A DNA stretch of 64,000 nucleotides, taken from Flavobacteriaceae bacterium PS02334. GTDB taxonomy: Bacteria; Bacteroidota; Bacteroidia; Flavobacteriales; Flavobacteriaceae. The stretch covers positions 124,001 to 188,000 of the forward strand of contig JASCOH010000007.1 of NCBI GenBank assembly GCA_029959295.1, written 5' to 3'. A program made the position numbers and the translations under genes. The notes beneath the pieces are model-generated. The model made no database searches. It was not told the DNA's origin and saw nothing but the letters and a program-made list of their open reading frames with translations. Below are positions 1-64,000 of this stretch, piece after piece (within the stretch, counting starts at the first letter, position 1; the number at the start of each line of letters is the position of its first letter).

Positions 1-125
1 AGGCACTTCAGCATTTTTTAAAAATGGATCGAATTTTCAAAACTGATTATTTCTTTGAAAAGTATGAAAAACAAGCCAGAGAAAATCTCAAAAAAGAGCT
101 TGAAATTCTACTAAATAATCGTTAA
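1..125 (+). CDS. C-terminal fragment of an unidentified protein
   Basis: An open frame runs from the window edge to a TAA at 123-125, giving about 40 residues. They are rich in Lys and Glu (KYEKQARENLKKELEILL) and look like an amphipathic C-terminal helix. The start lies outside the window, and I do not recognise the family from this fragment. The ATG at 24 could begin a very short ORF, but the frame is open upstream of it, so a longer gene is more likely. It ends about 40 bp before the pepT promoter, so it is probably a separate transcript. Confidence 0.5.
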   Translation, partial: ALQHFLKMDRIFKTDYFFEKYEKQARENLKKELEILLNNR

Positions 126-163
126 AGATTCCTTTTGAAATTAGAGAAAAGTCAAATAAATCG

Positions 164-171
164 TAACTTTG
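164..171 (+). promoter_or_regulatory. Probable pepT promoter -7 box
   Basis: TAACTTTG matches the Bacteroidota -7 consensus TAnnTTTG and lies 25 bp before the pepT ATG. A TTG at 135-137 is the nearest -33 candidate, but its 26-bp spacing is longer than usual. Confidence 0.5.
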
Positions 172-195
172 TTTTTCTATTCTTAAAAGAAAATT

Positions 196-1437
196 ATGCA
201 ACATATTATTGACCGTTTTATCAGTTATGTGACGATTGATACGGAATCTGACGCAAGTTCAAATACAACTCCAAGTACTGAAAAACAATGGGATTTGGCC
301 AATAAATTGGTTGAAGAACTAAAGCAAATCGGTTTACAAGAAGTTACAATCGACGAGAATGCTTATATCATGGCAACACTTCCAAGCAATGTGGATCATG
401 AAGTCCCGACTATCGGATTTGTTTCTCACTTCGACACAACGCCTGATTTTACGGGAGCTAACATCAAACCACAAATCGTAAAAAATTATGACGGAGGCGA
501 TATCATTCTAAATGCAGCGCAAAATATCGTTCTTTCTCCAAAATATTTCGAAGATTTATTGCAATATAAAGGACAGACAATCATCACGACTGACGGAACA
601 ACGCTTCTTGGCGCAGATGACAAAGCCGGAATTACAGAGATTGTTACTGCAATGGAATTCTTGATTAACAATGCTGAAATCAAACACGGAAAAATCAGAA
701 TTGGCTTTACTCCAGATGAAGAAATTGGCCGTGGCGCTCATAAATTTGACGTAGTTAAATTCGCTGCAGATTGGGCTTATACTATGGATGGAAGCCAAAT
801 CGGTGAATTAGAATACGAAAATTTCAACGCGGCCGGAGCGAAAATTACCTTCAAAGGAAAAAGCGTTCATCCCGGTTATGCAAAAGGAAAAATGATCAAC
901 TCAATGTTGATTGCCAATAAATTTATCTCGAAATTACCCAAAGACGAAGTTCCAGAAAACACTAAAGGTTACGAAGGATTTTTCCACGTTCACCATTTGA
1001 ATGGAACCATCGAGGAAACGGTTTTAGAATTAATCATTCGTGATCACGACAAGAAAAAATTCAAGAAGAGAAAGAAACTTATTGAGAAAATTACAAAGAA
1101 AATCAACAAGAAGTTCGCAAAACAATTTGGAGAAGATATTGCAATTGCTGAAATTAAAGATCAGTATTACAATATGAAAGAAAAAGTGGAACCTGTAATG
1201 CATATCGTTGATATTGCTGAAGAAGCGATGAAGCAACTAGGAATCAAGCCGTTAATCAAGCCGATTCGTGGTGGAACTGATGGTTGCCAATTGTCATACA
1301 TGGGACTGCCTTGTCCAAATATTTTTGCAGGAGGACATAATTTCCATGGAAAATATGAGTATGTTCCTGTGGAAAGCATGCAGAAAGCAGTAGAAGTTAT
1401 TGTGAAAATTGCTGAATTGACTGCAAAGAAAAAGTAA
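196..1437 (+). CDS. pepT: Peptidase T (tripeptide aminopeptidase)
   Basis: This is a cytoplasmic zinc aminopeptidase of the M20 family that removes the N-terminal residue from tripeptides. Its 413 residues match the usual PepT length of about 410. The metal and catalytic residues are visible: H78-x-D80 in [10 protein letters not shown], the bridging Asp141 in [10 protein letters not shown], the acid pair E175/E176 in [10 protein letters not shown], Asp198 in [15 protein letters not shown], and the C-terminal His in [15 protein letters not shown]. The lid domain falls roughly at residues 210-320. The gene has its own TAnnTTTG box and ends in a strong bidirectional terminator shared with yajC, so it is monocistronic. 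Family assignment is secure. Confidence 0.96.
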
Positions 1438-1454
1438 TCTAAAAAGTCATAAAT

Positions 1455-1489
1455 AAAAAATGCCTCAATTACTTGAGGCATTTTTTTTA
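1455..1489. terminator. Bidirectional terminator between pepT and yajC
   Basis: An A-run, TGCCTCAA, loop TTAC, TTGAGGCA and a run of eight T form a perfect 8-bp stem flanked by A and T tracts. It therefore works for pepT on the plus strand and yajC on the minus strand. Confidence 0.9.
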
Positions 1490-1504
1490 TGAATTGAATT
1501 CTAA

Positions 1505-1789
1505 CTATTTAGTTACGACAGGCGTATTCAACTGTTTGCTTAATTCTAAAGAAATTGCAGAACGCTCCATTTTTAATTTTCCTGACATTGTTTCCAGAAC
1601 GATTGTTCTCTCAGCAAGTTCAGCAATTTTTCCGTGAAGACCGCTTTTCGTAATTACTTTGTCACCAACTTTTAAAGCCGTTTCAAATTCTTTTTCAGCT
1701 TTCGCTCTTTTTTGCTGCGGACGGATCATGAAAAAGTACATAACCACGAACATCGCTCCGAATAATAAAATATTTCCGTATTGTTCCAT
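1505..1789 (-). CDS. yajC: Preprotein translocase subunit YajC
   Basis: This is a small inner-membrane accessory subunit of the Sec translocon that associates with SecDF. The 94-residue protein has one N-terminal transmembrane segment (about residues 5-22), the family signature FMIRPQQKRAKAEKEF directly after it, and a cytoplasmic SH3-like tail (KVGDKVITKSGLHGKIAEL). It starts 5 bp after the stop of the DUF1573 lipoprotein gene and is the last gene of the nusB-DUF1573-yajC group, which points to co-transcription. Confidence 0.95.
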   Translation of the reverse strand: MEQYGNILLFGAMFVVMYFFMIRPQQKRAKAEKEFETALKVGDKVITKSGLHGKIAELAERTIVLETMSGKLKMERSAISLELSKQLNTPVVTK

Positions 1790-1794
1790 CTTAA

Positions 1795-2277
1795 TTATTT
1801 GGTAACACCAATTCCTGCTGGTTTTGGAGCTACACTTGCTTTAATTGTTAGTAATTCGTTTCCTGAAGCAGTATTTGCTGAAATGGTAACTGTTTTTTGC
1901 TGTTGTCCAGATTTTCCTGTAGAGTCAAAAGTAACTTTCATTGTGCTTTTTTCTCCTGGCTTGATTGGATCTTTTTTGTAATCAGGAACCGTGCAACCAC
2001 AGCTTCCTTTTGCGTCAGTAATCAGCAAATCAGATTTTCCTGTATTGGTAAAAGTAAAAATGTGTTCTACTTTGTCGCCTTGTTTGATATCTCCAAAATC
2101 AAATTCGCTTTCTTCAAAAGTCATTACAGGTGCTGTTTCAGACGCTTCATTTGGAGAAGTTTCAGTAGTAGTTGTTGTAGTTTCAGTAGTCGCTCCTTCT
2201 TGTGGCGCTTTTTCTTTGCAAGAAACGGTCATTACTAGCGACGCAATTGCTAGAAAACCAATAGTTTTTTTAATCAT
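1795..2277 (-). CDS. DUF1573 domain lipoprotein
   Basis: The 160-residue protein begins with a lipoprotein signal; the lipobox VMTVSC places the lipidated Cys at residue 20. A Thr/Glu-rich linker (about 25-50) follows, then a DUF1573 domain (about 55-155) with the typical pattern EFDFGDIKQGDKVEHIFTF, then GSCGCTVPD and KGEKST-like strands. This is an ASPM/SPD-2/Hydin-type immunoglobulin-like fold common in Bacteroidota envelopes. The family's molecular role is not known. The gene sits between nusB (16 bp upstream) and yajC (5 bp downstream), so an envelope or secretion-linked housekeeping role is plausible but inferred. Confidence 0.88.
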   Translation of the reverse strand: MIKKTIGFLAIASLVMTVSCKEKAPQEGATTETTTTTTETSPNEASETAPVMTFEESEFDFGDIKQGDKVEHIFTFTNTGKSDLLITDAKGSCGCTVPDYKKDPIKPGEKSTMKVTFDSTGKSGQQQKTVTISANTASGNELLTIKASVAPKPAGIGVTK

Positions 2278-2293
2278 AATTCAATATTTGAGT

Positions 2294-3235
2294 TTACATT
2301 AAGCCTCTTCCAGCTTTATTTAATTTACCACTAACTTGAAAATCTTTGATAAGATTATCTAAAATTCCGTTGATAAAAATACTACTTTTTGGAGTAGAAT
2401 ATTCTTTTGCGATTTCTAAATATTCGTTAATAGTCACTTTCACAGGAATCGACGGAAATTTCAAGAATTCACAAATTGCCATTTTCAAGACAATCGTATC
2501 AATTTCTGCAATTCTATCTGAGTCCCAGTTTGGTGTTTTATCAATAAATTCTTTCGCCAATTCTGGTTCGTTCAAAACCGTTTTTCTAAATAAATCTCTG
2601 GCAAAATCTTTATCGTCTGAATCTTTAAAAACTCTTGGGACTAGAAAATCTTCATCAGTAGATTTTATCGCTTTCAATTGCTTAACAATGTGCGTATTTA
2701 CCAAAGGTATATCGTCAACCCAAGTCAATTTGTTATCTTCCAGATATTCATAAAGCTTTTCATTCGGAGCAATTAATTCGAAGAAAATGTCGCTAATAAA
2801 CTCTTTGTCTTCTTCAAAAGTATTGACATCGTTGTGCATGTATTTTTGATAAAGCTCGCTATTTTTAATTTCGTTTAACAAAATTAAAATATATTCTTCA
2901 TGCAAGTGCCAAGCATCCACTTTACGATTTTCAAGGGCAATACTAATTGAATTGCTCTCAGCCAAAAGCTGTAAAACGGCATTATTGATGAATTTTTTGT
3001 TGGGATTGCGCTCTGCAGGAGTTGCAAGATGCTTTTTGCTTGATTTATCTAAGAAATCTTCTTCTTTATTTCTGATTTCCATCAGTGAAGACAGCATTGT
3101 AAGGTATAAATCTTGAATGTTTTCGATGCTATAAAAAAGAAACTTCTCTTCTTTTTCTAGGTTATCGGAATTGTTTTGATGCATGGCATACACCGACTGC
3201 ATTACTTTAACACGAATATGTCTTCTGTTTAACAC
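2294..3235 (-). CDS. nusB: Transcription antitermination factor NusB, long form
   Basis: NusB binds boxA RNA together with NusE/S10 and promotes rRNA transcription antitermination. The conserved all-helical NusB domain is in the C-terminal half (about residues 180-300), with signatures such as DRIAEIDTIVLKMAICEFL and PVKVTINEYLEIAKEYSTP plus FINGILDNL. The protein has 313 residues, about twice the E. coli length. The extra N-terminal helical half (MLNRRHIRVKVMQSVYAMHQ start) is typical of Bacteroidota NusB. It is first in a three-gene unit with the DUF1573 lipoprotein and yajC. A TATTTTTG box on the minus strand (3289-3296) lies about 54 bp upstream. Confidence 0.92.
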   Translation of the reverse strand: MLNRRHIRVKVMQSVYAMHQNNSDNLEKEEKFLFYSIENIQDLYLTMLSSLMEIRNKEEDFLDKSSKKHLATPAERNPNKKFINNAVLQLLAESNSISIALENRKVDAWHLHEEYILILLNEIKNSELYQKYMHNDVNTFEEDKEFISDIFFELIAPNEKLYEYLEDNKLTWVDDIPLVNTHIVKQLKAIKSTDEDFLVPRVFKDSDDKDFARDLFRKTVLNEPELAKEFIDKTPNWDSDRIAEIDTIVLKMAICEFLKFPSIPVKVTINEYLEIAKEYSTPKSSIFINGILDNLIKDFQVSGKLNKAGRGLM

Positions 3236-3259
3236 CTTGTAAGAACTTTAAAAAATTAA

Positions 3260-3296
3260 CAAAGCGAAAGAGGTTTTCTTTCGCTTTGCAAAAATA
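3260..3296 (-). promoter_or_regulatory. Hairpin abutting the nusB promoter box
   Basis: A perfect 12-bp inverted repeat (CAAAGCGAAAGA at 3260-3271 and its complement at 3277-3288, 5-nt loop) lies between the dehydrogenase stop and nusB. Reading leftward it is followed by an AT-rich tract, so it probably terminates the dehydrogenase transcript. A minus-strand TATTTTTG box (3289-3296) directly abuts it, so the terminator overlaps the likely nusB transcription start. Confidence 0.6.
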
Positions 3297-3322
3297 AGAA
3301 TTATATTGGAATCTCTAAATTA

Positions 3323-4426
3323 TTATTTAGCGTTTTCTCTTTTTCTATCATCCACACGTTTTTGCGCGATTGATAAGGCTGCTTGATGCGTTGTCACACC
3401 GTTTTCTTCAGCAAATCCAAAAATCTCTAAAGTCGTGTTATAGATATTTTCAGTTCTTCTTAAAGCTTCAGCGCTATCATAACCTACAATTTCAGCATAA
3501 ACATTGATAATTCCACCAGCATTAATCAAGAAATCTGGAGCATAAAGGATGCCTTTTTCTTTCAAGATTCTTCCGTGAACTTCTTCGTTTGCCAATTGGT
3601 TGTTTGCAGCGCCCGCAATAACTTTTGCTTTGATTTTGTTGATTGTTTCATCATTAATCGTAGCTCCAAGCGCACATGGCGCATAAATATCAACATCAGC
3701 GCTGTAAATATCGCTTCCAGTAAAAATTTGAGCGCCGTATTTAGCATTGATTTCGTGCAATCTAGCTTCGTTGATATCAGTAATTTGAACCAAAGCACCT
3801 TCTTCTGTAAGATGTTTGATCAACGTTTCACCAACATTTCCAGTTCCTTGAACCAAAACTTTTTTACCGCTTAAATTGTCCGTACCAAATTGGTATTTCG
3901 CAGCCGCTTTCATTCCCATGTAAACGCCATAAGCAGTTACAGGAGAAGGATTTCCAGAACCACCTCTTGATTGAGAAATTCCAGTAACGTAAGGTGTCAC
4001 GTCTCTGATCAAATCCATGTCAGCTGTTGTCGTACCTACATCTTCTGCAGTGATATATTTTCCGCTTAAAGAATTTATATATTGACCAAATTTGGTAATC
4101 ATTTCAGGAGTTTTATCCACTTTTGAATCTCCGATAATGACAGCTTTACCACCACCCAGATTCAATCCAGAAATAGCAGACTTGAATGTCATACCGCGAG
4201 AAAGTCTCAAAACGTCATTTAAAGCTTCCCATTCGTTGGCATATTTCCACATTCTTGTTCCGCCTAAAGCAGGTCCTAAAACTGTGTTATGAATACCAAT
4301 TATTGCTTTCAAACCAGTATCTTTGTCATTGCAAAATACGATTTGTTCGTGATTATCGAAGGACAATTGACCAAAAACCGGGTCGATCTTGTGAAGCTCA
4401 CTTGCCTTTACTACTTCTGTTATCAT
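3323..4426 (-). CDS. Leu/Phe/Val dehydrogenase (Glu/Leu/Phe/Val dehydrogenase family)
   Basis: This enzyme catalyses NAD(P)-dependent oxidative deamination of branched-chain or hydrophobic amino acids to 2-oxo acids. The 367 residues match amino-acid dehydrogenases of the leucine dehydrogenase type. The N-terminal catalytic domain carries the glycine-rich segment with the active-site Lys (LNLGGGKAVIIGD), preceded by GPALGGTRMW. The C-terminal Rossmann domain has VLVQGTGNVGETL and, later, VIAGAANNQLA and FLINAGGIINV. The gene appears monocistronic, with a TAATTTTG box upstream on its strand. In Flavobacterium it could supply branched-chain precursors for iso-fatty acids; substrate preference cannot be read from the sequence. 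Confidence 0.92.
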   Translation of the reverse strand: MITEVVKASELHKIDPVFGQLSFDNHEQIVFCNDKDTGLKAIIGIHNTVLGPALGGTRMWKYANEWEALNDVLRLSRGMTFKSAISGLNLGGGKAVIIGDSKVDKTPEMITKFGQYINSLSGKYITAEDVGTTTADMDLIRDVTPYVTGISQSRGGSGNPSPVTAYGVYMGMKAAAKYQFGTDNLSGKKVLVQGTGNVGETLIKHLTEEGALVQITDINEARLHEINAKYGAQIFTGSDIYSADVDIYAPCALGATINDETINKIKAKVIAGAANNQLANEEVHGRILKEKGILYAPDFLINAGGIINVYAEIVGYDSAEALRRTENIYNTTLEIFGFAEENGVTTHQAALSIAQKRVDDRKRENAK

Positions 4427-4474
4427 AGTATTTTTTTTGTTTGATTAAATTATGATTTCATCAAAAAGATAACG

Positions 4475-4505
4475 CAAAATTAAGGTTTAATTCAAAACTT
4501 TGCAA
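4475..4505 (-). promoter_or_regulatory. Promoter of the amino-acid dehydrogenase gene
   Basis: On the minus strand, TAATTTTG (4475-4482) matches TAnnTTTG, and a TTG (4503-4505) lies 20 bp upstream of it, a good match to the Flavobacterium -33/-7 arrangement. Confidence 0.6.
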
Positions 4506-4629
4506 CGGAATTAACGATTTTTAATAATATAATAATGAACTTTGTAATTTACAAGTTATTACATAAAAACATAATTCGCTAAAATTAACTTAAAAAACAA
4601 GATTATTTTTCATAATTTTTAAAATAACA

Positions 4630-6378
4630 ATGAAAGAACTTCAATATTTAAACAAATATTTCACTAAATATAAATACCATTTTTTACTCGGAATCATTAC
4701 CACGATCATTGCCCAGATTTTTTCTCTTTATACGCCAAAACTAATCGGAGAATCAATTAACGCTTTGAATAGCGATAGTCTTGATGGAGAAACGATAAAA
4801 AAACTATTGCTTGAAAACATTTTGTGGGTTCTTGCAACTACTTTAATTGCGGGAATTTTGACCTTTTTAATGCGTCAAACTCTGATCGTAATGTCACGCT
4901 ACGTTGAATTCGACTTAAAAAACGAAGTCTTCCGCCAATATGAAAACCTATCTCAAAACTTCTACAAAAGAAATAGAACTGGAGATTTGATGAACAGAAT
5001 CAGTGAAGATGTCGGAAAAGTCAGAATGTATGTCGGTCCGGCGGTAATGTATACCTTAAATACGTTTATACGCTTTGCGGTTGTAGTTACTCAGATGTAT
5101 ATTATTTCGCCAAAACTTACCTTATATACGTTGCTTCCATTGCCGATATTATCCTACTTGATTTTTAAATTAAGTAATGAAATTAACATCAGAAGCGGTA
5201 TTTTCCAGCAGAATCTTTCGCAATTGTCAAGCTTTACGCAAGAAATATTTTCTGGAATCAGAGTTATAAAAGCGTACAGTTTAGAAAACAAATCACACGG
5301 AGAATTCTCAGAATTGTCTGAAGAAAGCCGTGACAAAAGCATGAAACTTGCAAAAACCAATGCGCTTTTCGGTCCGTTGATGATTTTATTAATTGGATTG
5401 AGCAACTTGGTCGTGATTTATGTTGGAGGAATAATGTACATCAATGGTTCTATAAAAAGTATTGGCGTAATTGCCGAGTTTATTTTATACGTAAATATGC
5501 TTACTTGGCCTGTAGCTTCATTAGGCTGGGTTTCTTCAATGATTCAGGAAGCAGAAGCTTCTCAAAAAAGAATCAATGAATTCTTGAAAATTGAACCAGA
5601 AATCAAAAATAAAGCTTCAGAAACTTCTGTGATAAACGGCAAGATTACGTTCAAGCACGTAAGTTTTATCTATGAAGACACAAATATTACAGCTTTAAAC
5701 AATATAAGTTTTACAGTAAATAAAGGAGAAACTTTGGCTATTCTTGGAAAAACTGGCTCTGGAAAATCAAGCATTCTAAGTTTAATCAGCCGTTTATATG
5801 ATATTAAGGACGGAGAAATCTCCATAGACGACCAGAACATAAAAGGATTGAATTTGCACGATGTTCGCGAAAGCATTGCAGTTGTGCCACAAGATGCTTT
5901 TCTATTTTCAGATTCTATTAAAAATAATATTAAATTCGGAAAAGAAAACGCAACTGATGAAGAAGTAATTGAAGCTGCTAAAAAAGCGGTCGTTCACAAT
6001 AATATTATGGGTTTCAACCACCAATATGACACTGTAATTGGCGAACGCGGCATTACACTTTCTGGCGGACAAAAACAGCGCGTTTCTATTGCGAGAGCGA
6101 TTATCAAAGATTCCCGAATACTCTTGCTTGACGACTGTCTTTCAGCAGTTGACACTGAAACTGAAGAAGCAATTTTGAATAATTTATTAGAATTCTGCAA
6201 AGACAAAACTACAATTTTGGTCAGCCACAGAGTTTCTTCCGCTAAAAACGCAGACAAAATTATTATTTTAGATGACGGAAAAATCATACAGCAAGGCACT
6301 CACAATCAATTAGTAAACCAAGAAGGATATTACAAAGAACTTTATATCAAACAGCTTTCTGAAAAAGAAATGCCTTAA
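4630..6378 (+). CDS. ABC exporter, fused membrane and ATPase domains
   Basis: The 582-residue half-transporter has six predicted membrane spans in the first 310 residues, followed by an ATP-binding domain (about 335-570). The ATPase motifs are complete: Walker A ILGKTGSGKSS, Q-loop VVPQDAFLF, signature LSGGQKQR, Walker B ILLLDDCLSAVD and the switch His in LVSHRVSS. It should form a homodimer that exports a lipid, drug or peptide (MsbA/MdlB-like group); the substrate cannot be told. A PUR-domain protein follows 73 bp downstream. There is no peptidase C39 domain, so it is not an obvious bacteriocin exporter. Confidence 0.93.
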   Translation: MKELQYLNKYFTKYKYHFLLGIITTIIAQIFSLYTPKLIGESINALNSDSLDGETIKKLLLENILWVLATTLIAGILTFLMRQTLIVMSRYVEFDLKNEVFRQYENLSQNFYKRNRTGDLMNRISEDVGKVRMYVGPAVMYTLNTFIRFAVVVTQMYIISPKLTLYTLLPLPILSYLIFKLSNEINIRSGIFQQNLSQLSSFTQEIFSGIRVIKAYSLENKSHGEFSELSEESRDKSMKLAKTNALFGPLMILLIGLSNLVVIYVGGIMYINGSIKSIGVIAEFILYVNMLTWPVASLGWVSSMIQEAEASQKRINEFLKIEPEIKNKASETSVINGKITFKHVSFIYEDTNITALNNISFTVNKGETLAILGKTGSGKSSILSLISRLYDIKDGEISIDDQNIKGLNLHDVRESIAVVPQDAFLFSDSIKNNIKFGKENATDEEVIEAAKKAVVHNNIMGFNHQYDTVIGERGITLSGGQKQRVSIARAIIKDSRILLLDDCLSAVDTETEEAILNNLLEFCKDKTTILVSHRVSSAKNADKIIILDDGKIIQQGTHNQLVNQEGYYKELYIKQLSEKEMP

Positions 6379-6451
6379 ATGTTGCTTTATTCATCATTTT
6401 TTTAGATTTTTGGTTTCAACTTAACACACACTTTAAACCGAAAGAAAGATT

Positions 6452-6841
6452 ATGAGAGAAAATGAAATGTTAGAAAAAGAGGAAATTTTTTCTAAAGTAT
6501 TAAGAGCAGGAAGAAGAACTTATTTCTTTGATGTTAGAGCTACAAAAGCTGACGACTATTATATCACGATCACTGAAAGCAAAAAATTCACTGAGGAAGA
6601 TGGATCTTTTCATTTCAAAAAACATAAAATCTATCTCTATAAAGAAGATTTCGCCGCATTTACAGAAATTTTAGAAGAAATGACATCTTACGTTTTGAAC
6701 CACAAAGGCGAAGAAGTAATTTCAGAAAGACACCAAAAAGATTTCAAAAAAGAATATTTTTCTGAAAAACCTGAAGGCGAATTGGCATTGGCCAGCACGT
6801 CAACAGCAAGTTTTACAGATATTGATTTTGACGATATTTAA
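6452..6841 (+). CDS. PUR family DNA/RNA-binding protein (DUF3276)
   Basis: The 129-residue protein matches the bacterial PUR-alpha-like family (DUF3276), whose members bind single-stranded nucleic acids. The core runs from about residue 10 to 90. It contains EEIFSKVLRAGRRTYFFDVR, a second beta strand DYYITITESKK, and HFKKHKIYLYKEDFAAF leading into the helix that closes a PUR repeat. The tail is acidic and probably disordered (FTDIDFDDI). The gene lies 73 bp after the ABC transporter and ends at a strong terminator. Confidence 0.88.
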   Translation: MRENEMLEKEEIFSKVLRAGRRTYFFDVRATKADDYYITITESKKFTEEDGSFHFKKHKIYLYKEDFAAFTEILEEMTSYVLNHKGEEVISERHQKDFKKEYFSEKPEGELALASTSTASFTDIDFDDI

Positions 6842-6873
6842 AAATTTTGCTATAAGTTTTAGGCAATAAGCAT

Positions 6874-6908
6874 AAAGCCTGAAAGTCGAAAGATTTTCAG
6901 GCTTTTTT
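6874..6908 (+). terminator. Rho-independent terminator after the PUR protein gene
   Basis: AAAGCCTGAAA, loop, TTTTCAGGCTTT and a T tract form a stem of about 11 bp ending in T residues, 33 bp after the stop codon. Confidence 0.85.
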
Positions 6909-6939
6909 ATTTATATTTACACAAGCTAACTATTTTTCT

Positions 6940-8103
6940 ATGAGGAATTTATTAATCGCCTTTTCTATTATTTTCACAATCGCAAGTTGCAATCAAAATT
7001 TAAGAATTGAAAATAACAATTCTTTAAAAGATTCATTAATTGGCGAATGGGAACCTATAATTGAATTGGACAGCAATCAAGTTTTTATTGACATTTCTCC
7101 TCCACAAGGATTTTCATTTAAAAAAGATTCTATGGAGTTTTTCTTCGGACTATTAGACATCAAAAGGGATACTTCAAAGGGAATTAACACTATAAAATAC
7201 TTGGGCAACTTTAGAGAATACAAACTTGAGGAAAATGCTTTATTTACAAAAAATATAGAAAATAAAAAATGGGAAAAGCTTTGGAACATAAAACAAATAA
7301 GAAATGACACTTTATTTATTACCGAAAAAACGGGGCAACCTGGAAAGCTTAAACGTTTAAAACACAAAGATTCCTATAAAGATTTTGACCAGATAATTTA
7401 CGCAAGCACTGGTTGTTATGGCACTTGTCCCATTTTGAATGTTTCATTAGACAGAGACGGAAACGTGTTGTTTTATGGCGAAGCCTATATACAATCTATC
7501 GGCTTTTATAGTGGGAAAATTGAACAAAAATACACCGATTTTATTTTTAAGAAATTCGAGAGAGCAAATATAAATTCTTTGGAAAACCGTTACAGCGACG
7601 CAATTACTGACAGCCAAACAATTACAACAACATATTTAAAAGACGGGAAAATTATTAAATCAATTTTTGACTACGCAAGACAAGCTCCAAAAGAATTACT
7701 TTGGGCTTATGTACCAATTGCAAATATTTTCGATAGCCACAAACTTTTAAAAGTTGCTGAAAAAGAAGAATTGCTAAAAGTAAAATTATTAGATTTTTCT
7801 GTAGGTGAAAAAAAATTACAGCTATTAGAATCTGAAGGCTTCTATCTTTGGACGGAATTATTGAAAAGCAATAAAACAGAAACAAAATTTAAAGAAACTT
7901 ACAATCTGACTTTTCAAAATTTTAGACAAGGGAATGAAATCAATCAACCAAAATTAATATCAATCACTTCTGACGGACGCTATATCAAATTTAAGTCCAA
8001 AGAAAAAATAACTACTTATGATTTAGGTTATAATTTTATAGCTAAAAACTTCAAAAAATCTGATATAAAAGAAGTCGAAGAATACAAATCACCCGATTTT
8101 TAA
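6940..8103 (+). CDS. DUF6438 domain lipoprotein
   Basis: The 387-residue protein has a lipoprotein signal (IIFTIASC, Cys17). Residues about 30-140 form a beta-rich domain opening with DSLIGEWEPI, reminiscent of lipocalin-like stability domains. A DUF6438 domain follows at about 148-260, recognisable by the segment IIYASTGCYGTCPILNVSLD, whose paired cysteines are characteristic, and by FYSGKIEQKY. The remainder (about 265-387) is not recognised. Function is unknown. The gene overlaps the convergent CsaA-like gene by 15 bp at its 3' end. Confidence 0.75.
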   Translation: MRNLLIAFSIIFTIASCNQNLRIENNNSLKDSLIGEWEPIIELDSNQVFIDISPPQGFSFKKDSMEFFFGLLDIKRDTSKGINTIKYLGNFREYKLEENALFTKNIENKKWEKLWNIKQIRNDTLFITEKTGQPGKLKRLKHKDSYKDFDQIIYASTGCYGTCPILNVSLDRDGNVLFYGEAYIQSIGFYSGKIEQKYTDFIFKKFERANINSLENRYSDAITDSQTITTTYLKDGKIIKSIFDYARQAPKELLWAYVPIANIFDSHKLLKVAEKEELLKVKLLDFSVGEKKLQLLESEGFYLWTELLKSNKTETKFKETYNLTFQNFRQGNEINQPKLISITSDGRYIKFKSKEKITTYDLGYNFIAKNFKKSDIKEVEEYKSPDF

Positions 8104-8442
8104 ACCATTCTCAACTTTAAAATCTGGCGCCAATAAAATCACTTCGCCTTCCTCGCCTACTGCACCTAAAACCAAGCATTCGCTCATGAATTTGCCAATT
8201 TGTTTTTTTGGAAAATTTACGACAGAAACAATTTGTCTTCCTGCCAAATCTTCTTTTTTGTAGCGCTTTGTAATTTGAGCTGATGTTTTTCTGATTCCGA
8301 TTGCTGGCCCAAAATCGATTACTAATTGGTATGCGGGTTTTCTGGCTTCTGGAAAATCATTTGCTTCCAGAATAGTTCCGACGCGCATTTCGACTTTTTC
8401 AAATTCTGCCCAAGTCAAGTTATTTTCAGATTCTGGATTCAT
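8089..8442 (-). CDS. csaA: CsaA-like tRNA-binding domain protein
   Basis: The 117-residue protein consists of one tRNA-binding OB-fold domain (EMAP-II/Trbp111 type). Signatures are FEKVEMRVGTILEANDFPEA, IDFGPAIGIRKTSAQITKRY, SVVNFPKKQIGKFMSECLVL and ILLAPDFKVENGLKIG. CsaA has been described as a secretion chaperone and a structure-specific tRNA binder; which role applies here cannot be told. Its last 15 bp overlap the DUF6438 gene in the opposite orientation, so there is no room for a separate terminator between them. Confidence 0.92.
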   Translation of the reverse strand: MNPESENNLTWAEFEKVEMRVGTILEANDFPEARKPAYQLVIDFGPAIGIRKTSAQITKRYKKEDLAGRQIVSVVNFPKKQIGKFMSECLVLGAVGEEGEVILLAPDFKVENGLKIG

Positions 8443-8523
8443 TTTTTGAGTTTGATTATATATAAATCCAAAGTTCTAAAATTTCTGTTTATATTTAAAA
8501 CTTAAACGCAATTTTCACAAATT

Positions 8524-9078
8524 ATGTCAAATACGCCATCAAATATGTTGCCTCTCGGAACTTTAGCGCCACAATTCCGATTAAAAGACACAAACTCTAA
8601 TTTTCATTATTCCTTTGAAGATTTAAAAGGAAAGAAGGGAACTTTGGTTATTTTTATATGCAATCATTGTCCGTTTGTGATTCACGTTTTGCCCGAAATT
8701 TTGATGATTGCCAGCGATTATAAAGTGCAAGGCATCGGAATTATTTCTATCAGCAGTAATGACATTGAGAAATATCCGCAGGATAATCCCGAAATGATGT
8801 CGGAATTTGCTTTTAAGCACAGTTTTGATTTTCCTTATTTATATGATGAAAGCCAAGAAGTTGCTAAATCTTTTGATGCCGCATGTACGCCTGATTTTTA
8901 TCTTTTTGATTCCCAAGACAAATTATTTTACAGAGGACAATTAGATGATTCGCGCCCTGGAAACGGAATACCTTTAAGCGGAAGTGATTTGCGAAATGCC
9001 ATCGATGCCTTGGTTTACAACAGAAGTTTTCCTGAATTGCAAAAACCCAGTCTCGGCTGTAATATTAAGTGGAAATAA
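8524..9078 (+). CDS. Thioredoxin family protein (AhpC/TSA type)
   Basis: The 184-residue protein has a thioredoxin/peroxiredoxin-like fold with a redox-active C46-x-x-C49 in IFICNHCPFVIHVLPE. The opening GTLAPQFRLKDTN is typical of AhpC/TSA and TlpA-like proteins, and the cis-Pro region is ACTPDFYLFD. There is no signal peptide, so it is probably cytoplasmic. Members of this 'CNHCP' group are widespread, but their partners are not defined. The stop codon directly abuts the stop of the convergent gene at 9079. Confidence 0.88.
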   Translation: MSNTPSNMLPLGTLAPQFRLKDTNSNFHYSFEDLKGKKGTLVIFICNHCPFVIHVLPEILMIASDYKVQGIGIISISSNDIEKYPQDNPEMMSEFAFKHSFDFPYLYDESQEVAKSFDAACTPDFYLFDSQDKLFYRGQLDDSRPGNGIPLSGSDLRNAIDALVYNRSFPELQKPSLGCNIKWK

Positions 9079-9618
9079 TTATTTTTTCTCTAGAATCACT
9101 TCTATCGGACGATTCATTTTAGGCCCGAATTGCGTTTCTCTTACCTTGCTAGAACACAAAACATACATATTAAAAGGAACTAATTTAATAATTTGTGTTT
9201 TAAATTCGCCACCGTTTGCACTGCCGTCGATATCTTCAATTTTAACCGAAAAATCATCCGCAGGAAAAGTACTTTTTATAGAAAGCAAGTAAGAATCTTT
9301 CGCAAAAGGAAAATACCAGCGTTCTTTCTCCACCTTTGAAGTAGGATTAATTTTGTTGCCCTGATTGTCAATTTTATAATTTGGAAGAAAAACCAAAGGC
9401 TTGTTGCTGTCTGTCCAACTGTATAAATTGTTCACATTCAGCACTTCCAAACCGAAAACATTGACGATAGAAACTTTCAGTCCTTCAATACTTTCTTTTT
9501 TACCAGATTCGTGGGCATTTACCACAAAATAAGAAGTAAAATCATAACCGCAATGCTGTGCAACTTGGGCGTTCGAAGTAAAATGAATCAGAAAAAATAT
9601 AAAAAAAAAGTAACGCAT
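9079..9618 (-). CDS. Small secreted protein of unknown function
   Basis: I place the start at 9618 (MRYFFFIFFLIHFTSNA), which gives a clear signal peptide and 179 residues. An ATG at 9753 would add 45 residues with no signal-like order, and a minus-strand TATTTTTG box at 9637-9644 supports the shorter form with a very short leader. The mature part is beta-rich (FAKDSYLLSIKSTFPADDF, VKIEDIDGSANGGEFKTQ). I do not recognise the family. It appears monocistronic. Confidence 0.7.
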   Translation of the reverse strand: MRYFFFIFFLIHFTSNAQVAQHCGYDFTSYFVVNAHESGKKESIEGLKVSIVNVFGLEVLNVNNLYSWTDSNKPLVFLPNYKIDNQGNKINPTSKVEKERWYFPFAKDSYLLSIKSTFPADDFSVKIEDIDGSANGGEFKTQIIKLVPFNMYVLCSSKVRETQFGPKMNRPIEVILEKK

Positions 9619-9636
9619 ATTCAGATTTTCAAGTTC

Positions 9637-9644
9637 CAAAAATA
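9637..9644 (-). promoter_or_regulatory. -7 box that decides the start of the 9079-9618 gene
   Basis: TATTTTTG on the minus strand lies 18 bp upstream of ATG 9618 and downstream of the alternative ATG 9753. Transcripts from it could only use the shorter start. Confidence 0.55.
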
Positions 9645-9738
9645 CGAAACAAAAAGTATTGAAAGCGGCGTATTTTAGAATATGACATCGAATTTGCATA
9701 TTTCTGAACGATTTCAATAAAAATACCAGAAACAATTC

Positions 9739-9746
9739 TATTTTTG
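9739..9746 (+). promoter_or_regulatory. -7 box for the LytTR regulator gene
   Basis: TATTTTTG matches TAnnTTTG and is 26 bp before ATG 9773. I see no clear -33 TTG at the expected distance. Confidence 0.5.
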
Positions 9747-9772
9747 TATCCAATTCAAACTGAGTAGACTAT

Positions 9773-10543
9773 ATGGGTTCTTACATTATTATTAGTGATG
9801 ATCACGAAAACGCTCTGAAAATTCAGTCTATGGCTGAAAATTTTCCCAGCCTTGTTTTTTCAGGTTATGCTTACAATTATGCCGATGGACTCAGCCTTGT
9901 CTTGGAACACCAACCAAAATTAGTTTTCTTAGAAATCAATCCGAAATTGAAAACAAGCAAGCTTTCTCTTTCCTTGATAAATGAATTTTACCGCTATTTG
10001 AAAACTGTTCCAAAAGTTATTGTGACTGCTAAAAGTAAAAATTTAGCTTATGAAGCAATAAAACATGGGGTTTTTGACTATCTAGAAGCTCCTTATGACT
10101 CAAATGACTTCAGAAAAGCAATACTGAAATTTGAAAAATCTTTAGTCTTTGCGGTTGCAAATGTAAATTCTGTACGCCATTCAAACCTTAAAGACAACCT
10201 CACCATCTGCATAAAATCATACGGCGATTATAAGTTTATTTATGCACTTGACATCCTTTATCTTCAGGCAGACAGCAATTCTACGGACATTTATCTCAAC
10301 AGCGGCGAAATGATAACTGCTTTCAAAACCTTGAAGCATTTTGAAAAAGCGCTTCCTCCCCAGTTTTACAGAATCCATAATAGTTTTATTGTAAACAAGG
10401 ATTACATTTCAAGAATTCATACGGGAAACAGCGTCTGTTTTTTAAAAAATTCGAAAACGAAATTGCCTTTTTCTAAATCTTACAAGACAAATATTGACCA
10501 GATTATTGCCTCAATTTCAAGTTCAGATTATTTAGAAATTTGA
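9773..10543 (+). CDS. LytTR-type transcription regulator with a degenerate receiver
   Basis: The 256-residue protein has a CheY-like N-terminal domain (about 1-120) and a C-terminal LytTR DNA-binding domain (about 145-250; YALDILYLQADSNSTDIYL, then FYRIHNSFIVNKDYI). The receiver keeps the acidic pair (D9/D10 in ISDDHEN). However, the phosphoacceptor position reads VFLEIN, so Glu54 replaces Asp, and the conserved Lys is Ala106 (FDYLEAPYD). Aspartyl phosphorylation is therefore unlikely, and Glu might mimic the active state. It lies 63 bp upstream of the first TPR sensor kinase, which has no regulator of its own downstream. It may regulate the island, but its targets are unknown. Confidence 0.88.
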   Translation: MGSYIIISDDHENALKIQSMAENFPSLVFSGYAYNYADGLSLVLEHQPKLVFLEINPKLKTSKLSLSLINEFYRYLKTVPKVIVTAKSKNLAYEAIKHGVFDYLEAPYDSNDFRKAILKFEKSLVFAVANVNSVRHSNLKDNLTICIKSYGDYKFIYALDILYLQADSNSTDIYLNSGEMITAFKTLKHFEKALPPQFYRIHNSFIVNKDYISRIHTGNSVCFLKNSKTKLPFSKSYKTNIDQIIASISSSDYLEI

Positions 10544-10606
10544 TTTCTACTTAAAAACTGCCCCTAAAGTTTCCTCAAAAACCAATTCCACCAAAACCTA
10601 CAAGCC

Positions 10607-12616
10607 TTGAAAAAGATAATTCTGCTATTATTTATCATATTTGCAAGCTGTTCTGATAAGCCCAAAAAATTTTCGGAAAAAGACACTCCAGATAGCCTTG
10701 CCATTTATTTTCGCTTAGCCAGCGAACAAAGCATAGCATATAAAAAACGTCTTGAATGCGTTGAAAAAGCACATGCCTTACTGAAAAATCATAAAAATGA
10801 TTCCTTGCATCGAGAAAATCTTTTTATGGTAGCAAATAAGTATTTCAACTTGGGTAGCTATGAAAAGTACCTAGAAATATCCAAAATTCTTGCGGAAGAT
10901 TCTCAAAAAGCCAAAGATTCTACAAGTCTTGCCAAAGCTTATTCTTACATGGCTGACTATTACGCAAAAAATTTCAATAAATCCGACAGCGCATTTATCT
11001 GTTATATCAAGGCCATAAAAATCTATAAAAAACTTAAAATCAGCGATGAAAGGCTAGGAAATACTTATGTAAATCTCAGTCTTCTTCAAACCAATCAAAA
11101 TGATCTTCTTGGAGCTGAAACCTCTGCCATAGAGGCTATAAAACTGCTAAAGGAAAATAAATCTCTAATTTACCAAGCGTATAATATTGTCGGTATTGCC
11201 GCCCTCGGACTTGAAGATCATGAAAAGGCCATCGAATATCACACCAAGGCTTTAAAAATAGCCAAAGATGCCGGATTGACTGCGGAAAATGAAGTCATTG
11301 CTTCAATAAACAATATCGGCGGCACTTATCAAAGCCAACAAAAACACAAAGAAGCCATAGAAAAATTTGAAGAAGCGCTGAGGCATAAAAATTCATTTCT
11401 GAATACGAATGCGCATGCCACTTTGCTTGACAATCTGGGTTATTCCAAATTAAAATTAGGAGATTATTCTCAACTCCCTGACTTATTTTATCAGGCATTG
11501 AAAATTCGAGACAGTTTAAGCTTAGACTATGATATTGTTTACAATAAATTACATCTCTGTGAATTCTACAGCGCAAAAAAAGATACCTTGACAGCGCAAA
11601 AATTTGCAACTGAAGCGTTAGCACTTTCGCGAGAAATTAAAAGTCCCCAGGAGATTGTGATGGCTCTTTGCCAGTTGATAGAGGTAGATTCAAAAAATGC
11701 TTCAAAATATGGAAAAGAATACATAGCCATAAACGACAGCCTTATGGTCGAAGAAAGAAAAGCAAAAAATCAATTTGCTCGCCTTGGTTTTGAAACAGAT
11801 GACATCATACTCGAAAAAGAAATTGCAGTACAGCGACAATGGCTTATTTTCATCATCGCAGGATCGATAGTGCTTTTTGGGTTGCTGCTTTATATCATAA
11901 GAATGCAGCGGATAAGACAGAAGGAATCAATTCTAATACAATCACAGCAAAAGGCGAGCGAAGAAATATACCAGCTAATCTTAGACCAGCAAATACAATT
12001 CAACGACGGCAGGGAAAAAGAGAAAAAGCGTATTGCAAAAGAATTGCACGACGGAGTGATGAACAAGCTCGCTGGAATTAGGTTCAATCTTTTCGTGCTC
12101 CAGAAAAAGACCGATCCTGAAACGATTTCAAAGTGCATTTCGCATATATCTGAAATAGAATCGATTGAAAAAGAAATAAGAAACATCACCCACGACTTGC
12201 ATCAAGACGTATTTTTTGCCAAAAACGATTATGCCGAACTATTAGAAACGCTGACAAACGGCCTAGACGAGAGCGTACAAATCAATACGCAGTTAAAAAT
12301 AGACGAAAATATCAATTGGGAAATAATTCCTGCGGTCATAAAAATGCACTCCTACAGAATTTTGCAGGAAAGCATCAGCAATGCCATCAAACACAGCAAC
12401 GCTAAAAACATTTACGTCTGCATCTTGAAAAATACCGACACTTTGCTTATAGAAATCAAGGATGATGGAACTGGTTTTGATACAATGCTGGAATCTGCGT
12501 CCCTCGGAATTAAGAACATAAAATATCGTGCCGCAGAAATGAATGGAAAATGTGAAATCAATTCGTCTACTCATGGAACCATAATTGCAGTTATAATACC
12601 TTTAAAGAAATCGTAA
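10607..12616 (+). CDS. TPR sensor histidine kinase 1 (TTG start)
   Basis: The 669-residue kinase starts with TTG at 10607, chosen because it gives a lipoprotein signal (LLLFIIFASC, Cys15) and no in-frame ATG fits. A TPR region follows (about 60-390), including EKAIEYHTKALKIAKDAG and KEAIEKFEEALRHKN. One membrane span is at about 412-432 (IFIIAGSIVLFGLLLYII). The HisKA_3 dimerisation/phosphoacceptor helix has His481 in AKELHDGVMNKLAGI. The HATPase domain has an N box (QESISNAIKHSNAK), G1 (IKDDGTGFD) and G2 (LGIKNI). The TPR part should face the periplasm, held by both lipid and helix. No regulator gene follows; the nearest is the upstream LytTR gene. Confidence 0.9.
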   Translation: MKKIILLLFIIFASCSDKPKKFSEKDTPDSLAIYFRLASEQSIAYKKRLECVEKAHALLKNHKNDSLHRENLFMVANKYFNLGSYEKYLEISKILAEDSQKAKDSTSLAKAYSYMADYYAKNFNKSDSAFICYIKAIKIYKKLKISDERLGNTYVNLSLLQTNQNDLLGAETSAIEAIKLLKENKSLIYQAYNIVGIAALGLEDHEKAIEYHTKALKIAKDAGLTAENEVIASINNIGGTYQSQQKHKEAIEKFEEALRHKNSFLNTNAHATLLDNLGYSKLKLGDYSQLPDLFYQALKIRDSLSLDYDIVYNKLHLCEFYSAKKDTLTAQKFATEALALSREIKSPQEIVMALCQLIEVDSKNASKYGKEYIAINDSLMVEERKAKNQFARLGFETDDIILEKEIAVQRQWLIFIIAGSIVLFGLLLYIIRMQRIRQKESILIQSQQKASEEIYQLILDQQIQFNDGREKEKKRIAKELHDGVMNKLAGIRFNLFVLQKKTDPETISKCISHISEIESIEKEIRNITHDLHQDVFFAKNDYAELLETLTNGLDESVQINTQLKIDENINWEIIPAVIKMHSYRILQESISNAIKHSNAKNIYVCILKNTDTLLIEIKDDGTGFDTMLESASLGIKNIKYRAAEMNGKCEINSSTHGTIIAVIIPLKKS

Positions 12617-13045
12617 AATAAATTTCTAATTGCATCGGTTTGAAAGCTCAAATTAAAATGCCTTTTACAAATCTACAATTGAGTTAGAAAAGAGGAAATA
12701 AATTACATCAAAAGAAGGATTATTTTTCACGCAAACTCCTTACACTAAAAAACATCCCCTTTATCGAAAAAAAGTGTAAAAATCAAAAGGTTACATTTAA
12801 ATAAAAAAAATTTAAAAGCTGTTTTTATTCCCTAATTTACAAATAAAATGCCTACCAATTTTAACTTTTACTTAAAAACTGTTCATCTACTCGCATAGTA
12901 CTTGTATCTACGCATAAAGAATAGAGTTTCACCATATATAGAAGAAATAGGTGTGCATAATGCTACCGAATGAATAATTTTACACCAGAAATCTACCACA
13001 TTTCAATATAAAAAAATTCATAGAAACCTATAAATGTAACGCATC
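12617..13045 (+). other. Gene-free stretch between kinase 1 and the small secreted peptide gene
   Basis: This is 429 bp of AT-rich DNA with no credible ORF and no strong terminator. The 13-mer TACTTAAAAACTG occurs here (12869-12881) and again 47 bp before the kinase 1 start (10548-10560). I see no clean TAnnTTTG box directly upstream of the peptide gene. Confidence 0.5.
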
Positions 13046-13294
13046 ATGAAAAAATCTATCTTAACATTCGCTTTATTTTCTTTAGTAGTATTAACATCTT
13101 TTACAACTTTAAAATCAACTGGTGAAACAGGAGACGATGATCCAGGAAATGGAACTCCAACAACGACTACTGATGACGCAAATAGAAGAGATACAGGAGG
13201 ACAAGATAGTGGCGGAAATAAAAAAACTATTATAGACCCAGTACCTTTTTCACCACAATATCCAAATCAAGAAATTCTTATAAGAAGAAAATAA
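13046..13294 (+). CDS. Small secreted Thr/Gly/Asp-rich peptide precursor
   Basis: The 82-residue product begins with a signal peptide (KKSILTFALFSLVVLTSF). A low-complexity, acidic Gly/Thr/Asp-rich stretch follows (about 25-55), then a short conserved-looking tail (TIIDPVPFSPQYPNQEILIR) ending in RRK. It has no cysteines, so it is neither a lipoprotein nor a disulfide peptide. It is isolated between kinase 1 and kinase 2. A secreted signal sensed by the neighbouring kinases, or an immunity or structural peptide, are both possible; this is inference from position only. I do not recognise a family. Confidence 0.65.
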   Translation: MKKSILTFALFSLVVLTSFTTLKSTGETGDDDPGNGTPTTTTDDANRRDTGGQDSGGNKKTIIDPVPFSPQYPNQEILIRRK

Positions 13295-13410
13295 TTTTTT
13301 TACTATCACAATTACTGCATTCTCAAAGTTATTTTTAAAAAACATTATTAACCAGCAATTAATTAATGACTCATTTTTTCAAAGACGAAAAGAAAGCATT
13401 TATAGATATG

Positions 13411-13438
13411 AAATTTTCTTTTCAAACAAAGAAAATTT
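13411..13438 (+). terminator. Weak AT-only hairpin after the small peptide gene
   Basis: AAATTTTCTTT and AAAGAAAATTT form a perfect 11-bp stem with loop TCAAAC, 117 bp after the peptide stop. With so little GC it would be a weak terminator at best. Confidence 0.3.
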
Positions 13439-13466
13439 TAAAAACAAAGTAAACAATTCTTCAAAG

Positions 13467-13494
13467 GCCTTTGGTAACTCCAAAGGCTTTTTTT
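13467..13494 (+). terminator. Terminator just upstream of kinase 2
   Basis: GCCTTTGG, loop TAACT, CCAAAGGC and seven T residues form a perfect 8-bp stem. It insulates the kinase 2 promoter from upstream transcription and is the first part of the 172-bp repeated block. Confidence 0.85.
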
Positions 13495-13510
13495 ATGCCA
13501 ATACTTTTAC

Positions 13511-13518
13511 TATTTTTG
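13511..13518 (+). promoter_or_regulatory. -7 box of kinase 2
   Basis: TATTTTTG lies 17 bp before the TTG start, implying a leader of only about 10-12 nt. The same box at the same distance precedes kinase 3. Confidence 0.6.
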
Positions 13519-13535
13519 AAAAAAACTTCAGGCTA

Positions 13536-15545
13536 TTGAAAAAACATCACTACTTATTTTTCATTATAGGTCTACTATTAATCGGATGTTCCGATAAGAA
13601 AAAGAATTTTACTGAAGGAAAGAACTCAGATAGCCTTATTACCTATTTGGCGATAGCTAATGAAGATACTGTTGATATCGACAAGAGGATAGAATTTAAC
13701 AACAAAGCTTTAGAGATACTGCTAGATGAAGATAATGACTCCTTAAATAGGGAGAACCTGTTTTTGGTTGCAAATCGATTTTATAATATGAACCGGCTTG
13801 AAGAATATCGCAAAGTCACGAAAATTATATCTAAAAATTCAATAGCTGTAAATGACAATCAAAATATTGCAAAAGCATATTCCTATTTAGGAGATTATTA
13901 CATAAATACTCCAAAAAAAGATAGCGCATTTTTTTACTATACAAATGCTGAAAAAATCTATAAAAAATTAAAAGACAGAATTAACTTAGGTGCTACTTAT
14001 GTCAACATGGCAATAGTACAAAACTATGTAAGTGATTTTTCTGGCAGTGAACAATCAGCTGTACTAGCTTTGGATGTTTTGAGAGAAACAAATGAGAAAG
14101 TTAAAATATATGAGGCTTATAATATTTTGGGAGTAACATCTTATGGATTAAAAAATTACGAAAAGGCTATTGAATATCATACAAAGGCTTTAAATTCAGC
14201 CAAAGAAAATAATTTGACAACTTACTATGAAGCAAGCTCATTAAACAATCTAGGTGGTGTGTACCAAGAGCAAAATAAATATAAATTATCAATTTCTAAA
14301 TTTAATGATGCGCTTAGTTATAAAGATATATTACAAGAAAATCTTCAGCTCTACGCTACCTTAATTGATAACTTAGCCTATTCAAAATTTAAACTTAATG
14401 ATTTTAAACAACTTCCTGACTTATTTTACCTCTCACTCAAAATTAGAGACAGCTTAAATTTAAAACCTGCAATAGCTTATACAAAAAATCACCTTTCAGA
14501 ATTTTATGCTGCAAAAAATGATACTACAACAGCTCGAAAATTTGCAAGAGAAGCCCTAGAACTTTCAAAAGCAATTAAAAGTAGTTCTGATATGCTCATG
14601 TCTTTAAAGCAAATGGCAAGCGTAGAACCTCTAAATGCTTCTGCATATTCAAATGAATACATAAAAATTATCGACAGCCTTCAGCAAGCTGAAAGAAAAT
14701 CAAAAAATCAATTTGCAAGAATCAGTTTTGAAACTGATGAAATAATTATAGCAAAAGATACAGCTATAAAGCAGAAATGGATTTTTTTTGCTTCAGCTAT
14801 AACTATTATCATTTTTGGCATTTTACTTTATATCGTAAGAATGCAGAAAATAAAACAAAAAGAGCTTTTATTCATTCAATTACAGCACAAGGCAAGTGAA
14901 GAAATATACCAGCTGATTCTAGATCAGCAGGCAAAATTTGATCAGGGCCGGGAAAAAGAAAAAAAGCGGATTGCAGAAGAGCTCCATGATGGTGTCATGA
15001 ACAAACTAACAGGAATTCGATTGAATCTTTTTGTCCTTGAAAAAAAAACCGATCCTGAAACCATTAAAAAATGCATTGCACACATTTCAGGAATTCATTC
15101 CATAGAAAAAGAAATTCGCAATATTGTGCATGACCTCCACCAAGATCTTTTCGTAGCGAAAAACGATTATCCAGAACTTTTAAAAACTTTGGCAGGCAGT
15201 TTTGAAAGCAGTAGCCTTATCAAAATTGACATTGATGATTTGGTAGACTGGGAAACAATTCCCGCAATAATAAAGATGCATATTTACCGCATCTTGCAAG
15301 AAACAATCGCCAACAGCATAAAACATAGCGGAGCAACCAGTGTCACTTGTAGTATAGTTGACAAGAAGCAATTTTTAGAGCTTGAAATAAATGATAATGG
15401 CAAAGGATTCTCCATTCAGAATGAATCTGCAGGCATAGGCCTGAAAAACATAAAATCACGTACAGCCGAAATGAAAGGAAGTTGCCATATCAACTCTTCA
15501 AAAAAAGGCACAGTCATTACCATACAGATACCGCATGAAAAATAA
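13536..15545 (+). CDS. TPR sensor histidine kinase 2 (TTG start, mosaic)
   Basis: The 669-residue kinase has the architecture of kinase 1: lipobox GLLLIGC (Cys18), TPR region (about 55-395, e.g. EKAIEYHTKALNSAKENN), one membrane span (about 413-435), HisKA_3 with His484 in AEELHDGVMNKLTGI, and HATPase with QETIANSIKHSGA, NDNGKGFS and IGLKNI. The TTG at 13536 is the only start that fits the signal sequence. Residues 1 to about 400 closely match kinase 3, whereas the transmitter half closely matches kinase 1 (for example KKTDPETIKKCIAHIS against KKTDPETISKCISHIS). It overlaps the downstream regulator gene by 11 bp, so the two are translationally coupled and very likely cognate. Confidence 0.92.
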   Translation: MKKHHYLFFIIGLLLIGCSDKKKNFTEGKNSDSLITYLAIANEDTVDIDKRIEFNNKALEILLDEDNDSLNRENLFLVANRFYNMNRLEEYRKVTKIISKNSIAVNDNQNIAKAYSYLGDYYINTPKKDSAFFYYTNAEKIYKKLKDRINLGATYVNMAIVQNYVSDFSGSEQSAVLALDVLRETNEKVKIYEAYNILGVTSYGLKNYEKAIEYHTKALNSAKENNLTTYYEASSLNNLGGVYQEQNKYKLSISKFNDALSYKDILQENLQLYATLIDNLAYSKFKLNDFKQLPDLFYLSLKIRDSLNLKPAIAYTKNHLSEFYAAKNDTTTARKFAREALELSKAIKSSSDMLMSLKQMASVEPLNASAYSNEYIKIIDSLQQAERKSKNQFARISFETDEIIIAKDTAIKQKWIFFASAITIIIFGILLYIVRMQKIKQKELLFIQLQHKASEEIYQLILDQQAKFDQGREKEKKRIAEELHDGVMNKLTGIRLNLFVLEKKTDPETIKKCIAHISGIHSIEKEIRNIVHDLHQDLFVAKNDYPELLKTLAGSFESSSLIKIDIDDLVDWETIPAIIKMHIYRILQETIANSIKHSGATSVTCSIVDKKQFLELEINDNGKGFSIQNESAGIGLKNIKSRTAEMKGSCHINSSKKGTVITIQIPHEK

Positions 15546-16200
15546 CAAGAAGAAAATTTTAATTATCGATGATCATTCATTGATAATTGAAGGCTACAAA
15601 AGCATTTTGTCTTTTAATGAGCAGGGATTGGAATTAGACTTCAAGCAGGCTCTAAGCTGTCAAGCCGCTTATAATATACTGAAGATAGAAGAAGGAAATT
15701 TTGATGTCATATTCCTAGACATGACGCTGCCTCCTTATGATGAAATGGAAATATATTCAGGAGAAGACCTCTTTCCTCATGTAAAAAAATACCAGCCCCA
15801 GAGCAAGGTCATACTGGTAACATCCCATACGGAACAGTTTCTATTGTATAAAATATATAAAAAATTAAATCCGGATGGCATTCTAATCAAAAGTGATTTT
15901 ACTCCCGTAGAATTTTTGACCGCTTTTGAATACATATTAAACGAAAACAAATATTATAGCTACACGATGAGAGAAGCTATTAAAAAAATTGCCGCCAATT
16001 ATTCCTTTCTTGACAGTCTAGACATGCAGATTATTACGCTCCTTTCTGAAGGAATCCAAAGCAAAAGTCTTGAAGATTATCTTTCTATAGGCAAAAGCGC
16101 AATTGACAAAAGAAAACAGAAAATCAAAACATTTTTTAAGATTGAAAAAGGTACCGATGAAGATATTATAAGAGAAGCAAAAAAACAAAATTTTATATAA
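15535..16200 (+). CDS. LuxR-type response regulator, partner of kinase 2
   Basis: The 221-residue regulator has an intact receiver: acidic pair D12/D13 (IIDDHSLI), phosphoacceptor Asp62 (VIFLDMTLP), Thr96 (LVTSHT) and Lys119 (LIKSD). The C-terminal helix-turn-helix (about 155-205; DMQIITLLSEGIQSKSLEDY, then SAIDKRKQKIK) resembles LuxR/NarL output domains, although the turn and recognition helix are atypical. The start overlaps the kinase 2 stop by 11 bp. The bacteriocin-like gene starts 125 bp downstream behind its own box, so it is an obvious candidate target. Confidence 0.9.
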   Translation: MKNNKKKILIIDDHSLIIEGYKSILSFNEQGLELDFKQALSCQAAYNILKIEEGNFDVIFLDMTLPPYDEMEIYSGEDLFPHVKKYQPQSKVILVTSHTEQFLLYKIYKKLNPDGILIKSDFTPVEFLTAFEYILNENKYYSYTMREAIKKIAANYSFLDSLDMQIITLLSEGIQSKSLEDYLSIGKSAIDKRKQKIKTFFKIEKGTDEDIIREAKKQNFI

Positions 16201-16249
16201 TTTAACATTTTTTACATTTTAAATATAAAATTCATTTTTAAAACTGATT

Positions 16250-16257
16250 TAAGTTTG
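16250..16257 (+). promoter_or_regulatory. -7 box of the bacteriocin-like cassette
   Basis: TAAGTTTG matches TAnnTTTG and lies 68 bp before ATG 16326. There is no TTG at the normal -33 distance, as might be expected for a promoter that needs an activator; that last point is inference. Confidence 0.5.
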
Positions 16258-16325
16258 TAAAAGCAAATTACTCGAGAAATATTTGTTTTAAAACAATTAA
16301 TTATTAAATTTAAACAATTTTAAAA

Positions 16326-16889
16326 ATGAAAAAATTATTATTCGGCTTAATAGTCACACTTATGATCTGCCTTTCTGGAAATGCACAAAATTTAAGAGCT
16401 GATTTCTTAAAAGGAAAAAAAACGAATAAAGAAGTAATTGAAGCTTTCAGCAAATTATCAGAAGAGGAACAAAAACAATTATGGCTTGAAAAGGTTGACC
16501 AGTTACTCACTTTAAAATTACCTTCAGAACACCATGAGTTAATTAAAGAAATAAGAGACGGAATGGATAAAGGATTTGATCAAGAAAGTGCATCCGCTTT
16601 TCTGAAAAACGCATCTAACCTTGCTAAGATAACACCGCTTAAAGATTTTGGAGAGATGTTTGAAATGTTAGAAGATTATCATTATGATGGAAAATTTTCA
16701 GATACTAAAAGTGTTCCTGATTCAATTGTAAAAGGCATTGCTGAACTCGATCTTTTTGAGAGAGGCGCTTGTTCATGCAGATGGTGTTTGTTTAGTACTA
16801 CTTCTACAGGTACAAATTGTTCACCTACTAGAAGCGGTTGTGGCTTTTTCTTTATGCAGGAATGTAATCAATGCATTCTCTGCAAATAA
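16326..16889 (+). CDS. Fulvocin C-related bacteriocin-like precursor
   Basis: The 187-residue precursor has a signal peptide (residues 1 to about 20, LSGNA-Q). A charged helical propeptide with no Cys follows (about 21-145). The last 39 residues contain eight Cys (149, 151, 154, 165, 172, 180, 183, 186). Their arrangement (CSC near the front, TGTNCSPTRSGCG in the middle, CNQCILC at the end) resembles fulvocin C, a 45-residue, eight-Cys bacteriocin of Myxococcus fulvus. By analogy it would be exported by Sec, oxidised to four disulfides and cleaved near residues 145-148. The next gene encodes a thiol oxidoreductase, which fits. No immunity gene is recognisable. Activity is not shown by sequence; a structural Cys-rich peptide is the alternative. 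Confidence 0.72.
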   Translation: MKKLLFGLIVTLMICLSGNAQNLRADFLKGKKTNKEVIEAFSKLSEEEQKQLWLEKVDQLLTLKLPSEHHELIKEIRDGMDKGFDQESASAFLKNASNLAKITPLKDFGEMFEMLEDYHYDGKFSDTKSVPDSIVKGIAELDLFERGACSCRWCLFSTTSTGTNCSPTRSGCGFFFMQECNQCILCK

Positions 16890-16929
16890 AAAAGAGATCC
16901 AATATTAGAACTCTTTAAAATTTATAAAT

Positions 16930-17772
16930 ATGAAAATAAAGTTTTTTATTCTTTTCAGTCTTGCAATTATAATTTCATATCTTTTATTTGGGGTTTTATT
17001 TGACGGAGAACATGTACTCATGATACCATTGTTTCTTTCGGTTATTTTTATAATTACCATACTTGCCTTTAAAAAGAAGACTGGTGTAAGACTGATTGAC
17101 TGCTTGCTGATTGTATTACCTTTTTGGCTGATAATTCTTGTTGGAGGATATTTTATTGAAAATTATTCTCGAATCCTACAATATCTAATATTTGTGCCAG
17201 TAAGCAGTTGTCTTGCTTATTTATATTTAAAAACCAAAAAGATTCTTATAATACCTATTTCCTTAGTCATTTTTTATTGTGTCGGAAGATTTTTATTTAT
17301 AACGATGTTTACCTATTTAAGCAATGTAGATGCAGAAAAAAATATAGATCTGCCAAAAATAAGTTTGGTAAATAATCATAATGAAGAAATCAATCTTCAT
17401 AGAGATAAGATCATAGTACTAGATTTCTGGTCAACCAGTTGCAGTATATGTTTCAAAGAATTTCCAAATTTTGAATCAGTTTTTCAAAAATATAGATCAA
17501 ACAAGAACATTGAGATCTATGCGGTAAATTATCCACTGAAAAGAGACAAATTCGATGAGACCATTAAAATATTAGATAGCATCGGATATAATTTTCCAAA
17601 ACTTTATGCAACATCGGCTAAGCAAATTGAAGACAGTCTGCACTTTAATACATTTCCTCATTTGATAATTGCAAAAAATGGAAAAATCAGGTATGATGGA
17701 ATGTTTGAGACAGAAAAAAACACTCTGGTTTTTAGTATAGAATCTGAAATCGAAAAATTATTAAAGGAGTAA
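16930..17772 (+). CDS. Membrane-anchored thioredoxin-like oxidoreductase
   Basis: The 280-residue protein has about five membrane spans in residues 5-130, followed by a thioredoxin-fold domain (about 138-280) with C171-S-I-C174 in LDFWSTSCSICFKEFP and the cis-Pro at 243 (FNTFPHLII). The layout is TlpA/ResA-like with the redox domain expected outside the membrane. It lies 40 bp after the Cys-rich precursor and 3 bp before the next gene, so it is probably co-transcribed. A role in forming or shuffling the precursor's disulfides is the simplest inference. The membrane part lacks Cys pairs that would clearly mark it as DsbD-like. Confidence 0.82.
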   Translation: MKIKFFILFSLAIIISYLLFGVLFDGEHVLMIPLFLSVIFIITILAFKKKTGVRLIDCLLIVLPFWLIILVGGYFIENYSRILQYLIFVPVSSCLAYLYLKTKKILIIPISLVIFYCVGRFLFITMFTYLSNVDAEKNIDLPKISLVNNHNEEINLHRDKIIVLDFWSTSCSICFKEFPNFESVFQKYRSNKNIEIYAVNYPLKRDKFDETIKILDSIGYNFPKLYATSAKQIEDSLHFNTFPHLIIAKNGKIRYDGMFETEKNTLVFSIESEIEKLLKE

Positions 17773-17775
17773 TTT

Positions 17776-18177
17776 ATGAGTAGAATATTTTTATTTATTT
17801 TTATATTTTCTTCAACTGGAATGTACTCTCAATCTGATTTTGAAAAAACATTGAAAGCCGGCGAAGTATTAGTGAATGGATTATCTTTTTTCAAAAACGG
17901 AAAATCAGAAGTCAAATCATCTGAATCTAAAACTGTTGAAAGTATCTGTGTCAAAAATAAGATCTCAGAAAAAATAACGTTTATTTTGGCTGGAAAAGAT
18001 GAAGAAGGCAACGTTCAGAAAAAAGAATTAATAATCCAAAAAGACGGAAAAGAATGCATTTTTGAACTGCCAAAAGGCATTTATACTTATGAAATTGTCT
18101 TGCCAAACAAAGAAATTTTTAAAAAAGGCGAATACAAATTCAATGAAGACACGACAATAACAGTAAAAACTGAGTAA
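17776..18177 (+). CDS. Small secreted protein in the bacteriocin cassette
   Basis: The 133-residue protein has a signal peptide (FLFIFIFSSTGMYSQ) and a beta-rich mature part with two Cys (ESICVKN and KECIFE), which could form one disulfide. It starts 3 bp after the thioredoxin gene stop, so the two are probably translationally coupled, and it ends at the terminator before kinase 3. I do not recognise the family. Immunity, processing or an accessory envelope role are possible from position only. Confidence 0.72.
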   Translation: MSRIFLFIFIFSSTGMYSQSDFEKTLKAGEVLVNGLSFFKNGKSEVKSSESKTVESICVKNKISEKITFILAGKDEEGNVQKKELIIQKDGKECIFELPKGIYTYEIVLPNKEIFKKGEYKFNEDTTITVKTE

Positions 18178-18195
18178 AATTTAAATTCTTTAAAA

Positions 18196-18223
18196 GCCTT
18201 TGGTAACTCCAAGGGCTTTTTTT
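18196..18223 (+). terminator. Terminator ending the bacteriocin cassette
   Basis: GCCTTTGG, loop TAACT, CCAAGGGC and seven T residues form an 8-bp stem with one G-U pair, 18 bp after the cassette's last stop. It is nearly identical to the terminator at 13467. Confidence 0.85.
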
Positions 18224-18239
18224 ATGCCAATAGTTTTAC

Positions 18240-18247
18240 TATTTTTG
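18240..18247 (+). promoter_or_regulatory. -7 box of kinase 3
   Basis: TATTTTTG lies 17 bp before the TTG start, identical in sequence and spacing to the kinase 2 promoter. Confidence 0.6.
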
Positions 18248-18264
18248 AAAAAAACTTCAGGCTA

Positions 18265-20286
18265 TTGAAAAAACATCACTACTTATTTTTCATTATAGGT
18301 CTACTATTAATCGGATGTTCCGATAAGAAAAAGAATTTTACTGAAGGAAAGAACTCAGATAGCCTTAACACCTACTTAGCGATAGCTGATAAAGATACTG
18401 TTGACGTCAAAAAGAGAATAGAATTTAACAACAAGGCATTAGAGATTCTCTTCAATCAAGAAAATGACTCATTAAATAGGGAGAACCTATTTTTGGTTGC
18501 CAATCGATTTTTTAACATGAATCAACTTGAAGAGTATTTCAAAGTAACAAAAATTATATCTCAGAATTCTATAGCCGCAAAAGACAATCAAAATATTGCA
18601 AAAGCATATTCCTATCTAGGAGATTATTATGCCGGCAATTCTAAAAAAGACAGTGCCTTTTTATACTACACTAAAGCCGAAAAAATTTATATCAAATTAA
18701 AAGATAATGTTAATTTAGGAAGCACTTATGTCAGTATGGCTCTTGTTCAAAATTATGAAAGTGATTTTTTAGGAAGTCAACTTTCAGCAGTAAAAGCTTT
18801 AAATATTTTGAGAGGGACAGAAAGTAATGCTAAGATATATGAAGCTTACAATATATTGGGAGTTACATCTTATGGATTAAAAGACTATGGAAAAGCTATT
18901 GAGTACCATACAAAAGCACTAAATTTAGCAGAAGAAAAAAATCTCACAACCTATCATGAAAAAGCAAGTTCACTAAATAATTTAGGTAGTGTTTATCAAG
19001 AGCAAAACAAACATGAACTAGCAATTTCTAGATTTAAGGAAGCTCTTAAAAACAAGCAATTGTTTATAGACAAACCCAAATTATATGCAACTTTAATTGA
19101 CAACTTAGCCTATTCCAAACTTAAACTTAAAGATTTCCAACAACTTCCTGAATTATTTTATAAATCCCTCAGAATTCGAGACAGTATAAATATAAAGTCA
19201 GCCGTGGCCTATACCAAAAATCACCTTTCAGAATTTTATGCCATAAAAAATGATACAATAAAAGCCAAAAAATTTGCAAAAGAAGCTCTTGAACTTTCAA
19301 AAGCCATTAAAAGCGCTCCTGATATGCTGTTGTCTTTAAAACAAATGGGAATTGTGGATCCCGAAAATGCTTCATTTTATTCAAACGAATACATCAGAAT
19401 AAACGATAGTCTCCAACAAGCCGAAAGAAGATCAAAAGATAAATTTGCACGAATCAGTTTTGAAACTGATGAATACATTCTCCAAAATGATAAATTGACA
19501 GAACAAAACAGAAAAATAATTTTTTCTGCGATAATTCTAATACTTTTCGGAACTTTGATTTTTGTCATAAAAAACCAGCGTTCAAAAAATAAAGAGTTCT
19601 TATTGAAGCAGGCACAGCAAAAAGCTAATGAAGAAATATATGACCTGATGCTTTTTCAACAAAAGAAAATTGAGGAAGGAAGAGCCGATGAAAAAGTCAG
19701 GATTGCACAAGAATTGCATGACGGAATTCTTGGAAGATTATTTGGTGCAAGGCTAAACTTAGACAGCTTGAACAAACGCCAAGATGAAGACGCAATGGCT
19801 TCACGAATTAATTTCATTGCTGAATTGAAGAGCATTGAACAAGATATTCGAGAAATTTCTCATGATTTGAGCAGAGAGAAAAACGAAGTGAATAATAACT
19901 TTATCGGTATCTTTAACAACTTAATTGAACAGCAGGAAAGCATTTCTGGCGCAAAGGTAAATTGCCACATCGACAAAGAAATTATCTGGGATAAGGTAGA
20001 GAACAATATTAAAATTAATTTATATAGAATTCTTCAAGAATCTTTGCAAAACATCAATAAATATGCACAGGCAGAAAATATTACGATTGAAATTTCAATA
20101 ATAGAAGAGCAATTATCAGTTATAATTTCTGACGACGGAATTGGCTTTTCAGTAAGTAAAAAAAGCAAAGGAATCGGACTTAAAAATATAATTTCGCGAA
20201 CGCATGCGTGTGACGGCACTATAGACATCAAGTCAAAAATCAATAAAGGAACAACAATAAATATTAAGCTCCCAATCTACCAATAA
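18265..20286 (+). CDS. TPR sensor histidine kinase 3 (TTG start)
   Basis: The 673-residue kinase has an N-terminus identical to kinase 2 (lipobox GLLLIGC, Cys18), TPRs (about 55-398, e.g. GKAIEYHTKALNLAEEKN), one membrane span (about 414-434), HisKA_3 with His485 in AQELHDGILGRLFGARLN, and HATPase with QESLQNINKYAQAEN, SDDGIGFS and IGLKNI. The transmitter half differs clearly from kinases 1 and 2 (DEKVRIAQEL, then EISHDLSREKNEV), so it probably talks to a different regulator. Its partner is the regulator gene 11 bp downstream. The sensor half is paralogous to kinase 2, so both may detect related signals. Confidence 0.92.
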   Translation: MKKHHYLFFIIGLLLIGCSDKKKNFTEGKNSDSLNTYLAIADKDTVDVKKRIEFNNKALEILFNQENDSLNRENLFLVANRFFNMNQLEEYFKVTKIISQNSIAAKDNQNIAKAYSYLGDYYAGNSKKDSAFLYYTKAEKIYIKLKDNVNLGSTYVSMALVQNYESDFLGSQLSAVKALNILRGTESNAKIYEAYNILGVTSYGLKDYGKAIEYHTKALNLAEEKNLTTYHEKASSLNNLGSVYQEQNKHELAISRFKEALKNKQLFIDKPKLYATLIDNLAYSKLKLKDFQQLPELFYKSLRIRDSINIKSAVAYTKNHLSEFYAIKNDTIKAKKFAKEALELSKAIKSAPDMLLSLKQMGIVDPENASFYSNEYIRINDSLQQAERRSKDKFARISFETDEYILQNDKLTEQNRKIIFSAIILILFGTLIFVIKNQRSKNKEFLLKQAQQKANEEIYDLMLFQQKKIEEGRADEKVRIAQELHDGILGRLFGARLNLDSLNKRQDEDAMASRINFIAELKSIEQDIREISHDLSREKNEVNNNFIGIFNNLIEQQESISGAKVNCHIDKEIIWDKVENNIKINLYRILQESLQNINKYAQAENITIEISIIEEQLSVIISDDGIGFSVSKKSKGIGLKNIISRTHACDGTIDIKSKINKGTTINIKLPIYQ

Positions 20287-20297
20287 ACACAAACAAC

Positions 20298-20969
20298 ATG
20301 ACTAAAAAATTGAACATTCTTATTGTAGACGACCATCCTTTTATTATTGAAGCCTACAAAAACACGATTGCCGGGTATCATCCTTCTGAATTTGAATTCA
20401 ACATTACCCAAGCAAATGACTGCAAATCAGCATACAATATTATTACAAATCCGGATGTGGCTTCTTATGATGTAGCTTTTTTTGACATCAGCATGCCTGC
20501 ATACGAAGAGAAAAATATTTTATCGGGAGAAGATTTGGCAAAACTTATGAAAAAGACATTGCCAAACTGCAGAATTATTCTTTTGACAATGCATACAGAA
20601 TCGCTTAAAATCAATAATATAATCAAGACTATAAATCCAAACGGACTCATTATTAAAAATGATTTGACATTTGACGAGCTCTTGAATGCCTTTGACAAAA
20701 TTTTAAAAAACGAGAATTATTATAGCCAAACTGTCGTAAAATTTGTAAGCCAAAACACAGGAGAAAATGCACTTATTGACGAATTTGACCGTCAGATTTT
20801 GCACCATCTTTCGAGAGGTGTCAAAACAAAAAATATTCCGTTGCACACTTCGCTTTCACTCAGCGCAATTGAAAAAAGAAAATTAAATTTAAAGGAATTA
20901 TTCGACATAAGAGACGGAGGCGACGATGAAGACCTTTTGCGAGAGGCAAGAAACAGGGGATTCGTATAA
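20298..20969 (+). CDS. LuxR-type response regulator, partner of kinase 3
   Basis: The 223-residue regulator is paralogous to the one at 15535. The receiver is intact: D11/D12 (IVDDHPFI), phosphoacceptor Asp63 (AFFDISMP), Thr97 (LLTMHT) and Lys120 (IIKND). The output domain (about 158-210; FDRQILHHLSRGVKTKNI, then SAIEKRKLNLK) has the same atypical LuxR-like form. Both regulators share a receiver insertion ending in SGEDL. It follows kinase 3 after 11 bp and is the last gene of the island. Confidence 0.9.
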   Translation: MTKKLNILIVDDHPFIIEAYKNTIAGYHPSEFEFNITQANDCKSAYNIITNPDVASYDVAFFDISMPAYEEKNILSGEDLAKLMKKTLPNCRIILLTMHTESLKINNIIKTINPNGLIIKNDLTFDELLNAFDKILKNENYYSQTVVKFVSQNTGENALIDEFDRQILHHLSRGVKTKNIPLHTSLSLSAIEKRKLNLKELFDIRDGGDDEDLLREARNRGFV

Positions 20970-21168
20970 AAAAAAGGAAAAGCCGTAAAAAATATGCGGG
21001 AAAACCGTAATGAACTTATTGTGCTTTGCTATTATCTTTACAGTGTAATCAAAGTAAATTTTTTCTCAAAAACGAAACACAAAATAGCAATTGTTTGAAT
21101 CACCCTTTTATCCCCAAATCGGCGAATCTAAAAAACTTAATCCGCTTTTTTGATTTCAAAATTTATTA
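20970..21168 (+). other. Untranslated stretch after the last island gene
   Basis: There is no credible ORF. The terminator at 21169 is 200 bp after the regulator stop, so the transcript has either a long 3' region or a separate small RNA ending there. A weak TATCTTTA (21033-21040) is the only promoter-like element. Confidence 0.35.
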
Positions 21169-21200
21169 AGCGGCACTTCCCTAAGGTGTCGCTTTTTTTT
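21169..21200 (+). terminator. Terminator at the end of the island
   Basis: AGCGGCAC, a 9-nt loop, GTGTCGCT and eight T residues form an 8-bp stem with one G-U pair. Confidence 0.8.
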
Positions 21201-21217
21201 GCAGTAATTTCAAATAA

Positions 21218-21254
21218 AAAAAAATCCCGATTACAAAAGCAATCGGGATTTTTA
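21218..21254. terminator. Terminator of the cyclophilin-FKBP gene
   Basis: An A-run, ATCCCGATT, loop ACAAAAGC, AATCGGGAT and a T-run form a perfect 9-bp stem, 15 bp after the minus-strand stop at 21269. A and T tracts on both sides make it bidirectional. Confidence 0.85.
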
Positions 21255-21268
21255 TATTTAGAAATGAA

Positions 21269-22201
21269 TTATTTCACGTCCATCAATTCTACATCAAAAA
21301 TCAAAGTTGCATTTGGTGGAATCGCTCCGCCAGCACCACGAGATCCGTAACCTAAATGTGACGGAATTACGAAACGCGCTTTGTCTCCAACTTGCAACAA
21401 TGCAATTCCTTCATCCCAGCCTTCGATTACATTTCCTCTTCCTAATGGAAATTCGATCGGTTTTTTTCTTGGATACGAAGAATCAAAAACTTTTCCGTCT
21501 TCCAATTGTCCAGTATAATGAACAGAAACCGTTTTGCCGTTTTCTGCTTTTTTGCCGTTTCCTTTTTGGATCATTTTATAACGAAGTCCGCTTTCTGTTT
21601 TTTCAAAACCAGCAGCCAATTTTTCCATTTTAGCTTCTGCTTCCTCTTTAACTTTTGCTTCGCGTTTTGCACGAGAACCTTCAAAAACTCTGAACGCTTC
21701 AATGGCATTCCAGTTTTTTGCTTCTTCGCCTTCGCGGATGATTTCAATGCTTTCGATTTCATCACCTTGAGCAACAGCATCAACAACATCTTGACCTTCA
21801 ACAACGTGACCAAAAACAGTATGTTTGTTATCTAGCCAATCTGTCGGGATGTGCGTAATGAAAAATTGAGAACCGTTTGAACCCGGACCTGAATTTGCCA
21901 TTGACAAAACTCCTGGCTTGTTGTGTCTTAATTCTGGGTGGAATTCATCATCAAATTGATAACCCGGCCCGCCAGTTCCAGTTCCTTGAGGACAGCCTCC
22001 TTGAATCATGAAATCAGGAATTACACGGTGAAATTTTAATCCGTCATAAAACGGTTTTCCTTGTGGTCTTGATTTGTTTTCTAAATTTCCTTCTGCCAAT
22101 CCAACGAAGTTTCCAACAGTTCCTGGTGTTTTATCGTGAGTCAATTTCACTAAAATCGAACCTTTTGGAGTATTGAATTTTGCGTATATTCCGTTTTCCA
22201 T
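21269..22201 (-). CDS. Bifunctional peptidyl-prolyl isomerase (cyclophilin-FKBP fusion)
   Basis: The 310-residue protein joins two unrelated prolyl isomerase folds. The N-terminal cyclophilin (about 1-150) has FHRVIPDFMIQGGCPQGTG, SMANSGPGSNGSQFFI and WLDNKHTVFG. A charged helical linker (about 160-205, with EAKVKEEAEAKMEK) follows. The C-terminal FKBP domain (about 210-310) has VSVHYTGQLEDGKVFDSS, VIEGWDEGI and HLGYGSRGAGGAIPPNATL. There is no signal peptide, so it is a cytoplasmic folding catalyst. I chose ATG 22201 (MENGIYAKFN) because a minus-strand TAATTTTG box at 22226-22233 overlaps the alternative upstream start. Dual-family immunophilins of this order are known in flavobacteria and spirochaetes. 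Confidence 0.93.
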   Translation of the reverse strand: MENGIYAKFNTPKGSILVKLTHDKTPGTVGNFVGLAEGNLENKSRPQGKPFYDGLKFHRVIPDFMIQGGCPQGTGTGGPGYQFDDEFHPELRHNKPGVLSMANSGPGSNGSQFFITHIPTDWLDNKHTVFGHVVEGQDVVDAVAQGDEIESIEIIREGEEAKNWNAIEAFRVFEGSRAKREAKVKEEAEAKMEKLAAGFEKTESGLRYKMIQKGNGKKAENGKTVSVHYTGQLEDGKVFDSSYPRKKPIEFPLGRGNVIEGWDEGIALLQVGDKARFVIPSHLGYGSRGAGGAIPPNATLIFDVELMDVK

Positions 22202-22225
22202 CTTATTTGTTTTATTTTGAATTGG

Positions 22226-22233
22226 CAAAATTA
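22226..22233 (-). promoter_or_regulatory. -7 box of the cyclophilin-FKBP gene
   Basis: TAATTTTG on the minus strand lies 24 bp before ATG 22201 and covers the more distal start at 22228, which it argues against. Confidence 0.55.
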
Positions 22234-22300
22234 CGAATTAAAATGTGAAAATAAATACAAAATACACCCCTATCTCGAACAAACAAACTCAGTATTTGTT

Positions 22301-22308
22301 TAAATTTG
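22301..22308 (+). promoter_or_regulatory. -7 box of the DUF1569 gene
   Basis: TAAATTTG matches TAnnTTTG, 49 bp before ATG 22358. Confidence 0.55.
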
Positions 22309-22357
22309 CAACACAGAAAAAACCATTTATCTGTTTATAAATAAAACCATCCAACTT

Positions 22358-22807
22358 ATGAGCAGCGTTTTTCATCCAGAAGGAAATCAAAAAATAATAG
22401 AGCGAATCAATAGCTTGACACCAATTACGCATAACGAATGGGGAACGATGAACGTGAGCCAAATGCTAGTTCATTGCCAGATGCCAATAAAAGTTGCGTT
22501 TGGAGAAATGCAAATAAAAGCTGGCTTGATCACTTCTTTCTTTGCTAAATTCATTAAGAAAAGCTTTACCGGAAACGCTCCGTTAAGAAGAGATTTGCCA
22601 ACCGCAAAAGAATTTGTAATTAAAGGGCATCCTGATTTTGAAGAATCAAAAGCCGTTTTAGTGCAGATGATTTCAAAATTTGCAGAAGAAGGCCCGAATT
22701 GTATCAAAAACAGAAAACATCCTTATTTCGGAGAATTGAACGATGAAGAATGGGGCCATTTGCACTGGAAACATTTAGATCACCATTTGAAGCAATTTGG
22801 AGCTTAA
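22358..22807 (+). CDS. DUF1569 (DinB-like) protein
   Basis: The 149-residue protein matches DUF1569, a DinB/YfiT-like four-helix bundle that often binds a metal through spaced His residues. Visible candidates are His in MLVHCQMPI, HPYFGEL and HLHWKHLDHHL. The substrate is unknown; related proteins are thiol-dependent transferases, but this is not established here. The gene is flanked by its own promoter box and a strong terminator. Confidence 0.82.
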   Translation: MSSVFHPEGNQKIIERINSLTPITHNEWGTMNVSQMLVHCQMPIKVAFGEMQIKAGLITSFFAKFIKKSFTGNAPLRRDLPTAKEFVIKGHPDFEESKAVLVQMISKFAEEGPNCIKNRKHPYFGELNDEEWGHLHWKHLDHHLKQFGA

Positions 22808-22810
22808 AAC

Positions 22811-22857
22811 AAAAAAGCAGATTTAGGAAAGGAATTTTCTAAATCTGCTTTTTTTTA
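22811..22857. terminator. Terminator between the DUF1569 and sterol desaturase genes
   Basis: AAAGCAGATTTAG and its complement CTAAATCTGCTTT form a 13-bp stem around a 12-nt loop, flanked by A and T runs. It serves both convergent genes. Confidence 0.85.
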
Positions 22858-22864
22858 TAAAATA

Positions 22865-24004
22865 TTATCTTTTAGAATATTCTTCCATTTTTAAATCATT
22901 ATCAAAAGGGCTTTTTGTAAAAGGATAAATCGCTTGCTTCAAATATCCTTTTGGATAATCAGCTTCAAGCAAACCAGTATCTTCTGGCCATTCGTCTTTT
23001 GGCAAATAATAAGTTCCAAACATTTTATCGATCAAAGGAAATATCGTTGCAAAGTTTTTGCCATAATGCTTAGGATTTTTGCAGTGATGCCAATGATGGT
23101 ATTGCGGTGTTGCAAAAATATATTTTATAAACCCAAAATTGATTCTAGTATTTGAATGTATCAAAACGGCGTGAATTGCCATAAAAATTACGTAGACATT
23201 AAAGGTAATCGTTGAAAATCCGAAGACATATAAAGGAACAAAAGCCATAGAACGTGTCACAAAAATATCTACAAAATGCGTTCTTGAGCCAGCAAGCCAG
23301 TCCATGTTTTCAGTCGAATGATGGATCGAATGAAAACGCCATAAGAAAGAATGATTGTGAAAAAATCTGTGCGTCCAATATTGAAATAAATCAGTGATGA
23401 AAAAGGCAAATAACAATTCTACTAAAAAAGGCAAGCTTTGCACCCATTCGTGAACGCCAGACAAACCAATCCATCCGAAGAAAATATTTGCTGGTTTTTG
23501 CGTAATTACACCGAAAAACTGTACCAATAAATGGCTTACTACAAAATAAACCAAGTCAGTTCTCCACTCTTCATGAAACGTTTTCTGGTCTTTTCTTTTC
23601 GGAAAAACCATTTCTATCGGAACAAAAATAACTGCCATCAGAAATAAATCAAGCAAAAGCCAGTCTAATCCCAAATGATATTTTGTTTCACCAACAGCAC
23701 GCGGATCTACATCAAAACCGCCTAAAACAATGGTTGCAATACAAAATACGATTCCGATCAACGCCCATTTCTTTTTCTTGCTCAGCATAAAACTTACAAC
23801 GGCAAAAAACAAAGAAGCGATAATTACTGAGGTAAGCAAAATCTTCATCGACTCGCCCGTATAAATTTCCCTGAATTCAGGAGTCGTCAACCACTCGGGA
23901 TATTTAAAACAAAAAACACCTAAAAATGACATCAATCCCAAAAATATTGAAATGATGCCGCTAATTTTTCCTTCTCCGAATTTTACTGTCTGTTTGGTTT
24001 CCAT
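22865..24004 (-). CDS. Sterol desaturase/fatty acid hydroxylase family membrane protein
   Basis: The 379-residue integral membrane protein has a di-iron His-box module: HRFFHN (after QYWT), HSIHHST, and the later HYHHWHH-like segment FATPQYHHWHHC. Four hydrophobic spans precede it in residues 15-135. Members hydroxylate or desaturate lipids using oxygen; the bacterial substrate is unknown. The C-terminus is soluble (LPKDEWPEDTGLLEADYP). It is monocistronic with a minus-strand TATTTTTG box 26 bp upstream. Confidence 0.9.
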   Translation of the reverse strand: METKQTVKFGEGKISGIISIFLGLMSFLGVFCFKYPEWLTTPEFREIYTGESMKILLTSVIIASLFFAVVSFMLSKKKKWALIGIVFCIATIVLGGFDVDPRAVGETKYHLGLDWLLLDLFLMAVIFVPIEMVFPKRKDQKTFHEEWRTDLVYFVVSHLLVQFFGVITQKPANIFFGWIGLSGVHEWVQSLPFLVELLFAFFITDLFQYWTHRFFHNHSFLWRFHSIHHSTENMDWLAGSRTHFVDIFVTRSMAFVPLYVFGFSTITFNVYVIFMAIHAVLIHSNTRINFGFIKYIFATPQYHHWHHCKNPKHYGKNFATIFPLIDKMFGTYYLPKDEWPEDTGLLEADYPKGYLKQAIYPFTKSPFDNDLKMEEYSKR

Positions 24005-24029
24005 AAATTAAATTTTAACAATTAGAGAG

Positions 24030-24037
24030 CAAAAATA
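24030..24037 (-). promoter_or_regulatory. -7 box of the sterol desaturase gene
   Basis: TATTTTTG on the minus strand has a TTG (24055-24057) 17 bp upstream of it and lies 26 bp before ATG 24004. Confidence 0.55.
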
Positions 24038-24065
24038 ACAAAATAGGAATACGGCAAACCAAACA

Positions 24066-24099
24066 TTGCGCTTTTCTAGTTTTTTTTCTGCTAAATTTG
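24066..24099 (+). promoter_or_regulatory. trmD promoter
   Basis: TTG (24066-24068), a 23-bp spacer and TAAATTTG (24092-24099) give the full -33/-7 arrangement, 25 bp before ATG 24125. Confidence 0.6.
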
Positions 24100-24124
24100 C
24101 AACATCAAACATTTGAATCCAAAA

Positions 24125-24802
24125 ATGAGAATCGATATTATTACGTTACTTCCCGAATTATTAAGAAGCCCGTTCGAAGCCTCAATCATGAAAAGAGCCA
24201 TCGATAAAGGTTTGGTGGAAGTTTATTTTCATAATTTAAGAGATTATACGACCAATAAACAAAAAAGCGTAGACGATTATCAATTTGGCGGAGGCGCCGG
24301 AATGGTAATGAACATTCAGCCTATCGACGATTGCATTTCTTTTTTGAAAAACGAACGTTCTTATGACGAAATCATTTATATGACGCCTGACGGAGAAACT
24401 TTAAATCAAGGAATGGCAAACCAAATGTCGTCGCTTGAAAACATAATTATTCTGTGTGGCCATTATAAAGGTGTAGATCAAAGAGTCCGCGATAATTTTA
24501 TTACAAGAGAAATTTCTATCGGTGATTATGTTTTATCAGGAGGAGAATTAGGCGCAATTGTTTTATCAGATGCCTTGATTCGATTGATTCCAGGTGTTTT
24601 GACCGATGAAACTTCAGCATTGACAGATAGTTTTCAGGATAATTTGCTTTCACCGCCAATTTACACAAGGCCAGCAGATTACAAAGGCTGGAAAGTTCCA
24701 GATGTTTTGTTAAGCGGTCATGCGAAAAAAATTGAGCAATGGCGAGAAGATATGGCCTTTGAGCACACGAAAAATAGAAGACCTGATTTGCTTGACAAAT
24801 AA
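24125..24802 (+). CDS. trmD: tRNA (guanine(37)-N1)-methyltransferase
   Basis: TrmD methylates G37 of tRNAs read by CCN, CUN and CGG codons, preventing +1 frameshifts. I start at ATG 24125 ([13 protein letters not shown]); an in-frame TTG 12 bp upstream adds only four residues. The 225-residue SPOUT-class enzyme shows [18 protein letters not shown] near the front, the AdoMet-binding knot [12 protein letters not shown] and [12 protein letters not shown], and [12 protein letters not shown] before the C-terminal helical domain. It precedes rplS as in many bacteria, but rpsP and rimM are not adjacent and a repeat-bearing gap separates the two genes. Confidence 0.96.
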
Positions 24803-24853
24803 TGAATTACGAATTACGGTAAATGCAAATTTTAAGATTGAGCTTTATTTGAA

Positions 24854-24951
24854 ATAATTCATAATTCATAATTCATAATTCATAATTCATAATTCATAAT
24901 TTTTTTTCTCCATAAGTAAAAAACTCATAATTCATAACTCATAATTCATAA
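24854..24951 (+). repeat. 7-bp tandem repeat (ATAATTC) between trmD and rplS
   Basis: Six perfect ATAATTC units plus ATAAT occupy 24854-24900. After a T-run, degenerate units (CATAATTCATAACTC) continue over 24923-24951. The array ends directly before the rplS -7 box at 24959. Confidence 0.9.
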
Positions 24952-24958
24952 CTTTTTA

Positions 24959-24966
24959 TACCTTTG
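24959..24966 (+). promoter_or_regulatory. -7 box of rplS
   Basis: TACCTTTG matches TAnnTTTG. A start about 7 bp downstream gives a leader of about 65 nt before ATG 25038. Confidence 0.6.
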
Positions 24967-25037
24967 CACCCACTTTGGACCAACCTCTGGCGAAAACCGC
25001 GTATGTTGCTCTAATTAAACTATTTAAATCGAACAAA

Positions 25038-25388
25038 ATGGCAGATTTGATGAAATTCGTTAATGACGAATTTGTAACAAGAAAAGAATTCCCAACTTTC
25101 GGAGCTGGAGACACAATCACAGTTTACTACGAAATTAAAGAGGGTGAAAAAACTAGAACTCAGTTCTTCAAAGGAGTTGTAATCCAAAGAAGAGGTTCTG
25201 GAGCTACTGAAACTTTTACAATCCGTAAAATGTCAGGTGCTGTTGGAGTTGAGCGTATCTTCCCAGTGAATATGCCAGCTTTACAAAAAGTTGAAATCAA
25301 CAAAACAGGTAAAGTTCGTAGAGCAAGAATTTTCTACTTCAGAGAACTTACTGGTAAAAAAGCTAGAATTAAAGACAGAAGAAGATAG
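25038..25388 (+). CDS. rplS: 50S ribosomal protein L19
   Basis: L19 sits at the 30S-50S interface. The 116-residue protein matches the family length and motifs: FGAGDTITVYYEIKEGEKTR, FKGVVIQRRGSGATETFTIR, GVGVERIFPV-like (GAVGVERIFPVNMP) and KVRRARIFYFRELTGKKARI. I use ATG 25038 (MADLMKFVNDEF); a longer in-frame extension from a TTG at 24975 lies in the leader and has no L19 homology. The gene has its own promoter box and a strong terminator. Confidence 0.97.
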   Translation: MADLMKFVNDEFVTRKEFPTFGAGDTITVYYEIKEGEKTRTQFFKGVVIQRRGSGATETFTIRKMSGAVGVERIFPVNMPALQKVEINKTGKVRRARIFYFRELTGKKARIKDRRR

Positions 25389-25406
25389 TCAACTATCTAT
25401 TTTTAT

Positions 25407-25439
25407 AAAAAATCCCGATGTATTTCGGGATTTTTTTTT
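25407..25439 (+). terminator. rplS terminator
   Basis: An A-run, ATCCCGA, loop TGTATT, TCGGGAT and nine T residues form a typical intrinsic terminator 18 bp after the stop. Confidence 0.85.
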
Positions 25440-25479
25440 GGTTTGATATATTGAATATCGTTGAATCTCAAATTTTTAC

Positions 25480-25487
25480 TATATTTG
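25480..25487 (+). promoter_or_regulatory. -7 box of the small two-gene cassette
   Basis: TATATTTG lies only 4 bp before ATG 25492, with a TTG at 25461-25463. Transcription would start at or near the ATG, so the first mRNA is probably leaderless. Confidence 0.55.
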
Positions 25488-25491
25488 TTTT

Positions 25492-25614
25492 ATGAAACAA
25501 ACAGTTACCATAACTCCTGATAGCAAAACAGTTGCTACATTAAAAAAAATGATTTCTTTGAAAAAAGAAAACAGAGAAAAAGTTATGTCCAAAATTACTA
25601 GCCAAAAAAAATAA
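25492..25614 (+). CDS. 40-residue basic protein upstream of DUF6169
   Basis: The short ORF starts MKQTVTITPDSKTVATLKKM and ends KVMSKITSQKK. It has a short beta-like start, then a Lys-rich helix, and it is strongly basic. It is preceded by a well-placed -7 box and followed 10 bp later by the DUF6169 gene, so the two are probably one transcript. I do not recognise a family. A small antitoxin- or chaperone-like partner is conceivable from the arrangement only. Confidence 0.6.
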   Translation: MKQTVTITPDSKTVATLKKMISLKKENREKVMSKITSQKK

Positions 25615-25624
25615 GAACCTATTT

Positions 25625-26095
25625 ATGTATCAATATAAAATAGAAGAGGACGAAAATCCTCTTTTTTCATTTTACACCAAACACAATCTCTCCTATTTTG
25701 TTTCCTTTAAAAAAATGGATTTTGAAAATGACTATTTTTCTAATCTATATTCATTAGATTTTTGGGAAATAGAAAATCAAAAATTCATAAAGGATGATTC
25801 TATTGAAAATACTATCATTGAAATCATTTTTGAATTCTTCAAAAAATCTCCAAACTCGTTGCTTCATTATGTTTGCGATAGTAATGATAAAAGGCAAAAT
25901 GGAAGAAGCAAATTATTTGATAATTGGTATAACAAATCGAATAACGACGAATTCTCAAAGCTAAATATTGAATTTAAAATTGAGTCTGAAGTAAATTATA
26001 ATTTGGAATTCATTTTTAAATCAGAGTACTACATACTTGAAGACTTAGAAAGAAATATTCTATTACAACTAGAAGAATTTTCTAATTATAAATAA
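25625..26095 (+). CDS. DUF6169 family protein
   Basis: The 156-residue protein resembles DUF6169. It has a Tyr/Phe-rich start (YQYKIEEDENPLFSFYTKH, NLSYFVSFKKMDF), a central helix, and the segment LLHYVCDSNDKRQNGRSKLF with following FDNWYN. It is cytoplasmic, without signal or membrane segments. Function is unknown. It follows the 40-residue ORF by 10 bp. No typical toxin active site is visible. Confidence 0.72.
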   Translation: MYQYKIEEDENPLFSFYTKHNLSYFVSFKKMDFENDYFSNLYSLDFWEIENQKFIKDDSIENTIIEIIFEFFKKSPNSLLHYVCDSNDKRQNGRSKLFDNWYNKSNNDEFSKLNIEFKIESEVNYNLEFIFKSEYYILEDLERNILLQLEEFSNYK

Positions 26096-26201
26096 TCCAC
26101 TTCCAAATGCATTTGCAGAATAAAAATTATTCGCAATGAATTCCGACAATTTATTCACGCCATCGTTATTACGTTTCCGAAAATTCAATGACCTTTCTCA
26201 A

Positions 26202-26290
26202 ATAGCCCCGATTGGAGGGAAAAGCATTTTTGTTTTTGCTGCCAAAAACAAAAATCTTTGGAAGGAAAAGCGGGAATTGCCTCTTCTGAA
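26202..26290 (+). repeat. Dispersed structured repeat, copy A
   Basis: The element begins ATAGCCCCGAT and ends near AAGCGGGAATTGCC, around a perfect 13-bp stem (26226-26238 with 26243-26255, 4-nt loop CTGC). The ends CCCCG/CGGG can also pair, giving a long imperfect hairpin. Related elements lie at 30604 and 38775 on the other strand. The rest of the 394-bp gap (26096-26489) holds only the isocitrate dehydrogenase promoter. Confidence 0.7.
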
Positions 26291-26438
26291 AAAGCCTAAA
26301 GTTTCGCTTCTAATAAAAATTGTGCGTTAAAATTTTATTGGTTTTTGTAGATTTCTCATTTATCAAACTTTTAATTGACAATTTCTTAAATCAAACGTTT
26401 TCGACTTGCTGAAATTCTTTAAATCGCTCTCATTTTCT

Positions 26439-26446
26439 TATCTTTG
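26439..26446 (+). promoter_or_regulatory. -7 box of isocitrate dehydrogenase
   Basis: TATCTTTG matches TAnnTTTG, 43 bp before ATG 26490. Confidence 0.55.
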
Positions 26447-26471
26447 CAGTCCTTACAAGTAAAAAATTTAA

Positions 26472-28712
<2,241 letters not shown>

Positions 28713-28730
28713 GCTAATTTATATTTATAG

Positions 28731-28762
28731 AAAAAGACGACTGGAAACGGTCGTCTTTTTTA
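28731..28762 (+). terminator. Terminator of isocitrate dehydrogenase
   Basis: AAAGACGAC, loop around GAAA, GTCGTCTTT and a T-run form a strong 9-bp stem 19 bp after the stop. Confidence 0.88.
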
Positions 28763-28818
28763 TATTTTTACATTTGGTAAAACCTTGAACCTTTTACCCA
28801 CAACCTTAAACCAAAAAT

Positions 28819-29481
28819 ATGTCTTCACACCACATCGTTCGCGACGACCAAGAACCCGCATTAATCATTGCCAACGGCGCCGCCTGTAGCAGTGAATTAT
28901 TGGGACAATTATTAGAATGGTCGCCGTTCGTCATCGTTTTGGATTCGGCGATGGAAAGAGTGATGGAATTAGGCATCAAAGTCGACGTGCTTTTGGGCGA
29001 TTTCGACAATGGTTTTGATCCAGAATATTACAGAAATTTTCAATATCCTTTGGAAATTGTTCACACGCCAGACCAAGACAAAACAGATTTAGAAAAAGCC
29101 TTTGATTATTTAATTGAAAAAGGACACAAAGCCGTAAACGTAGTTTGGGCCACCGGAAGACGAGCTGATCACACAATCACAAACATGACCAACATCGTGC
29201 GCTTTCAAAATAACTTGAAGATTGTAATTTTGGATGATTATTCCAAAATTTTTCAGCTTCCTAAAAAGTATAAAAAGTGGTATCCAAAGGGTTTTCCTAT
29301 TTCAATAATTCCCGTTGGAACGGTAAACGGAATCACTTCCACCAATTTAGATTACCCATTAAACAATGAAACTTTGACCATTGGTTACCGAACTGGAAGC
29401 AGTAATCACGTAGCAAAAGACGGCATCGTTTTGATTGAACATAAAGATGGTAATTTGCTGATGATGGAATGTTTTGATTGA
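28819..29481 (+). CDS. Thiamine pyrophosphokinase
   Basis: This enzyme transfers pyrophosphate from ATP to thiamine, giving thiamine diphosphate. The 220-residue protein has the TPK catalytic core: LIIANGAACS, VLLGDFDNGFDPEY, the metal-binding QDKTDLEKAFDYL, and WATGRRADHTITNM. The C-terminal thiamine-binding beta domain includes FPISIIPVGTVNGITS and TIGYRTGSSNH. A TACATTTG box at 28769-28776 is a plausible promoter. The next gene follows after 90 bp behind its own box. Confidence 0.92.
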   Translation: MSSHHIVRDDQEPALIIANGAACSSELLGQLLEWSPFVIVLDSAMERVMELGIKVDVLLGDFDNGFDPEYYRNFQYPLEIVHTPDQDKTDLEKAFDYLIEKGHKAVNVVWATGRRADHTITNMTNIVRFQNNLKIVILDDYSKIFQLPKKYKKWYPKGFPISIIPVGTVNGITSTNLDYPLNNETLTIGYRTGSSNHVAKDGIVLIEHKDGNLLMMECFD

Positions 29482-29547
29482 TTTATAAAAAACCAAACTA
29501 AATGAACCTTAATCCCTTAATGGTTCTCCCAATAAATTCCTATTGCT

Positions 29548-29555
29548 TATATTTG
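29548..29555 (+). promoter_or_regulatory. -7 box of rlmF
   Basis: TATATTTG matches TAnnTTTG, 16 bp before ATG 29572. Confidence 0.5.
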
Positions 29556-29571
29556 CCCTGAAATTCAAGCA

Positions 29572-30516
29572 ATGAAATCCGAAAAAAATAAAGAAAAGTC
29601 AGGCCTACATCCCAGAAATCCACATAGATTTCGTTATGATTTTGCGCAATTGACCGAAAGCTATCCTGAACTGAAAACTTTCATTTTTACCAATCCGCAC
29701 AATATTGAAACGGTAGATTTCAGCAATCCTGAAGCTGTAAAAGCCTTGAACAAAGCGATTTTGATTTCAGAATACGACATCAAAAACTGGGATATTCCCC
29801 AAAATTATCTCTGCCCGCCAATTCCAGGTCGAGCCGATTACATTCATTACATCGCAGATTTATTGGCTTCCACAAACGGAGAAATTCCGCAAGGCGACGG
29901 CGTTTTGGGCCTAGATATCGGAATTGGCGCCAATTGCATTTATCCAATTATAGGCCACAGCACTTATGGTTGGAACTTCGTCGGAACTGATATTGACCCA
30001 AATGCGCTTGAAAACTGCGTCAAAATTATAGAATCAAATCCAACATTAAACGGAGCAATAAGTTTACAGCAACAGCTCAACTCCCGATTTATTTTCAAAG
30101 ACATTATCCAGCCGGAAGATAAATTTGCGTTCACGCTTTGCAATCCGCCATTTCACAGCTCTCAAGAAGAAGCCACGAAAGGAACTTTGCGAAAAATCAA
30201 CGCTTTAGAAAACACTAAAACTAAAAATCCTGTACTGAATTTCGGCGGACAAAATGCGGAACTTTGGTGCGAAGGCGGTGAATTGGCTTTCATCAACCAG
30301 ATGATTTACGAAAGCGCAAAATACCCAATGCAATGCTTTTGGTTTACCACTTTGGTTTCAAAAAGCTCCCACTTATCAAGCATTTACAAGACTTTAGACA
30401 AAGTAAAAGCGTCCTCAATAAAAACCATCGAAATGGCGCAAGGCCAAAAAATAAGCCGAATTGTCGCTTGGTCTTTCCTTTCTGAATCCCAGCAAAAAGC
30501 TTGGAAGTTTCAATAA
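29572..30516 (+). CDS. rlmF: 23S rRNA (adenine(1618)-N6)-methyltransferase
   Basis: RlmF methylates A1618 of 23S rRNA using AdoMet. The 314-residue protein starts with the family signature GLHPRNPHRFRYDF, carries an AdoMet-binding loop (GVLGLDIGIGANCIYPI) and the N6-adenine catalytic motif NPPF in TLCNPPFHSSQEEA. The C-terminal part includes WCEGGELAFINQMI and TTLVSKSSHLS. It is monocistronic; a 371-bp gap with a structured repeat and a long hairpin follows. Confidence 0.95.
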   Translation: MKSEKNKEKSGLHPRNPHRFRYDFAQLTESYPELKTFIFTNPHNIETVDFSNPEAVKALNKAILISEYDIKNWDIPQNYLCPPIPGRADYIHYIADLLASTNGEIPQGDGVLGLDIGIGANCIYPIIGHSTYGWNFVGTDIDPNALENCVKIIESNPTLNGAISLQQQLNSRFIFKDIIQPEDKFAFTLCNPPFHSSQEEATKGTLRKINALENTKTKNPVLNFGGQNAELWCEGGELAFINQMIYESAKYPMQCFWFTTLVSKSSHLSSIYKTLDKVKASSIKTIEMAQGQKISRIVAWSFLSESQQKAWKFQ

Positions 30517-30603
30517 AGTTTCAAAGCTACAAAGCCCCTAAGTTCCAAAGCTGGATACCTTCTAATTTTTTGAAGCGAATCGACAGTGATTTATAATAAT
30601 CCA

Positions 30604-30682
30604 TTTTCCCGCTGGAGCCACTCGCTTCACTTTTGCTGATCGCAAAAGTAAGAGCTCAAACAATGGCACCATCGGGGCTAGC
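30604..30682 (-). repeat. Dispersed structured repeat, copy B
   Basis: On the minus strand the element starts TAGCCCCGATGG and ends AGCGGGAAAATGG, around a CTTTTGC/GCAAAAG stem-loop. Both ends match copy A at 26202; the middle differs except for its ability to fold. It occupies the rlmF-nudK gap. Confidence 0.65.
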
Positions 30683-30763
30683 CAAAAACTTCAGGCCTTC
30701 TTTTTACTCCCGGACAAATCTTTGTCGATAAACTTTGTCTAAAATTCGGCTAAAGCCTATACT

Positions 30764-30813
30764 ATTTTTCTACAATAAAAACGGGTTGAAACACGTTTTT
30801 ATTGTAGAAAAAT
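30764..30813. repeat. Perfect 20-bp inverted repeat upstream of nudK
   Basis: The left arm (30764-30783) and right arm (30794-30813) are exactly complementary over 20 bp, with a 10-nt loop (GGTTGAAACA) that can form a small inner GTT/AAC stem. It could be a strong RNA hairpin or a cruciform, but a T-run is lacking for intrinsic termination. Confidence 0.85.
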
Positions 30814-30887
30814 CTTAAAGAAAATTCTTAATTAAACTTAATTTCTTAATGGTTCAAAAATGCAAAATTCTTAACTTTACATAAAAA

Positions 30888-31469
30888 ATGCAAAACCCAA
30901 CCATCAAAATAAAATCCACAGAATTACTTTCTGACAATCATTACATCTTAAACAAAGTAATTTTAGACTACACAAAAAAAGATGGAACAACTGAAACCCA
31001 AACCCGAGAAGTCTACGACAGAGGCAACGGAGCCACAATCCTGCTTTACAACAAAGACAAAAAAACCGTAATCTTAATCCGTCAATTTCGTCTTCCAACT
31101 TATTTAAACGGCAACAAAACCGGCATGATCATCGAAGCCTGCGCTGGACTTTTAGAAGAAGAAAATCCAGAAGACTGCATCAAACGCGAAACCGAAGAAG
31201 AAACCGGCTACACTCTAACCGAGGTCAGAAAAGTTTTTGAATCCTATATGTCGCCAGGTTCTGTAACCGAAATCATTCACTTTTTTGTGGGCGAATATTC
31301 TAAAGAAATGAAAACCAGCGAAGGCGGTGGTTTGGATACTGAACACGAAAACATTGACGTTTTAGAGCTTCCATTTGAAAAAGCGTTAGAAATGATTGCA
31401 ACGGGCGAAATAAAAGATGCAAAAACGATTATGCTTTTGCAATATGCGAAGATTAATAATTTGCTTTAG
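30888..31469 (+). CDS. nudK: NUDIX hydrolase, GDP-mannose pyrophosphatase type
   Basis: The 193-residue protein matches NudK, which hydrolyses GDP-mannose to GMP and mannose-1-phosphate. The Nudix box is complete: G(x5)E(x7)RETEEETG within [20 protein letters not shown]. Flanking signatures are [35 protein letters not shown] and [12 protein letters not shown]. It is Mg-dependent and cytoplasmic. Substrate choice is inferred from the family; ADP-ribose hydrolysis by a sister group is the alternative. Confidence 0.9.
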
Positions 31470-31494
31470 ACAAACACCTTTTTAAATCCGAAAA

Positions 31495-31749
31495 CTAAAC
31501 CATTTCAGACAGAACTTCTTCCGGAGACTTTAAATTAAACTCGAAAACTAATCTTGTAATATCAATTGTCTTTTCTATATTATCAACCTTATAGAAACCA
31601 CAAACTTGTGAACCTTGAAATTTGTCTGTGATGTAATCTACATTGTGAATTTGATAAGAATTTTTACCAAATATCTTGCCTTTTAAAAAAGGTTCATAAT
31701 AGTTTTTCAAAATATTTGCCTCGTGAGCTTTATAAAGTTTGATTTGCAT
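31495..31749 (-). CDS. Small hypothetical protein
   Basis: The 84-residue protein starts MQIKLYKAHEANILKNYYE and shows alternating short beta and helical segments (YQIHNVDYITDKF, VFEFNLKSPEEVLSEM). It is probably cytoplasmic. I do not recognise a family. It reads as coding because of its balanced composition, but its small size keeps confidence moderate. It converges on nudK. Confidence 0.5.
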   Translation of the reverse strand: MQIKLYKAHEANILKNYYEPFLKGKIFGKNSYQIHNVDYITDKFQGSQVCGFYKVDNIEKTIDITRLVFEFNLKSPEEVLSEMV

Positions 31750-31887
31750 TTGTTGAAATATTTAATTCAATGCAAGTTAGAAAAATTCAAAGAATTTAAA
31801 TTGACGAGTTATCAACAATAAGGGATTCAGTGTTTTCATTCACCTATGTTCCGTACGAGCAAAAACTTTATCAATAATCCGAAATAT

Positions 31888-31964
31888 CCTAACAGGTTTC
31901 CAAAACCTGTTAGGTATTAATCCTCAAAACAAAAATACCTAACAGGTTCGAAAAACCTGCTAGG
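31888..31964. repeat. Two copies of the CCTAACAGGTT palindrome
   Basis: CCTAACAGGTTT..AAACCTGTTAGG (31888-31914) and a near-copy with one changed base (31938-31964) lie 23 bp apart. Each can fold by itself. Such palindromes are common in flavobacterial intergenic DNA. The remainder of the 350-bp gap (31750-32099) holds only the uvrB promoter. Confidence 0.8.
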
Positions 31965-32073
31965 AAAAAATCCGCGTCATCCGCGTTCCAATTAAATACA
32001 ATCCTTTTCAACGAAATCCAAACAATTCCTCTTATAAAAAGTTAACAGAATTCCATACTAAAAACATATTAAT

Positions 32074-32081
32074 TATCTTTG
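32074..32081 (+). promoter_or_regulatory. -7 box of uvrB
   Basis: TATCTTTG matches TAnnTTTG, 18 bp before ATG 32100. I see no LexA-like operator. Confidence 0.55.
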
Positions 32082-32099
32082 TAATTCAACGCTATACAT

Positions 32100-34088
32100 A
32101 TGAAATTTCAAGTAGTTTCTGATTACAAACCAACCGGCGACCAACCGCAAGCCATTGACAAATTAAGTTCAGGAATCCAAAACGGAGACAAGTTCCAAAC
32201 ACTTTTGGGCGTCACCGGTTCTGGAAAAACCTTTACGATGGCAAATGTCATCCAAGAAGTGCAAAAACCAACACTTGTTTTGGCGCACAACAAAACATTG
32301 GCTGCACAATTGTACTCAGAATTCAAGCAATTTTTCCCAAATAATGCGGTGGAATATTTTGTTTCCTACTATGATTATTACCAGCCTGAAGCCTTTATTC
32401 CGGTAACGGGAACTTACATTGAGAAAGATTTGTCTATCAATGAAGAGTTGGAAAAAATGCGTTTGAGCACGACTTCTTCCCTGCTTTCTGGGCGCCGTGA
32501 TATTATTGTGGTTTCTTCGGTTTCATGTTTGTATGGTATCGGAAACCCTGTGGAATTTCAGAAGAATGTCGTGACTGTTGCTAAAAACCAAGTGATTTCT
32601 CGCACTAAATTACTGCATAAATTAGTACAAAGTTTATACGCCAGAACCGAAGCTGATTTTAATCCTGGAACTTTTAGAATCAAAGGCGACACGGTTGAAG
32701 TTTTCCCAAGTTATGGCGACGAACCTTTCAGAATCCACTTTTTTGGAGATGAAATTGAAGAAATCGAAGCTTTTGATGCGAAGACTTCTAAAGTTTTAGA
32801 AAAATATACTGACCTTAATATATATCCTGCAAATATGTTCGTGACTTCGCCTGAAGTTTTGAACGGAGCGATTTGGGAAATCCAGCAAGATTTGGTAAAA
32901 CAAGTCGAGTATTTCAAGCAGATCGGAAAACATCTGGAAGCAAAACGTTTGGAAGAGCGAACCAATTTTGATTTAGAAATGATTCGCGAATTGGGTTATT
33001 GTTCCGGAATTGAAAATTACTCGAGATATCTTGACGGAAGATTGCCAGGAACGCGTCCATTCTGTCTTTTAGATTATTTCCCAAAGGATTATTTGATGGT
33101 CATTGACGAAAGTCACGTGACGGTTTCGCAAGTTCACGCCATGTATGGAGGCGACCGTTCGCGCAAGGAAAACTTGGTGGAATATGGATTCCGACTTCCT
33201 GCAGCAATGGACAACCGTCCGCTGAAATTTGAAGAATTTGAAGGAATGCAGAATCAAGTAGTTTATGTTTCGGCAACTCCGGCAGATTATGAATTGGAGA
33301 AATCAGAAGGTGTTTTTGTAGAACAGATTATTCGCCCGACGGGTTTGTTAGATCCCGTTATTGAAGTGCGCCCGAGTTTGAACCAGATTGATGATTTGAT
33401 TGAAGAAATTCAATTGCGAGTTGAAGTTGATGAACGTGTTTTGGTTACTACTTTGACCAAAAGAATGGCGGAAGAATTGACAAAATATCTGACCAAAGTT
33501 TCCATTCGATGCCGATATATTCACTCAGAAGTTGACACTTTGGAACGTGTGGAAATCATGCAGGATTTGCGAAAAGGATTGTTTGATGTTTTGATCGGAG
33601 TCAATCTTTTGAGAGAAGGATTAGATTTGCCAGAAGTTTCGCTAGTTGCAATTTTAGATGCTGACAAAGAAGGCTTCTTGAGAAATAATCGTTCGCTGAC
33701 GCAGACAGTTGGTCGTGCGGCTAGAAACGTGAATGGAAAAGCGATTATGTATGCTGATAAAATTACGGCGAGCATGCAAAAAACGATCGACCAAACCAAT
33801 TATCGTCGCGAGAAACAAATCAATTATAACACAAAACATGGAAAAGCGCCTGTGGCATTAAAAAAGAAAATCGATAGCACTTTGGCAAAAAATTCGGTTT
33901 CGACGCAATATTTTGAGAACCAAGCTTTGAAAGCTGCAGAACCTGAAAGCTTATATTTGACGAAAGGCGAAATTGAAAAGAAAATTCGTGATACGCGAAA
34001 AGCAATGGAAAAGGCTGCGAAAGATTTAGATTTTATGCAGGCGGCGAAATTTCGTGATGAGATCAAGGCACTGCAAGAAAAGATTTAA
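32100..34088 (+). CDS. uvrB: Excinuclease ABC subunit B
   Basis: UvrB is the damage-verifying helicase-like subunit of nucleotide excision repair; it loads with UvrA and recruits UvrC. The 662-residue protein has Walker A (LGVTGSGKTFTMANV), the DNA-inserting beta-hairpin (VSYYDYYQPEAFIP), Walker B (MVIDESHVTVSQ), helicase motif VI (TQTVGRAARNVNGKAIMYAD) and a C-terminal UVR domain (LDFMQAAKFRDEIKALQ) that contacts UvrC. Length and domain order are normal. Confidence 0.97.
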   Translation: MKFQVVSDYKPTGDQPQAIDKLSSGIQNGDKFQTLLGVTGSGKTFTMANVIQEVQKPTLVLAHNKTLAAQLYSEFKQFFPNNAVEYFVSYYDYYQPEAFIPVTGTYIEKDLSINEELEKMRLSTTSSLLSGRRDIIVVSSVSCLYGIGNPVEFQKNVVTVAKNQVISRTKLLHKLVQSLYARTEADFNPGTFRIKGDTVEVFPSYGDEPFRIHFFGDEIEEIEAFDAKTSKVLEKYTDLNIYPANMFVTSPEVLNGAIWEIQQDLVKQVEYFKQIGKHLEAKRLEERTNFDLEMIRELGYCSGIENYSRYLDGRLPGTRPFCLLDYFPKDYLMVIDESHVTVSQVHAMYGGDRSRKENLVEYGFRLPAAMDNRPLKFEEFEGMQNQVVYVSATPADYELEKSEGVFVEQIIRPTGLLDPVIEVRPSLNQIDDLIEEIQLRVEVDERVLVTTLTKRMAEELTKYLTKVSIRCRYIHSEVDTLERVEIMQDLRKGLFDVLIGVNLLREGLDLPEVSLVAILDADKEGFLRNNRSLTQTVGRAARNVNGKAIMYADKITASMQKTIDQTNYRREKQINYNTKHGKAPVALKKKIDSTLAKNSVSTQYFENQALKAAEPESLYLTKGEIEKKIRDTRKAMEKAAKDLDFMQAAKFRDEIKALQEKI

Positions 34089-34175
34089 AAGCCTCTCGAC
34101 AGCGCTCGAGATGACAAAAAATTATAGACAATCGGGATTTTTACTTTTGCCTCTTGCCTATTCACTTTTGCCTAA

Positions 34176-34577
34176 TTAATTCAACTGTTCCTTAAAAATA
34201 TTAATTAAAGTTTCAGCATCAATCATTCGCGTTGGCGATTTTTCCATTGCCTTTAAAATTCTTTTGATTGCGAAGGGATTCAGCCCCATATTCACACCTA
34301 ATTGCTTGATGGCAATTTCTTCCTTTTCGTGCAAAACGCCGTCACAGTGCATCAATAAGGCCAATCTATAAAATTGCTGGATGCGCTGTGATTCTGATTT
34401 TAGAGGAATAATCGACAGCTCTTGATGAAAAATATTTTTAAAATCTTCTTTTGCGACCTTCAATTCTTGGGCAACAATGCTTAAAAACTGGTATTCTCTA
34501 TCGTGAAGCTTTCCGTCGACAATTGCAAAAGCAACCATTTCGGCAAGAAGGCTCAGTTTTTCTTCGTAAGTATTCAT
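34176..34577 (-). CDS. TerB-like protein
   Basis: The 133-residue all-helical protein resembles TerB/TerB-like domains: LLAEMVAFAIVDGKLHDREY near the front and, later, LLMHCDGVLHEKEEIAIKQL, giving two acidic D-G-x-L/H-D/E-x-E elements typical of the family's metal-binding sites. I use ATG 34577; the codon before it is TTG. It is cytoplasmic. Function is unknown, and no other ter genes are near, so a tellurite role should not be assumed. Confidence 0.8.
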   Translation of the reverse strand: MNTYEEKLSLLAEMVAFAIVDGKLHDREYQFLSIVAQELKVAKEDFKNIFHQELSIIPLKSESQRIQQFYRLALLMHCDGVLHEKEEIAIKQLGVNMGLNPFAIKRILKAMEKSPTRMIDAETLINIFKEQLN

Positions 34578-34633
34578 CAAAGTAGTAATTTTAGCTAAAA
34601 TATTCTTTTTGTTTAATATATAAAATCATTTCC

Positions 34634-35428
34634 TTGAGATATTTATTTATAATTTTTTTCGTCAGCCTTTTTGTGGATTTAAAAGCACAAGAAAGCACGG
34701 CTTCCCGGCAAGTTGCTACTTTTGAATTAGAAGCGCCACAGTTAAAAACAACTAAGAAAATCTGGGTTTATGTCCCGAAAGGCTATGAAAATTCAGAAAA
34801 AAAATATCCCGTGATTTATATGCACGACGGACAGAATTTATTTGATGCAAAGACTTCTTTTGCAGGAGAATGGAATGTTGACGAAACACTTGACAGCCTG
34901 AAAACACAGGCAATTGTGATTGGAATTGAACATGGAAACGAAAAACGCACAGACGAACTGACTCCTTTTCCTAATAAAAAACATGGCGGTGGAAAAGCGG
35001 ACGATTACTTGGATTTCATAGTCAAAACTCTAAAACCTTACGTTGACAAAAATTACAGAACTAAAACTAATCCTAGAAATACCGTGATTTTCGGAAGCTC
35101 TCTCGGAGGCTTGATTTCCTATTATGCTGTTTTGAAATATCCTGAAGTTTTTGGGAAAGCGGGCGTTTTTTCGCCATCATTTTGGTTTTCGGATGAAATT
35201 TATAAAATGACTGAAAATTCGAAAAAAATCAAAGCAAAGATTTATTTTTTATATGGCGATTCTGAAAGTGACGACATGGTTATAGATGCTCGAAAGATGA
35301 AACATTTATTGGATGAAAATCGCTGTTATTGCTTGAAATTAGATAAAATTGTGGAAGTGAAAGGCGGACAGCATAGCGAGAAATTGTGGCGGGAAGGTTT
35401 TGGGAAAGCTATATTATGGTTGCTATAA
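34634..35428 (+). CDS. Secreted esterase (alpha/beta hydrolase, esterase D/enterochelin esterase-like)
   Basis: The 264-residue protein starts with TTG 34634, the only start that gives its signal peptide (FIIFFVSLFVDLKA). The alpha/beta-hydrolase core shows YPVIYMHDGQNLFD (oxyanion/entry region), the nucleophile Ser in VIFGSSLGGLIS, a likely acid Asp in FLYGDSESDD, and the His in VKGGQHSEKLW. It is predicted periplasmic. Members of this PF00756-type family act on acyl esters, siderophore esters or sugar esters; the substrate is unknown. Confidence 0.85.
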   Translation: MRYLFIIFFVSLFVDLKAQESTASRQVATFELEAPQLKTTKKIWVYVPKGYENSEKKYPVIYMHDGQNLFDAKTSFAGEWNVDETLDSLKTQAIVIGIEHGNEKRTDELTPFPNKKHGGGKADDYLDFIVKTLKPYVDKNYRTKTNPRNTVIFGSSLGGLISYYAVLKYPEVFGKAGVFSPSFWFSDEIYKMTENSKKIKAKIYFLYGDSESDDMVIDARKMKHLLDENRCYCLKLDKIVEVKGGQHSEKLWREGFGKAILWLL

Positions 35429-35444
35429 AGCTTGTCATTTTAAT

Positions 35445-35545
35445 GCAAAGACCGCAAAGTTTTTCGCAAAGAAAAAAAACAAAGCTTTGCGAAACTTTGC
35501 GAAATCCTTTGTTTTCCCTTTGCGTTAAAAATCAAACGCAAAGCT
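35445..35545. repeat. CGCAAAG/CTTTGCG-rich intergenic repeat
   Basis: The stretch holds several alternating CGCAAAG and CTTTGCG words that can pair with each other (for example CAAAGCTTTGCG and TTTGCGTTAAAAATC with CGCAAAG). It looks like a degenerate palindromic element between the esterase and DUF1456 genes. Confidence 0.5.
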
Positions 35546-35579
35546 TTACCTTTAATTTAGAGACTCAGAAAATAAAATC

Positions 35580-35587
35580 TATCTTTG
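35580..35587 (+). promoter_or_regulatory. -7 box of the DUF1456-DUF4269 unit
   Basis: TATCTTTG matches TAnnTTTG, 15 bp before ATG 35603. Confidence 0.55.
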
Positions 35588-35602
35588 CAATAAATCAAGA
35601 TT

Positions 35603-36028
35603 ATGACGAACAACGATATATTCAAAAAACTTCGCGTGGCATTGCAGTTGCGTGACGATCAAATTGCAGAAATCCTTTTATTGGTAGATTTCAGAATTTC
35701 TACGGCAGAATTGGGAGCATTTTTCAGAAAAGAAGACCATCCAAATTATATGGAATGTGGCGACCAAGTGTTGCGAAATTTCCTAAACGGATTAATTATT
35801 CACTTACGCGGGACGAAAGAAGATCCAAAAAATGCGATGGATGTGATTAACGCCAACACAAAACAATTATTGACAAAAGCACCTGCAAAAGGAACTTCTA
35901 CAAAAGATAATTCGAAGAAACCTACTGCAAAAGCGCCTGCAAAAAATTTCAAGGCAAAACGTCCTGAGCCAAAAGTAAGCGTTGTGGAAAAAGTAAAATT
36001 CAACAACGGAAAAAATAAAAAAGCATAA
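35603..36028 (+). CDS. DUF1456 (YehS-like) protein
   Basis: The 141-residue protein carries two DUF1456 helical repeats (NNDIFKKLRVALQLRDDQIA, and ISTAELGAFFRKEDHPNYME with LRNFLNGLIIHLRG). A basic Lys/Ala/Pro-rich tail (about 95-141, KKPTAKAPAKNFKAKRPEPK) is probably disordered and may bind nucleic acid. Function is unknown. The next gene begins 3 bp after its stop. Confidence 0.88.
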   Translation: MTNNDIFKKLRVALQLRDDQIAEILLLVDFRISTAELGAFFRKEDHPNYMECGDQVLRNFLNGLIIHLRGTKEDPKNAMDVINANTKQLLTKAPAKGTSTKDNSKKPTAKAPAKNFKAKRPEPKVSVVEKVKFNNGKNKKA

Positions 36029-36031
36029 AGT

Positions 36032-36559
36032 TTGACTGATTTTCTAAATATAAATTATTTAAAATCGGGGACAGCAAGACAGCAAAAAGCTTTTGAAGTT
36101 TTAAATGAAAATTTAATTCTTCAGAAGCTTTCTGAATTTGAGCCAGTTTTGGTTGGAACAATTCCGATAAATATTGACATTTCTTCAAGCGATTTAGATG
36201 TTGCTTGCTATTGGAAAGACAAAAATCATTTTATTGAAATTATAAAGCAAAATTTCTCCGAAGAAAAAGCTTTTCAAATTTATGAAAAGGAAATTTCTGG
36301 AAATGAAGCGGTCGTGGCGAATTTCTTTACGAATGATTTTGAAATAGAAATTTTTGGACAAAACCTTCCGGTTCAAGAGCAATTCGGATTTCGACATATG
36401 ATTATTGAAGCAGAAATCTTGGAAGAAAACGGAGAAGATTTTCGCCAGCAAATAATTACACTGAAAAAATTAGGCATTAAAACAGAACCCGCTTTTGCAC
36501 AATTGTTGCATTTAAAAGGCGATCCTTACGAAGCACTTTTAAACTTTAAGAAAATTTAG
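36032..36559 (+). CDS. DUF4269 protein, nucleotidyltransferase-like
   Basis: The 175-residue protein begins with TTG 36032 (TDFLNINYLKSGTARQQKAF), 3 bp after the DUF1456 stop, suggesting translational coupling. The segment VGTIPINIDISSSDLDVACY resembles the G-S/T...D-x-D motif of nucleotidyltransferase folds. HMIIEAEILEENGED and KKLGIKTEPAFAQLL are typical of the C-terminal part of DUF4269. The substrate is unknown. Confidence 0.82.
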   Translation: MTDFLNINYLKSGTARQQKAFEVLNENLILQKLSEFEPVLVGTIPINIDISSSDLDVACYWKDKNHFIEIIKQNFSEEKAFQIYEKEISGNEAVVANFFTNDFEIEIFGQNLPVQEQFGFRHMIIEAEILEENGEDFRQQIITLKKLGIKTEPAFAQLLHLKGDPYEALLNFKKI

Positions 36560-36583
36560 AATCCATAACCTTTTTGGATTTTT

Positions 36584-36591
36584 TATATTTG
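36584..36591 (+). promoter_or_regulatory. -7 box that decides the start of the alpha/beta hydrolase gene
   Basis: TATATTTG lies 24 bp before ATG 36616 and inside the longer frame that begins at TTG 36574, so the shorter start is preferred. Confidence 0.5.
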
Positions 36592-36615
36592 GGAATAATC
36601 TTTATAATTTCCAAA

Positions 36616-37434
36616 ATGAAAAAAATTGCCTTACTCCTATTATTGATTTCCCCTTTGGTCAGTTTTTCACAAGATAAATATGCTACCAAAACCAATATTC
36701 CTTATTACAGCAAAACTTCTTCCGATAGTTATCAAAACGAAAGATGCGTTTTAGATATTTATTATCCAGAAAATACTAAAAACTTTGCGACAATCGTTTG
36801 GTTTCACGGTGGCGGATTAACTGGCGGAAATAAAGAAATTCCTGAAGCTTTAAAAAATAAAGGTTATTGCATTATCGGCGTAAATTACCGCTTGAGTCTA
36901 AAAGTAAAAGCTCCGAAATATATCGAAGACAGTGCTGCAGCCGTGGCTTGGGTTTTCAATAATATCTCAAAATATGGCGGTGATCCGAATTTAATTTTTG
37001 TTTCAGGCCATTCTGCCGGAGGTTATCTTGGCGCAATGATTGGCTTGGATAAAAAATGGTTGCAAGCTTATAATATCGACGCCAACAAAATTGCAGGATT
37101 GATTCCATTCAGCGCGCAGACAATTACGCATTTTACAATCCGTGCTGAAAAAGGAATTCCAGAAACACAGCCAACGATTGATGAATATGCTCCGCTATTT
37201 TATGTCAGGAAAGACGCACCGCCTTTGTTATTAATTACTGGTGATAGAGAATTAGAATTGCTTGGGCGCTATGAAGAAAATGCTTATCTCATGCGAATGA
37301 TGAAAGTTGCTGGCCACCAAGACACCAGATTATTTGAAATTGACGGCTATAACCACGGAATGACAGAACCTGCTTTTCCATTATTGATTAACGAAGTAAA
37401 AAGAATTACAGCACTCAAAAAAGTTTCTCAATAA
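36616..37434 (+). CDS. Secreted alpha/beta hydrolase (carboxylesterase-like)
   Basis: With ATG 36616 the 272-residue protein has a signal peptide (KKIALLLLLISPLVSFSQ). The hydrolase core shows the oxyanion motif WFHGGGLTGG, the nucleophile in FVSGHSAGGYLG, an Asp in LLITGDRELELL and the catalytic His in DGYNHGMTEP. It resembles BD-FAE/hormone-sensitive-lipase-like esterases. It probably hydrolyses acyl esters in the periplasm; the substrate is unknown. It ends at a bidirectional terminator shared with sucC. Confidence 0.87.
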   Translation: MKKIALLLLLISPLVSFSQDKYATKTNIPYYSKTSSDSYQNERCVLDIYYPENTKNFATIVWFHGGGLTGGNKEIPEALKNKGYCIIGVNYRLSLKVKAPKYIEDSAAAVAWVFNNISKYGGDPNLIFVSGHSAGGYLGAMIGLDKKWLQAYNIDANKIAGLIPFSAQTITHFTIRAEKGIPETQPTIDEYAPLFYVRKDAPPLLLITGDRELELLGRYEENAYLMRMMKVAGHQDTRLFEIDGYNHGMTEPAFPLLINEVKRITALKKVSQ

Positions 37435-37444
37435 CCATAAAAAC

Positions 37445-37476
37445 AAAAATCCCGAGTGGCATACTCGGGATTTTTT
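37445..37476. terminator. Bidirectional terminator between the hydrolase and sucC
   Basis: An A-run, ATCCCGAGT, loop GGCAT, ACTCGGGAT and a T-run form a perfect 9-bp stem flanked by A and T tracts. Confidence 0.9.
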
Positions 37477-37499
37477 ATAATATATAACTTAAATTTGAT

Positions 37500-38693
37500 T
37501 TAAGACAAAGCAGCTTGAACTTGGTCAGCAGCTTCTTGGAATTGAACAGCTGATAAAATTGGCATTCCAGAATTGTCAATCAATTCTTTAGCGATTTCAG
37601 CGTTAGTTCCTTGCAAACGAACGATGATTGGCACTTTAATAGCGTCTCCCATGTTTTTGTAAGCATCAACAACACCTTGAGCAACACGGTCACAACGAAC
37701 GATTCCTCCAAAAATGTTAATCAAGATTGCTTTTACGTTTGGATCTTTCAAGATAATTCTGAAAGCCAATTCCACACGTTTAGCATCTGCAGTTCCACCA
37801 ACGTCCAAGAAGTTAGCCGGCTCAAAACCTGCATACTTAATCAAGTCCATTGTTGCCATGGCAAGACCAGCACCGTTAACCATACAACCCACAGTTCCGT
37901 CAAGATCCACATAGTTCAAACCTGCAGCTTTCGCTTCAACTTCAATTGGATTCTCTTCACGAACGTCTCTGTATTCAGCCAATTTTGCATGTCTGTATAA
38001 AGCATTGTCATCCAAATTTACTTTTGCATCAACAGCAATAATTTTGTTGTCAGATGTTTTTAAAACCGGGTTGATTTCAAACATAGAAGCGTCAGAACCG
38101 ATATACGCTTTATACAAAGCATCAACGAACTGCACCATTTCTTTGAAAGCATTTCCAGAAAGACCTAAATTGAAAGCAATTCTTCTAGCTTGAAAACCTA
38201 GCAAACCAACATTTGGGTCAATTTCTTCAGTAAAAATCAAATGAGGCGTGTGCTCGGCAACTTCTTCAATATCCATTCCACCTTCAGTAGAATACATAAT
38301 CATATTGCGTCCTTTTCCTCTGTTCAATAAAACTGACATATAAAATTCTGAAGTCTCACTTTCACCTGGATAGTAAACATCTTCAGCAACTAAAACCTTG
38401 TGAACTTTTTTACCTTCAGCAGAAGTTTGAGGCGTAATCAATTGCATTCCAATGATTTGCTCAGCCAATTCTTCCACTTGTTGTAAGTTTTTAGCCAACT
38501 TCACACCACCGCCTTTTCCTCTTCCACCTGCGTGAACCTGAGCTTTGATAACGTGCCATCCAGTTCCAGTTTCAGCCGTCAATTGCTTTGCAGCAGCAAC
38601 CGCTTCTTGTGGATTATTGGCAACATATCCACGTTGAACTTTCACGCCATAACTGGCTAATATCTCTTTTCCTTGGTATTCGTGTATATCCAT
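37500..38693 (-). CDS. sucC: Succinyl-CoA synthetase beta subunit (ADP-forming)
   Basis: SucC with SucD interconverts succinyl-CoA and succinate with ATP formation. The 397-residue protein has the family start [16 protein letters not shown], an ATP-grasp domain ([40 protein letters not shown] with Mg ligands) and the C-terminal subunit-binding domain ([29 protein letters not shown]). sucD is not adjacent in this window. A minus-strand TATTTTTG box lies upstream. Confidence 0.97.
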
Positions 38694-38724
38694 ATTAAAG
38701 TTTTTTGACTTTTTTAAAGTGCCA

Positions 38725-38732
38725 CAAAAATA
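38725..38732 (-). promoter_or_regulatory. -7 box of sucC
   Basis: TATTTTTG on the minus strand, 32 bp before the sucC ATG. Confidence 0.55.
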
Positions 38733-38774
38733 GCAAAAATCATCTAATCAACGAAAGATTTATCTTTTTTATTT

Positions 38775-38919
38775 GAAGCTAATCCAGCTGTCCGTTGCAA
38801 GCTTTTTTAAAAACTCCTTTTTTTGCAATAAAGCAAAAGTAGCTTCCGTTGGTCGCTCTTTTTCTTTAGCAAAAAATAGTCGTTTCTTAAAAAAGGCTTT
38901 CCACTTCCATCTGGGCTAT
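38775..38919 (-). repeat. Dispersed structured repeat, copy C (long form)
   Basis: On the minus strand it begins ATAGCCCAGATGGAAGTGG and ends CGGACAGCTGGATTAGCTTC, matching the ends of copies A and B, but the middle is expanded to about 145 bp. The outer parts AAGCCTTTTTTAAG and CTTTTTTAAAAAAGCTT-like arms pair. It fills most of the 333-bp sucC-39027 gap. Confidence 0.65.
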
Positions 38920-39026
38920 GACTCAGTTTGGCAACTACCTTTAAATTATACATTAAATTGTTGTTAATATGTAAATTAACCAGTCAAAGTGTTCGTAAAT
39001 TAGATTTATAATTTTTAAAACAAATA

Positions 39027-39332
39027 ATGATGAAGAAGATAATTTTTAGTGTTGCAATTGCCTTAATAGGATTTGCTTCACAAGCACAGGAAAGCAAAGC
39101 TGCACAGCAAGAAAAAGCAATTGAAGAAGGCGTACAAAACGGGCAGCTGAACGAAAAGCAAGCTGCAAAACTTGAAAAGAGAAAAGACCGAATTGCAAAA
39201 GATGAAGCGAAAGCAAAAGAAAACGGCAAAGTAACAAAAGTAGAAGCTGCCGAACTTAATGCAAGAGACAAGAAACTCGACAAAGATATTAAGCGCAAGA
39301 AAAAAAATAGGGTAAAAGAAACAAACCCATAA
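39027..39332 (+). CDS. Small secreted highly charged protein
   Basis: The 101-residue product has a signal peptide (KKIIFSVAIALIGFASQAQ). The mature part is almost entirely Lys, Glu, Ala, Asp and Arg and predicted helical (KQAAKLEKRKDRIAKDEAKA, RDKKLDKDIKRKKKN). Repeated '-KLEKRxDRI-' and '-KLDKDIKRK-' elements suggest two related helices. There are two adjacent ATG codons (39027 and 39030). Function is unknown. A terminator follows directly. Confidence 0.72.
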   Translation: MMKKIIFSVAIALIGFASQAQESKAAQQEKAIEEGVQNGQLNEKQAAKLEKRKDRIAKDEAKAKENGKVTKVEAAELNARDKKLDKDIKRKKKNRVKETNP

Positions 39333-39336
39333 TTTT

Positions 39337-39364
39337 AAATCCATTGGAAACAATGGATTTTTTT
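39337..39364 (+). terminator. Terminator of the charged protein gene
   Basis: AAATCCATTG, loop GAAA, CAATGGATTT and extra T residues form a perfect 10-bp stem with a tetraloop, 4 bp after the stop. Confidence 0.88.
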
Positions 39365-39477
39365 ATGCCTTTTAATTTCCAAAATCCTGAATTAACTTGT
39401 TTTTAATTTAAAATAAACATGATTTAAAGTTACAAATATAAATTTATGTTATAATTTGTGAATTAATATTATAAAAT

Positions 39478-39508
39478 TTGTTCGTTAAAATCACTAAATT
39501 TACTTTTG
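39478..39508 (+). promoter_or_regulatory. lysA promoter
   Basis: TTG (39478-39480), a 20-bp spacer and TACTTTTG (39501-39508) match the Bacteroidota consensus. The implied start site favours ATG 39528. Confidence 0.62.
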
Positions 39509-39527
39509 TAAAAAGAAATTGAAAATT

Positions 39528-40748
39528 ATGCAAACGAAAGATTTAGTACAACTAGCAGAACAATTCGGAAGTCCGGTTTATGTTTATGACGCCGAGAAAA
39601 TCCAGTCACAATATAAAAGACTTACCAATGCTTTTTCAAAAGTAGAAAGCTTGAGAATAAATTACGCTGTAAAAGCATTATCAAATATTTCAATTTTAAA
39701 ATTATTAAAGCAAGTCGGTTCTGGATTGGACACGGTTTCAATCCAAGAAGTACAGCTTGGTTTGCACGCCGGATTTGATCCTGAAAAAATAATCTACACG
39801 CCAAACGGAGTTTCCTTCGAAGAAATCGAGGAAGTCGCGCATTTGGGCGTTCAGATCAATATCGATAACTTATCCATTTTGGAACATTTCGGAGCAAAAT
39901 ATCCAGAAATTCCAGTTTGCATTAGAATCAATCCGCATGTTATGGCGGGCGGTAATGCGAATATTTCTGTTGGCCATATTGACAGCAAATTCGGAATTTC
40001 GGTGCATCAGATGCCACACATTTTAAGAATCGTAGAAAACACAGGAATGCACATCAATGGAATCCACATGCACACGGGTTCTGATATTTTGGACATTGAA
40101 GTATTTTTATATGCTGCAGAAATTTTATTTGACGTTGCCAAAAATTTCAAAGAATTAGATTTCTTAGATTTCGGAAGCGGCTTTAAAGTGCCTTACAAAA
40201 AAGATGACATCGAGACCGACATTGAAGAATTAGGGAAAAAACTTTCTAAAAGATTCAATGCGTTTTCAAAAGAATATGGCCGTGAATTGACCTTGGCTTT
40301 TGAACCAGGAAAATTTTTGGTGAGCGAAGCTGGTTATTTCTTGGCAAAAGTAAATGTCGTAAAACAGACAACCTCAACAGTTTTCGCAGGAATCGACAGC
40401 GGTTTCAACCACTTGATTCGTCCGATGCTTTATGGTTCGCAACATCACATTGAAAACATTTCGAATCCAAAAGGGAAAGAGCGTTTTTATTCAGTCGTAG
40501 GTTATATCTGCGAAACTGACACATTTGCGAATAACAGGAGAATTTCTGAAATCAAGGAAGGCGATATTTTGTGTTTCAGAAATGCTGGAGCCTATTGCTT
40601 TTCGATGGCTTCCAATTATAATTCAAGATTCAAACCCGCAGAAGTTTTGTGGCATGAAGGCAAAGGCCATTTGATTCGCGAGCGCGAGACTTTTGAAGAT
40701 TTGCTGAAAAACCAAGTCGAAATTGAATTCGAAAAAGTTACCGCTTAA
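39528..40748 (+). CDS. lysA: Diaminopimelate decarboxylase
   Basis: LysA is a PLP enzyme converting meso-diaminopimelate to L-lysine. The 406-residue protein is a fold-type III barrel: the PLP Lys lies in NYAVKALSNISIL, with His/Gly phosphate-binding elements in GIHMHTGSDILD and DFGSGFKVPYKK, then FEPGKFLVSEAGYF. C-terminal active-site residues appear in YICETDTFANNR and FRNAGAYCFSMASNYNSR. An in-frame TTG 9 bp upstream is rejected because it lies too close to the promoter. It is monocistronic. Confidence 0.94.
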   Translation: MQTKDLVQLAEQFGSPVYVYDAEKIQSQYKRLTNAFSKVESLRINYAVKALSNISILKLLKQVGSGLDTVSIQEVQLGLHAGFDPEKIIYTPNGVSFEEIEEVAHLGVQINIDNLSILEHFGAKYPEIPVCIRINPHVMAGGNANISVGHIDSKFGISVHQMPHILRIVENTGMHINGIHMHTGSDILDIEVFLYAAEILFDVAKNFKELDFLDFGSGFKVPYKKDDIETDIEELGKKLSKRFNAFSKEYGRELTLAFEPGKFLVSEAGYFLAKVNVVKQTTSTVFAGIDSGFNHLIRPMLYGSQHHIENISNPKGKERFYSVVGYICETDTFANNRRISEIKEGDILCFRNAGAYCFSMASNYNSRFKPAEVLWHEGKGHLIRERETFEDLLKNQVEIEFEKVTA

Positions 40749-40926
40749 TTAAACTTAGTTTTTAGATCTGCCATAGATTTTCTGGATTATTGATTTTTGC
40801 CATAAGAAATCAGTTAGAATCCGTTGATCTGTGGCTTCTTTATTTTCTGAAAATTCCAATAGTAAGATTTAATGTAAAGTTTCGCTTCAAATAAAACAAA
40901 ATCTTAAATAACAGTTTGGTAATATG

Positions 40927-40953
40927 TTGAAAGTTGAAGATTGCTTACCTTTG
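40927..40953 (+). promoter_or_regulatory. Alkaline phosphatase promoter
   Basis: TTG (40927-40929), a 16-bp spacer and TACCTTTG (40946-40953), 30 bp before ATG 40984. No obvious Pho box can be picked out. Confidence 0.5.
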
Positions 40954-40983
40954 GCGCTTCAACACAATTAGATTTTAATAGAA

Positions 40984-42402
40984 ATGGATAGAAGGAAATT
41001 TTTCAGAAACGGTTCGCTTTTCACTTTGGGAACTGCAGTTTTGAGTCCTTTTCAAGGCGCTGCAAATATTTTAGATCTTGAATCAATCAACAAAAACAAG
41101 AAGGCAAAAAATATTATTTTCATGGTCAGCGATGGGATGAGTACGGGAACGCTGAATATGGCTGACTTGTTTTTGAACCGAAAATATGGAAAAGGATCAA
41201 ATTGGCTTCAACTATACAAAGATAATAAAGTGTCGCGAGCGTTGATGGACACTGCTTCGGCGAGTTCTATTGTGACAGATTCTGCTGCTGGAAGTTCTTC
41301 TTGGGGCGGTGGTGTTCGCGTGAATAATGGATCCCTAAACGTAGGTCCGGATGGAAAGCCAAATCTTCCGATTTTACAGAAATTTAAAAAAGCTGGAAAA
41401 ATGGCGGGATGTGTGACTACGGTTGCGATTACGCACGCGACTCCAGCTGGATTTTGCATAAATAGCGACAAAAGAAGCGCTCAGGATGACATTGCTGAAA
41501 TGTATTTGGATCTTGGTTTTGACGTAATGCTTGGGGGTGGAAATAACAATTTTGATTCGAAAGTCAGAAAAGATAAAAAGGATGTTTACGCCGGATTTTA
41601 TGCAAAAGGATATCAGATTGCAAAAAACCGCGACGAACTTTTGGCCATGAAAAATGACAAGCCGATGCTGGGTGTTTTTGACGATGACGCGGTTCCTTAT
41701 AATATCGACAGAATGAATTCGCCGGAATTAAAGTCTAAAATTCCGACTTTAGCAGAAATGGCGCAGAAAGCTATTGATAGAATGAAAGACCACAAAAAAG
41801 GTTTCGTTTTGCAGATTGAATCAGGAAAAGTGGATTGGGGCGCACATGCGAATGATATTGCGGCGTTGATTCATGACCAGATTGCTTTTGACGAAGCGGT
41901 GAAAGTGGCGATGGATTTTGCAGAAAAAGACGGAAACACCTTGGTGATTATTACTACAGATCACGGAAATGCGAATCCAGGCGTGATTTATGGAAAAGAG
42001 GCAAATGCAAATTTTGACAGTATCCAGAAATATACGCATACGAATGAATCGATTTTAAACGGTTTTAAAGCGGATACGACGGCGTCTCAAATTCGTGAAA
42101 AGTTTGAAGCATCCAACGGAAAAGCAGTTTCTGAAGAAGAAGCGAAACTGATTTTGTCTTATTACAACGGACTTCACAAGCAGGAAGATGGCTTGTACAA
42201 CTATAAAAAACTTCCGTTTAAGGCTTTGGCAGAAATTCAGCAAAAATACAATTCTGTAGGCTGGATTAGCATGGATCACTCGGCAGATTATGTGGAATTG
42301 GCAATGTATGGCCCGGGAAGCGAGCTCTTAAAACCTTTTGTAAAAAATACTGATTTGCACTATTTAATGCTTCAGGCCGCTGAAGTTGAGAATAAATTTT
42401 AA
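40984..42402 (+). CDS. Alkaline phosphatase (PhoA family)
   Basis: The 472-residue secreted phosphomonoesterase starts with DRRKFFRNGSLFTLGTAVL, a twin-arginine-like signal. The metal and catalytic site is visible: IIFMVSDGMSTG, the nucleophile Ser in IVTDSAAGSSSWGGGV, THATPAGFC, QIESGKVDWGAHANDI, VIITTDHGNANPG and, near the end, SMDHSADYVELAMYG. It should release phosphate from organic esters in the periplasm. It is monocistronic and ends at a terminator. Confidence 0.93.
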   Translation: MDRRKFFRNGSLFTLGTAVLSPFQGAANILDLESINKNKKAKNIIFMVSDGMSTGTLNMADLFLNRKYGKGSNWLQLYKDNKVSRALMDTASASSIVTDSAAGSSSWGGGVRVNNGSLNVGPDGKPNLPILQKFKKAGKMAGCVTTVAITHATPAGFCINSDKRSAQDDIAEMYLDLGFDVMLGGGNNNFDSKVRKDKKDVYAGFYAKGYQIAKNRDELLAMKNDKPMLGVFDDDAVPYNIDRMNSPELKSKIPTLAEMAQKAIDRMKDHKKGFVLQIESGKVDWGAHANDIAALIHDQIAFDEAVKVAMDFAEKDGNTLVIITTDHGNANPGVIYGKEANANFDSIQKYTHTNESILNGFKADTTASQIREKFEASNGKAVSEEEAKLILSYYNGLHKQEDGLYNYKKLPFKALAEIQQKYNSVGWISMDHSADYVELAMYGPGSELLKPFVKNTDLHYLMLQAAEVENKF

Positions 42403-42419
42403 GCAAAAAACATAATTTT

Positions 42420-42452
42420 AAAATGCGATAATCTATAGTTATCGCATTTTTG
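42420..42452 (+). terminator. Terminator of the alkaline phosphatase gene
   Basis: AAAATGCGATAA, a 7-nt loop, TTATCGCATTTTT form a strong stem, 18 bp after the stop. Confidence 0.85.
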
Positions 42453-42476
42453 CTTTTTAACAATTTCAAAAAGCGA

Positions 42477-42484
42477 TATATTTG
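42477..42484 (+). promoter_or_regulatory. -7 box of the antiporter gene
   Basis: TATATTTG matches TAnnTTTG, 23 bp before ATG 42508. Confidence 0.55.
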
Positions 42485-42507
42485 GAAATTCAACCAAATA
42501 AAATTTT

Positions 42508-44124
42508 ATGTTCCACGAAAGATTGCTTCTCATTATTTCACTGCTTTTTGCGGTTTCCATGCTGGTTATGCTTGGGCAAAAACTGCGAATTTCTTATCCA
42601 ATATTTTTAGTAATCGGCGGATTATTAATCAGTTTGATTCCAGAAATGCCGATGATTCAGTTGGATCCGCAGTTGGTTTTCACAATCTTCCTACCTCCTA
42701 TTTTATATGAAGCGGCTTGGTACACGCCTTGGAACCAGTTTTGGAAATTCAAGCGACCAATCGGGCTTTTGGCCTTTGGATTGGTATTTTTCACTTCTTG
42801 CATTGTTGCCTTTGTTTCAAATGCCTTGATTCCTGGATTTACTTTGGCTTTAGGATTTTTATTGGGAGGAATTATTTCGCCACCGGATGCTGTTGCCGCT
42901 ACTTCAGTTTTGAAAGGAATCAAAATGCCAAAACGAATTATTACGATTTTAGAAGGCGAAAGTTTGATTAATGATGCTTCGAGTTTGATCGTTTTCCGTT
43001 TTGCATTGGCGGCAGTTGTGACGGGTCATTTTGTTGTAGAAGAAGCAATTTCAGACTTTTTTATTGTCGGAATTATGGGAATTGTAGTTGGTTTGGCAAT
43101 TGCTCACGTTTTTTATGTGATCCATAGATTTTTTCCGACTACGTCAAATATTGATACAGCGCTGACTTTGATGGCTCCATATATTATGTTCATTACTGCA
43201 GAACATTTTGAATTTTCAGGAGTTTTAGCTGTCGTTTCTGGCGGTTTATTTCTGTCGTATCGTTCTCATGAAATTTTTGACCATTCGGCAAGAATCCAGA
43301 CACAGAATGTTTGGGCAACTATTATTTTTATTTTAAACGGATTGATTTTTATTTTAATTGGATTAGAATTGCCCGTAATTGTTCATGGATTAAATGGCTT
43401 TTCTTTGCAGGAAGGAATAAAATACGGAATTATAATCAGCATTATCACTATCATAATTCGCTTCATCTGGGTTTATCCTGCGGCATTTCTTCCTAGATTT
43501 TTCTTTAGGAAAATTCGAGAAAAAGAACCAAATCCGGGTTGGAAAGGACCATTTATTATTGGAATGGCCGGAATGCGAGGTGTAGTTTCTTTATCTTCCG
43601 CACTAGCAATTCCGTTAACTTTAAGCGACGGACAAGATTTTCCACAGCGAAATATTATTCTATTAGTAACTTTTGTCGTAATTTTAATTACGCTGGTGGT
43701 GCAAGGATTGGCTTTGCCGATTGTAATTAAGTTTTTAAAAATTGAAGAAATTGACGATTTAATTCCGGAAGAAGAACAAAGTACGGCCATAAAATTAAGA
43801 TTGATGAAAGCGTCGTTGACTTACATGGAAAGATATCTGGCAAAGGATATTGCCGAAAATGAACTCGTAGAAAACTTACAGAAAAGAATTAAAAACGGAA
43901 TCGCTTTGACTTCAGAACGTTTGGAATCTCTAGTTTGTGATGAAACGGAACACAACGAAATTGTACGTTTTCATGAAATCAGATTAGAATTAATTGCTGC
44001 GCAGCGAAAAGAATTAGCGTCATTAAAAAAGCAAAAAGTGTACGATTATGAAGTATTGCAAAAACAGCAAAACCAATTGGATTTTGACGAAACCAAAATC
44101 AACCAATCTATTATCCGAGATTAG
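42508..44124 (+). CDS. Sodium/proton antiporter, CPA1 family
   Basis: The 538-residue inner-membrane protein has about 12 spans in residues 5-415 and a cytoplasmic helical tail (about 420-538). CPA1 signatures include FLPPILYEAAWYTPW, the ion-binding ISPPDAVAATSVLKG, EGESLINDASSLIVFRFA and MAGMRGVVSLSSALAIPLT. It should exchange Na+ (or K+) for H+ and support pH or salt balance. Carbonic anhydrase follows 27 bp later and is probably co-transcribed, which fits a pH/CO2 theme. Confidence 0.93.
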   Translation: MFHERLLLIISLLFAVSMLVMLGQKLRISYPIFLVIGGLLISLIPEMPMIQLDPQLVFTIFLPPILYEAAWYTPWNQFWKFKRPIGLLAFGLVFFTSCIVAFVSNALIPGFTLALGFLLGGIISPPDAVAATSVLKGIKMPKRIITILEGESLINDASSLIVFRFALAAVVTGHFVVEEAISDFFIVGIMGIVVGLAIAHVFYVIHRFFPTTSNIDTALTLMAPYIMFITAEHFEFSGVLAVVSGGLFLSYRSHEIFDHSARIQTQNVWATIIFILNGLIFILIGLELPVIVHGLNGFSLQEGIKYGIIISIITIIIRFIWVYPAAFLPRFFFRKIREKEPNPGWKGPFIIGMAGMRGVVSLSSALAIPLTLSDGQDFPQRNIILLVTFVVILITLVVQGLALPIVIKFLKIEEIDDLIPEEEQSTAIKLRLMKASLTYMERYLAKDIAENELVENLQKRIKNGIALTSERLESLVCDETEHNEIVRFHEIRLELIAAQRKELASLKKQKVYDYEVLQKQQNQLDFDETKINQSIIRD

Positions 44125-44151
44125 ATTCATATAAATTTAAAATAAGAAATT

Positions 44152-44784
44152 ATGGAAATTCAAAAAGTATTCGAAAACAATAAAAAATGGATTTCAGAAA
44201 AATTAGACGTTAATCCAGATTATTTTTCAGATTTATCCAAAGGCCAAAACCCTGATATTCTTTACATCGGTTGTTCCGACAGTCGCGTGACTGCGGAAGA
44301 TTTGATGGGCGTTTCTCCGGGCGAAGTTTTTGTGCATCGAAATATTGCCAATATGGTGATTAGTATTGATTTAAACGTAATGTCAGTTTTGAATTATGCG
44401 GTGAATTATTTACACGTAAATCACGTGGTTGTCTGCGGTCATTATTTCTGTGGAGGCGTGAAAGCGGCGATGCAATCGGAAGATTTGGGTGTTTTAAATC
44501 CGTGGTTGCGAAACATCCGCGACGTTTATCGAATTCATAAAAAAGAGCTGAACGCTATTGAAGATGAAACTGAAAAATACAACCGTTTAGTAGAATTAAA
44601 TGTTCAAGAACAATGTGTAAACTTGATTAAAACAGCAGAAGTTCAAAAGGCAATAAAAGACCGCGGATTGCAAGTTCATGGTTGGGTTTTTGACATCCAA
44701 TCTGGAAAATTGATCGACTTAAAAATTGACTTTGAAGAAGTTTTGAAAAATATTATGGAAATTTATGACTTGGGTCATGAGTGA
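44152..44784 (+). CDS. can: Beta-carbonic anhydrase
   Basis: The zinc enzyme interconverts CO2 and bicarbonate. The 210-residue protein has the beta-class ligands: Cys and Asp-Arg in YIGCSDSRVTAED, and His/Cys in VVCGHYFCGGVKAAM. VHRNIANMVIS and DVYRIHKKELNAI are typical flanks, and WVFDIQSGKLIDL closes the core. It follows the CPA1 antiporter by 27 bp and ends at a 19-bp inverted-repeat terminator. Confidence 0.95.
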   Translation: MEIQKVFENNKKWISEKLDVNPDYFSDLSKGQNPDILYIGCSDSRVTAEDLMGVSPGEVFVHRNIANMVISIDLNVMSVLNYAVNYLHVNHVVVCGHYFCGGVKAAMQSEDLGVLNPWLRNIRDVYRIHKKELNAIEDETEKYNRLVELNVQEQCVNLIKTAEVQKAIKDRGLQVHGWVFDIQSGKLIDLKIDFEEVLKNIMEIYDLGHE

Positions 44785-44801
44785 TTCAGAAGGGATATTT
44801 T

Positions 44802-44853
44802 AACCGCAGATTCGCAGATTTTTTTTTAAATTTTAATCTGCGAATCTGCGGTT
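44802..44853. terminator. 19-bp perfect inverted repeat, bidirectional terminator
   Basis: AACCGCAGATTCGCAGATT (44802-44820) and its exact complement (44835-44853) surround a 14-nt T/A loop. A T-run follows the right arm, so it can terminate the carbonic anhydrase transcript and probably the convergent one. Confidence 0.85.
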
Positions 44854-44859
44854 TTTCAT

Positions 44860-45798
44860 TTACAAACTATGTACTTCTTTCTTAGCTTCTTCAAACTCCG
44901 AAATCATTCCGTCCACAATAGCTGCCACAGATTTAATTTCGTGAATCAAACCAGAAACTTGTCCGATTTCTAATTCTCCTTCAACCAAATCTCCTTCCAA
45001 CATGCCACGTTTTGCCCTAGCTCTTCCTAACAATATTTTCAAATCGTCAACACTTGGCGCAGTAGCATACAAATCTTGAATATCTTGATAAAATTTATTT
45101 TTTATAAGACGGACAGGCGCTAATTCCTTTAAAGTAACCTGCGTTCCTCCTTCTTCCAAATCGACAATGGTCTGCTTAAAATTATCGTGCGCTGAACTTT
45201 CAAACGAAGCTGCAAAACGGCTTCCTACTTGAACGCCGTCAGCACCTAAAATCATTGTCGCCAGCATCGCTCTTCCCGTAGCAATTCCTCCCGCCGCAAT
45301 TAACGGAATCTGGATTTTTTCTTTAACTATAGGAATCAATGTCAATGTCGTAGATTCTTCCCTTCCATTATGTCCGCCTGCTTCGAAACCTTCTGCAACG
45401 ACGGCATCAACTCCAGCTTCTTGCGCTTTTAAGGCAAATTTTGAACTGCTGACAACATGAACAACCGTAATTCCTTTTTCCTTCAAAAAACTGGTCCATG
45501 TTTTCGGATTTCCTGCGGAAGTAAAGACAATTTTCACGCCTTCTTCCACAATAATATTCATGATTTCCTCAATATTTGGATATAGCATCGGAACATTTAC
45601 ACCAAAAGGTTTGTCCGTCGCTTTTTTACATTTTTGGATATGCGAACGCAAAACATCTGGATACATAGAACCGGCTCCGATTAATCCCAAACCGCCTGCA
45701 TTGCTGACTGCGCTTGCTAATTTGTAACCGCTGTTCCAAATCATTCCTCCTTGGATGATTGGATATTTTATATTAAAAAGTTGTGTGATTTTGTTCAC
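44860..45798 (-). CDS. NAD(P)H-dependent flavin oxidoreductase (nitronate monooxygenase family)
   Basis: The 312-residue TIM-barrel FMN protein belongs to the nitronate monooxygenase/FabK-like family. It starts with NIKYPIIQGGMIWNSGYKLA and shows SNAGGLGLIGAGSMYPD, VVAEGFEAGGHNGREES (with the family's AGGHxG), IPLIAAGGIATGRAMLA and ADGVQVGSRFAASFES. It could detoxify nitronates or act as an enoyl-ACP reductase. Lack of other fatty-acid genes nearby leaves this open. It is monocistronic on the minus strand. Confidence 0.9.
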   Translation of the reverse strand: MNKITQLFNIKYPIIQGGMIWNSGYKLASAVSNAGGLGLIGAGSMYPDVLRSHIQKCKKATDKPFGVNVPMLYPNIEEIMNIIVEEGVKIVFTSAGNPKTWTSFLKEKGITVVHVVSSSKFALKAQEAGVDAVVAEGFEAGGHNGREESTTLTLIPIVKEKIQIPLIAAGGIATGRAMLATMILGADGVQVGSRFAASFESSAHDNFKQTIVDLEEGGTQVTLKELAPVRLIKNKFYQDIQDLYATAPSVDDLKILLGRARAKRGMLEGDLVEGELEIGQVSGLIHEIKSVAAIVDGMISEFEEAKKEVHSL

Positions 45799-45880
45799 TG
45801 CAATTGGATTTGATTTCTTTATAAAAACAAAAATCGCTAAAATTTCTTAAAGCGATTCGTTGTTTGCAAAATATTGTCGT

Positions 45881-47494
45881 TTAATTCTTGACTAGCTTTC
45901 CTGTTTGGGAAAAATTTCCTGAAATTATCTTATAAAAATAAATTCCTGAAGTAAGTTCTTCTACTGAAAAATGAGGATTTGTTCCTTGCAAATCTGCATT
46001 TAAAACTTGCTGTCCTAAACTATTAAAAAGTGCCACTTTAGCGTTTTCAAAACCAGTAGGCAAAGCCAAATTCACTACAGAATTCGATGGATTTGGATAT
46101 ACAATAAATGAATTAGAAGAAAAATTCGAAACGCCCAAAGCTTTCTGAATAGCCAGACTAAAATCAGGAATTCCGTAACCAAATTGATCATTTGGAGTTG
46201 CATATAAATTCGCCGATTCTTTAATCGCCTGTATAATTTGAGCATTGGTTTTAGTAGGCAAAGCTTGCCACAAACACGCCACCATTCCTGCTGTAATCGG
46301 TCCTGAAAAGGAAGTTCCGTTGGCTGTACCGATATTTCCAGAAGTATCTGAAATCACTGAAGCCTGGCCTTGCGCCATCACATCCGGCTTGACTCTTCCA
46401 TCAAAAGACGGGCCGATTGAACTGAAACTTGCATAATTTTTTGAAGCCGTAACCGCGCCAATCGCCAAAACATTTACGGCATCCGCCGGAGCGCTAATGT
46501 AAGGATCGGAAGAACCGCCAGAATTTCCAGCAGAAACGACACAAATCATACCGCGTGAAAAAGCAATATCCGCACCGCGAGAAATAAACGCAGTCGTTCC
46601 GTTCATGTCTTCATAAGTATGGCTGTAATTCGGATTATCATAACCAAAATAGCCCAAAGAAGTATTGATAATGTCAACGCCCAGGCTGTCTGCCATTTCC
46701 GCAGCTTCTACCCAGTTTGATTCTTCCAAAGGATTTTCGCTAGAAACATCTTCAGTAATAAAAAGATAATATGACGCATCAGGAGCAGTTCCAACCAACT
46801 GATTTACAGTATATCCAGCCATAGTTGAAAGCACCATTGTTCCATGCGTACCTCCTGTATAAAAATTTGAATTTCTGCCTACAAAATTATATCCGCCTAA
46901 AATTTGATTGTTATTTCTAATTCTTTGAAACGGAGAAATAGTATTTACACCCGGAAATCCTGCATCTAAAACGGCAATGATTTTTCCAGTTCCTGTATAA
47001 TTCTGCTGATGCAATAAATGCCCGTTGAGCATTTGAATTTGATTGGAAGAATTTCCATACTGAAAAGTTACTTGCGTATCAAGCATCTTGTTTACCGGAC
47101 TAAAATCGGTTTGCGCAACATTTCGTCCAGCCACATTTAAATTCCTATTTGCAAACTCAACATGATCCACAAAAGAAAGATTTTGAAGGTTTTGAATATT
47201 CGCAACAGTTCCTCGAACATGCAGTGCATTGAGCCATTTTGATTTTGCTTTTACGGTAATTCCTGCCGAAACCGTGACTTGGCTTATGTATGATTCCGAA
47301 ATCGGAACATCTTTATTATCCAAAGCAATATTTTGAGCAGTTCTTCTGTCCAAAGCGCGCTGTGAAAGCATTTCTAACGGATTTGCTAGAAAATATGCTG
47401 CGTCAGGTTTGTCAGTAAAATAAACCCACGCATCCTCTTGTGCATTCGCTAAAAAGCTTAAAAATAAAACAATTATAAAGGTAATTTTTTTCAT
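45881..47494 (-). CDS. Subtilisin-family serine protease with T9SS sorting domain
   Basis: The 537-residue secreted S8 peptidase has a signal peptide (residues 1 to about 19, FLSFLANAQ) and a prodomain-like part (about 20-165). The catalytic domain carries the triad Asp177 (IIAVLDAGF), His217 (GGTHGTMVLSTMAG) and Ser395 (GTANGTSFSGPITAG), with the oxyanion Asn in VVSAGNSGG. A C-terminal type A T9SS sorting domain (about 465-537) has VYPNPSNSVVNLALP and LTSGIYFYKI. It should be released or attached to the cell surface by the type IX system. Confidence 0.94.
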   Translation of the reverse strand: MKKITFIIVLFLSFLANAQEDAWVYFTDKPDAAYFLANPLEMLSQRALDRRTAQNIALDNKDVPISESYISQVTVSAGITVKAKSKWLNALHVRGTVANIQNLQNLSFVDHVEFANRNLNVAGRNVAQTDFSPVNKMLDTQVTFQYGNSSNQIQMLNGHLLHQQNYTGTGKIIAVLDAGFPGVNTISPFQRIRNNNQILGGYNFVGRNSNFYTGGTHGTMVLSTMAGYTVNQLVGTAPDASYYLFITEDVSSENPLEESNWVEAAEMADSLGVDIINTSLGYFGYDNPNYSHTYEDMNGTTAFISRGADIAFSRGMICVVSAGNSGGSSDPYISAPADAVNVLAIGAVTASKNYASFSSIGPSFDGRVKPDVMAQGQASVISDTSGNIGTANGTSFSGPITAGMVACLWQALPTKTNAQIIQAIKESANLYATPNDQFGYGIPDFSLAIQKALGVSNFSSNSFIVYPNPSNSVVNLALPTGFENAKVALFNSLGQQVLNADLQGTNPHFSVEELTSGIYFYKIISGNFSQTGKLVKN

Positions 47495-47987
47495 AGTAAT
47501 TAAATAGCTTGTTCAAATTTTAAAATTTCCGCAGTCGTCGATAACATAGAATCACATAAAAATGCCTCAAGATCATCTACGTGAATATAACAATTTAAGT
47601 TTTTTATTTTTTAGACTTCTCAAAATCTAAAGAAGAAATTTGCAGCAATATTTTAATAATCGTGTTTTATCCTTAATTATTCAATTACCAAAGCTACGAA
47701 ATAGTTTTATTTCAATTTGTTAAGGCTGAAGTAATTTTGCTCAAAACGGAAAATTACAGTTATAAAATCATTGCGTTTGAAGAGAAAAAACAACTTTCAG
47801 GCAAAATACGCCATTCAGAAATGTAATCTAATTTTGGACAGAATTATGCCTAGATTGAATAATTTTTTAGTGTTTTAAGTAAGATATTTATAGAAAAACA
47901 TTTTTTTACACAAAGAAAAAAAAACGATTACAAATAATTGAATTACAGTAAATTAAAAATTATTTTTTGAATTATACAAAAATAAAT
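47495..47987. other. Gene-free stretch between the subtilase and methionine operon
   Basis: About 490 bp of AT-rich DNA separate the divergent subtilase and methionine unit. I find no credible ORF, tRNA or strong hairpin. It probably carries the minus-strand subtilase promoter, but no clear TAnnTTTG box is visible near its start. Confidence 0.5.
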
Positions 47988-48019
47988 TTGGTAAAACCAT
48001 TTTTTATGTTCTAAATTTG
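47988..48019 (+). promoter_or_regulatory. Promoter of the methionine operon
   Basis: TTG (47988-47990), a 21-bp spacer and TAAATTTG (48012-48019) fit the consensus. Transcription would start about 17 bp before the riboswitch. Confidence 0.65.
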
Positions 48020-48042
48020 CACTCAAGTTCTTTAAAAGATTA

Positions 48043-48151
48043 TTCTTATCCAGAAAGACCGAGGGAATTGACCCGATGACGTCTTAGCAACCTGTTCACT
48101 TGTGAATAAGGTGCTACATTCAACCTTTGCTTCGGCGAGGATAGATAAGCT
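48043..48151 (+). ncRNA. SAM-I (S-box) riboswitch
   Basis: The aptamer shows the SAM-I core: P1 arm CTTATC (48045-48050) pairing with GATAAG (48144-48149), then AGAAAGACCGAGGGAATTGA, CCCGATGACGTCTTAGCAACC, and AAGGTGCTACATTC. SAM binding should stabilise P1 and favour the downstream terminator. The gene controlled is a trans-sulfuration enzyme, with homoserine dehydrogenase after it, which fits methionine feedback. Confidence 0.94.
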
Positions 48152-48182
48152 AGAAAATGTAAATAATACTTCAAAATATTAT

Positions 48183-48217
48183 ATGCTCTTCTGACTTATC
48201 GGAAGGGCATTTTTTAT
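48183..48217 (+). terminator. Riboswitch-controlled terminator
   Basis: ATGCTCTTC and GAAGGGCAT form a 9-bp stem followed by six T. The loop contains CTTATC (48195-48200), the same word as the P1 5' arm. It can therefore pair with the P1 3' arm GATAAG to form an antiterminator when SAM is absent. Confidence 0.85.
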
Positions 48218-48297
48218 TTCTGCTCCTTTCGATATCTGGTTTCGAATATTTTTTGGAAAACAAAAAATTATTTAAAAACATCTTAAAAAGTTATCAA

Positions 48298-49476
48298 ATG
48301 AAAGAGCAAACTCAAATTTTAAATTACATTCCCGTAGACGAATTAACAGGTTCCATTTCGGTGCCGATTTACCAAACTTCCACATTTGTTCAAGACGAAC
48401 CTGGCGTTCATAAAGGTTTTGATTATGCGAGAAGCAATAATCCGACAAGAAAAGTCTTGGAAGATTTGGCCGCGAAATTAGAAAATGGAACCAACGGATA
48501 CGCATTCTCAAGCGGTTTGGCGGCAATCGATGCGGTTGTAAAATTACTTTCTGCCGGAGACGAAATCATCGCAGTCGATGATATTTATGGAGGAGCTTTC
48601 CGCCTATTTACTCATGTTTATGAAAAATTTGGTATCAAAGTAAATTATGTCGATGCAACTGATTCTAAAAATATAGCAAACGCGATTACAGACAAAACCG
48701 CCTTGATCTGGATTGAGTCTCCAACAAATCCTACACTTAAAATTTCTGATCTTCGAGCTATCGGAAAAATTGCAAAAGAGAACAATGTTTTGTTTTGCGT
48801 AGACAATACTTTTGCGTCGCCGATTGCACAAAAACCGATTGAATTTGGAGCTGACTTGATTGTTCACAGCGCAACAAAATATATTTCCGGACATAGTGAT
48901 TTGATTGCCGGTTTGGTGATTACGGCTAATGAAGAATTAGGTGCTAAAATCAAATTTATCCAAAATGCTTCGGGTGCTATTCTTGGGCCATTCGACAGCT
49001 GGTTGGTCATACGAGGAATCGAAACTTTGACCCTTAGAATCAAACAACATGCTGAAAATGCACAGAAAATTGCTGCATTCTTGACTACAGAAAAACTAAT
49101 CAAAAACGTGTATTATCCAGGTTTGAAAACGCACCACAACCACGAAATTGCAAAAAGCCAGCAGAAATATTTTGGAGGCGTTGTCACTTTTGACTTGGTA
49201 ATTGATGACAAAGCTTTGGCTTCAAGAATTGTTTCTGGAACAAAATTATTCAAGCTGGCAGAAAGTTTGGGCGGCGTAAAAAGCTTGTGTTGCCTGCCTT
49301 GCGAAATGACTCACAAATCTATTCCTGCAGAAATCAGATATAAATCTGGAGTTACTGACAGCTTGATTCGCTTGTCAGTCGGACTGGAACATGCTGACGA
49401 TTTGATAGCTGATTTGAAAGAAGCAATTGCTAATGCGGTTAACGAAAAGGCAACTGTTGCTTCGTCTTTGAACTAA
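48298..49476 (+). CDS. Trans-sulfuration PLP enzyme (cystathionine gamma-synthase/O-succinylhomoserine sulfhydrylase type)
   Basis: The 392-residue fold-type I PLP enzyme joins an activated homoserine with cysteine or sulfide in methionine synthesis. Signatures are SVPIYQTSTFVQDEPGVHKG, DYARSNNPTRKVLEDL, FSSGLAAIDAVVKLL, WIESPTNPTLKISDL, DNTFASPIAQKP and the PLP Lys in VHSATKYISGHSDLI. I start at ATG 48298; an in-frame TTG at 48253 would add 15 Lys-rich residues without homology. The gene sits directly behind the SAM riboswitch. Cystathionine synthesis and direct sulfhydrylation cannot be told apart by motif. Confidence 0.92.
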   Translation: MKEQTQILNYIPVDELTGSISVPIYQTSTFVQDEPGVHKGFDYARSNNPTRKVLEDLAAKLENGTNGYAFSSGLAAIDAVVKLLSAGDEIIAVDDIYGGAFRLFTHVYEKFGIKVNYVDATDSKNIANAITDKTALIWIESPTNPTLKISDLRAIGKIAKENNVLFCVDNTFASPIAQKPIEFGADLIVHSATKYISGHSDLIAGLVITANEELGAKIKFIQNASGAILGPFDSWLVIRGIETLTLRIKQHAENAQKIAAFLTTEKLIKNVYYPGLKTHHNHEIAKSQQKYFGGVVTFDLVIDDKALASRIVSGTKLFKLAESLGGVKSLCCLPCEMTHKSIPAEIRYKSGVTDSLIRLSVGLEHADDLIADLKEAIANAVNEKATVASSLN

Positions 49477-49490
49477 TCTTTAATTTAATT

Positions 49491-49596
49491 AAACACAGAT
49501 TTCACGGATTAGCACAAATAAAAGTTGATTCAATTCTGAGAAAAAATAATCCTTTACTAAATTTTTCAAGATTTCAAATCTGTGAAATCTGTGTTT
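49491..49596. repeat. 20-bp inverted repeat within the methionine operon
   Basis: The arm at 49491-49510 (starts AAACACAGATTTCAC) and the arm at 49577-49596 are complementary over 20 bp with one G-U pair, 66 bp apart. The right arm lies just before the homoserine dehydrogenase ATG. No T-run follows, so it may be an RNA-stability or attenuating structure rather than a terminator. Confidence 0.75.
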
Positions 49597-49611
49597 CAAA
49601 AAAAACTAAAA

Positions 49612-50859
49612 ATGTCAAGAAAAAAATTAAATATAGGATTGTTCGGGTTTGGATGCGTGGGTTTCGGATTGTATGAAGTCCTGCAGAAAACGCCCGGTTT
49701 GAAGGCAAACATCAAAAATATTTGTGTAAAAGATAAAGATAAGAAGCGTGAAATTGGCGAAGAAAATTTTACTTTCAACAGGGAAGATATTTTTAATGAT
49801 CCAGAAATTAACGTGATTGTCGAGCTCATTGACGATGCTGACGCAGCTTATGAAATTGTAACCCGTGCCTTGAAAAGCGGGAAAGCAGTGGTTTCTGCGA
49901 ACAAAAAAATGATTGCGGAACATTTTGAGGAACTGCTGGATTTACAGCGTGAATATAAAGTTCCGTTGTTGTATGAAGCGGCTTGTTGCGCGAGTATGCC
50001 GATTATCAGAAATTTGGAAGAATACTATGATAATGATCTTTTAGAATCCATCCAAGGAATTGTAAATGGTTCTACTAATTATATTTTAACGAAGACTTTT
50101 AAGGATAATTTATCTTATGAAGAGGCGCTGAAAGAAGCGCAGGAAAAAGGTTTTGCAGAAAGCAATCCGATTTTGGATACTGGCGGTTTTGATGCAAAAT
50201 ATAAATTGTTGATTTTGCTGGCCCATTCTTTTGGATATATTGCAAAACCGGATGATCTGCTGAATATTGGAATCAATAATATCGGCGGATTAGAGTTAAA
50301 ATATGCTCGTGAAAAAGGATTAAAGATTAAATTGGTAGCACAGGCTTTCAAGAATTTAAACGGAAATATTTCAGCTTTTGTGATTCCGAAATTTGTGGAT
50401 TCTGAAGATAGATTGTTTAATGTGGACGATGTTTTTAATGGCGTGATTACAAAAACGAGTTTTGCCGACGAACAATTTTTTGTTGGCAAAGGCGCCGGTG
50501 CTCATCCTACGGCTTCTGCGGTTTTGAGCGATATTTCGGCATTGAGTTATGACTACCAATATGAATATAAAAAAATTGCCCAGCAGGAAGATTTGATTTT
50601 ATCGGATGATGTGAATCTGAAAGTGTTTTTGAGACATCAAATAGAAGATGCTGTAACTTTAAAAAAACATTTTTCGAATATTGATGAATCCTATTTAAAT
50701 CATGATTCAGGTTACATTACCGGAACTATTTCTTTAGAAAATTTAAGAAACATTCACTTTGATGAAAGTTTAGACAAGTCATTTGTTTTATTGGAAGTAG
50801 TAAAAAAGATTCAGATTGTCGATAAAAATTTACAGATTTCAAGTTTTGAATTGGTCTAA
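49612..50859 (+). CDS. hom: Homoserine dehydrogenase
   Basis: This enzyme reduces aspartate semialdehyde to homoserine, the branch point to methionine and threonine. The 415-residue protein has a Rossmann start (LNIGLFGFGCVGFGLYEVL), VVSANKKMIAEHFEEL, the catalytic region NGSTNYILTKTF with AQEKGFAESNPILDTGGFDA and KLLILLAHSFG, and the acid/His segment VGKGAGAHPTASAVLSDI. A short C-terminal part (about 330-415) may be regulatory. I use ATG 49612; a GTG at 49582 lies in the inverted repeat. It is probably co-transcribed with the trans-sulfuration gene under SAM control. Confidence 0.94.
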   Translation: MSRKKLNIGLFGFGCVGFGLYEVLQKTPGLKANIKNICVKDKDKKREIGEENFTFNREDIFNDPEINVIVELIDDADAAYEIVTRALKSGKAVVSANKKMIAEHFEELLDLQREYKVPLLYEAACCASMPIIRNLEEYYDNDLLESIQGIVNGSTNYILTKTFKDNLSYEEALKEAQEKGFAESNPILDTGGFDAKYKLLILLAHSFGYIAKPDDLLNIGINNIGGLELKYAREKGLKIKLVAQAFKNLNGNISAFVIPKFVDSEDRLFNVDDVFNGVITKTSFADEQFFVGKGAGAHPTASAVLSDISALSYDYQYEYKKIAQQEDLILSDDVNLKVFLRHQIEDAVTLKKHFSNIDESYLNHDSGYITGTISLENLRNIHFDESLDKSFVLLEVVKKIQIVDKNLQISSFELV

Positions 50860-50889
50860 AAAAAGTTTTGTTTTGTTTATTTGTTTATT

Positions 50890-50923
50890 AAAAAGCCCAG
50901 CATTAATATGTTGGGCTTTTTTT
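50890..50923 (+). terminator. Terminator of the methionine operon
   Basis: AAAAGCCCAGCAT, loop TAAT, ATGTTGGGCTTTT and more T residues form a 9-bp or longer stem, 31 bp after the stop. Confidence 0.88.
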
Positions 50924-50932
50924 AAGTATAAA

Positions 50933-50955
50933 AAAACCTCCCGAAGGAGGTTTTA
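50933..50955. terminator. Terminator of the giant surface protein gene
   Basis: AAAACCTCC, loop CGAA, GGAGGTTTT form a 9-bp stem 18 bp past the minus-strand stop at 50973; A/T tracts flank it. Confidence 0.8.
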
Positions 50956-50972
50956 AAACTTAAGAAAACATC

Positions 50973-53900
50973 TTATTTTTTAATCAGCTTCACTACTTTA
51001 GAATTGCTTCCTGAGGAAACTTCTAACATGTAGGTACCTGCTGCCAAATTAGACATATCAATTTGAGTTTCATTTGCATTTACTTTTTTAGTCAAAACTT
51101 GTTGACCTAATAAGTTATACAATTTAAGTTCTGAAATATTTTCAGAGTAAGAAACTTTCAATACATCATTTACTGGATTTGGATAATATTTCAATTGATT
51201 AGCAGCAAAACTTGGTGCGCTCAAATCAAAATCAATAGTTACAGCCAAAGCCGTACTTCTACAAGTTCCGACAACTTGAACCGCATAATAGGTAGCATTA
51301 TCAACTGTTGGAGTAGTCAAAGGAAGTGCATTATTTCCTGTTACAGCATCACCTGCATTTCCATACCAAAGAATTCCAGTTGAAGGAGAAACTACTAAGT
51401 TTGCCAATGTTGCTCCATATTGAGAAGCAGCACCTGTTGGTTGTGACGGAGATGGAGTCACAGTTACAGTCAATGTTTGAGTGTTAGCACATAAACCAGC
51501 TGTCGGCGTGAAAACGTAAGATCCGCCGGTCATGTTATTGATTGTTGCCGGAGACCAAGTTCCTGTTACTCCGTTTGGAGAAGTCGTTGCTAAAGTCGGC
51601 GCAGTTGAACCTGCACAGAAAGGTGCGATTGCTGCAAAATTTGGCGTTACAACTGGCGTTACTGTCACAGTCAATGTTTGAGTGTTAGCACATAAACCTG
51701 CTGTTGGCGTGAAAACATAAGATCCGCCGGTCATATTATCAATTGTTGCCGGAGACCAAGTTCCTGTTACTCCGTTTGGAGAAGTTGTTGCTAAAACTGG
51801 AGCAGTTGAACCTGCACAGAAAGGTGCGATTGCTGCGAAGTTTGGCGTTACAACTGGTGTTACTGTCACAGTCAATGTTTGAGTGTTAGCACATAAACCT
51901 GCTGTTGGCGTGAAAACGTAAGATCCGCCGGTCATGTTATCAATTGTTGCCGGAGACCAAGTTCCTGTTACTCCGTTTGGAGAAGTCGTTGCTAAAACTG
52001 GAGCAGTTGAACCTGCACATAAAGGTGTGATCGCTGCAAAGTTTGGCGTTACAACTGGTGTTACTGTCACACTCAATGTTTGAGTGTTAGCACATAAACC
52101 TGCTGTTGGAGTGAAAACGTAAGTTCCGTCGGCAGTATTGCTAACTGTTGCCGGAGACCAAGTTCCTGTTACTCCGTTTGGAGAAGTTGTTGCTAAAACT
52201 GGAGCAGTTGAACCAGCACAGAAAGGTGCGATTGCTGCGAAGTTTGGCGTTACAACTGGTGTTACCGTCACAGTCAATGTTTGAGTGTTAGCACATAAAC
52301 CTGCCGTTGGCGTGAAAACGTAAGATCCGCCGGTCATGTTATCAATTGTTGCCGGAGACCAAGTTCCTGTTACTCCGTTTGGAGAAGTCGTTGCTAAAAC
52401 TGGAGCAGTTGAACCTGCACAGAAAGGTGCGATTGCTGCGAAGTTTGGCGTTACAACTGGCGTTACTGTCAATAATGATGAGCTTGAAGCGCTACATCCA
52501 GAACCTGACATTACTGTTGCCGTATAAGTCGTTGTACCTGCAGGTTTTGCATATACAGTGCTTAAAGATTCTCCAGTATAGGCAACTGTTGCCAATGCGT
52601 CAGAATATAATCCTGTTGCTGGCGTCCAAACCGTGTTCATCGTGTATTTAAATGTAATATTTGGTCTAGCAGTACTAGCTCCAGATGTCCCATATACAGT
52701 TACAGCATCAAAACCAGCGATTCCACCTGTAATATTATCACTTGCTCCATAATATACAGAATTGTTAATTGTAGTAGTTGTTTTAGTTATATTTCCTGAA
52801 CCATTTCCACCGTTTCCAGCATTATGAACAGTTTCTACAATCAAATTTGAAACACCATCCCAAGTGTAAGGAGTTGTAAACTGAAATGATGTAATTCCTG
52901 CAGCTGTAGCCGTGAAAGTTGTTGGCCCATAAACTGCCGAAGTTCCAGAAACCATACCGGTCAAAGCAGTATTAGTTGTAGTTCCCATTCTGATGGTAAA
53001 ATTAACTAAACTTGCTGTTGCATTAAATGCATTAAGATCAAATGTCAAAGCACTAATTTTAGATCCAGCTGCTAAGCCTTGAGCTGATAATTCTGCTGCT
53101 GTATATAAAATTTGATGTTTTACACCTCCATAATAGGCACTTAAAGAATTTGGAAAAGCTGTCGCTCCGAGAACTGTTGTTCCTGTACCAAAAGTTGCAG
53201 TAGCCTGTTCAACATTTAATGCTTGAATACTTCCCGCACAAATTGAACCAGTAGCTGGTAATACATTTACTGTAGGAATTGGATTCACTGTCACAACTAC
53301 TGTAGCAGTAGCTGCGCAAAGAGCACCTCCGCTTTGTGTAGCATTTAAAGTATATGTAGTAGTCACAGTTGGATTAAATACCCAACCTGTTGTTTGATTT
53401 CCAGAAACACCAGTATTTGGAGTCCAAACGAAATCTGTAAAATCTGTTGCTCCAGCAGTAGCTGTTATTGCACTTGAAGTTTGACCAAGACAAACTGAAG
53501 CAGTAGCAGCGCTTAAAGTTAAAGTTGGTGCTGGAGTTACTGTAGCAACAACTTCAGTTCTAGCTGAACCACATACTACTTGTCCTGAGAACAAAACATT
53601 TAATCTATTTTTTGATACAGTTCCAGTTGTTGGAGTTGCACCTGTTGTAGACCATAATACTTTGTCATCAGTTGTAGCTGTATAATATGTTCTTGCATTA
53701 TTTGTTGCGTCTGCTCCGGTATGTGAAACATTTACAACAATATTAGAAATACCATCCCATAGATAAGGGGTTGCAAATGTAATTACTTGCCATCCTGAAG
53801 CTGTGTGAGTATAAGTCGAAGGACCATATACTGTAGTAGAAGGTGTTGTCAAGAAGTTGGTATTTGCAAAACTTGATTGTGTAGTGTTTCCAATTTTTAC

Positions 53901-56900
53901 TGTAAAACTTGGATTTGTTGCACCATCGCCCAATGTTGTAATTTCATAAGCCATTGAAGTTATGTTACCTGCTCTCAAACCAAAAGAATTTAATTCTGCC
54001 GCAGTGTAAATAGTTTGGCTTGTGTAATTTGCCCATCTGTTACAGAAAGCTGTAGGCTGCTCAGTTGCTAATGTCAGAGTAGTTCCTGTACCAGTTGTAA
54101 CTGATCCTGTTGTTGCACTTTCAGCACTAGCGAAGAAACTTGTAGTAGCGGCGATTGAAGGAGTTGTGAATGACGCACCAGTTCCTACCAAATTACCACC
54201 TGTTGCTGCAGAATACCAGTTTACTGTTGCTCCAGCATTTGCTGTTGCTCCCAATACGACTGTTCCTGTTCCACATCTGCTTCCTGGTTGAGGCGCAGAA
54301 ATGCTATTTGCAAATGTAACTTGTACAGGTAATGAAGTTCCTGTGCTTCCACTACAAACAACGTTTGCTTTGTAGAAAGTTGGAACTGTTGGAGTTGCTA
54401 AATAAGTTGCGCTTGTTGCACCAGCAATAGGCGTATAAGTTGTACCATCTGTAGAACTTTCCCAAGCATAAGTAACCCCAGTTCCTGGAGTAGCCGTTGC
54501 TAGTGAAAGAGTTACTGAACTACCAAAACAAATTGAAGTAGAAGAAGCTATTGTATTTCCTGGAGTTGGAGTTCCAACACATGCATTTGAAGTTGCATAA
54601 CTAATGAAACCATCATAATCTGCTTCTGTAATGGCTAAAGAAGATTCAACAGTATTAGGGGTTCCTGTAGCAAAAACTGCAGTAGAACCAAAAGATGCCG
54701 CATAACTTCCAGCAGCAGTCGATGCATGAACCGGAATATTTGTATTTACTAATCCAGCATCTCCAATTTTAACTTTAAGATCTGTAAAAGTTCCTGTAAC
54801 TGAAGGAGCTTCCCATCTTCTGTTTGCGTTCAAGTTGACGATTGAAGGAGAAGCAGTTCCTGTATTTGAATCAAATGCTTCAGCCTTAAAAGTTGCAAGA
54901 GAAGTTGTAGTCGGTGCTAGAGAAATTGGTGCATAAACTGCTTTACCTACTGGAAATAATACATAATTTGTACTAGCATTTCCTGAAGCTATGGCTCTGT
55001 TGAAAGGACCATTTATATAAGAAGTAGCACTACCTCCAACAAGTGAAGTCGCTAAAGTTCCGCTTAAAGACAAAACGTTTGAAGCATTTGTATTTACTAC
55101 ACCTAATGTCAAAGTTAATGCTGCTGTATCTAAATTTCCACCAGCTAAAACAACGCCTGTTGCATTATTTACTGAAACGAAAGACGCAAGTCTTGTTGAA
55201 GGAATTTCAACACCAGTCGTAATTTGTGCTGTTGAAGTGTTGTAAAGCAAGCTTATTTGATTTGTCAATAAATTAAAAGTTGGAGCAACATCAAATGATC
55301 CAGCTATTCCTGCTGATCCTCCTCTTTGAACTACAGCTACTGCAGTTCCGTTTCCAATTGTAATTTGATTACTATTGATAAAGCTACCCGAAAATAAATT
55401 AACACGATTGGTAATAATTGGAGCACTCAAAGTAACATTACTCGGATTTGAAATACCAACACCTGTTCCTTGGAAAGGCACTGCATTTGTTCCGAAAGTA
55501 CCTGTACCACTATAAGTTTGAGGGATTGATCCAACAAAATCAAATCTACTTCCTGCCAAAGTCCCAACAATAGCTCCATTATTTACTACTGAAGCGCCTA
55601 GAATTTGAGCAGTTAAAGCATTTGGGTCAAATGTAGATCCTACAGCAATAGTAAGATTTCCATAAATTGTATTTGTTGCAGTCGTAACTAATTGTAATGT
55701 CTTAGGATTTGTTGTATTGTCAACAACAACATTTGCAGGAATCTGTCCTTGCATTCTAAATACAAAATTAGTAGCTGTCGCTGCGTTTCCAAATTGCAAT
55801 GTTCCTCCTGTGAAAACTGGAGCAACTGCTGTAGTACCTCTAACGTCTCTTGGACCAGAAGCGGCAGTACTTGCATTTTGGATATAAACAGTACCACCAG
55901 AAATATTTACTGTCGAAGCAGCTGAAGTACCTAAATCCCATGATGCTAAAGTTGTAGATGTATTACCTAGTGTATTTAATGTAAGTATACCTCCACTTTG
56001 TGTATAAGAAATTGCATTTCCTGCTGTACCAACTCCAAAACGAGAAGCCGCATTGATCACACCACCTTCGATAATAGTAGTACTTCCTGTGCTAAATCCA
56101 ACAGAATTTCCTGTCGATGTACCAACATTATAGGTACCATTGCTAATTCTAAACAATCCTGCAAAAGTTGGCGAGCCTCCCAAAGCAATAATTGTAGCAT
56201 TTGGATTGTTTAACCAAAAACCACCTGCTGCCGCAATCGTGTAAGAATTGGCAGAAAATAATGGATTTGAAAAAGTAGTAGTTCCATCTAATTTGAATAA
56301 ACCACTTGTTATTGTTAAAAATCCTAGTGCATTTGCTCCTTGAACAGTAAGAGTTCCTCCTGGAGAAAATGTCAAAACACTTGAAATACTTCCTTTATTC
56401 AATGTCACACCACTAGTGTTTCTTAAATTTGTAACTGAAGATGTTCCTAATGTAAAATTAGCATTTCCTACAGTATTGAAAGTAATCGTAGCTCCAGATG
56501 TAGTAAACGCGTTGAAATCTATAGTTCCATTATTTACTAAATCACCACCAACTACAAGTGAGTGTGTTGTAACTGTTCCTGTTGCAGCACTTTTAAAAGT
56601 TCCGCCTGTATTTATGGTAACATTTCTAGCCACTGTAAGTACACGAGCTGTCGTTGCCGTATAAACTAAATTACCAGAAATTGTCAATGAATAAGCAACC
56701 GCTGCAGTCACATCTTCTGTAACAGTAATTCCTGCAGGAATAGTCACATTATCAGTTGCAGTAGGGATGGCTCCTCCCCAAGTTGCAGTGTCGCTCCAGT
56801 TTCCTGTTGCTACAGCTGTAATATTTCCAGCCGCAATTGTACTTTGCGTAGCCAACAGTTCAGTACTTTTTCCACCTTCACTAATAGAAATTACTTTCCA

Positions 56901-57995
56901 TGAATAAGTAGTACTAGGAACTAATCCTGTAACTGCAAGTGTATTTGTACCAACATTTGTTGTGTTTACATAATTATAAGTAATACCACCATCTGTTGAA
57001 TTGTACACAGCATATTTCAAAATGCCTGTTACTGGCGCAGCAGCTGCCCAATCCAATGTCATTCCGGCTGCATTTACAGAAGAAAAAGTTAATGTAGTTG
57101 GAGGTGCCAATGTAGTAGCAACCACATTTCCTGCGCTTCCCGGAGGCGTAAACGTGTACACTTTTCTGCTTCCATCGGCAGTCGAATTTAAATCGAGAAC
57201 TGTTGCGCTTGCCAAATAAGTGTTTGAAACTGCTGGAGTAACAGTGCTAGCTGTATTTGTAGCCGTATTAACCGTTACTAAGTTTGTCGAAGTTGTGTTT
57301 GAAGAAAATCCAACATAATAAACGGTTGGAGAAGCAGTATTTGTAGGCATAGCACCGTATGCATATTCTACAGCACCACTATTTTCATATAAGCGTACTT
57401 GAAATGTTGCTCCTCCTGCAATTGCTGGATTCAAATAGCGAACCATTACATTTGTCCATTGCACCACTAAAGTTCTATTTGGCGCAGTACCCAAAACCTT
57501 TGCCTCAACTTTTCCATTAGTAGCAATTCTCATATCGTTGCCAAAAGGCGCTAACGTTGGAACTGTAGTATTTGGAATCGCATAAACCGCTGTTCCTGGC
57601 GTTGCCCCAAGAGTTAGAATTCCATTGTCTGAAACTCCAAATTGCGTATAACGCGTTCCCATGAAATAGAATTCGAATGTACTCCCGGCACCTAAATTAA
57701 AATTGGTCAAAGCCGAGGACGTATCGTCTACTCCAGGCGCTAAAATTTGGATAGTTCCCGAACTCATATCTACAAGAGATCCTGTAGCGCTAGATGTAAA
57801 AGAATAATTGGCGGAAGATGCCTGTGCCAACATTTTTTGATTACCGGCTGTGAAAGCCAATATCATAAGCATAAACATCCACAGCGATTTCGTGGAAGAC
57901 AAATTGGTTGAAGGCCTGGGGATTGCCTGATTCCCAACTTGAGTTTTGGAATCAGAAGAAATTCTGAATCCAAAAGAATTGTAATAATTCCTCAT
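50973..57995 (-). CDS. Giant T9SS-exported surface protein with Ig-like repeats
   Basis: The 2340-residue protein has an unusual N-terminus: a 36-residue polar extension before the hydrophobic core ([14 protein letters not shown]), with likely cleavage after residue 59 (MLAQA). In order it then shows a beta-rich domain (about 65-280), a fibronectin type III domain (about 296-375, [20 protein letters not shown]), a long G8/beta-helix-like part (about 390-1000), Ig/PKD-like domains (about 1150-1850), five 67-residue repeats (1850-2184) and a type A T9SS sorting domain (about 2268-2340; [31 protein letters not shown]). It is probably a cell-surface adhesin or matrix protein. The ligand is unknown. 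Confidence 0.9.
51444..52448 (-). repeat. Five tandem 201-bp repeats inside the giant surface protein
   Basis: Five units with an exact 201-bp period encode 67 residues each (residues 1850-2184). Each begins [16 protein letters not shown] and contains [26 protein letters not shown] and two Cys. Unit 2 differs most (VSNTADGT in place of IDNMTGGS), and unit 3 has ITPLCAG. The near-identity at DNA level suggests recent expansion or homogenisation. Confidence 0.95.
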
Positions 57996-58328
57996 AGTTT
58001 AAATAATTAGTTAATAATTTAAGTTCGTCGAAAGGAATAATTCTTAATAATCAAAGTCGACTCAACTACAAATGCAATGCATCTGCACCAAGTCCTGTAA
58101 TAGTAAATTTAATCACAAAAAATTAACACCTTTTTAACTTAGGGAATTTATAACAAAAAATCAACATGTAGTGATTTTGACATAAAAAGTTATTAACCGA
58201 TAATAAAAACCATTTTTGAATGAATTATAGACAAAAATTTAAATAAATTATTAAATAAAAATTATAAAAAACCACCGCTAAATATTGCAAAAAACTAATA
58301 ACCACAAGGCAAGACAGCTTTTTAGATA
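57996..58328. other. Gene-free stretch between the giant protein and DUF3467
   Basis: About 330 bp of AT-rich DNA with no ORF worth calling. It must hold the promoter of the giant protein gene (minus strand), but no convincing TAnnTTTG box close to the start is visible, so a long leader is possible. Confidence 0.45.
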
Positions 58329-58362
58329 AAAAAAAGCCTCTCAATTTCTTGAGAGGCTTTTT
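58329..58362. terminator. Terminator of the rpoBC-DUF3467 operon
   Basis: An A-run, GCCTCTCAA, loop TTTC, TTGAGAGGC and a T-run form a perfect 9-bp stem, 3 bp past the minus-strand stop at 58366. Confidence 0.9.
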
Positions 58363-58365
58363 AAC

Positions 58366-58680
58366 TTATGCTTGTCCAGCTGGACCAAAATTTAAGGGTA
58401 TCGGAGGCTGTTCCGTATCTTTTATTTCGCCATGGGCGCTTTCAAATCTGTGGATGTTTTCTCCTAATGCCTTTAACAATCTTTTGGCGTGCTGTGGCGT
58501 CAAAACAATTCTAGATTTCACTTTTGCTTTCGGAATTCCTGGCATGATGCTTACGAAGTCCAACACAAATTCTGAAGCTGAATGATTGATGATGGCCAAG
58601 TTGGAATAAATTCCTTCGGCTGTTTTTTCATCAAGTTCAATATTAATCTGCCCTTGCGGGTTTTGATTTGAATCGCTCAT
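58366..58680 (-). CDS. DUF3467 domain protein
   Basis: The 104-residue cytoplasmic protein matches DUF3467: INIELDEKTAEGIYSNLAII, FVLDFVSIMPGIPKAKVKSR and VLTPQHAKRLLKALGENIHR. Function is unknown; the family is widespread in Bacteroidota and often follows rpoC. It starts 4 bp after the rpoC stop and ends at the operon terminator, so it is co-expressed with RNA polymerase. Confidence 0.9.
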   Translation of the reverse strand: MSDSNQNPQGQINIELDEKTAEGIYSNLAIINHSASEFVLDFVSIMPGIPKAKVKSRIVLTPQHAKRLLKALGENIHRFESAHGEIKDTEQPPIPLNFGPAGQA

Positions 58681-58684
58681 ACTC

Positions 58685-61600
58685 TTAATAGTTATATTCT
58701 TCTTTAGAAACTAAAAGTTCATTGTATTCATCTTTAGAACCTACGATTACATTATCATAGTCTCTCATACCTGTACCTGCAGGAATTCTGTGACCAACGA
58801 TAACATTTTCTTTCAATCCTTCTAAGAAGTCAACTTTTCCTGCAACTGCTGCTTCATTCAATACTTTTGTAGTTTCCTGGAACGACGCTGCAGAGATAAA
58901 TGATTTAGTCTGCAATGAAGCTCTCGTAATACCTTGAAGTACTGGAGTTGCTGTAGCCGTGATAACATCTCTTGCCACAACTTGATTTTTATCTGTACGT
59001 TTCAATAGTGAATTCTCATCACGCAATTGACGAGGAGAAATAATCTGTCCTGGTTTCAAGTTGTCCGAATCCCCAGCATCTTCAATCACTTTCATACCAT
59101 AAAGCTTATCATTTTCAACGATAAAATCTTTTGTATGGATCAATTGATCTTCTAAGAATAAAGTATCACCTGGATCTTGAACTCTAACTTTACGCATCAT
59201 CTGGCGAATCACAACTTCAAAGTGCTTGTCGTTGATTTTTACACCCTGAAGACGGTAAACTTCTTGAATTTCATTTACCAAATATTGCTGAACTGCAGCC
59301 GGACCTTGAATTCTCAAGATATCATCTGGAGTAATAGCGCCATCTGACAATGGAACTCCCGCTCTTACGAAGTCATTTTCTTGTACCAAAATTTGGCTAG
59401 AAAGTTTCACTAGATATTTCTTAATCTCACCGAATTTAGATTCGATAACGATCTCACGGTTACCTCTTTTGATTTTTCCAAAAGAAACAACTCCATCAAT
59501 TTCAGAAACTACAGCTGGGTTTGAAGGATTACGAGCCTCAAGAAGCTCCGTAATTCTTGGAAGACCTCCGGTGATATCATTCGCTTTTGATGAACGACGT
59601 GGAATTTTTACCAAAACTTTACCAGACTTAATTTTCTCACCGTTTTCAACCATCAAGTGGGCTCCAACTGGCAAGTTGTAAGAACGGATCAATTCGCCAT
59701 CCTTACCGTAAATCAATAAAGTTGGGATTAATTTTTTGTTTCTTCCTTCAGAAATTACTTTTTCTTGGAAACCAGTTTGCTCATCGATTTCAACTTGGAA
59801 CGATTGTCCTTGTTCTAAATCTTCGTAAGCAATTTTACCAGTAAATTCAGAAATAATAACTCCATTATATGGATCCCATTTACAAACTACAGTTCCTTTT
59901 TCAACTATATCTCCGTCTTTTACGAAAATACTAGAACCGTAAGGAATATTATGTGTATTTAAGACGATTCCAGTTTTAACATCTACCAATTTCAATTCAG
60001 TTGAACGAGAAATTACAATATCTGTAATATTTCCTTCAAGATCTTCCCCTTTTACTGTTTTCAAATCTTCGATCTCAAGACGACCTGCAAATTTCACAAC
60101 AATGCTAGATTCTTCAGAAAGTCCACCCGCAACCCCACCAACGTGGAATGTACGAAGTGTCAACTGTGTTCCTGGCTCACCGATTGACTGTGCAGCAATT
60201 ACACCGACAGCTTCACCTCTTTGCGTCATTTTTCCAGTTGCAAGGTTTCTTCCGTAACATTTAGCACAGATTCCTTTTGTAGCCTCGCAAGTCAATGGCG
60301 AACGAACTTCCACTTTTTCAATTGGAGATTCATCGATTGCTTTTACGATAGCTTCAGTGATCTGCTCACCTGCTGTAATTAAAACTTCATTTGTTAGAGG
60401 ATTGATAACATCTTGCAAAGCAACACGTCCTAAAATTCTTTCTCCTAAAGTTTCAACGATTTCCTCATTTTTCTTTAAAGCTCCAACTTCAACTCCTCTT
60501 AAAGTACCGCAATCAACAGTGTTTACGATAACGTCTTGAGAAACGTCATGAAGTCTTCTTGTCAAGTAACCCGCATCGGCTGTTTTCAAAGCCGTATCCG
60601 CAAGACCTTTACGAGCACCGTGAGTAGAGATAAAGTACTCAAGGATCGAAAGACCTTCCTTAAAGTTAGACAAAATCGGGTTTTCAATAATTTCACCACC
60701 GCCGGCAGTAGATTTTTTAGGCTTAGCCATCAAACCACGCATACCAGTCAACTGACGAATCTGTTCTTTAGAACCCCTTGCTCCAGAATCAAGCATCATA
60801 TATACAGAGTTGAAACCTTGTTGGTCTTCTCTAATATTTTTCATTGCTAATTCTGTCAATTGCGCATTTGCTGAAGTCCAGATATCAATAACTTGGTTGT
60901 AACGTTCGTTATTGGTAATAAGACCCATGTTATAATTTACAGTAATACCGTCAACTTGTTCTCTGGCATCTGCAATCAATTGTGTTTTTTGTTCAGGAAT
61001 TCTAATATCTCCTAATGAGAATGACAAACCACCTCTGAAGGCAAATTTGTACCCCATATCTTTCATGTTATCAAGGAAGGCAGCAGTTGTCGGAACATCT
61101 GTTACGCTTAAAATTCCACCGATAATATCTCTCAAAGATTTTTTAGTCAATACCTGGTTGATATATCCTGCAGCTTCTGGTACAACTTCGTTGAAAAGTA
61201 CACGTCCAGCAGTTGTTTGGATAATTTTGTACACCAATTCTCCAGCTTCGTTGAAATCTTTTGCTCTGATTCTTACACGAGCATTCAATTCCACTCTTCC
61301 TTCGTTTAATGCAATATTTACTTCTTCAGCAGAATAGAAAGTCAAATCTTGACCTAAAATTTTGTGATCTTCTGTAGAAATACGCTCTTTGGTCATATAA
61401 TATAGACCCAAAACCATATCCTGAGAAGGTACCGTAATTGGCGCACCATTCGCTGGATTCAAGATATTATGAGAAGCCAACATTAAAAGTTGCGCTTCCA
61501 AAATAGCTTCTGGTCCAAGTGGCAAGTGAACCGCCATCTGGTCACCATCAAAATCCGCGTTGAAAGCCGTACAAACTAAAGGGTGCAATTGGATTGCTTT

Positions 61601-62998
61601 TCCTTCGATTAATTTTGGCTGGAACGCTTGGATACCAAGTCTGTGCAAAGTGGGAGCACGATTCAGTAATACTGGATGTCCTTTAATTACATTTTCAAGA
61701 ATATCCCAAACTACTGGTTCTTTTTTGTCAATAATTTTCTTAGCAGATTTTACTGTTTTTACAATTCCTCTTTCGATCAATTTACGGATCACGAAAGGTT
61801 TGTACAATTCAGCTGCCATATCTTTTGGCAAACCACATTCAAACAATTTCAATTCAGGTCCAACGACGATTACCGAACGAGCAGAATAATCCACACGTTT
61901 ACCCAAAAGGTTTTGACGGAAACGACCTTGCTTACCTTTTAATGAATCAGAAAGCGATTTTAATGGTCTGTTTGATTCTGTTTTAACAGCAGATGCTTTT
62001 CTTGTATTATCGAATAACGAATCTACAGATTCCTGCAACATACGTTTTTCGTTTCTCAAGATTACTTCTGGAGCTTTGATTTCCATCAATCTTTTCAAAC
62101 GATTGTTACGGATGATTACTCTTCTGTACAAATCATTCAAATCTGAAGTTGCGAAACGACCACCATCAAGTGGCACCAACGGACGCAATTCTGGTGGAAT
62201 AACTGGAACTACTTTCATAATCATCCACTCCGGACGATTTTCTCTGTTCAAGTTAGACTCACGGAAAGATTCCACAACTTGAAGTCTTTTTAAAGCTTCA
62301 GTCTTACGTTGTTTAGATGTTTCGTTGTTAGCTGAGTGACGCAATTGGTATGATAATTCATCCAAATCGATTCTTGCCAACAAGTCCATAATACATTCAG
62401 CACCCATTTTAGCGATGAATTTATTTGGATCATTGTCATCTAAATATTGGTTTTCCATCGGAAGCGTATCTAAAATATTTAGATATTCTTCTTCTGTTAA
62501 AAAGTCAAGTCTTTGTAATGATTCTCCGTCAGGATTTTTTGCAATACCCGCTTGGATTACTACGTATCTTTCGTAGTAAATGATCATGTCTAATTTTTTA
62601 GATGGAAGACCTAAAATGTAACCAATTTTATTTGGAAGTGAACGGAAATACCAGATGTGAGCGATTGGCACAACCAAATTGATGTGTCCTACTCTGTCTC
62701 TACGTACTTTCTTTTCAGTAACTTCCACACCACAACGGTCACAAACGATACCTTTGTAGCGGATTCTTTTATATTTACCACAAGCACATTCGAAATCTTT
62801 TACTGGTCCGAAGATTCTTTCACAGAAAAGTCCGTCACGCTCTGGTTTGTGTGTTCTATAGTTGATCGTTTCTGGTTTCAAAACCTCACCTCTTGACTCA
62901 GCCAAGATAGATTCTGGAGAAGCAAGACCTATCGAAATTTTGTTGAACCTTTTAATTGGGTTCTTGTCCTTATTATTATTATTTCTGTTATTCATCAT
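58685..62998 (-). CDS. rpoC: RNA polymerase beta' subunit
   Basis: The 1437-residue largest subunit of RNA polymerase shows the N-terminal zinc site ([20 protein letters not shown]), the catalytic Mg-binding loop [12 protein letters not shown], the bridge-helix/trigger-loop area ([20 protein letters not shown] and, later, [16 protein letters not shown]) and the second zinc site ([13 protein letters not shown]). Two adjacent Met codons begin the protein, followed by an Asn-rich stretch. It lies downstream of rpoB after a 239-bp gap and upstream of DUF3467. Length is normal for Bacteroidota. Confidence 0.98.
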
Positions 62999-63189
62999 AG
63001 TTTTTACTATTGATTTATTGCAATTAAAAAATTGATTTCGTTTTGTCTAAGCCTAACTTCGACTAAAACATTACCTCGGATTACTTCTCTAAACCTCAAG
63101 CGACTCTTGAAGTGCTAGTTATGATAAAATTCATAAAAAATCGGAACGGTTTACGGGTATAAATCCTAAAAACTTTATAAATAAGTAAT

Positions 63190-63219
63190 CAGTTTTCAGA
63201 TATTGCTACCTGAAAACTG
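63190..63219 (-). other. Hairpin in the rpoB-rpoC spacer
   Basis: CAGTTTTCAG (63190-63199) and CTGAAAACTG (63210-63219) form a perfect 10-bp stem with a 10-nt loop, about 20 nt after the rpoB stop. No T-run follows on the minus strand, so it may be an RNA-processing or attenuating structure. The rest of the 239-bp spacer shows nothing clear. Confidence 0.6.
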
Positions 63220-63237
63220 AATACTGCCTGCTTTTTG

Positions 63238-64000
<763 letters not shown>

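Follow-up and report, generated by a model that had tools for sequence, protein, structure and literature searches.

A candidate peptide-sensing kinase island of Flavobacteriaceae with an inserted fulvocin C-related cassette

Described systems and the layout of the locus

Gram-positive bacteria provide the best-known cases of peptide quorum sensing, and their plantaricin and blp types are three-component, peptide-regulated class II bacteriocin loci. The locus described here, in a window of 64,000 nucleotides (the whole stretch of DNA analysed), resembles these in combining a small exported-peptide gene beside a sensor kinase with bacteriocin-like cargo and a regulator of the LytTR class, to which AgrA and ComE belong, but it differs in having a Sec-type signal, a TPR kinase with one membrane span and a Gram-negative host; neither a double-glycine leader nor a C39 exporter was seen among the 10 window proteins scanned. 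RRNPP proteins are peptide receptors with a cytoplasmic TPR domain, and a TPR domain is likewise the proposed peptide receptor here, but it is predicted to lie outside the cytoplasm and is fused to a histidine kinase. The TPR sensor kinase FimS (NF053520) also joins a TPR sensor to a kinase, but the window proteins give partial matches of 15.7 to 39.3 bits, far under the 600-bit cut-off. In SdpC-type toxins the toxin peptide forms the C-terminal part of a Sec-exported precursor of some 200 aa; the window protein P0003, a Sec-exported precursor with a C-terminal candidate toxin peptide, resembles them in this plan. Closest to P0003 is the family of fulvocin C from Myxococcus fulvus (NF033852), within which, to our knowledge, antibacterial activity is established for fulvocin C only; the resemblance lies in the C-terminus, which is rich in Cys and has CxC, GCG and late Cys.

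The original fulvocin C papers are cited in the available part of PMC8708641. Within the Bacteroidota, the available part of PMC10352776 describes Bacteroidales RiPP clusters, one with a kinase-regulator pair and two with TPR-domain genes, which are comparable as peptide clusters with HK/RR or TPR genes but have double-glycine-type precursors together with transporters and modifying enzymes; a TPR kinase paired with a small precursor gene does not feature in that part. Among the literature matches listed, no title concerns a peptide/TPR-kinase pair in Flavobacteriaceae, or fulvocin-like loci with kinases.

The host genome is Flavobacterium-like. The original prediction was that P0003, followed by a membrane thioredoxin and a small secreted protein, lies between two TPR-kinase/LuxR-type regulator pairs; this order is borne out, with all ORFs of the range 15535..20969 found at their coordinates. 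The kinase of the first pair, P0001 (13536-15545), lies mostly outside that range, and further genes beyond the cassette are a third TPR kinase, a LytTR regulator and a small secreted ORF, P0009. The features are as follows.

9773..10543, + strand: LytTR-type response regulator, 256 aa (Pfam LytTR, 64.2 bits)
10607..12616, + strand: TPR sensor kinase P0008, with a lipobox-like start, TPRs, a hydrophobic segment near 406-434, HisKA_3 and HATPase_c
13046..13294, + strand: P0009, an 82-aa candidate secreted peptide precursor with a signal-like start, MKKSILTFALFSLVVLTSFTT
13460..13535, + strand: terminator-like inverted repeat and presumed promoter before kinase P0001, near-identical to 18190-18264
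13536..15545, + strand: TPR sensor kinase P0001, with TPRs, HisKA_3 and HATPase_c
15535..16200, + strand: response regulator P0002, a receiver followed by a divergent NarL-like C-terminus
16201..18219, no strand: cargo insert, missing at the same site in genome G408
16326..16889, + strand: P0003, fulvocin C-related secreted precursor (NF033852 match; eight Cys in residues 149-187)
16930..17772, + strand: P0004, membrane protein with a C-terminal thioredoxin/TlpA-like domain (CSIC), from Pfam matches and hydropathy
17776..18177, + strand: P0005 (P5), small secreted cargo companion, from homologs and a structure model
18265..20286, + strand: TPR sensor kinase P0006, with TPRs, HisKA_3 and HATPase_c
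20298..20969, + strand: response regulator P0007, a receiver followed by a NarL-like C-terminus

All three kinases share the Pfam architecture of TPRs, HisKA_3 and HATPase_c. In a TPR kinase the N-terminus is lipobox-like and residues 413-439 form a hydrophobic segment, and from sequence and hydropathy the TPRs are predicted to lie outside the cytoplasm. The kinases and the receiver domains of the two flanking pairs are clear (43.7 bits in P0002 and 42.5 bits in P0007, Pfam cut-off 30.2), but the designation LuxR-type rests on full-length MctR/NarL matches far below the NCBIfam cut-offs, and no Pfam LuxR/GerE domain was found in P0002 or P0007 at E<=1. The receiver of the LytTR regulator scores 23.2 bits, below the 30.2 cut-off, and a consensus scan did not flag the inverted repeat within 13460..13535.

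The cargo insert and its fulvocin C-related precursor

A site without the cassette is present in G408, where the aligned blocks stop at window position 16200 (L136 5331) and restart at 18220 (L136 5426), with 94 bp between them compared with 2019 bp in the window. Other islands hold different secreted proteins at the cargo position; P0003 is one exchangeable insert, and the sensors belong to an island that has other cargoes in other species. In loci picked for P5 or paired regulators, ORFs separate regulator and kinase in 12 of 19 successions, and six successions are shorter than 350 bp. In the listed islands any cargo sits between a regulator and the kinase that follows, shares their strand and consists mainly of secreted proteins, ten representatives of which gave no family match above cut-off. 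Homologs of P5 occur in 34 of 299 same-genus genomes (its own included) and at 72 loci in genome_contigs, and its structure model (pLDDT 78.5) has a helix and seven strands, with no PDB match at E<=0.001 and weak hits headed by CnaB.

Kinases and cargo could also be neighbours through insertion at a permissive site and be functionally unlinked, a scenario compatible with either view of the small precursors discussed below. The empty site shows that the cassette can be absent, and a P5 gene adjoins these regulators or kinases in 13 of 65 loci (seven of the 72 have no called P5 ORF and are left out), so that most do not; the same-strand position of the cargo between regulator and next kinase in the 12 of 19 successions argues the other way, as does the mainly secreted nature of the cargo, and we regard the absence of a functional link as rather improbable.

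P0003 matches the NCBIfam profile NF033852 (bacteriocin fulvocin C-related) over residues 40-183 with 76.7 bits against a cut-off of 35, which is more than a chance Cys pattern would be expected to achieve. The eight Cys predicted for the last 39 of its 187 residues are there (149, 151, 154, 165, 172, 180, 183 and 186), as are the fulvocin C-like motifs CSC, TGTNCSPT, SGCG and CNQCILC. The pattern is also conserved among homologs: five Cys columns are kept in 19-22 of 23 aligned C-termini, beyond the CxC near the C-terminus by which the rows were chosen and anchored, so that two further columns are fixed by construction. P0003 departs from the family in lacking the common Cys of column 34 and in having additional Cys. 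Its signal is of the ordinary Sec type, unlike those of most relatives, which are lipobox-like in 16 of the 17 with a plausible signal at the called start (five further rows begin at an internal Met); a lipobox-like signal would not be needed by a freely released bacteriocin. No relative turned up when genome_contigs was searched with P0003 as a single protein, and a search of solved structures gave nothing below E 0.05. A claim about its fold was dropped, the three-sequence structure model being unusable (pLDDT 45.1).

The alignment omits L040 together with L044, L044b, L045, L047, L048, L060, L061 and L062; the last eight were also dropped from 30 entries (no Cys C-terminus, a fragment or no profile match), which leaves 22 fulvocin-family loci besides the window. 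A thioredoxin homologous to P0004 lies downstream of the fulvocin-like gene in 14 of these 22, a DUF1573 partner is found in 13, and one or the other in 20. P0004 itself has several hydrophobic segments at its N-terminus, the CxxC motif CSIC, and matches to Pfam Thioredoxin_8 (31.2 bits, cut-off 27) and Thioredoxin (29.7 bits, cut-off 23.5); it scores 44.4 bits with the ResA model NF002854, below the 170-bit cut-off. The predicted association of precursor, oxidoreductase and paired sensors thus divides: the oxidoreductase recurs generally, but these TPR kinases lie within 6 kb of none of the 22 (seven of which have less than 6 kb of sequence on a side). One further locus, L220, has the order regulator, fulvocin-like gene, thioredoxin and P5, and also a LytTR homolog (38%), and its contig stops before any kinase could be confirmed.

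These neighbourhoods bear on a second scenario, the one originally put forward, in which a fulvocin-type bacteriocin operon is a unit in its own right with two sensor pairs dedicated to it. The profile match of P0003, the recurrent thioredoxin and the L220 cassette beside a regulator would suit it; the want of kinases near the other 22 loci and the existence of islands with other cargo or none do not, and the present counts lean toward no over-representation of fulvocin-type genes in kinase islands. We consider such an operon very doubtful.

The 14-base palindrome at 16283-16296, before P0003, was dropped as a regulator site, with one exact copy and, at up to two mismatches, 3 places against 3.8 expected. 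PADLOC returned weak partial matches only, and a plasmid search one weak place.

Small precursor genes upstream of the kinases

For 45 of 77 TPR kinases (the window included), a signal-peptide ORF of 45-115 aa, identified by a crude rule, ends no more than 300 bp upstream, compared with 12 of 447 control genes, and where at least 250 bp are free upstream the counts are 45 of 52 and 6 of 119. Such an ORF is missing from this range in the other 32 kinases; 25 of them lie less than 250 bp from the next upstream ORF, and for two others, in L177 and L184, a small signal ORF is found just past the limit, at 319 and 325 bp. In a second sample without a control set (the best 29 other loci, 28 of them from 28 other genera), 25 of 29 have a small signal-peptide gene upstream, and a tiny secreted gene lies beside the kinase in 24 of the 28 other genera.

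Many of these precursors are built of tandem repeats, which in 17 of the 22 with the TSF signal type were unmatched in 2000 shuffles; L199-L202 are four TSF precursors besides P0009 without strong repeats, and count against the peptide-sensing reading given below. Between repeat units of 11 precursors (10 of the 17 strong-repeat ones and L126) the difference is 0.39 at synonymous and 0.105 at other sites, although the repeats were detected at the amino-acid level, which itself favours a low non-synonymous difference. P0009, the ligand candidate of the window's island, is the weakest link: its repeat score was equalled in 184 of 2000 shuffles, so its repeats are not significant. It has a long hydrophobic Sec-type signal, resembles the repeat precursors of other islands in position and signal, and has a homolog at the head of the G408 kinase array (48% over 73 aa, dN 0.44, dS 0.78).

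In the second sample 21 of 25 precursors are lipoprotein-like and could stay anchored, acting as sensor subunits. A third scenario is that the small precursors are anchored accessory subunits or stress-sensing lipoproteins, that the cargo is an envelope-stress response and that P0003 serves at the surface in a structural or redox role. The lipobox-like signals, both here and in the fulvocin relatives, and the DUF1573 partners agree with it, but the near-identical unit arrays with their synonymous differences, and rows of up to seven lipoprotein genes (L168), fit a released ligand better. We hold this scenario to be unlikely, if still a serious one.

Sensor divergence and a possible signalling route

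A released ligand is also the better fit to the kinases themselves. All 136 pairs among the 17 kinases that follow repeat precursors show lower conservation in the sensor than in the kinase half (mean 0.37 vs 0.64). Among 23 class B kinases the sensor is only slightly less conserved (0.40 vs 0.48, lower in 219 of 253 pairs), which counts against the peptide-sensing reading; the class A/B contrast was first drawn from hand-picked sets of 9 and 10, in which the 10 class B kinases showed the reverse order, and it shrank with the 17 and 23 argued from here. Likeness of units tracks likeness of sensors weakly (rho 0.25, p 0.005; with kinase identity held, 0.20, p 0.015) across 17 unit cores, of which L182 and L195 parse poorly.

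The sensor halves of P0001 and P0006 are 75% identical and the kinase halves about 40%, and for this reason one ligand could feed two regulators through the two kinases. A sensor common to all kinases of an island was rejected as a general rule: sensors within an island are mostly 0.25-0.33 identical (the comparison omits the L140 kinases), and values of 0.69-0.85 are confined to pairs in the window, L136 and L170, the last with kinase halves alike too.

A plausible scenario, to which we give about an even chance, is that the locus is a peptide-sensing kinase island of Flavobacteriaceae with an inserted bacteriocin-like cassette as exchangeable cargo under its control. The small precursor, here P0009, would be exported and would yield, in the periplasm or outside the cell, a short peptide that would bind the extracytoplasmic TPR domains of the lipoprotein-anchored kinases with their one membrane span; the cargo operon would then be switched on by the NarL-like regulators, perhaps together with the LytTR one. 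P0003 would be exported by Sec; the membrane thioredoxin P0004 would fold or proofread its Cys-rich C-terminus, whose release would give a disulfide-rich antibacterial peptide, with P5, the secreted companion of many cargo types, perhaps protective or involved in delivery. The sequences themselves show which genes are present, that cargo differs between islands and is missing at one site, that small precursors, many of them with tandem repeats, accompany the kinases, and that a thioredoxin recurs beside the fulvocin-like genes; we infer the steps from release and binding of the peptide through kinase regulation of the cargo to disulfides and killing. The proteins scanned included no identifiable exporter (10 window proteins, Pfam) or maturation protease.

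More broadly, the secreted-peptide genes upstream of the kinases suggest an unreported peptide-signalling system, which may control antibacterial peptides. In its fullest form, for which we put the chances a little short of even, TPR histidine kinases of Flavobacteriaceae would sense, on the extracytoplasmic side, the tandem or C-terminal peptide units of the precursors (many with a [TI]GG core); units and sensors would diverge in a pherotype-like manner, and the islands would be docking sites for exchangeable secreted, P5-marked bacteriocin-like cargoes. If the link is functional, it would provide a testable peptide-signal system for Bacteroidota and ligand candidates for TPR kinases, and the exchangeable secreted cargoes would be candidate antibacterial peptides.

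A LytTR homolog, which favours the peptide-sensing island, accompanies it in 26 of the 56 loci that have both kinase and regulator (the window included), no more than 600 bp from an island gene and at 39-73% identity, in some across the C-terminal domain only.

The cassette and its family

The genes named in the original prediction were located where it had placed them by an ORF check, the precursor P0003 among them.

16326-16889: P0003, 187 aa; its N-terminal Sec-type signal ends in GNAQ, and eight Cys lie within the last 39 residues

The proposed membership of P0003 in the fulvocin C-related family is borne out by NCBIfam NF033852 (score 76.7 bits; cut-off 35 bits); a Pfam scan of P0003 gave no family at or above cut-off. 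Profile scans and sequence show P0004 to be a membrane protein carrying a thioredoxin domain; the small secreted protein P0005 (P5) has no hit at E<=1 in either Pfam or NCBIfam. NF033852 has one match in the window's own genome (4.6 Mb), and with that genome included in each sample, matches at E<=0.001 occur in 13/299 genomes of the family sample, 13/299 of the genus sample and 4/395 of the phylum sample. Conservation of the Cys pattern is upheld: in an alignment of 23 C-termini, selected and anchored via CxC, five Cys columns beyond the anchor are retained in 19-22 of the rows, and a single Gly column in all 23.

The linkage of such a precursor to an oxidoreductase and to kinases recurs only in part. 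A P0004-like protein is encoded downstream in 14 of the 22 non-window loci, but kinases or regulators of the window's type were found within 6 kb in none, seven of the 22 having less than 6 kb of sequence on one or both sides. DUF1573-like proteins (identity assigned by Pfam for one) are found at 13 of these loci, and a P0004-like or DUF1573-like protein at 20. We note that the DUF1573 protein (e.g. L034 11060-11443) is a frequent companion of fulvocin-like genes, yet is not in the window. L220, a Flavobacterium MAG contig recovered via P0005, carries in order a LytTR homolog (38% identity to the window's LytTR regulator), a P0002-type regulator (46%), a fulvocin-like protein (42%), a thioredoxin (50%) and P5 (58%). 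No kinase is confirmed on L220, which stops 187 bases after the cassette; its short terminal ORF resembles, by eye, a lipoprotein start. From the partner counts at the 22 loci and the L220 gene order, the thioredoxin is taken to be a general partner of fulvocin-family genes and the kinase island a rare one.

An island with exchangeable cargo

Mechanical ORF calls in samples chosen by similarity to window proteins support an island in which TPR kinases and NarL-like regulators stand with small secreted precursors and, at 26/56 loci (window counted), with a LytTR regulator, and which has an interval accepting exchangeable secreted cargo. The window's version, as read from its genes, is one with fulvocin-type cargo plus its thioredoxin and P5. 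We infer signalling from association and killing from fulvocin likeness, and we therefore call the locus a variant of peptide-regulated bacteriocin loci; the stronger claim, a novel kind of peptide signalling in Bacteroidota, we hold at slightly less than an even chance. Literature searches of partial coverage, mainly at title level, returned no title on such a system.

In the relative genome G408, the homolog of the regulator P0007 is 84% identical. The alignment to the window ends at the stop codon of the regulator P0002 and restarts 45 bp before the kinase P0006, leaving an interval of 94 bp in G408 and 2019 bp in the window. Among 19 same-strand successions of a regulator and the next kinase (window included), ORFs lie between in 12, six span less than 350 bp and one holds 401 bp free of ORFs, fractions that are biased since the loci were selected for P5 proximity or paired regulators.

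P5 relatives occur in 34/299 same-genus genomes (own counted) and at 72 loci in genome_contigs, with titles of Flavobacterium, Chryseobacterium, Epilithonimonas, Weeksellaceae and Flavobacteriaceae and a few MAG titles of other groups. Of the 65 loci having a called P5 ORF, simple rules pick out 45 in which an ORF of 100-280 aa with a signal peptide lies no more than 2.5 kb upstream, 21 that have a small protein with two or more hydrophobic segments, and 13 where P5 adjoins island regulators or kinases. The upstream proteins are of diverse kinds, often with hydrophobic or Cys-rich C-termini, and none of ten representatives exceeded a family cut-off in NCBIfam or Pfam. A recurring cargo type (L138, L141, L150, L158) has a hydrophobic C-terminus flanked by Cys and is followed by a small membrane protein of 81-85 aa that could be an immunity protein; neither member of the L138 pair passes a family cut-off. 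At L139 6477-7921 (G000:C44), in the window's own genome, a second P5 gene (82% to P0005) comes after genes for a secreted protein with Cys residues, other than P0003, and for a different thioredoxin.

Kinases and their upstream precursors

The kinases P0001, P0006 and P0008 share a lipobox-like N-terminus, TPRs, a single hydrophobic region at about 406-439 and a HisKA_3/HATPase_c kinase. From this layout the TPRs are expected to be extracytoplasmic. P0001 and P0006 share 75% identity over their sensors and about 40% over their kinase halves, and their DNA similarity starts in a terminator-like repeat 5' of each gene, reaches 99% across 13501-13600 and declines along the sensor. Alike sensors with unlike kinase halves were seen elsewhere only in L136 (0.85 and 0.45); both parts are alike in the L170 pair (0.69 and 0.75). 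The highly alike direct repeats at 13460-13650 and 18190-18380, each a terminator-like repeat, presumed promoter and sensor start, bracket P0001, P0002 and the cargo, and recombination between the copies could occur.

By a crude signal-peptide rule, 45/77 TPR kinases but 12/447 control genes are preceded by a signal-peptide ORF (45-115 aa) that ends no more than 300 bp ahead of them. The controls are other genes, 250 aa or longer, of the very loci scanned: 80 fetched via similarity to P0002 or P0005, plus the window. For kinases and controls that have 250 bp or more free upstream, the counts are 45/52 and 6/119 (Fisher p 4e-27). A second sample, the best 29 non-window loci from a search with matches in 92/149 genomes, gave such ORFs at 25/29 under a slightly looser rule and with no control set; 28 of the 29 loci come from 28 other genera, 24 of them with a precursor ORF. 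The motif [TI]G[GD] past residue 24, picked after inspection of the same 25 precursors, occurs in 13 (2.7 expected; maximum 9 in 2000 shuffles).

In one Flavobacterium class the signal ends near TSFTTP and tandem units with [IT]GG follow. Seventeen of these 22 TSF-type precursors have a repeat score unmatched in 2000 shuffles; for the other five it was reached in 184 (P0009), 1899 (L199), 1612 (L200), 626 (L201) and 53 (L202). Units within 11 repeat precursors differ at 0.39 of synonymous and 0.105 of other sites, although detection as amino-acid repeats favours low non-synonymous difference and the first units of L165 and L182 are out of phase. The second class consists of short lipoprotein-like ORFs, with up to seven gene copies before a kinase and a common C-terminal tail (L168). 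At L168 (about 3831-5488), L167 and L177, five to seven tandem genes of 57-82 aa stand ahead of one kinase, with one tail common to each locus.

P0009, the small secreted precursor candidate upstream of P0001, is probably a real gene, since its homolog heads the G408 kinase array (48% over 73 aa; dN 0.44, dS 0.78) and a GGQ...NKK stretch is common to both. That array (L310 124-10615, L136 1-8185) has about eight paralogous TPR kinase ORFs in tandem, one apparently split in two, with a single P0009-like gene at the front and a regulator behind each of the last two kinases.

Sensor divergence

Mean identity among 17 kinases behind repeat precursors is 0.37 in the sensor and 0.64 in the kinase, the sensor being lower in 136/136 pairs. 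Unit similarity correlates with sensor similarity (Mantel rho 0.25, p 0.005, n 17), also when kinase identity is controlled for (0.20, p 0.015); with the sensor controlled for instead, unit and kinase similarity give 0.02 (p 0.42). The unit-sensor correlation points weakly toward a putative ligand-receptor pair. The 23 class B kinases average 0.40 in the sensor and 0.48 in the kinase (sensor lower in 219/253 pairs), and four kinases behind non-repeat TSF precursors average 0.60 and 0.81.
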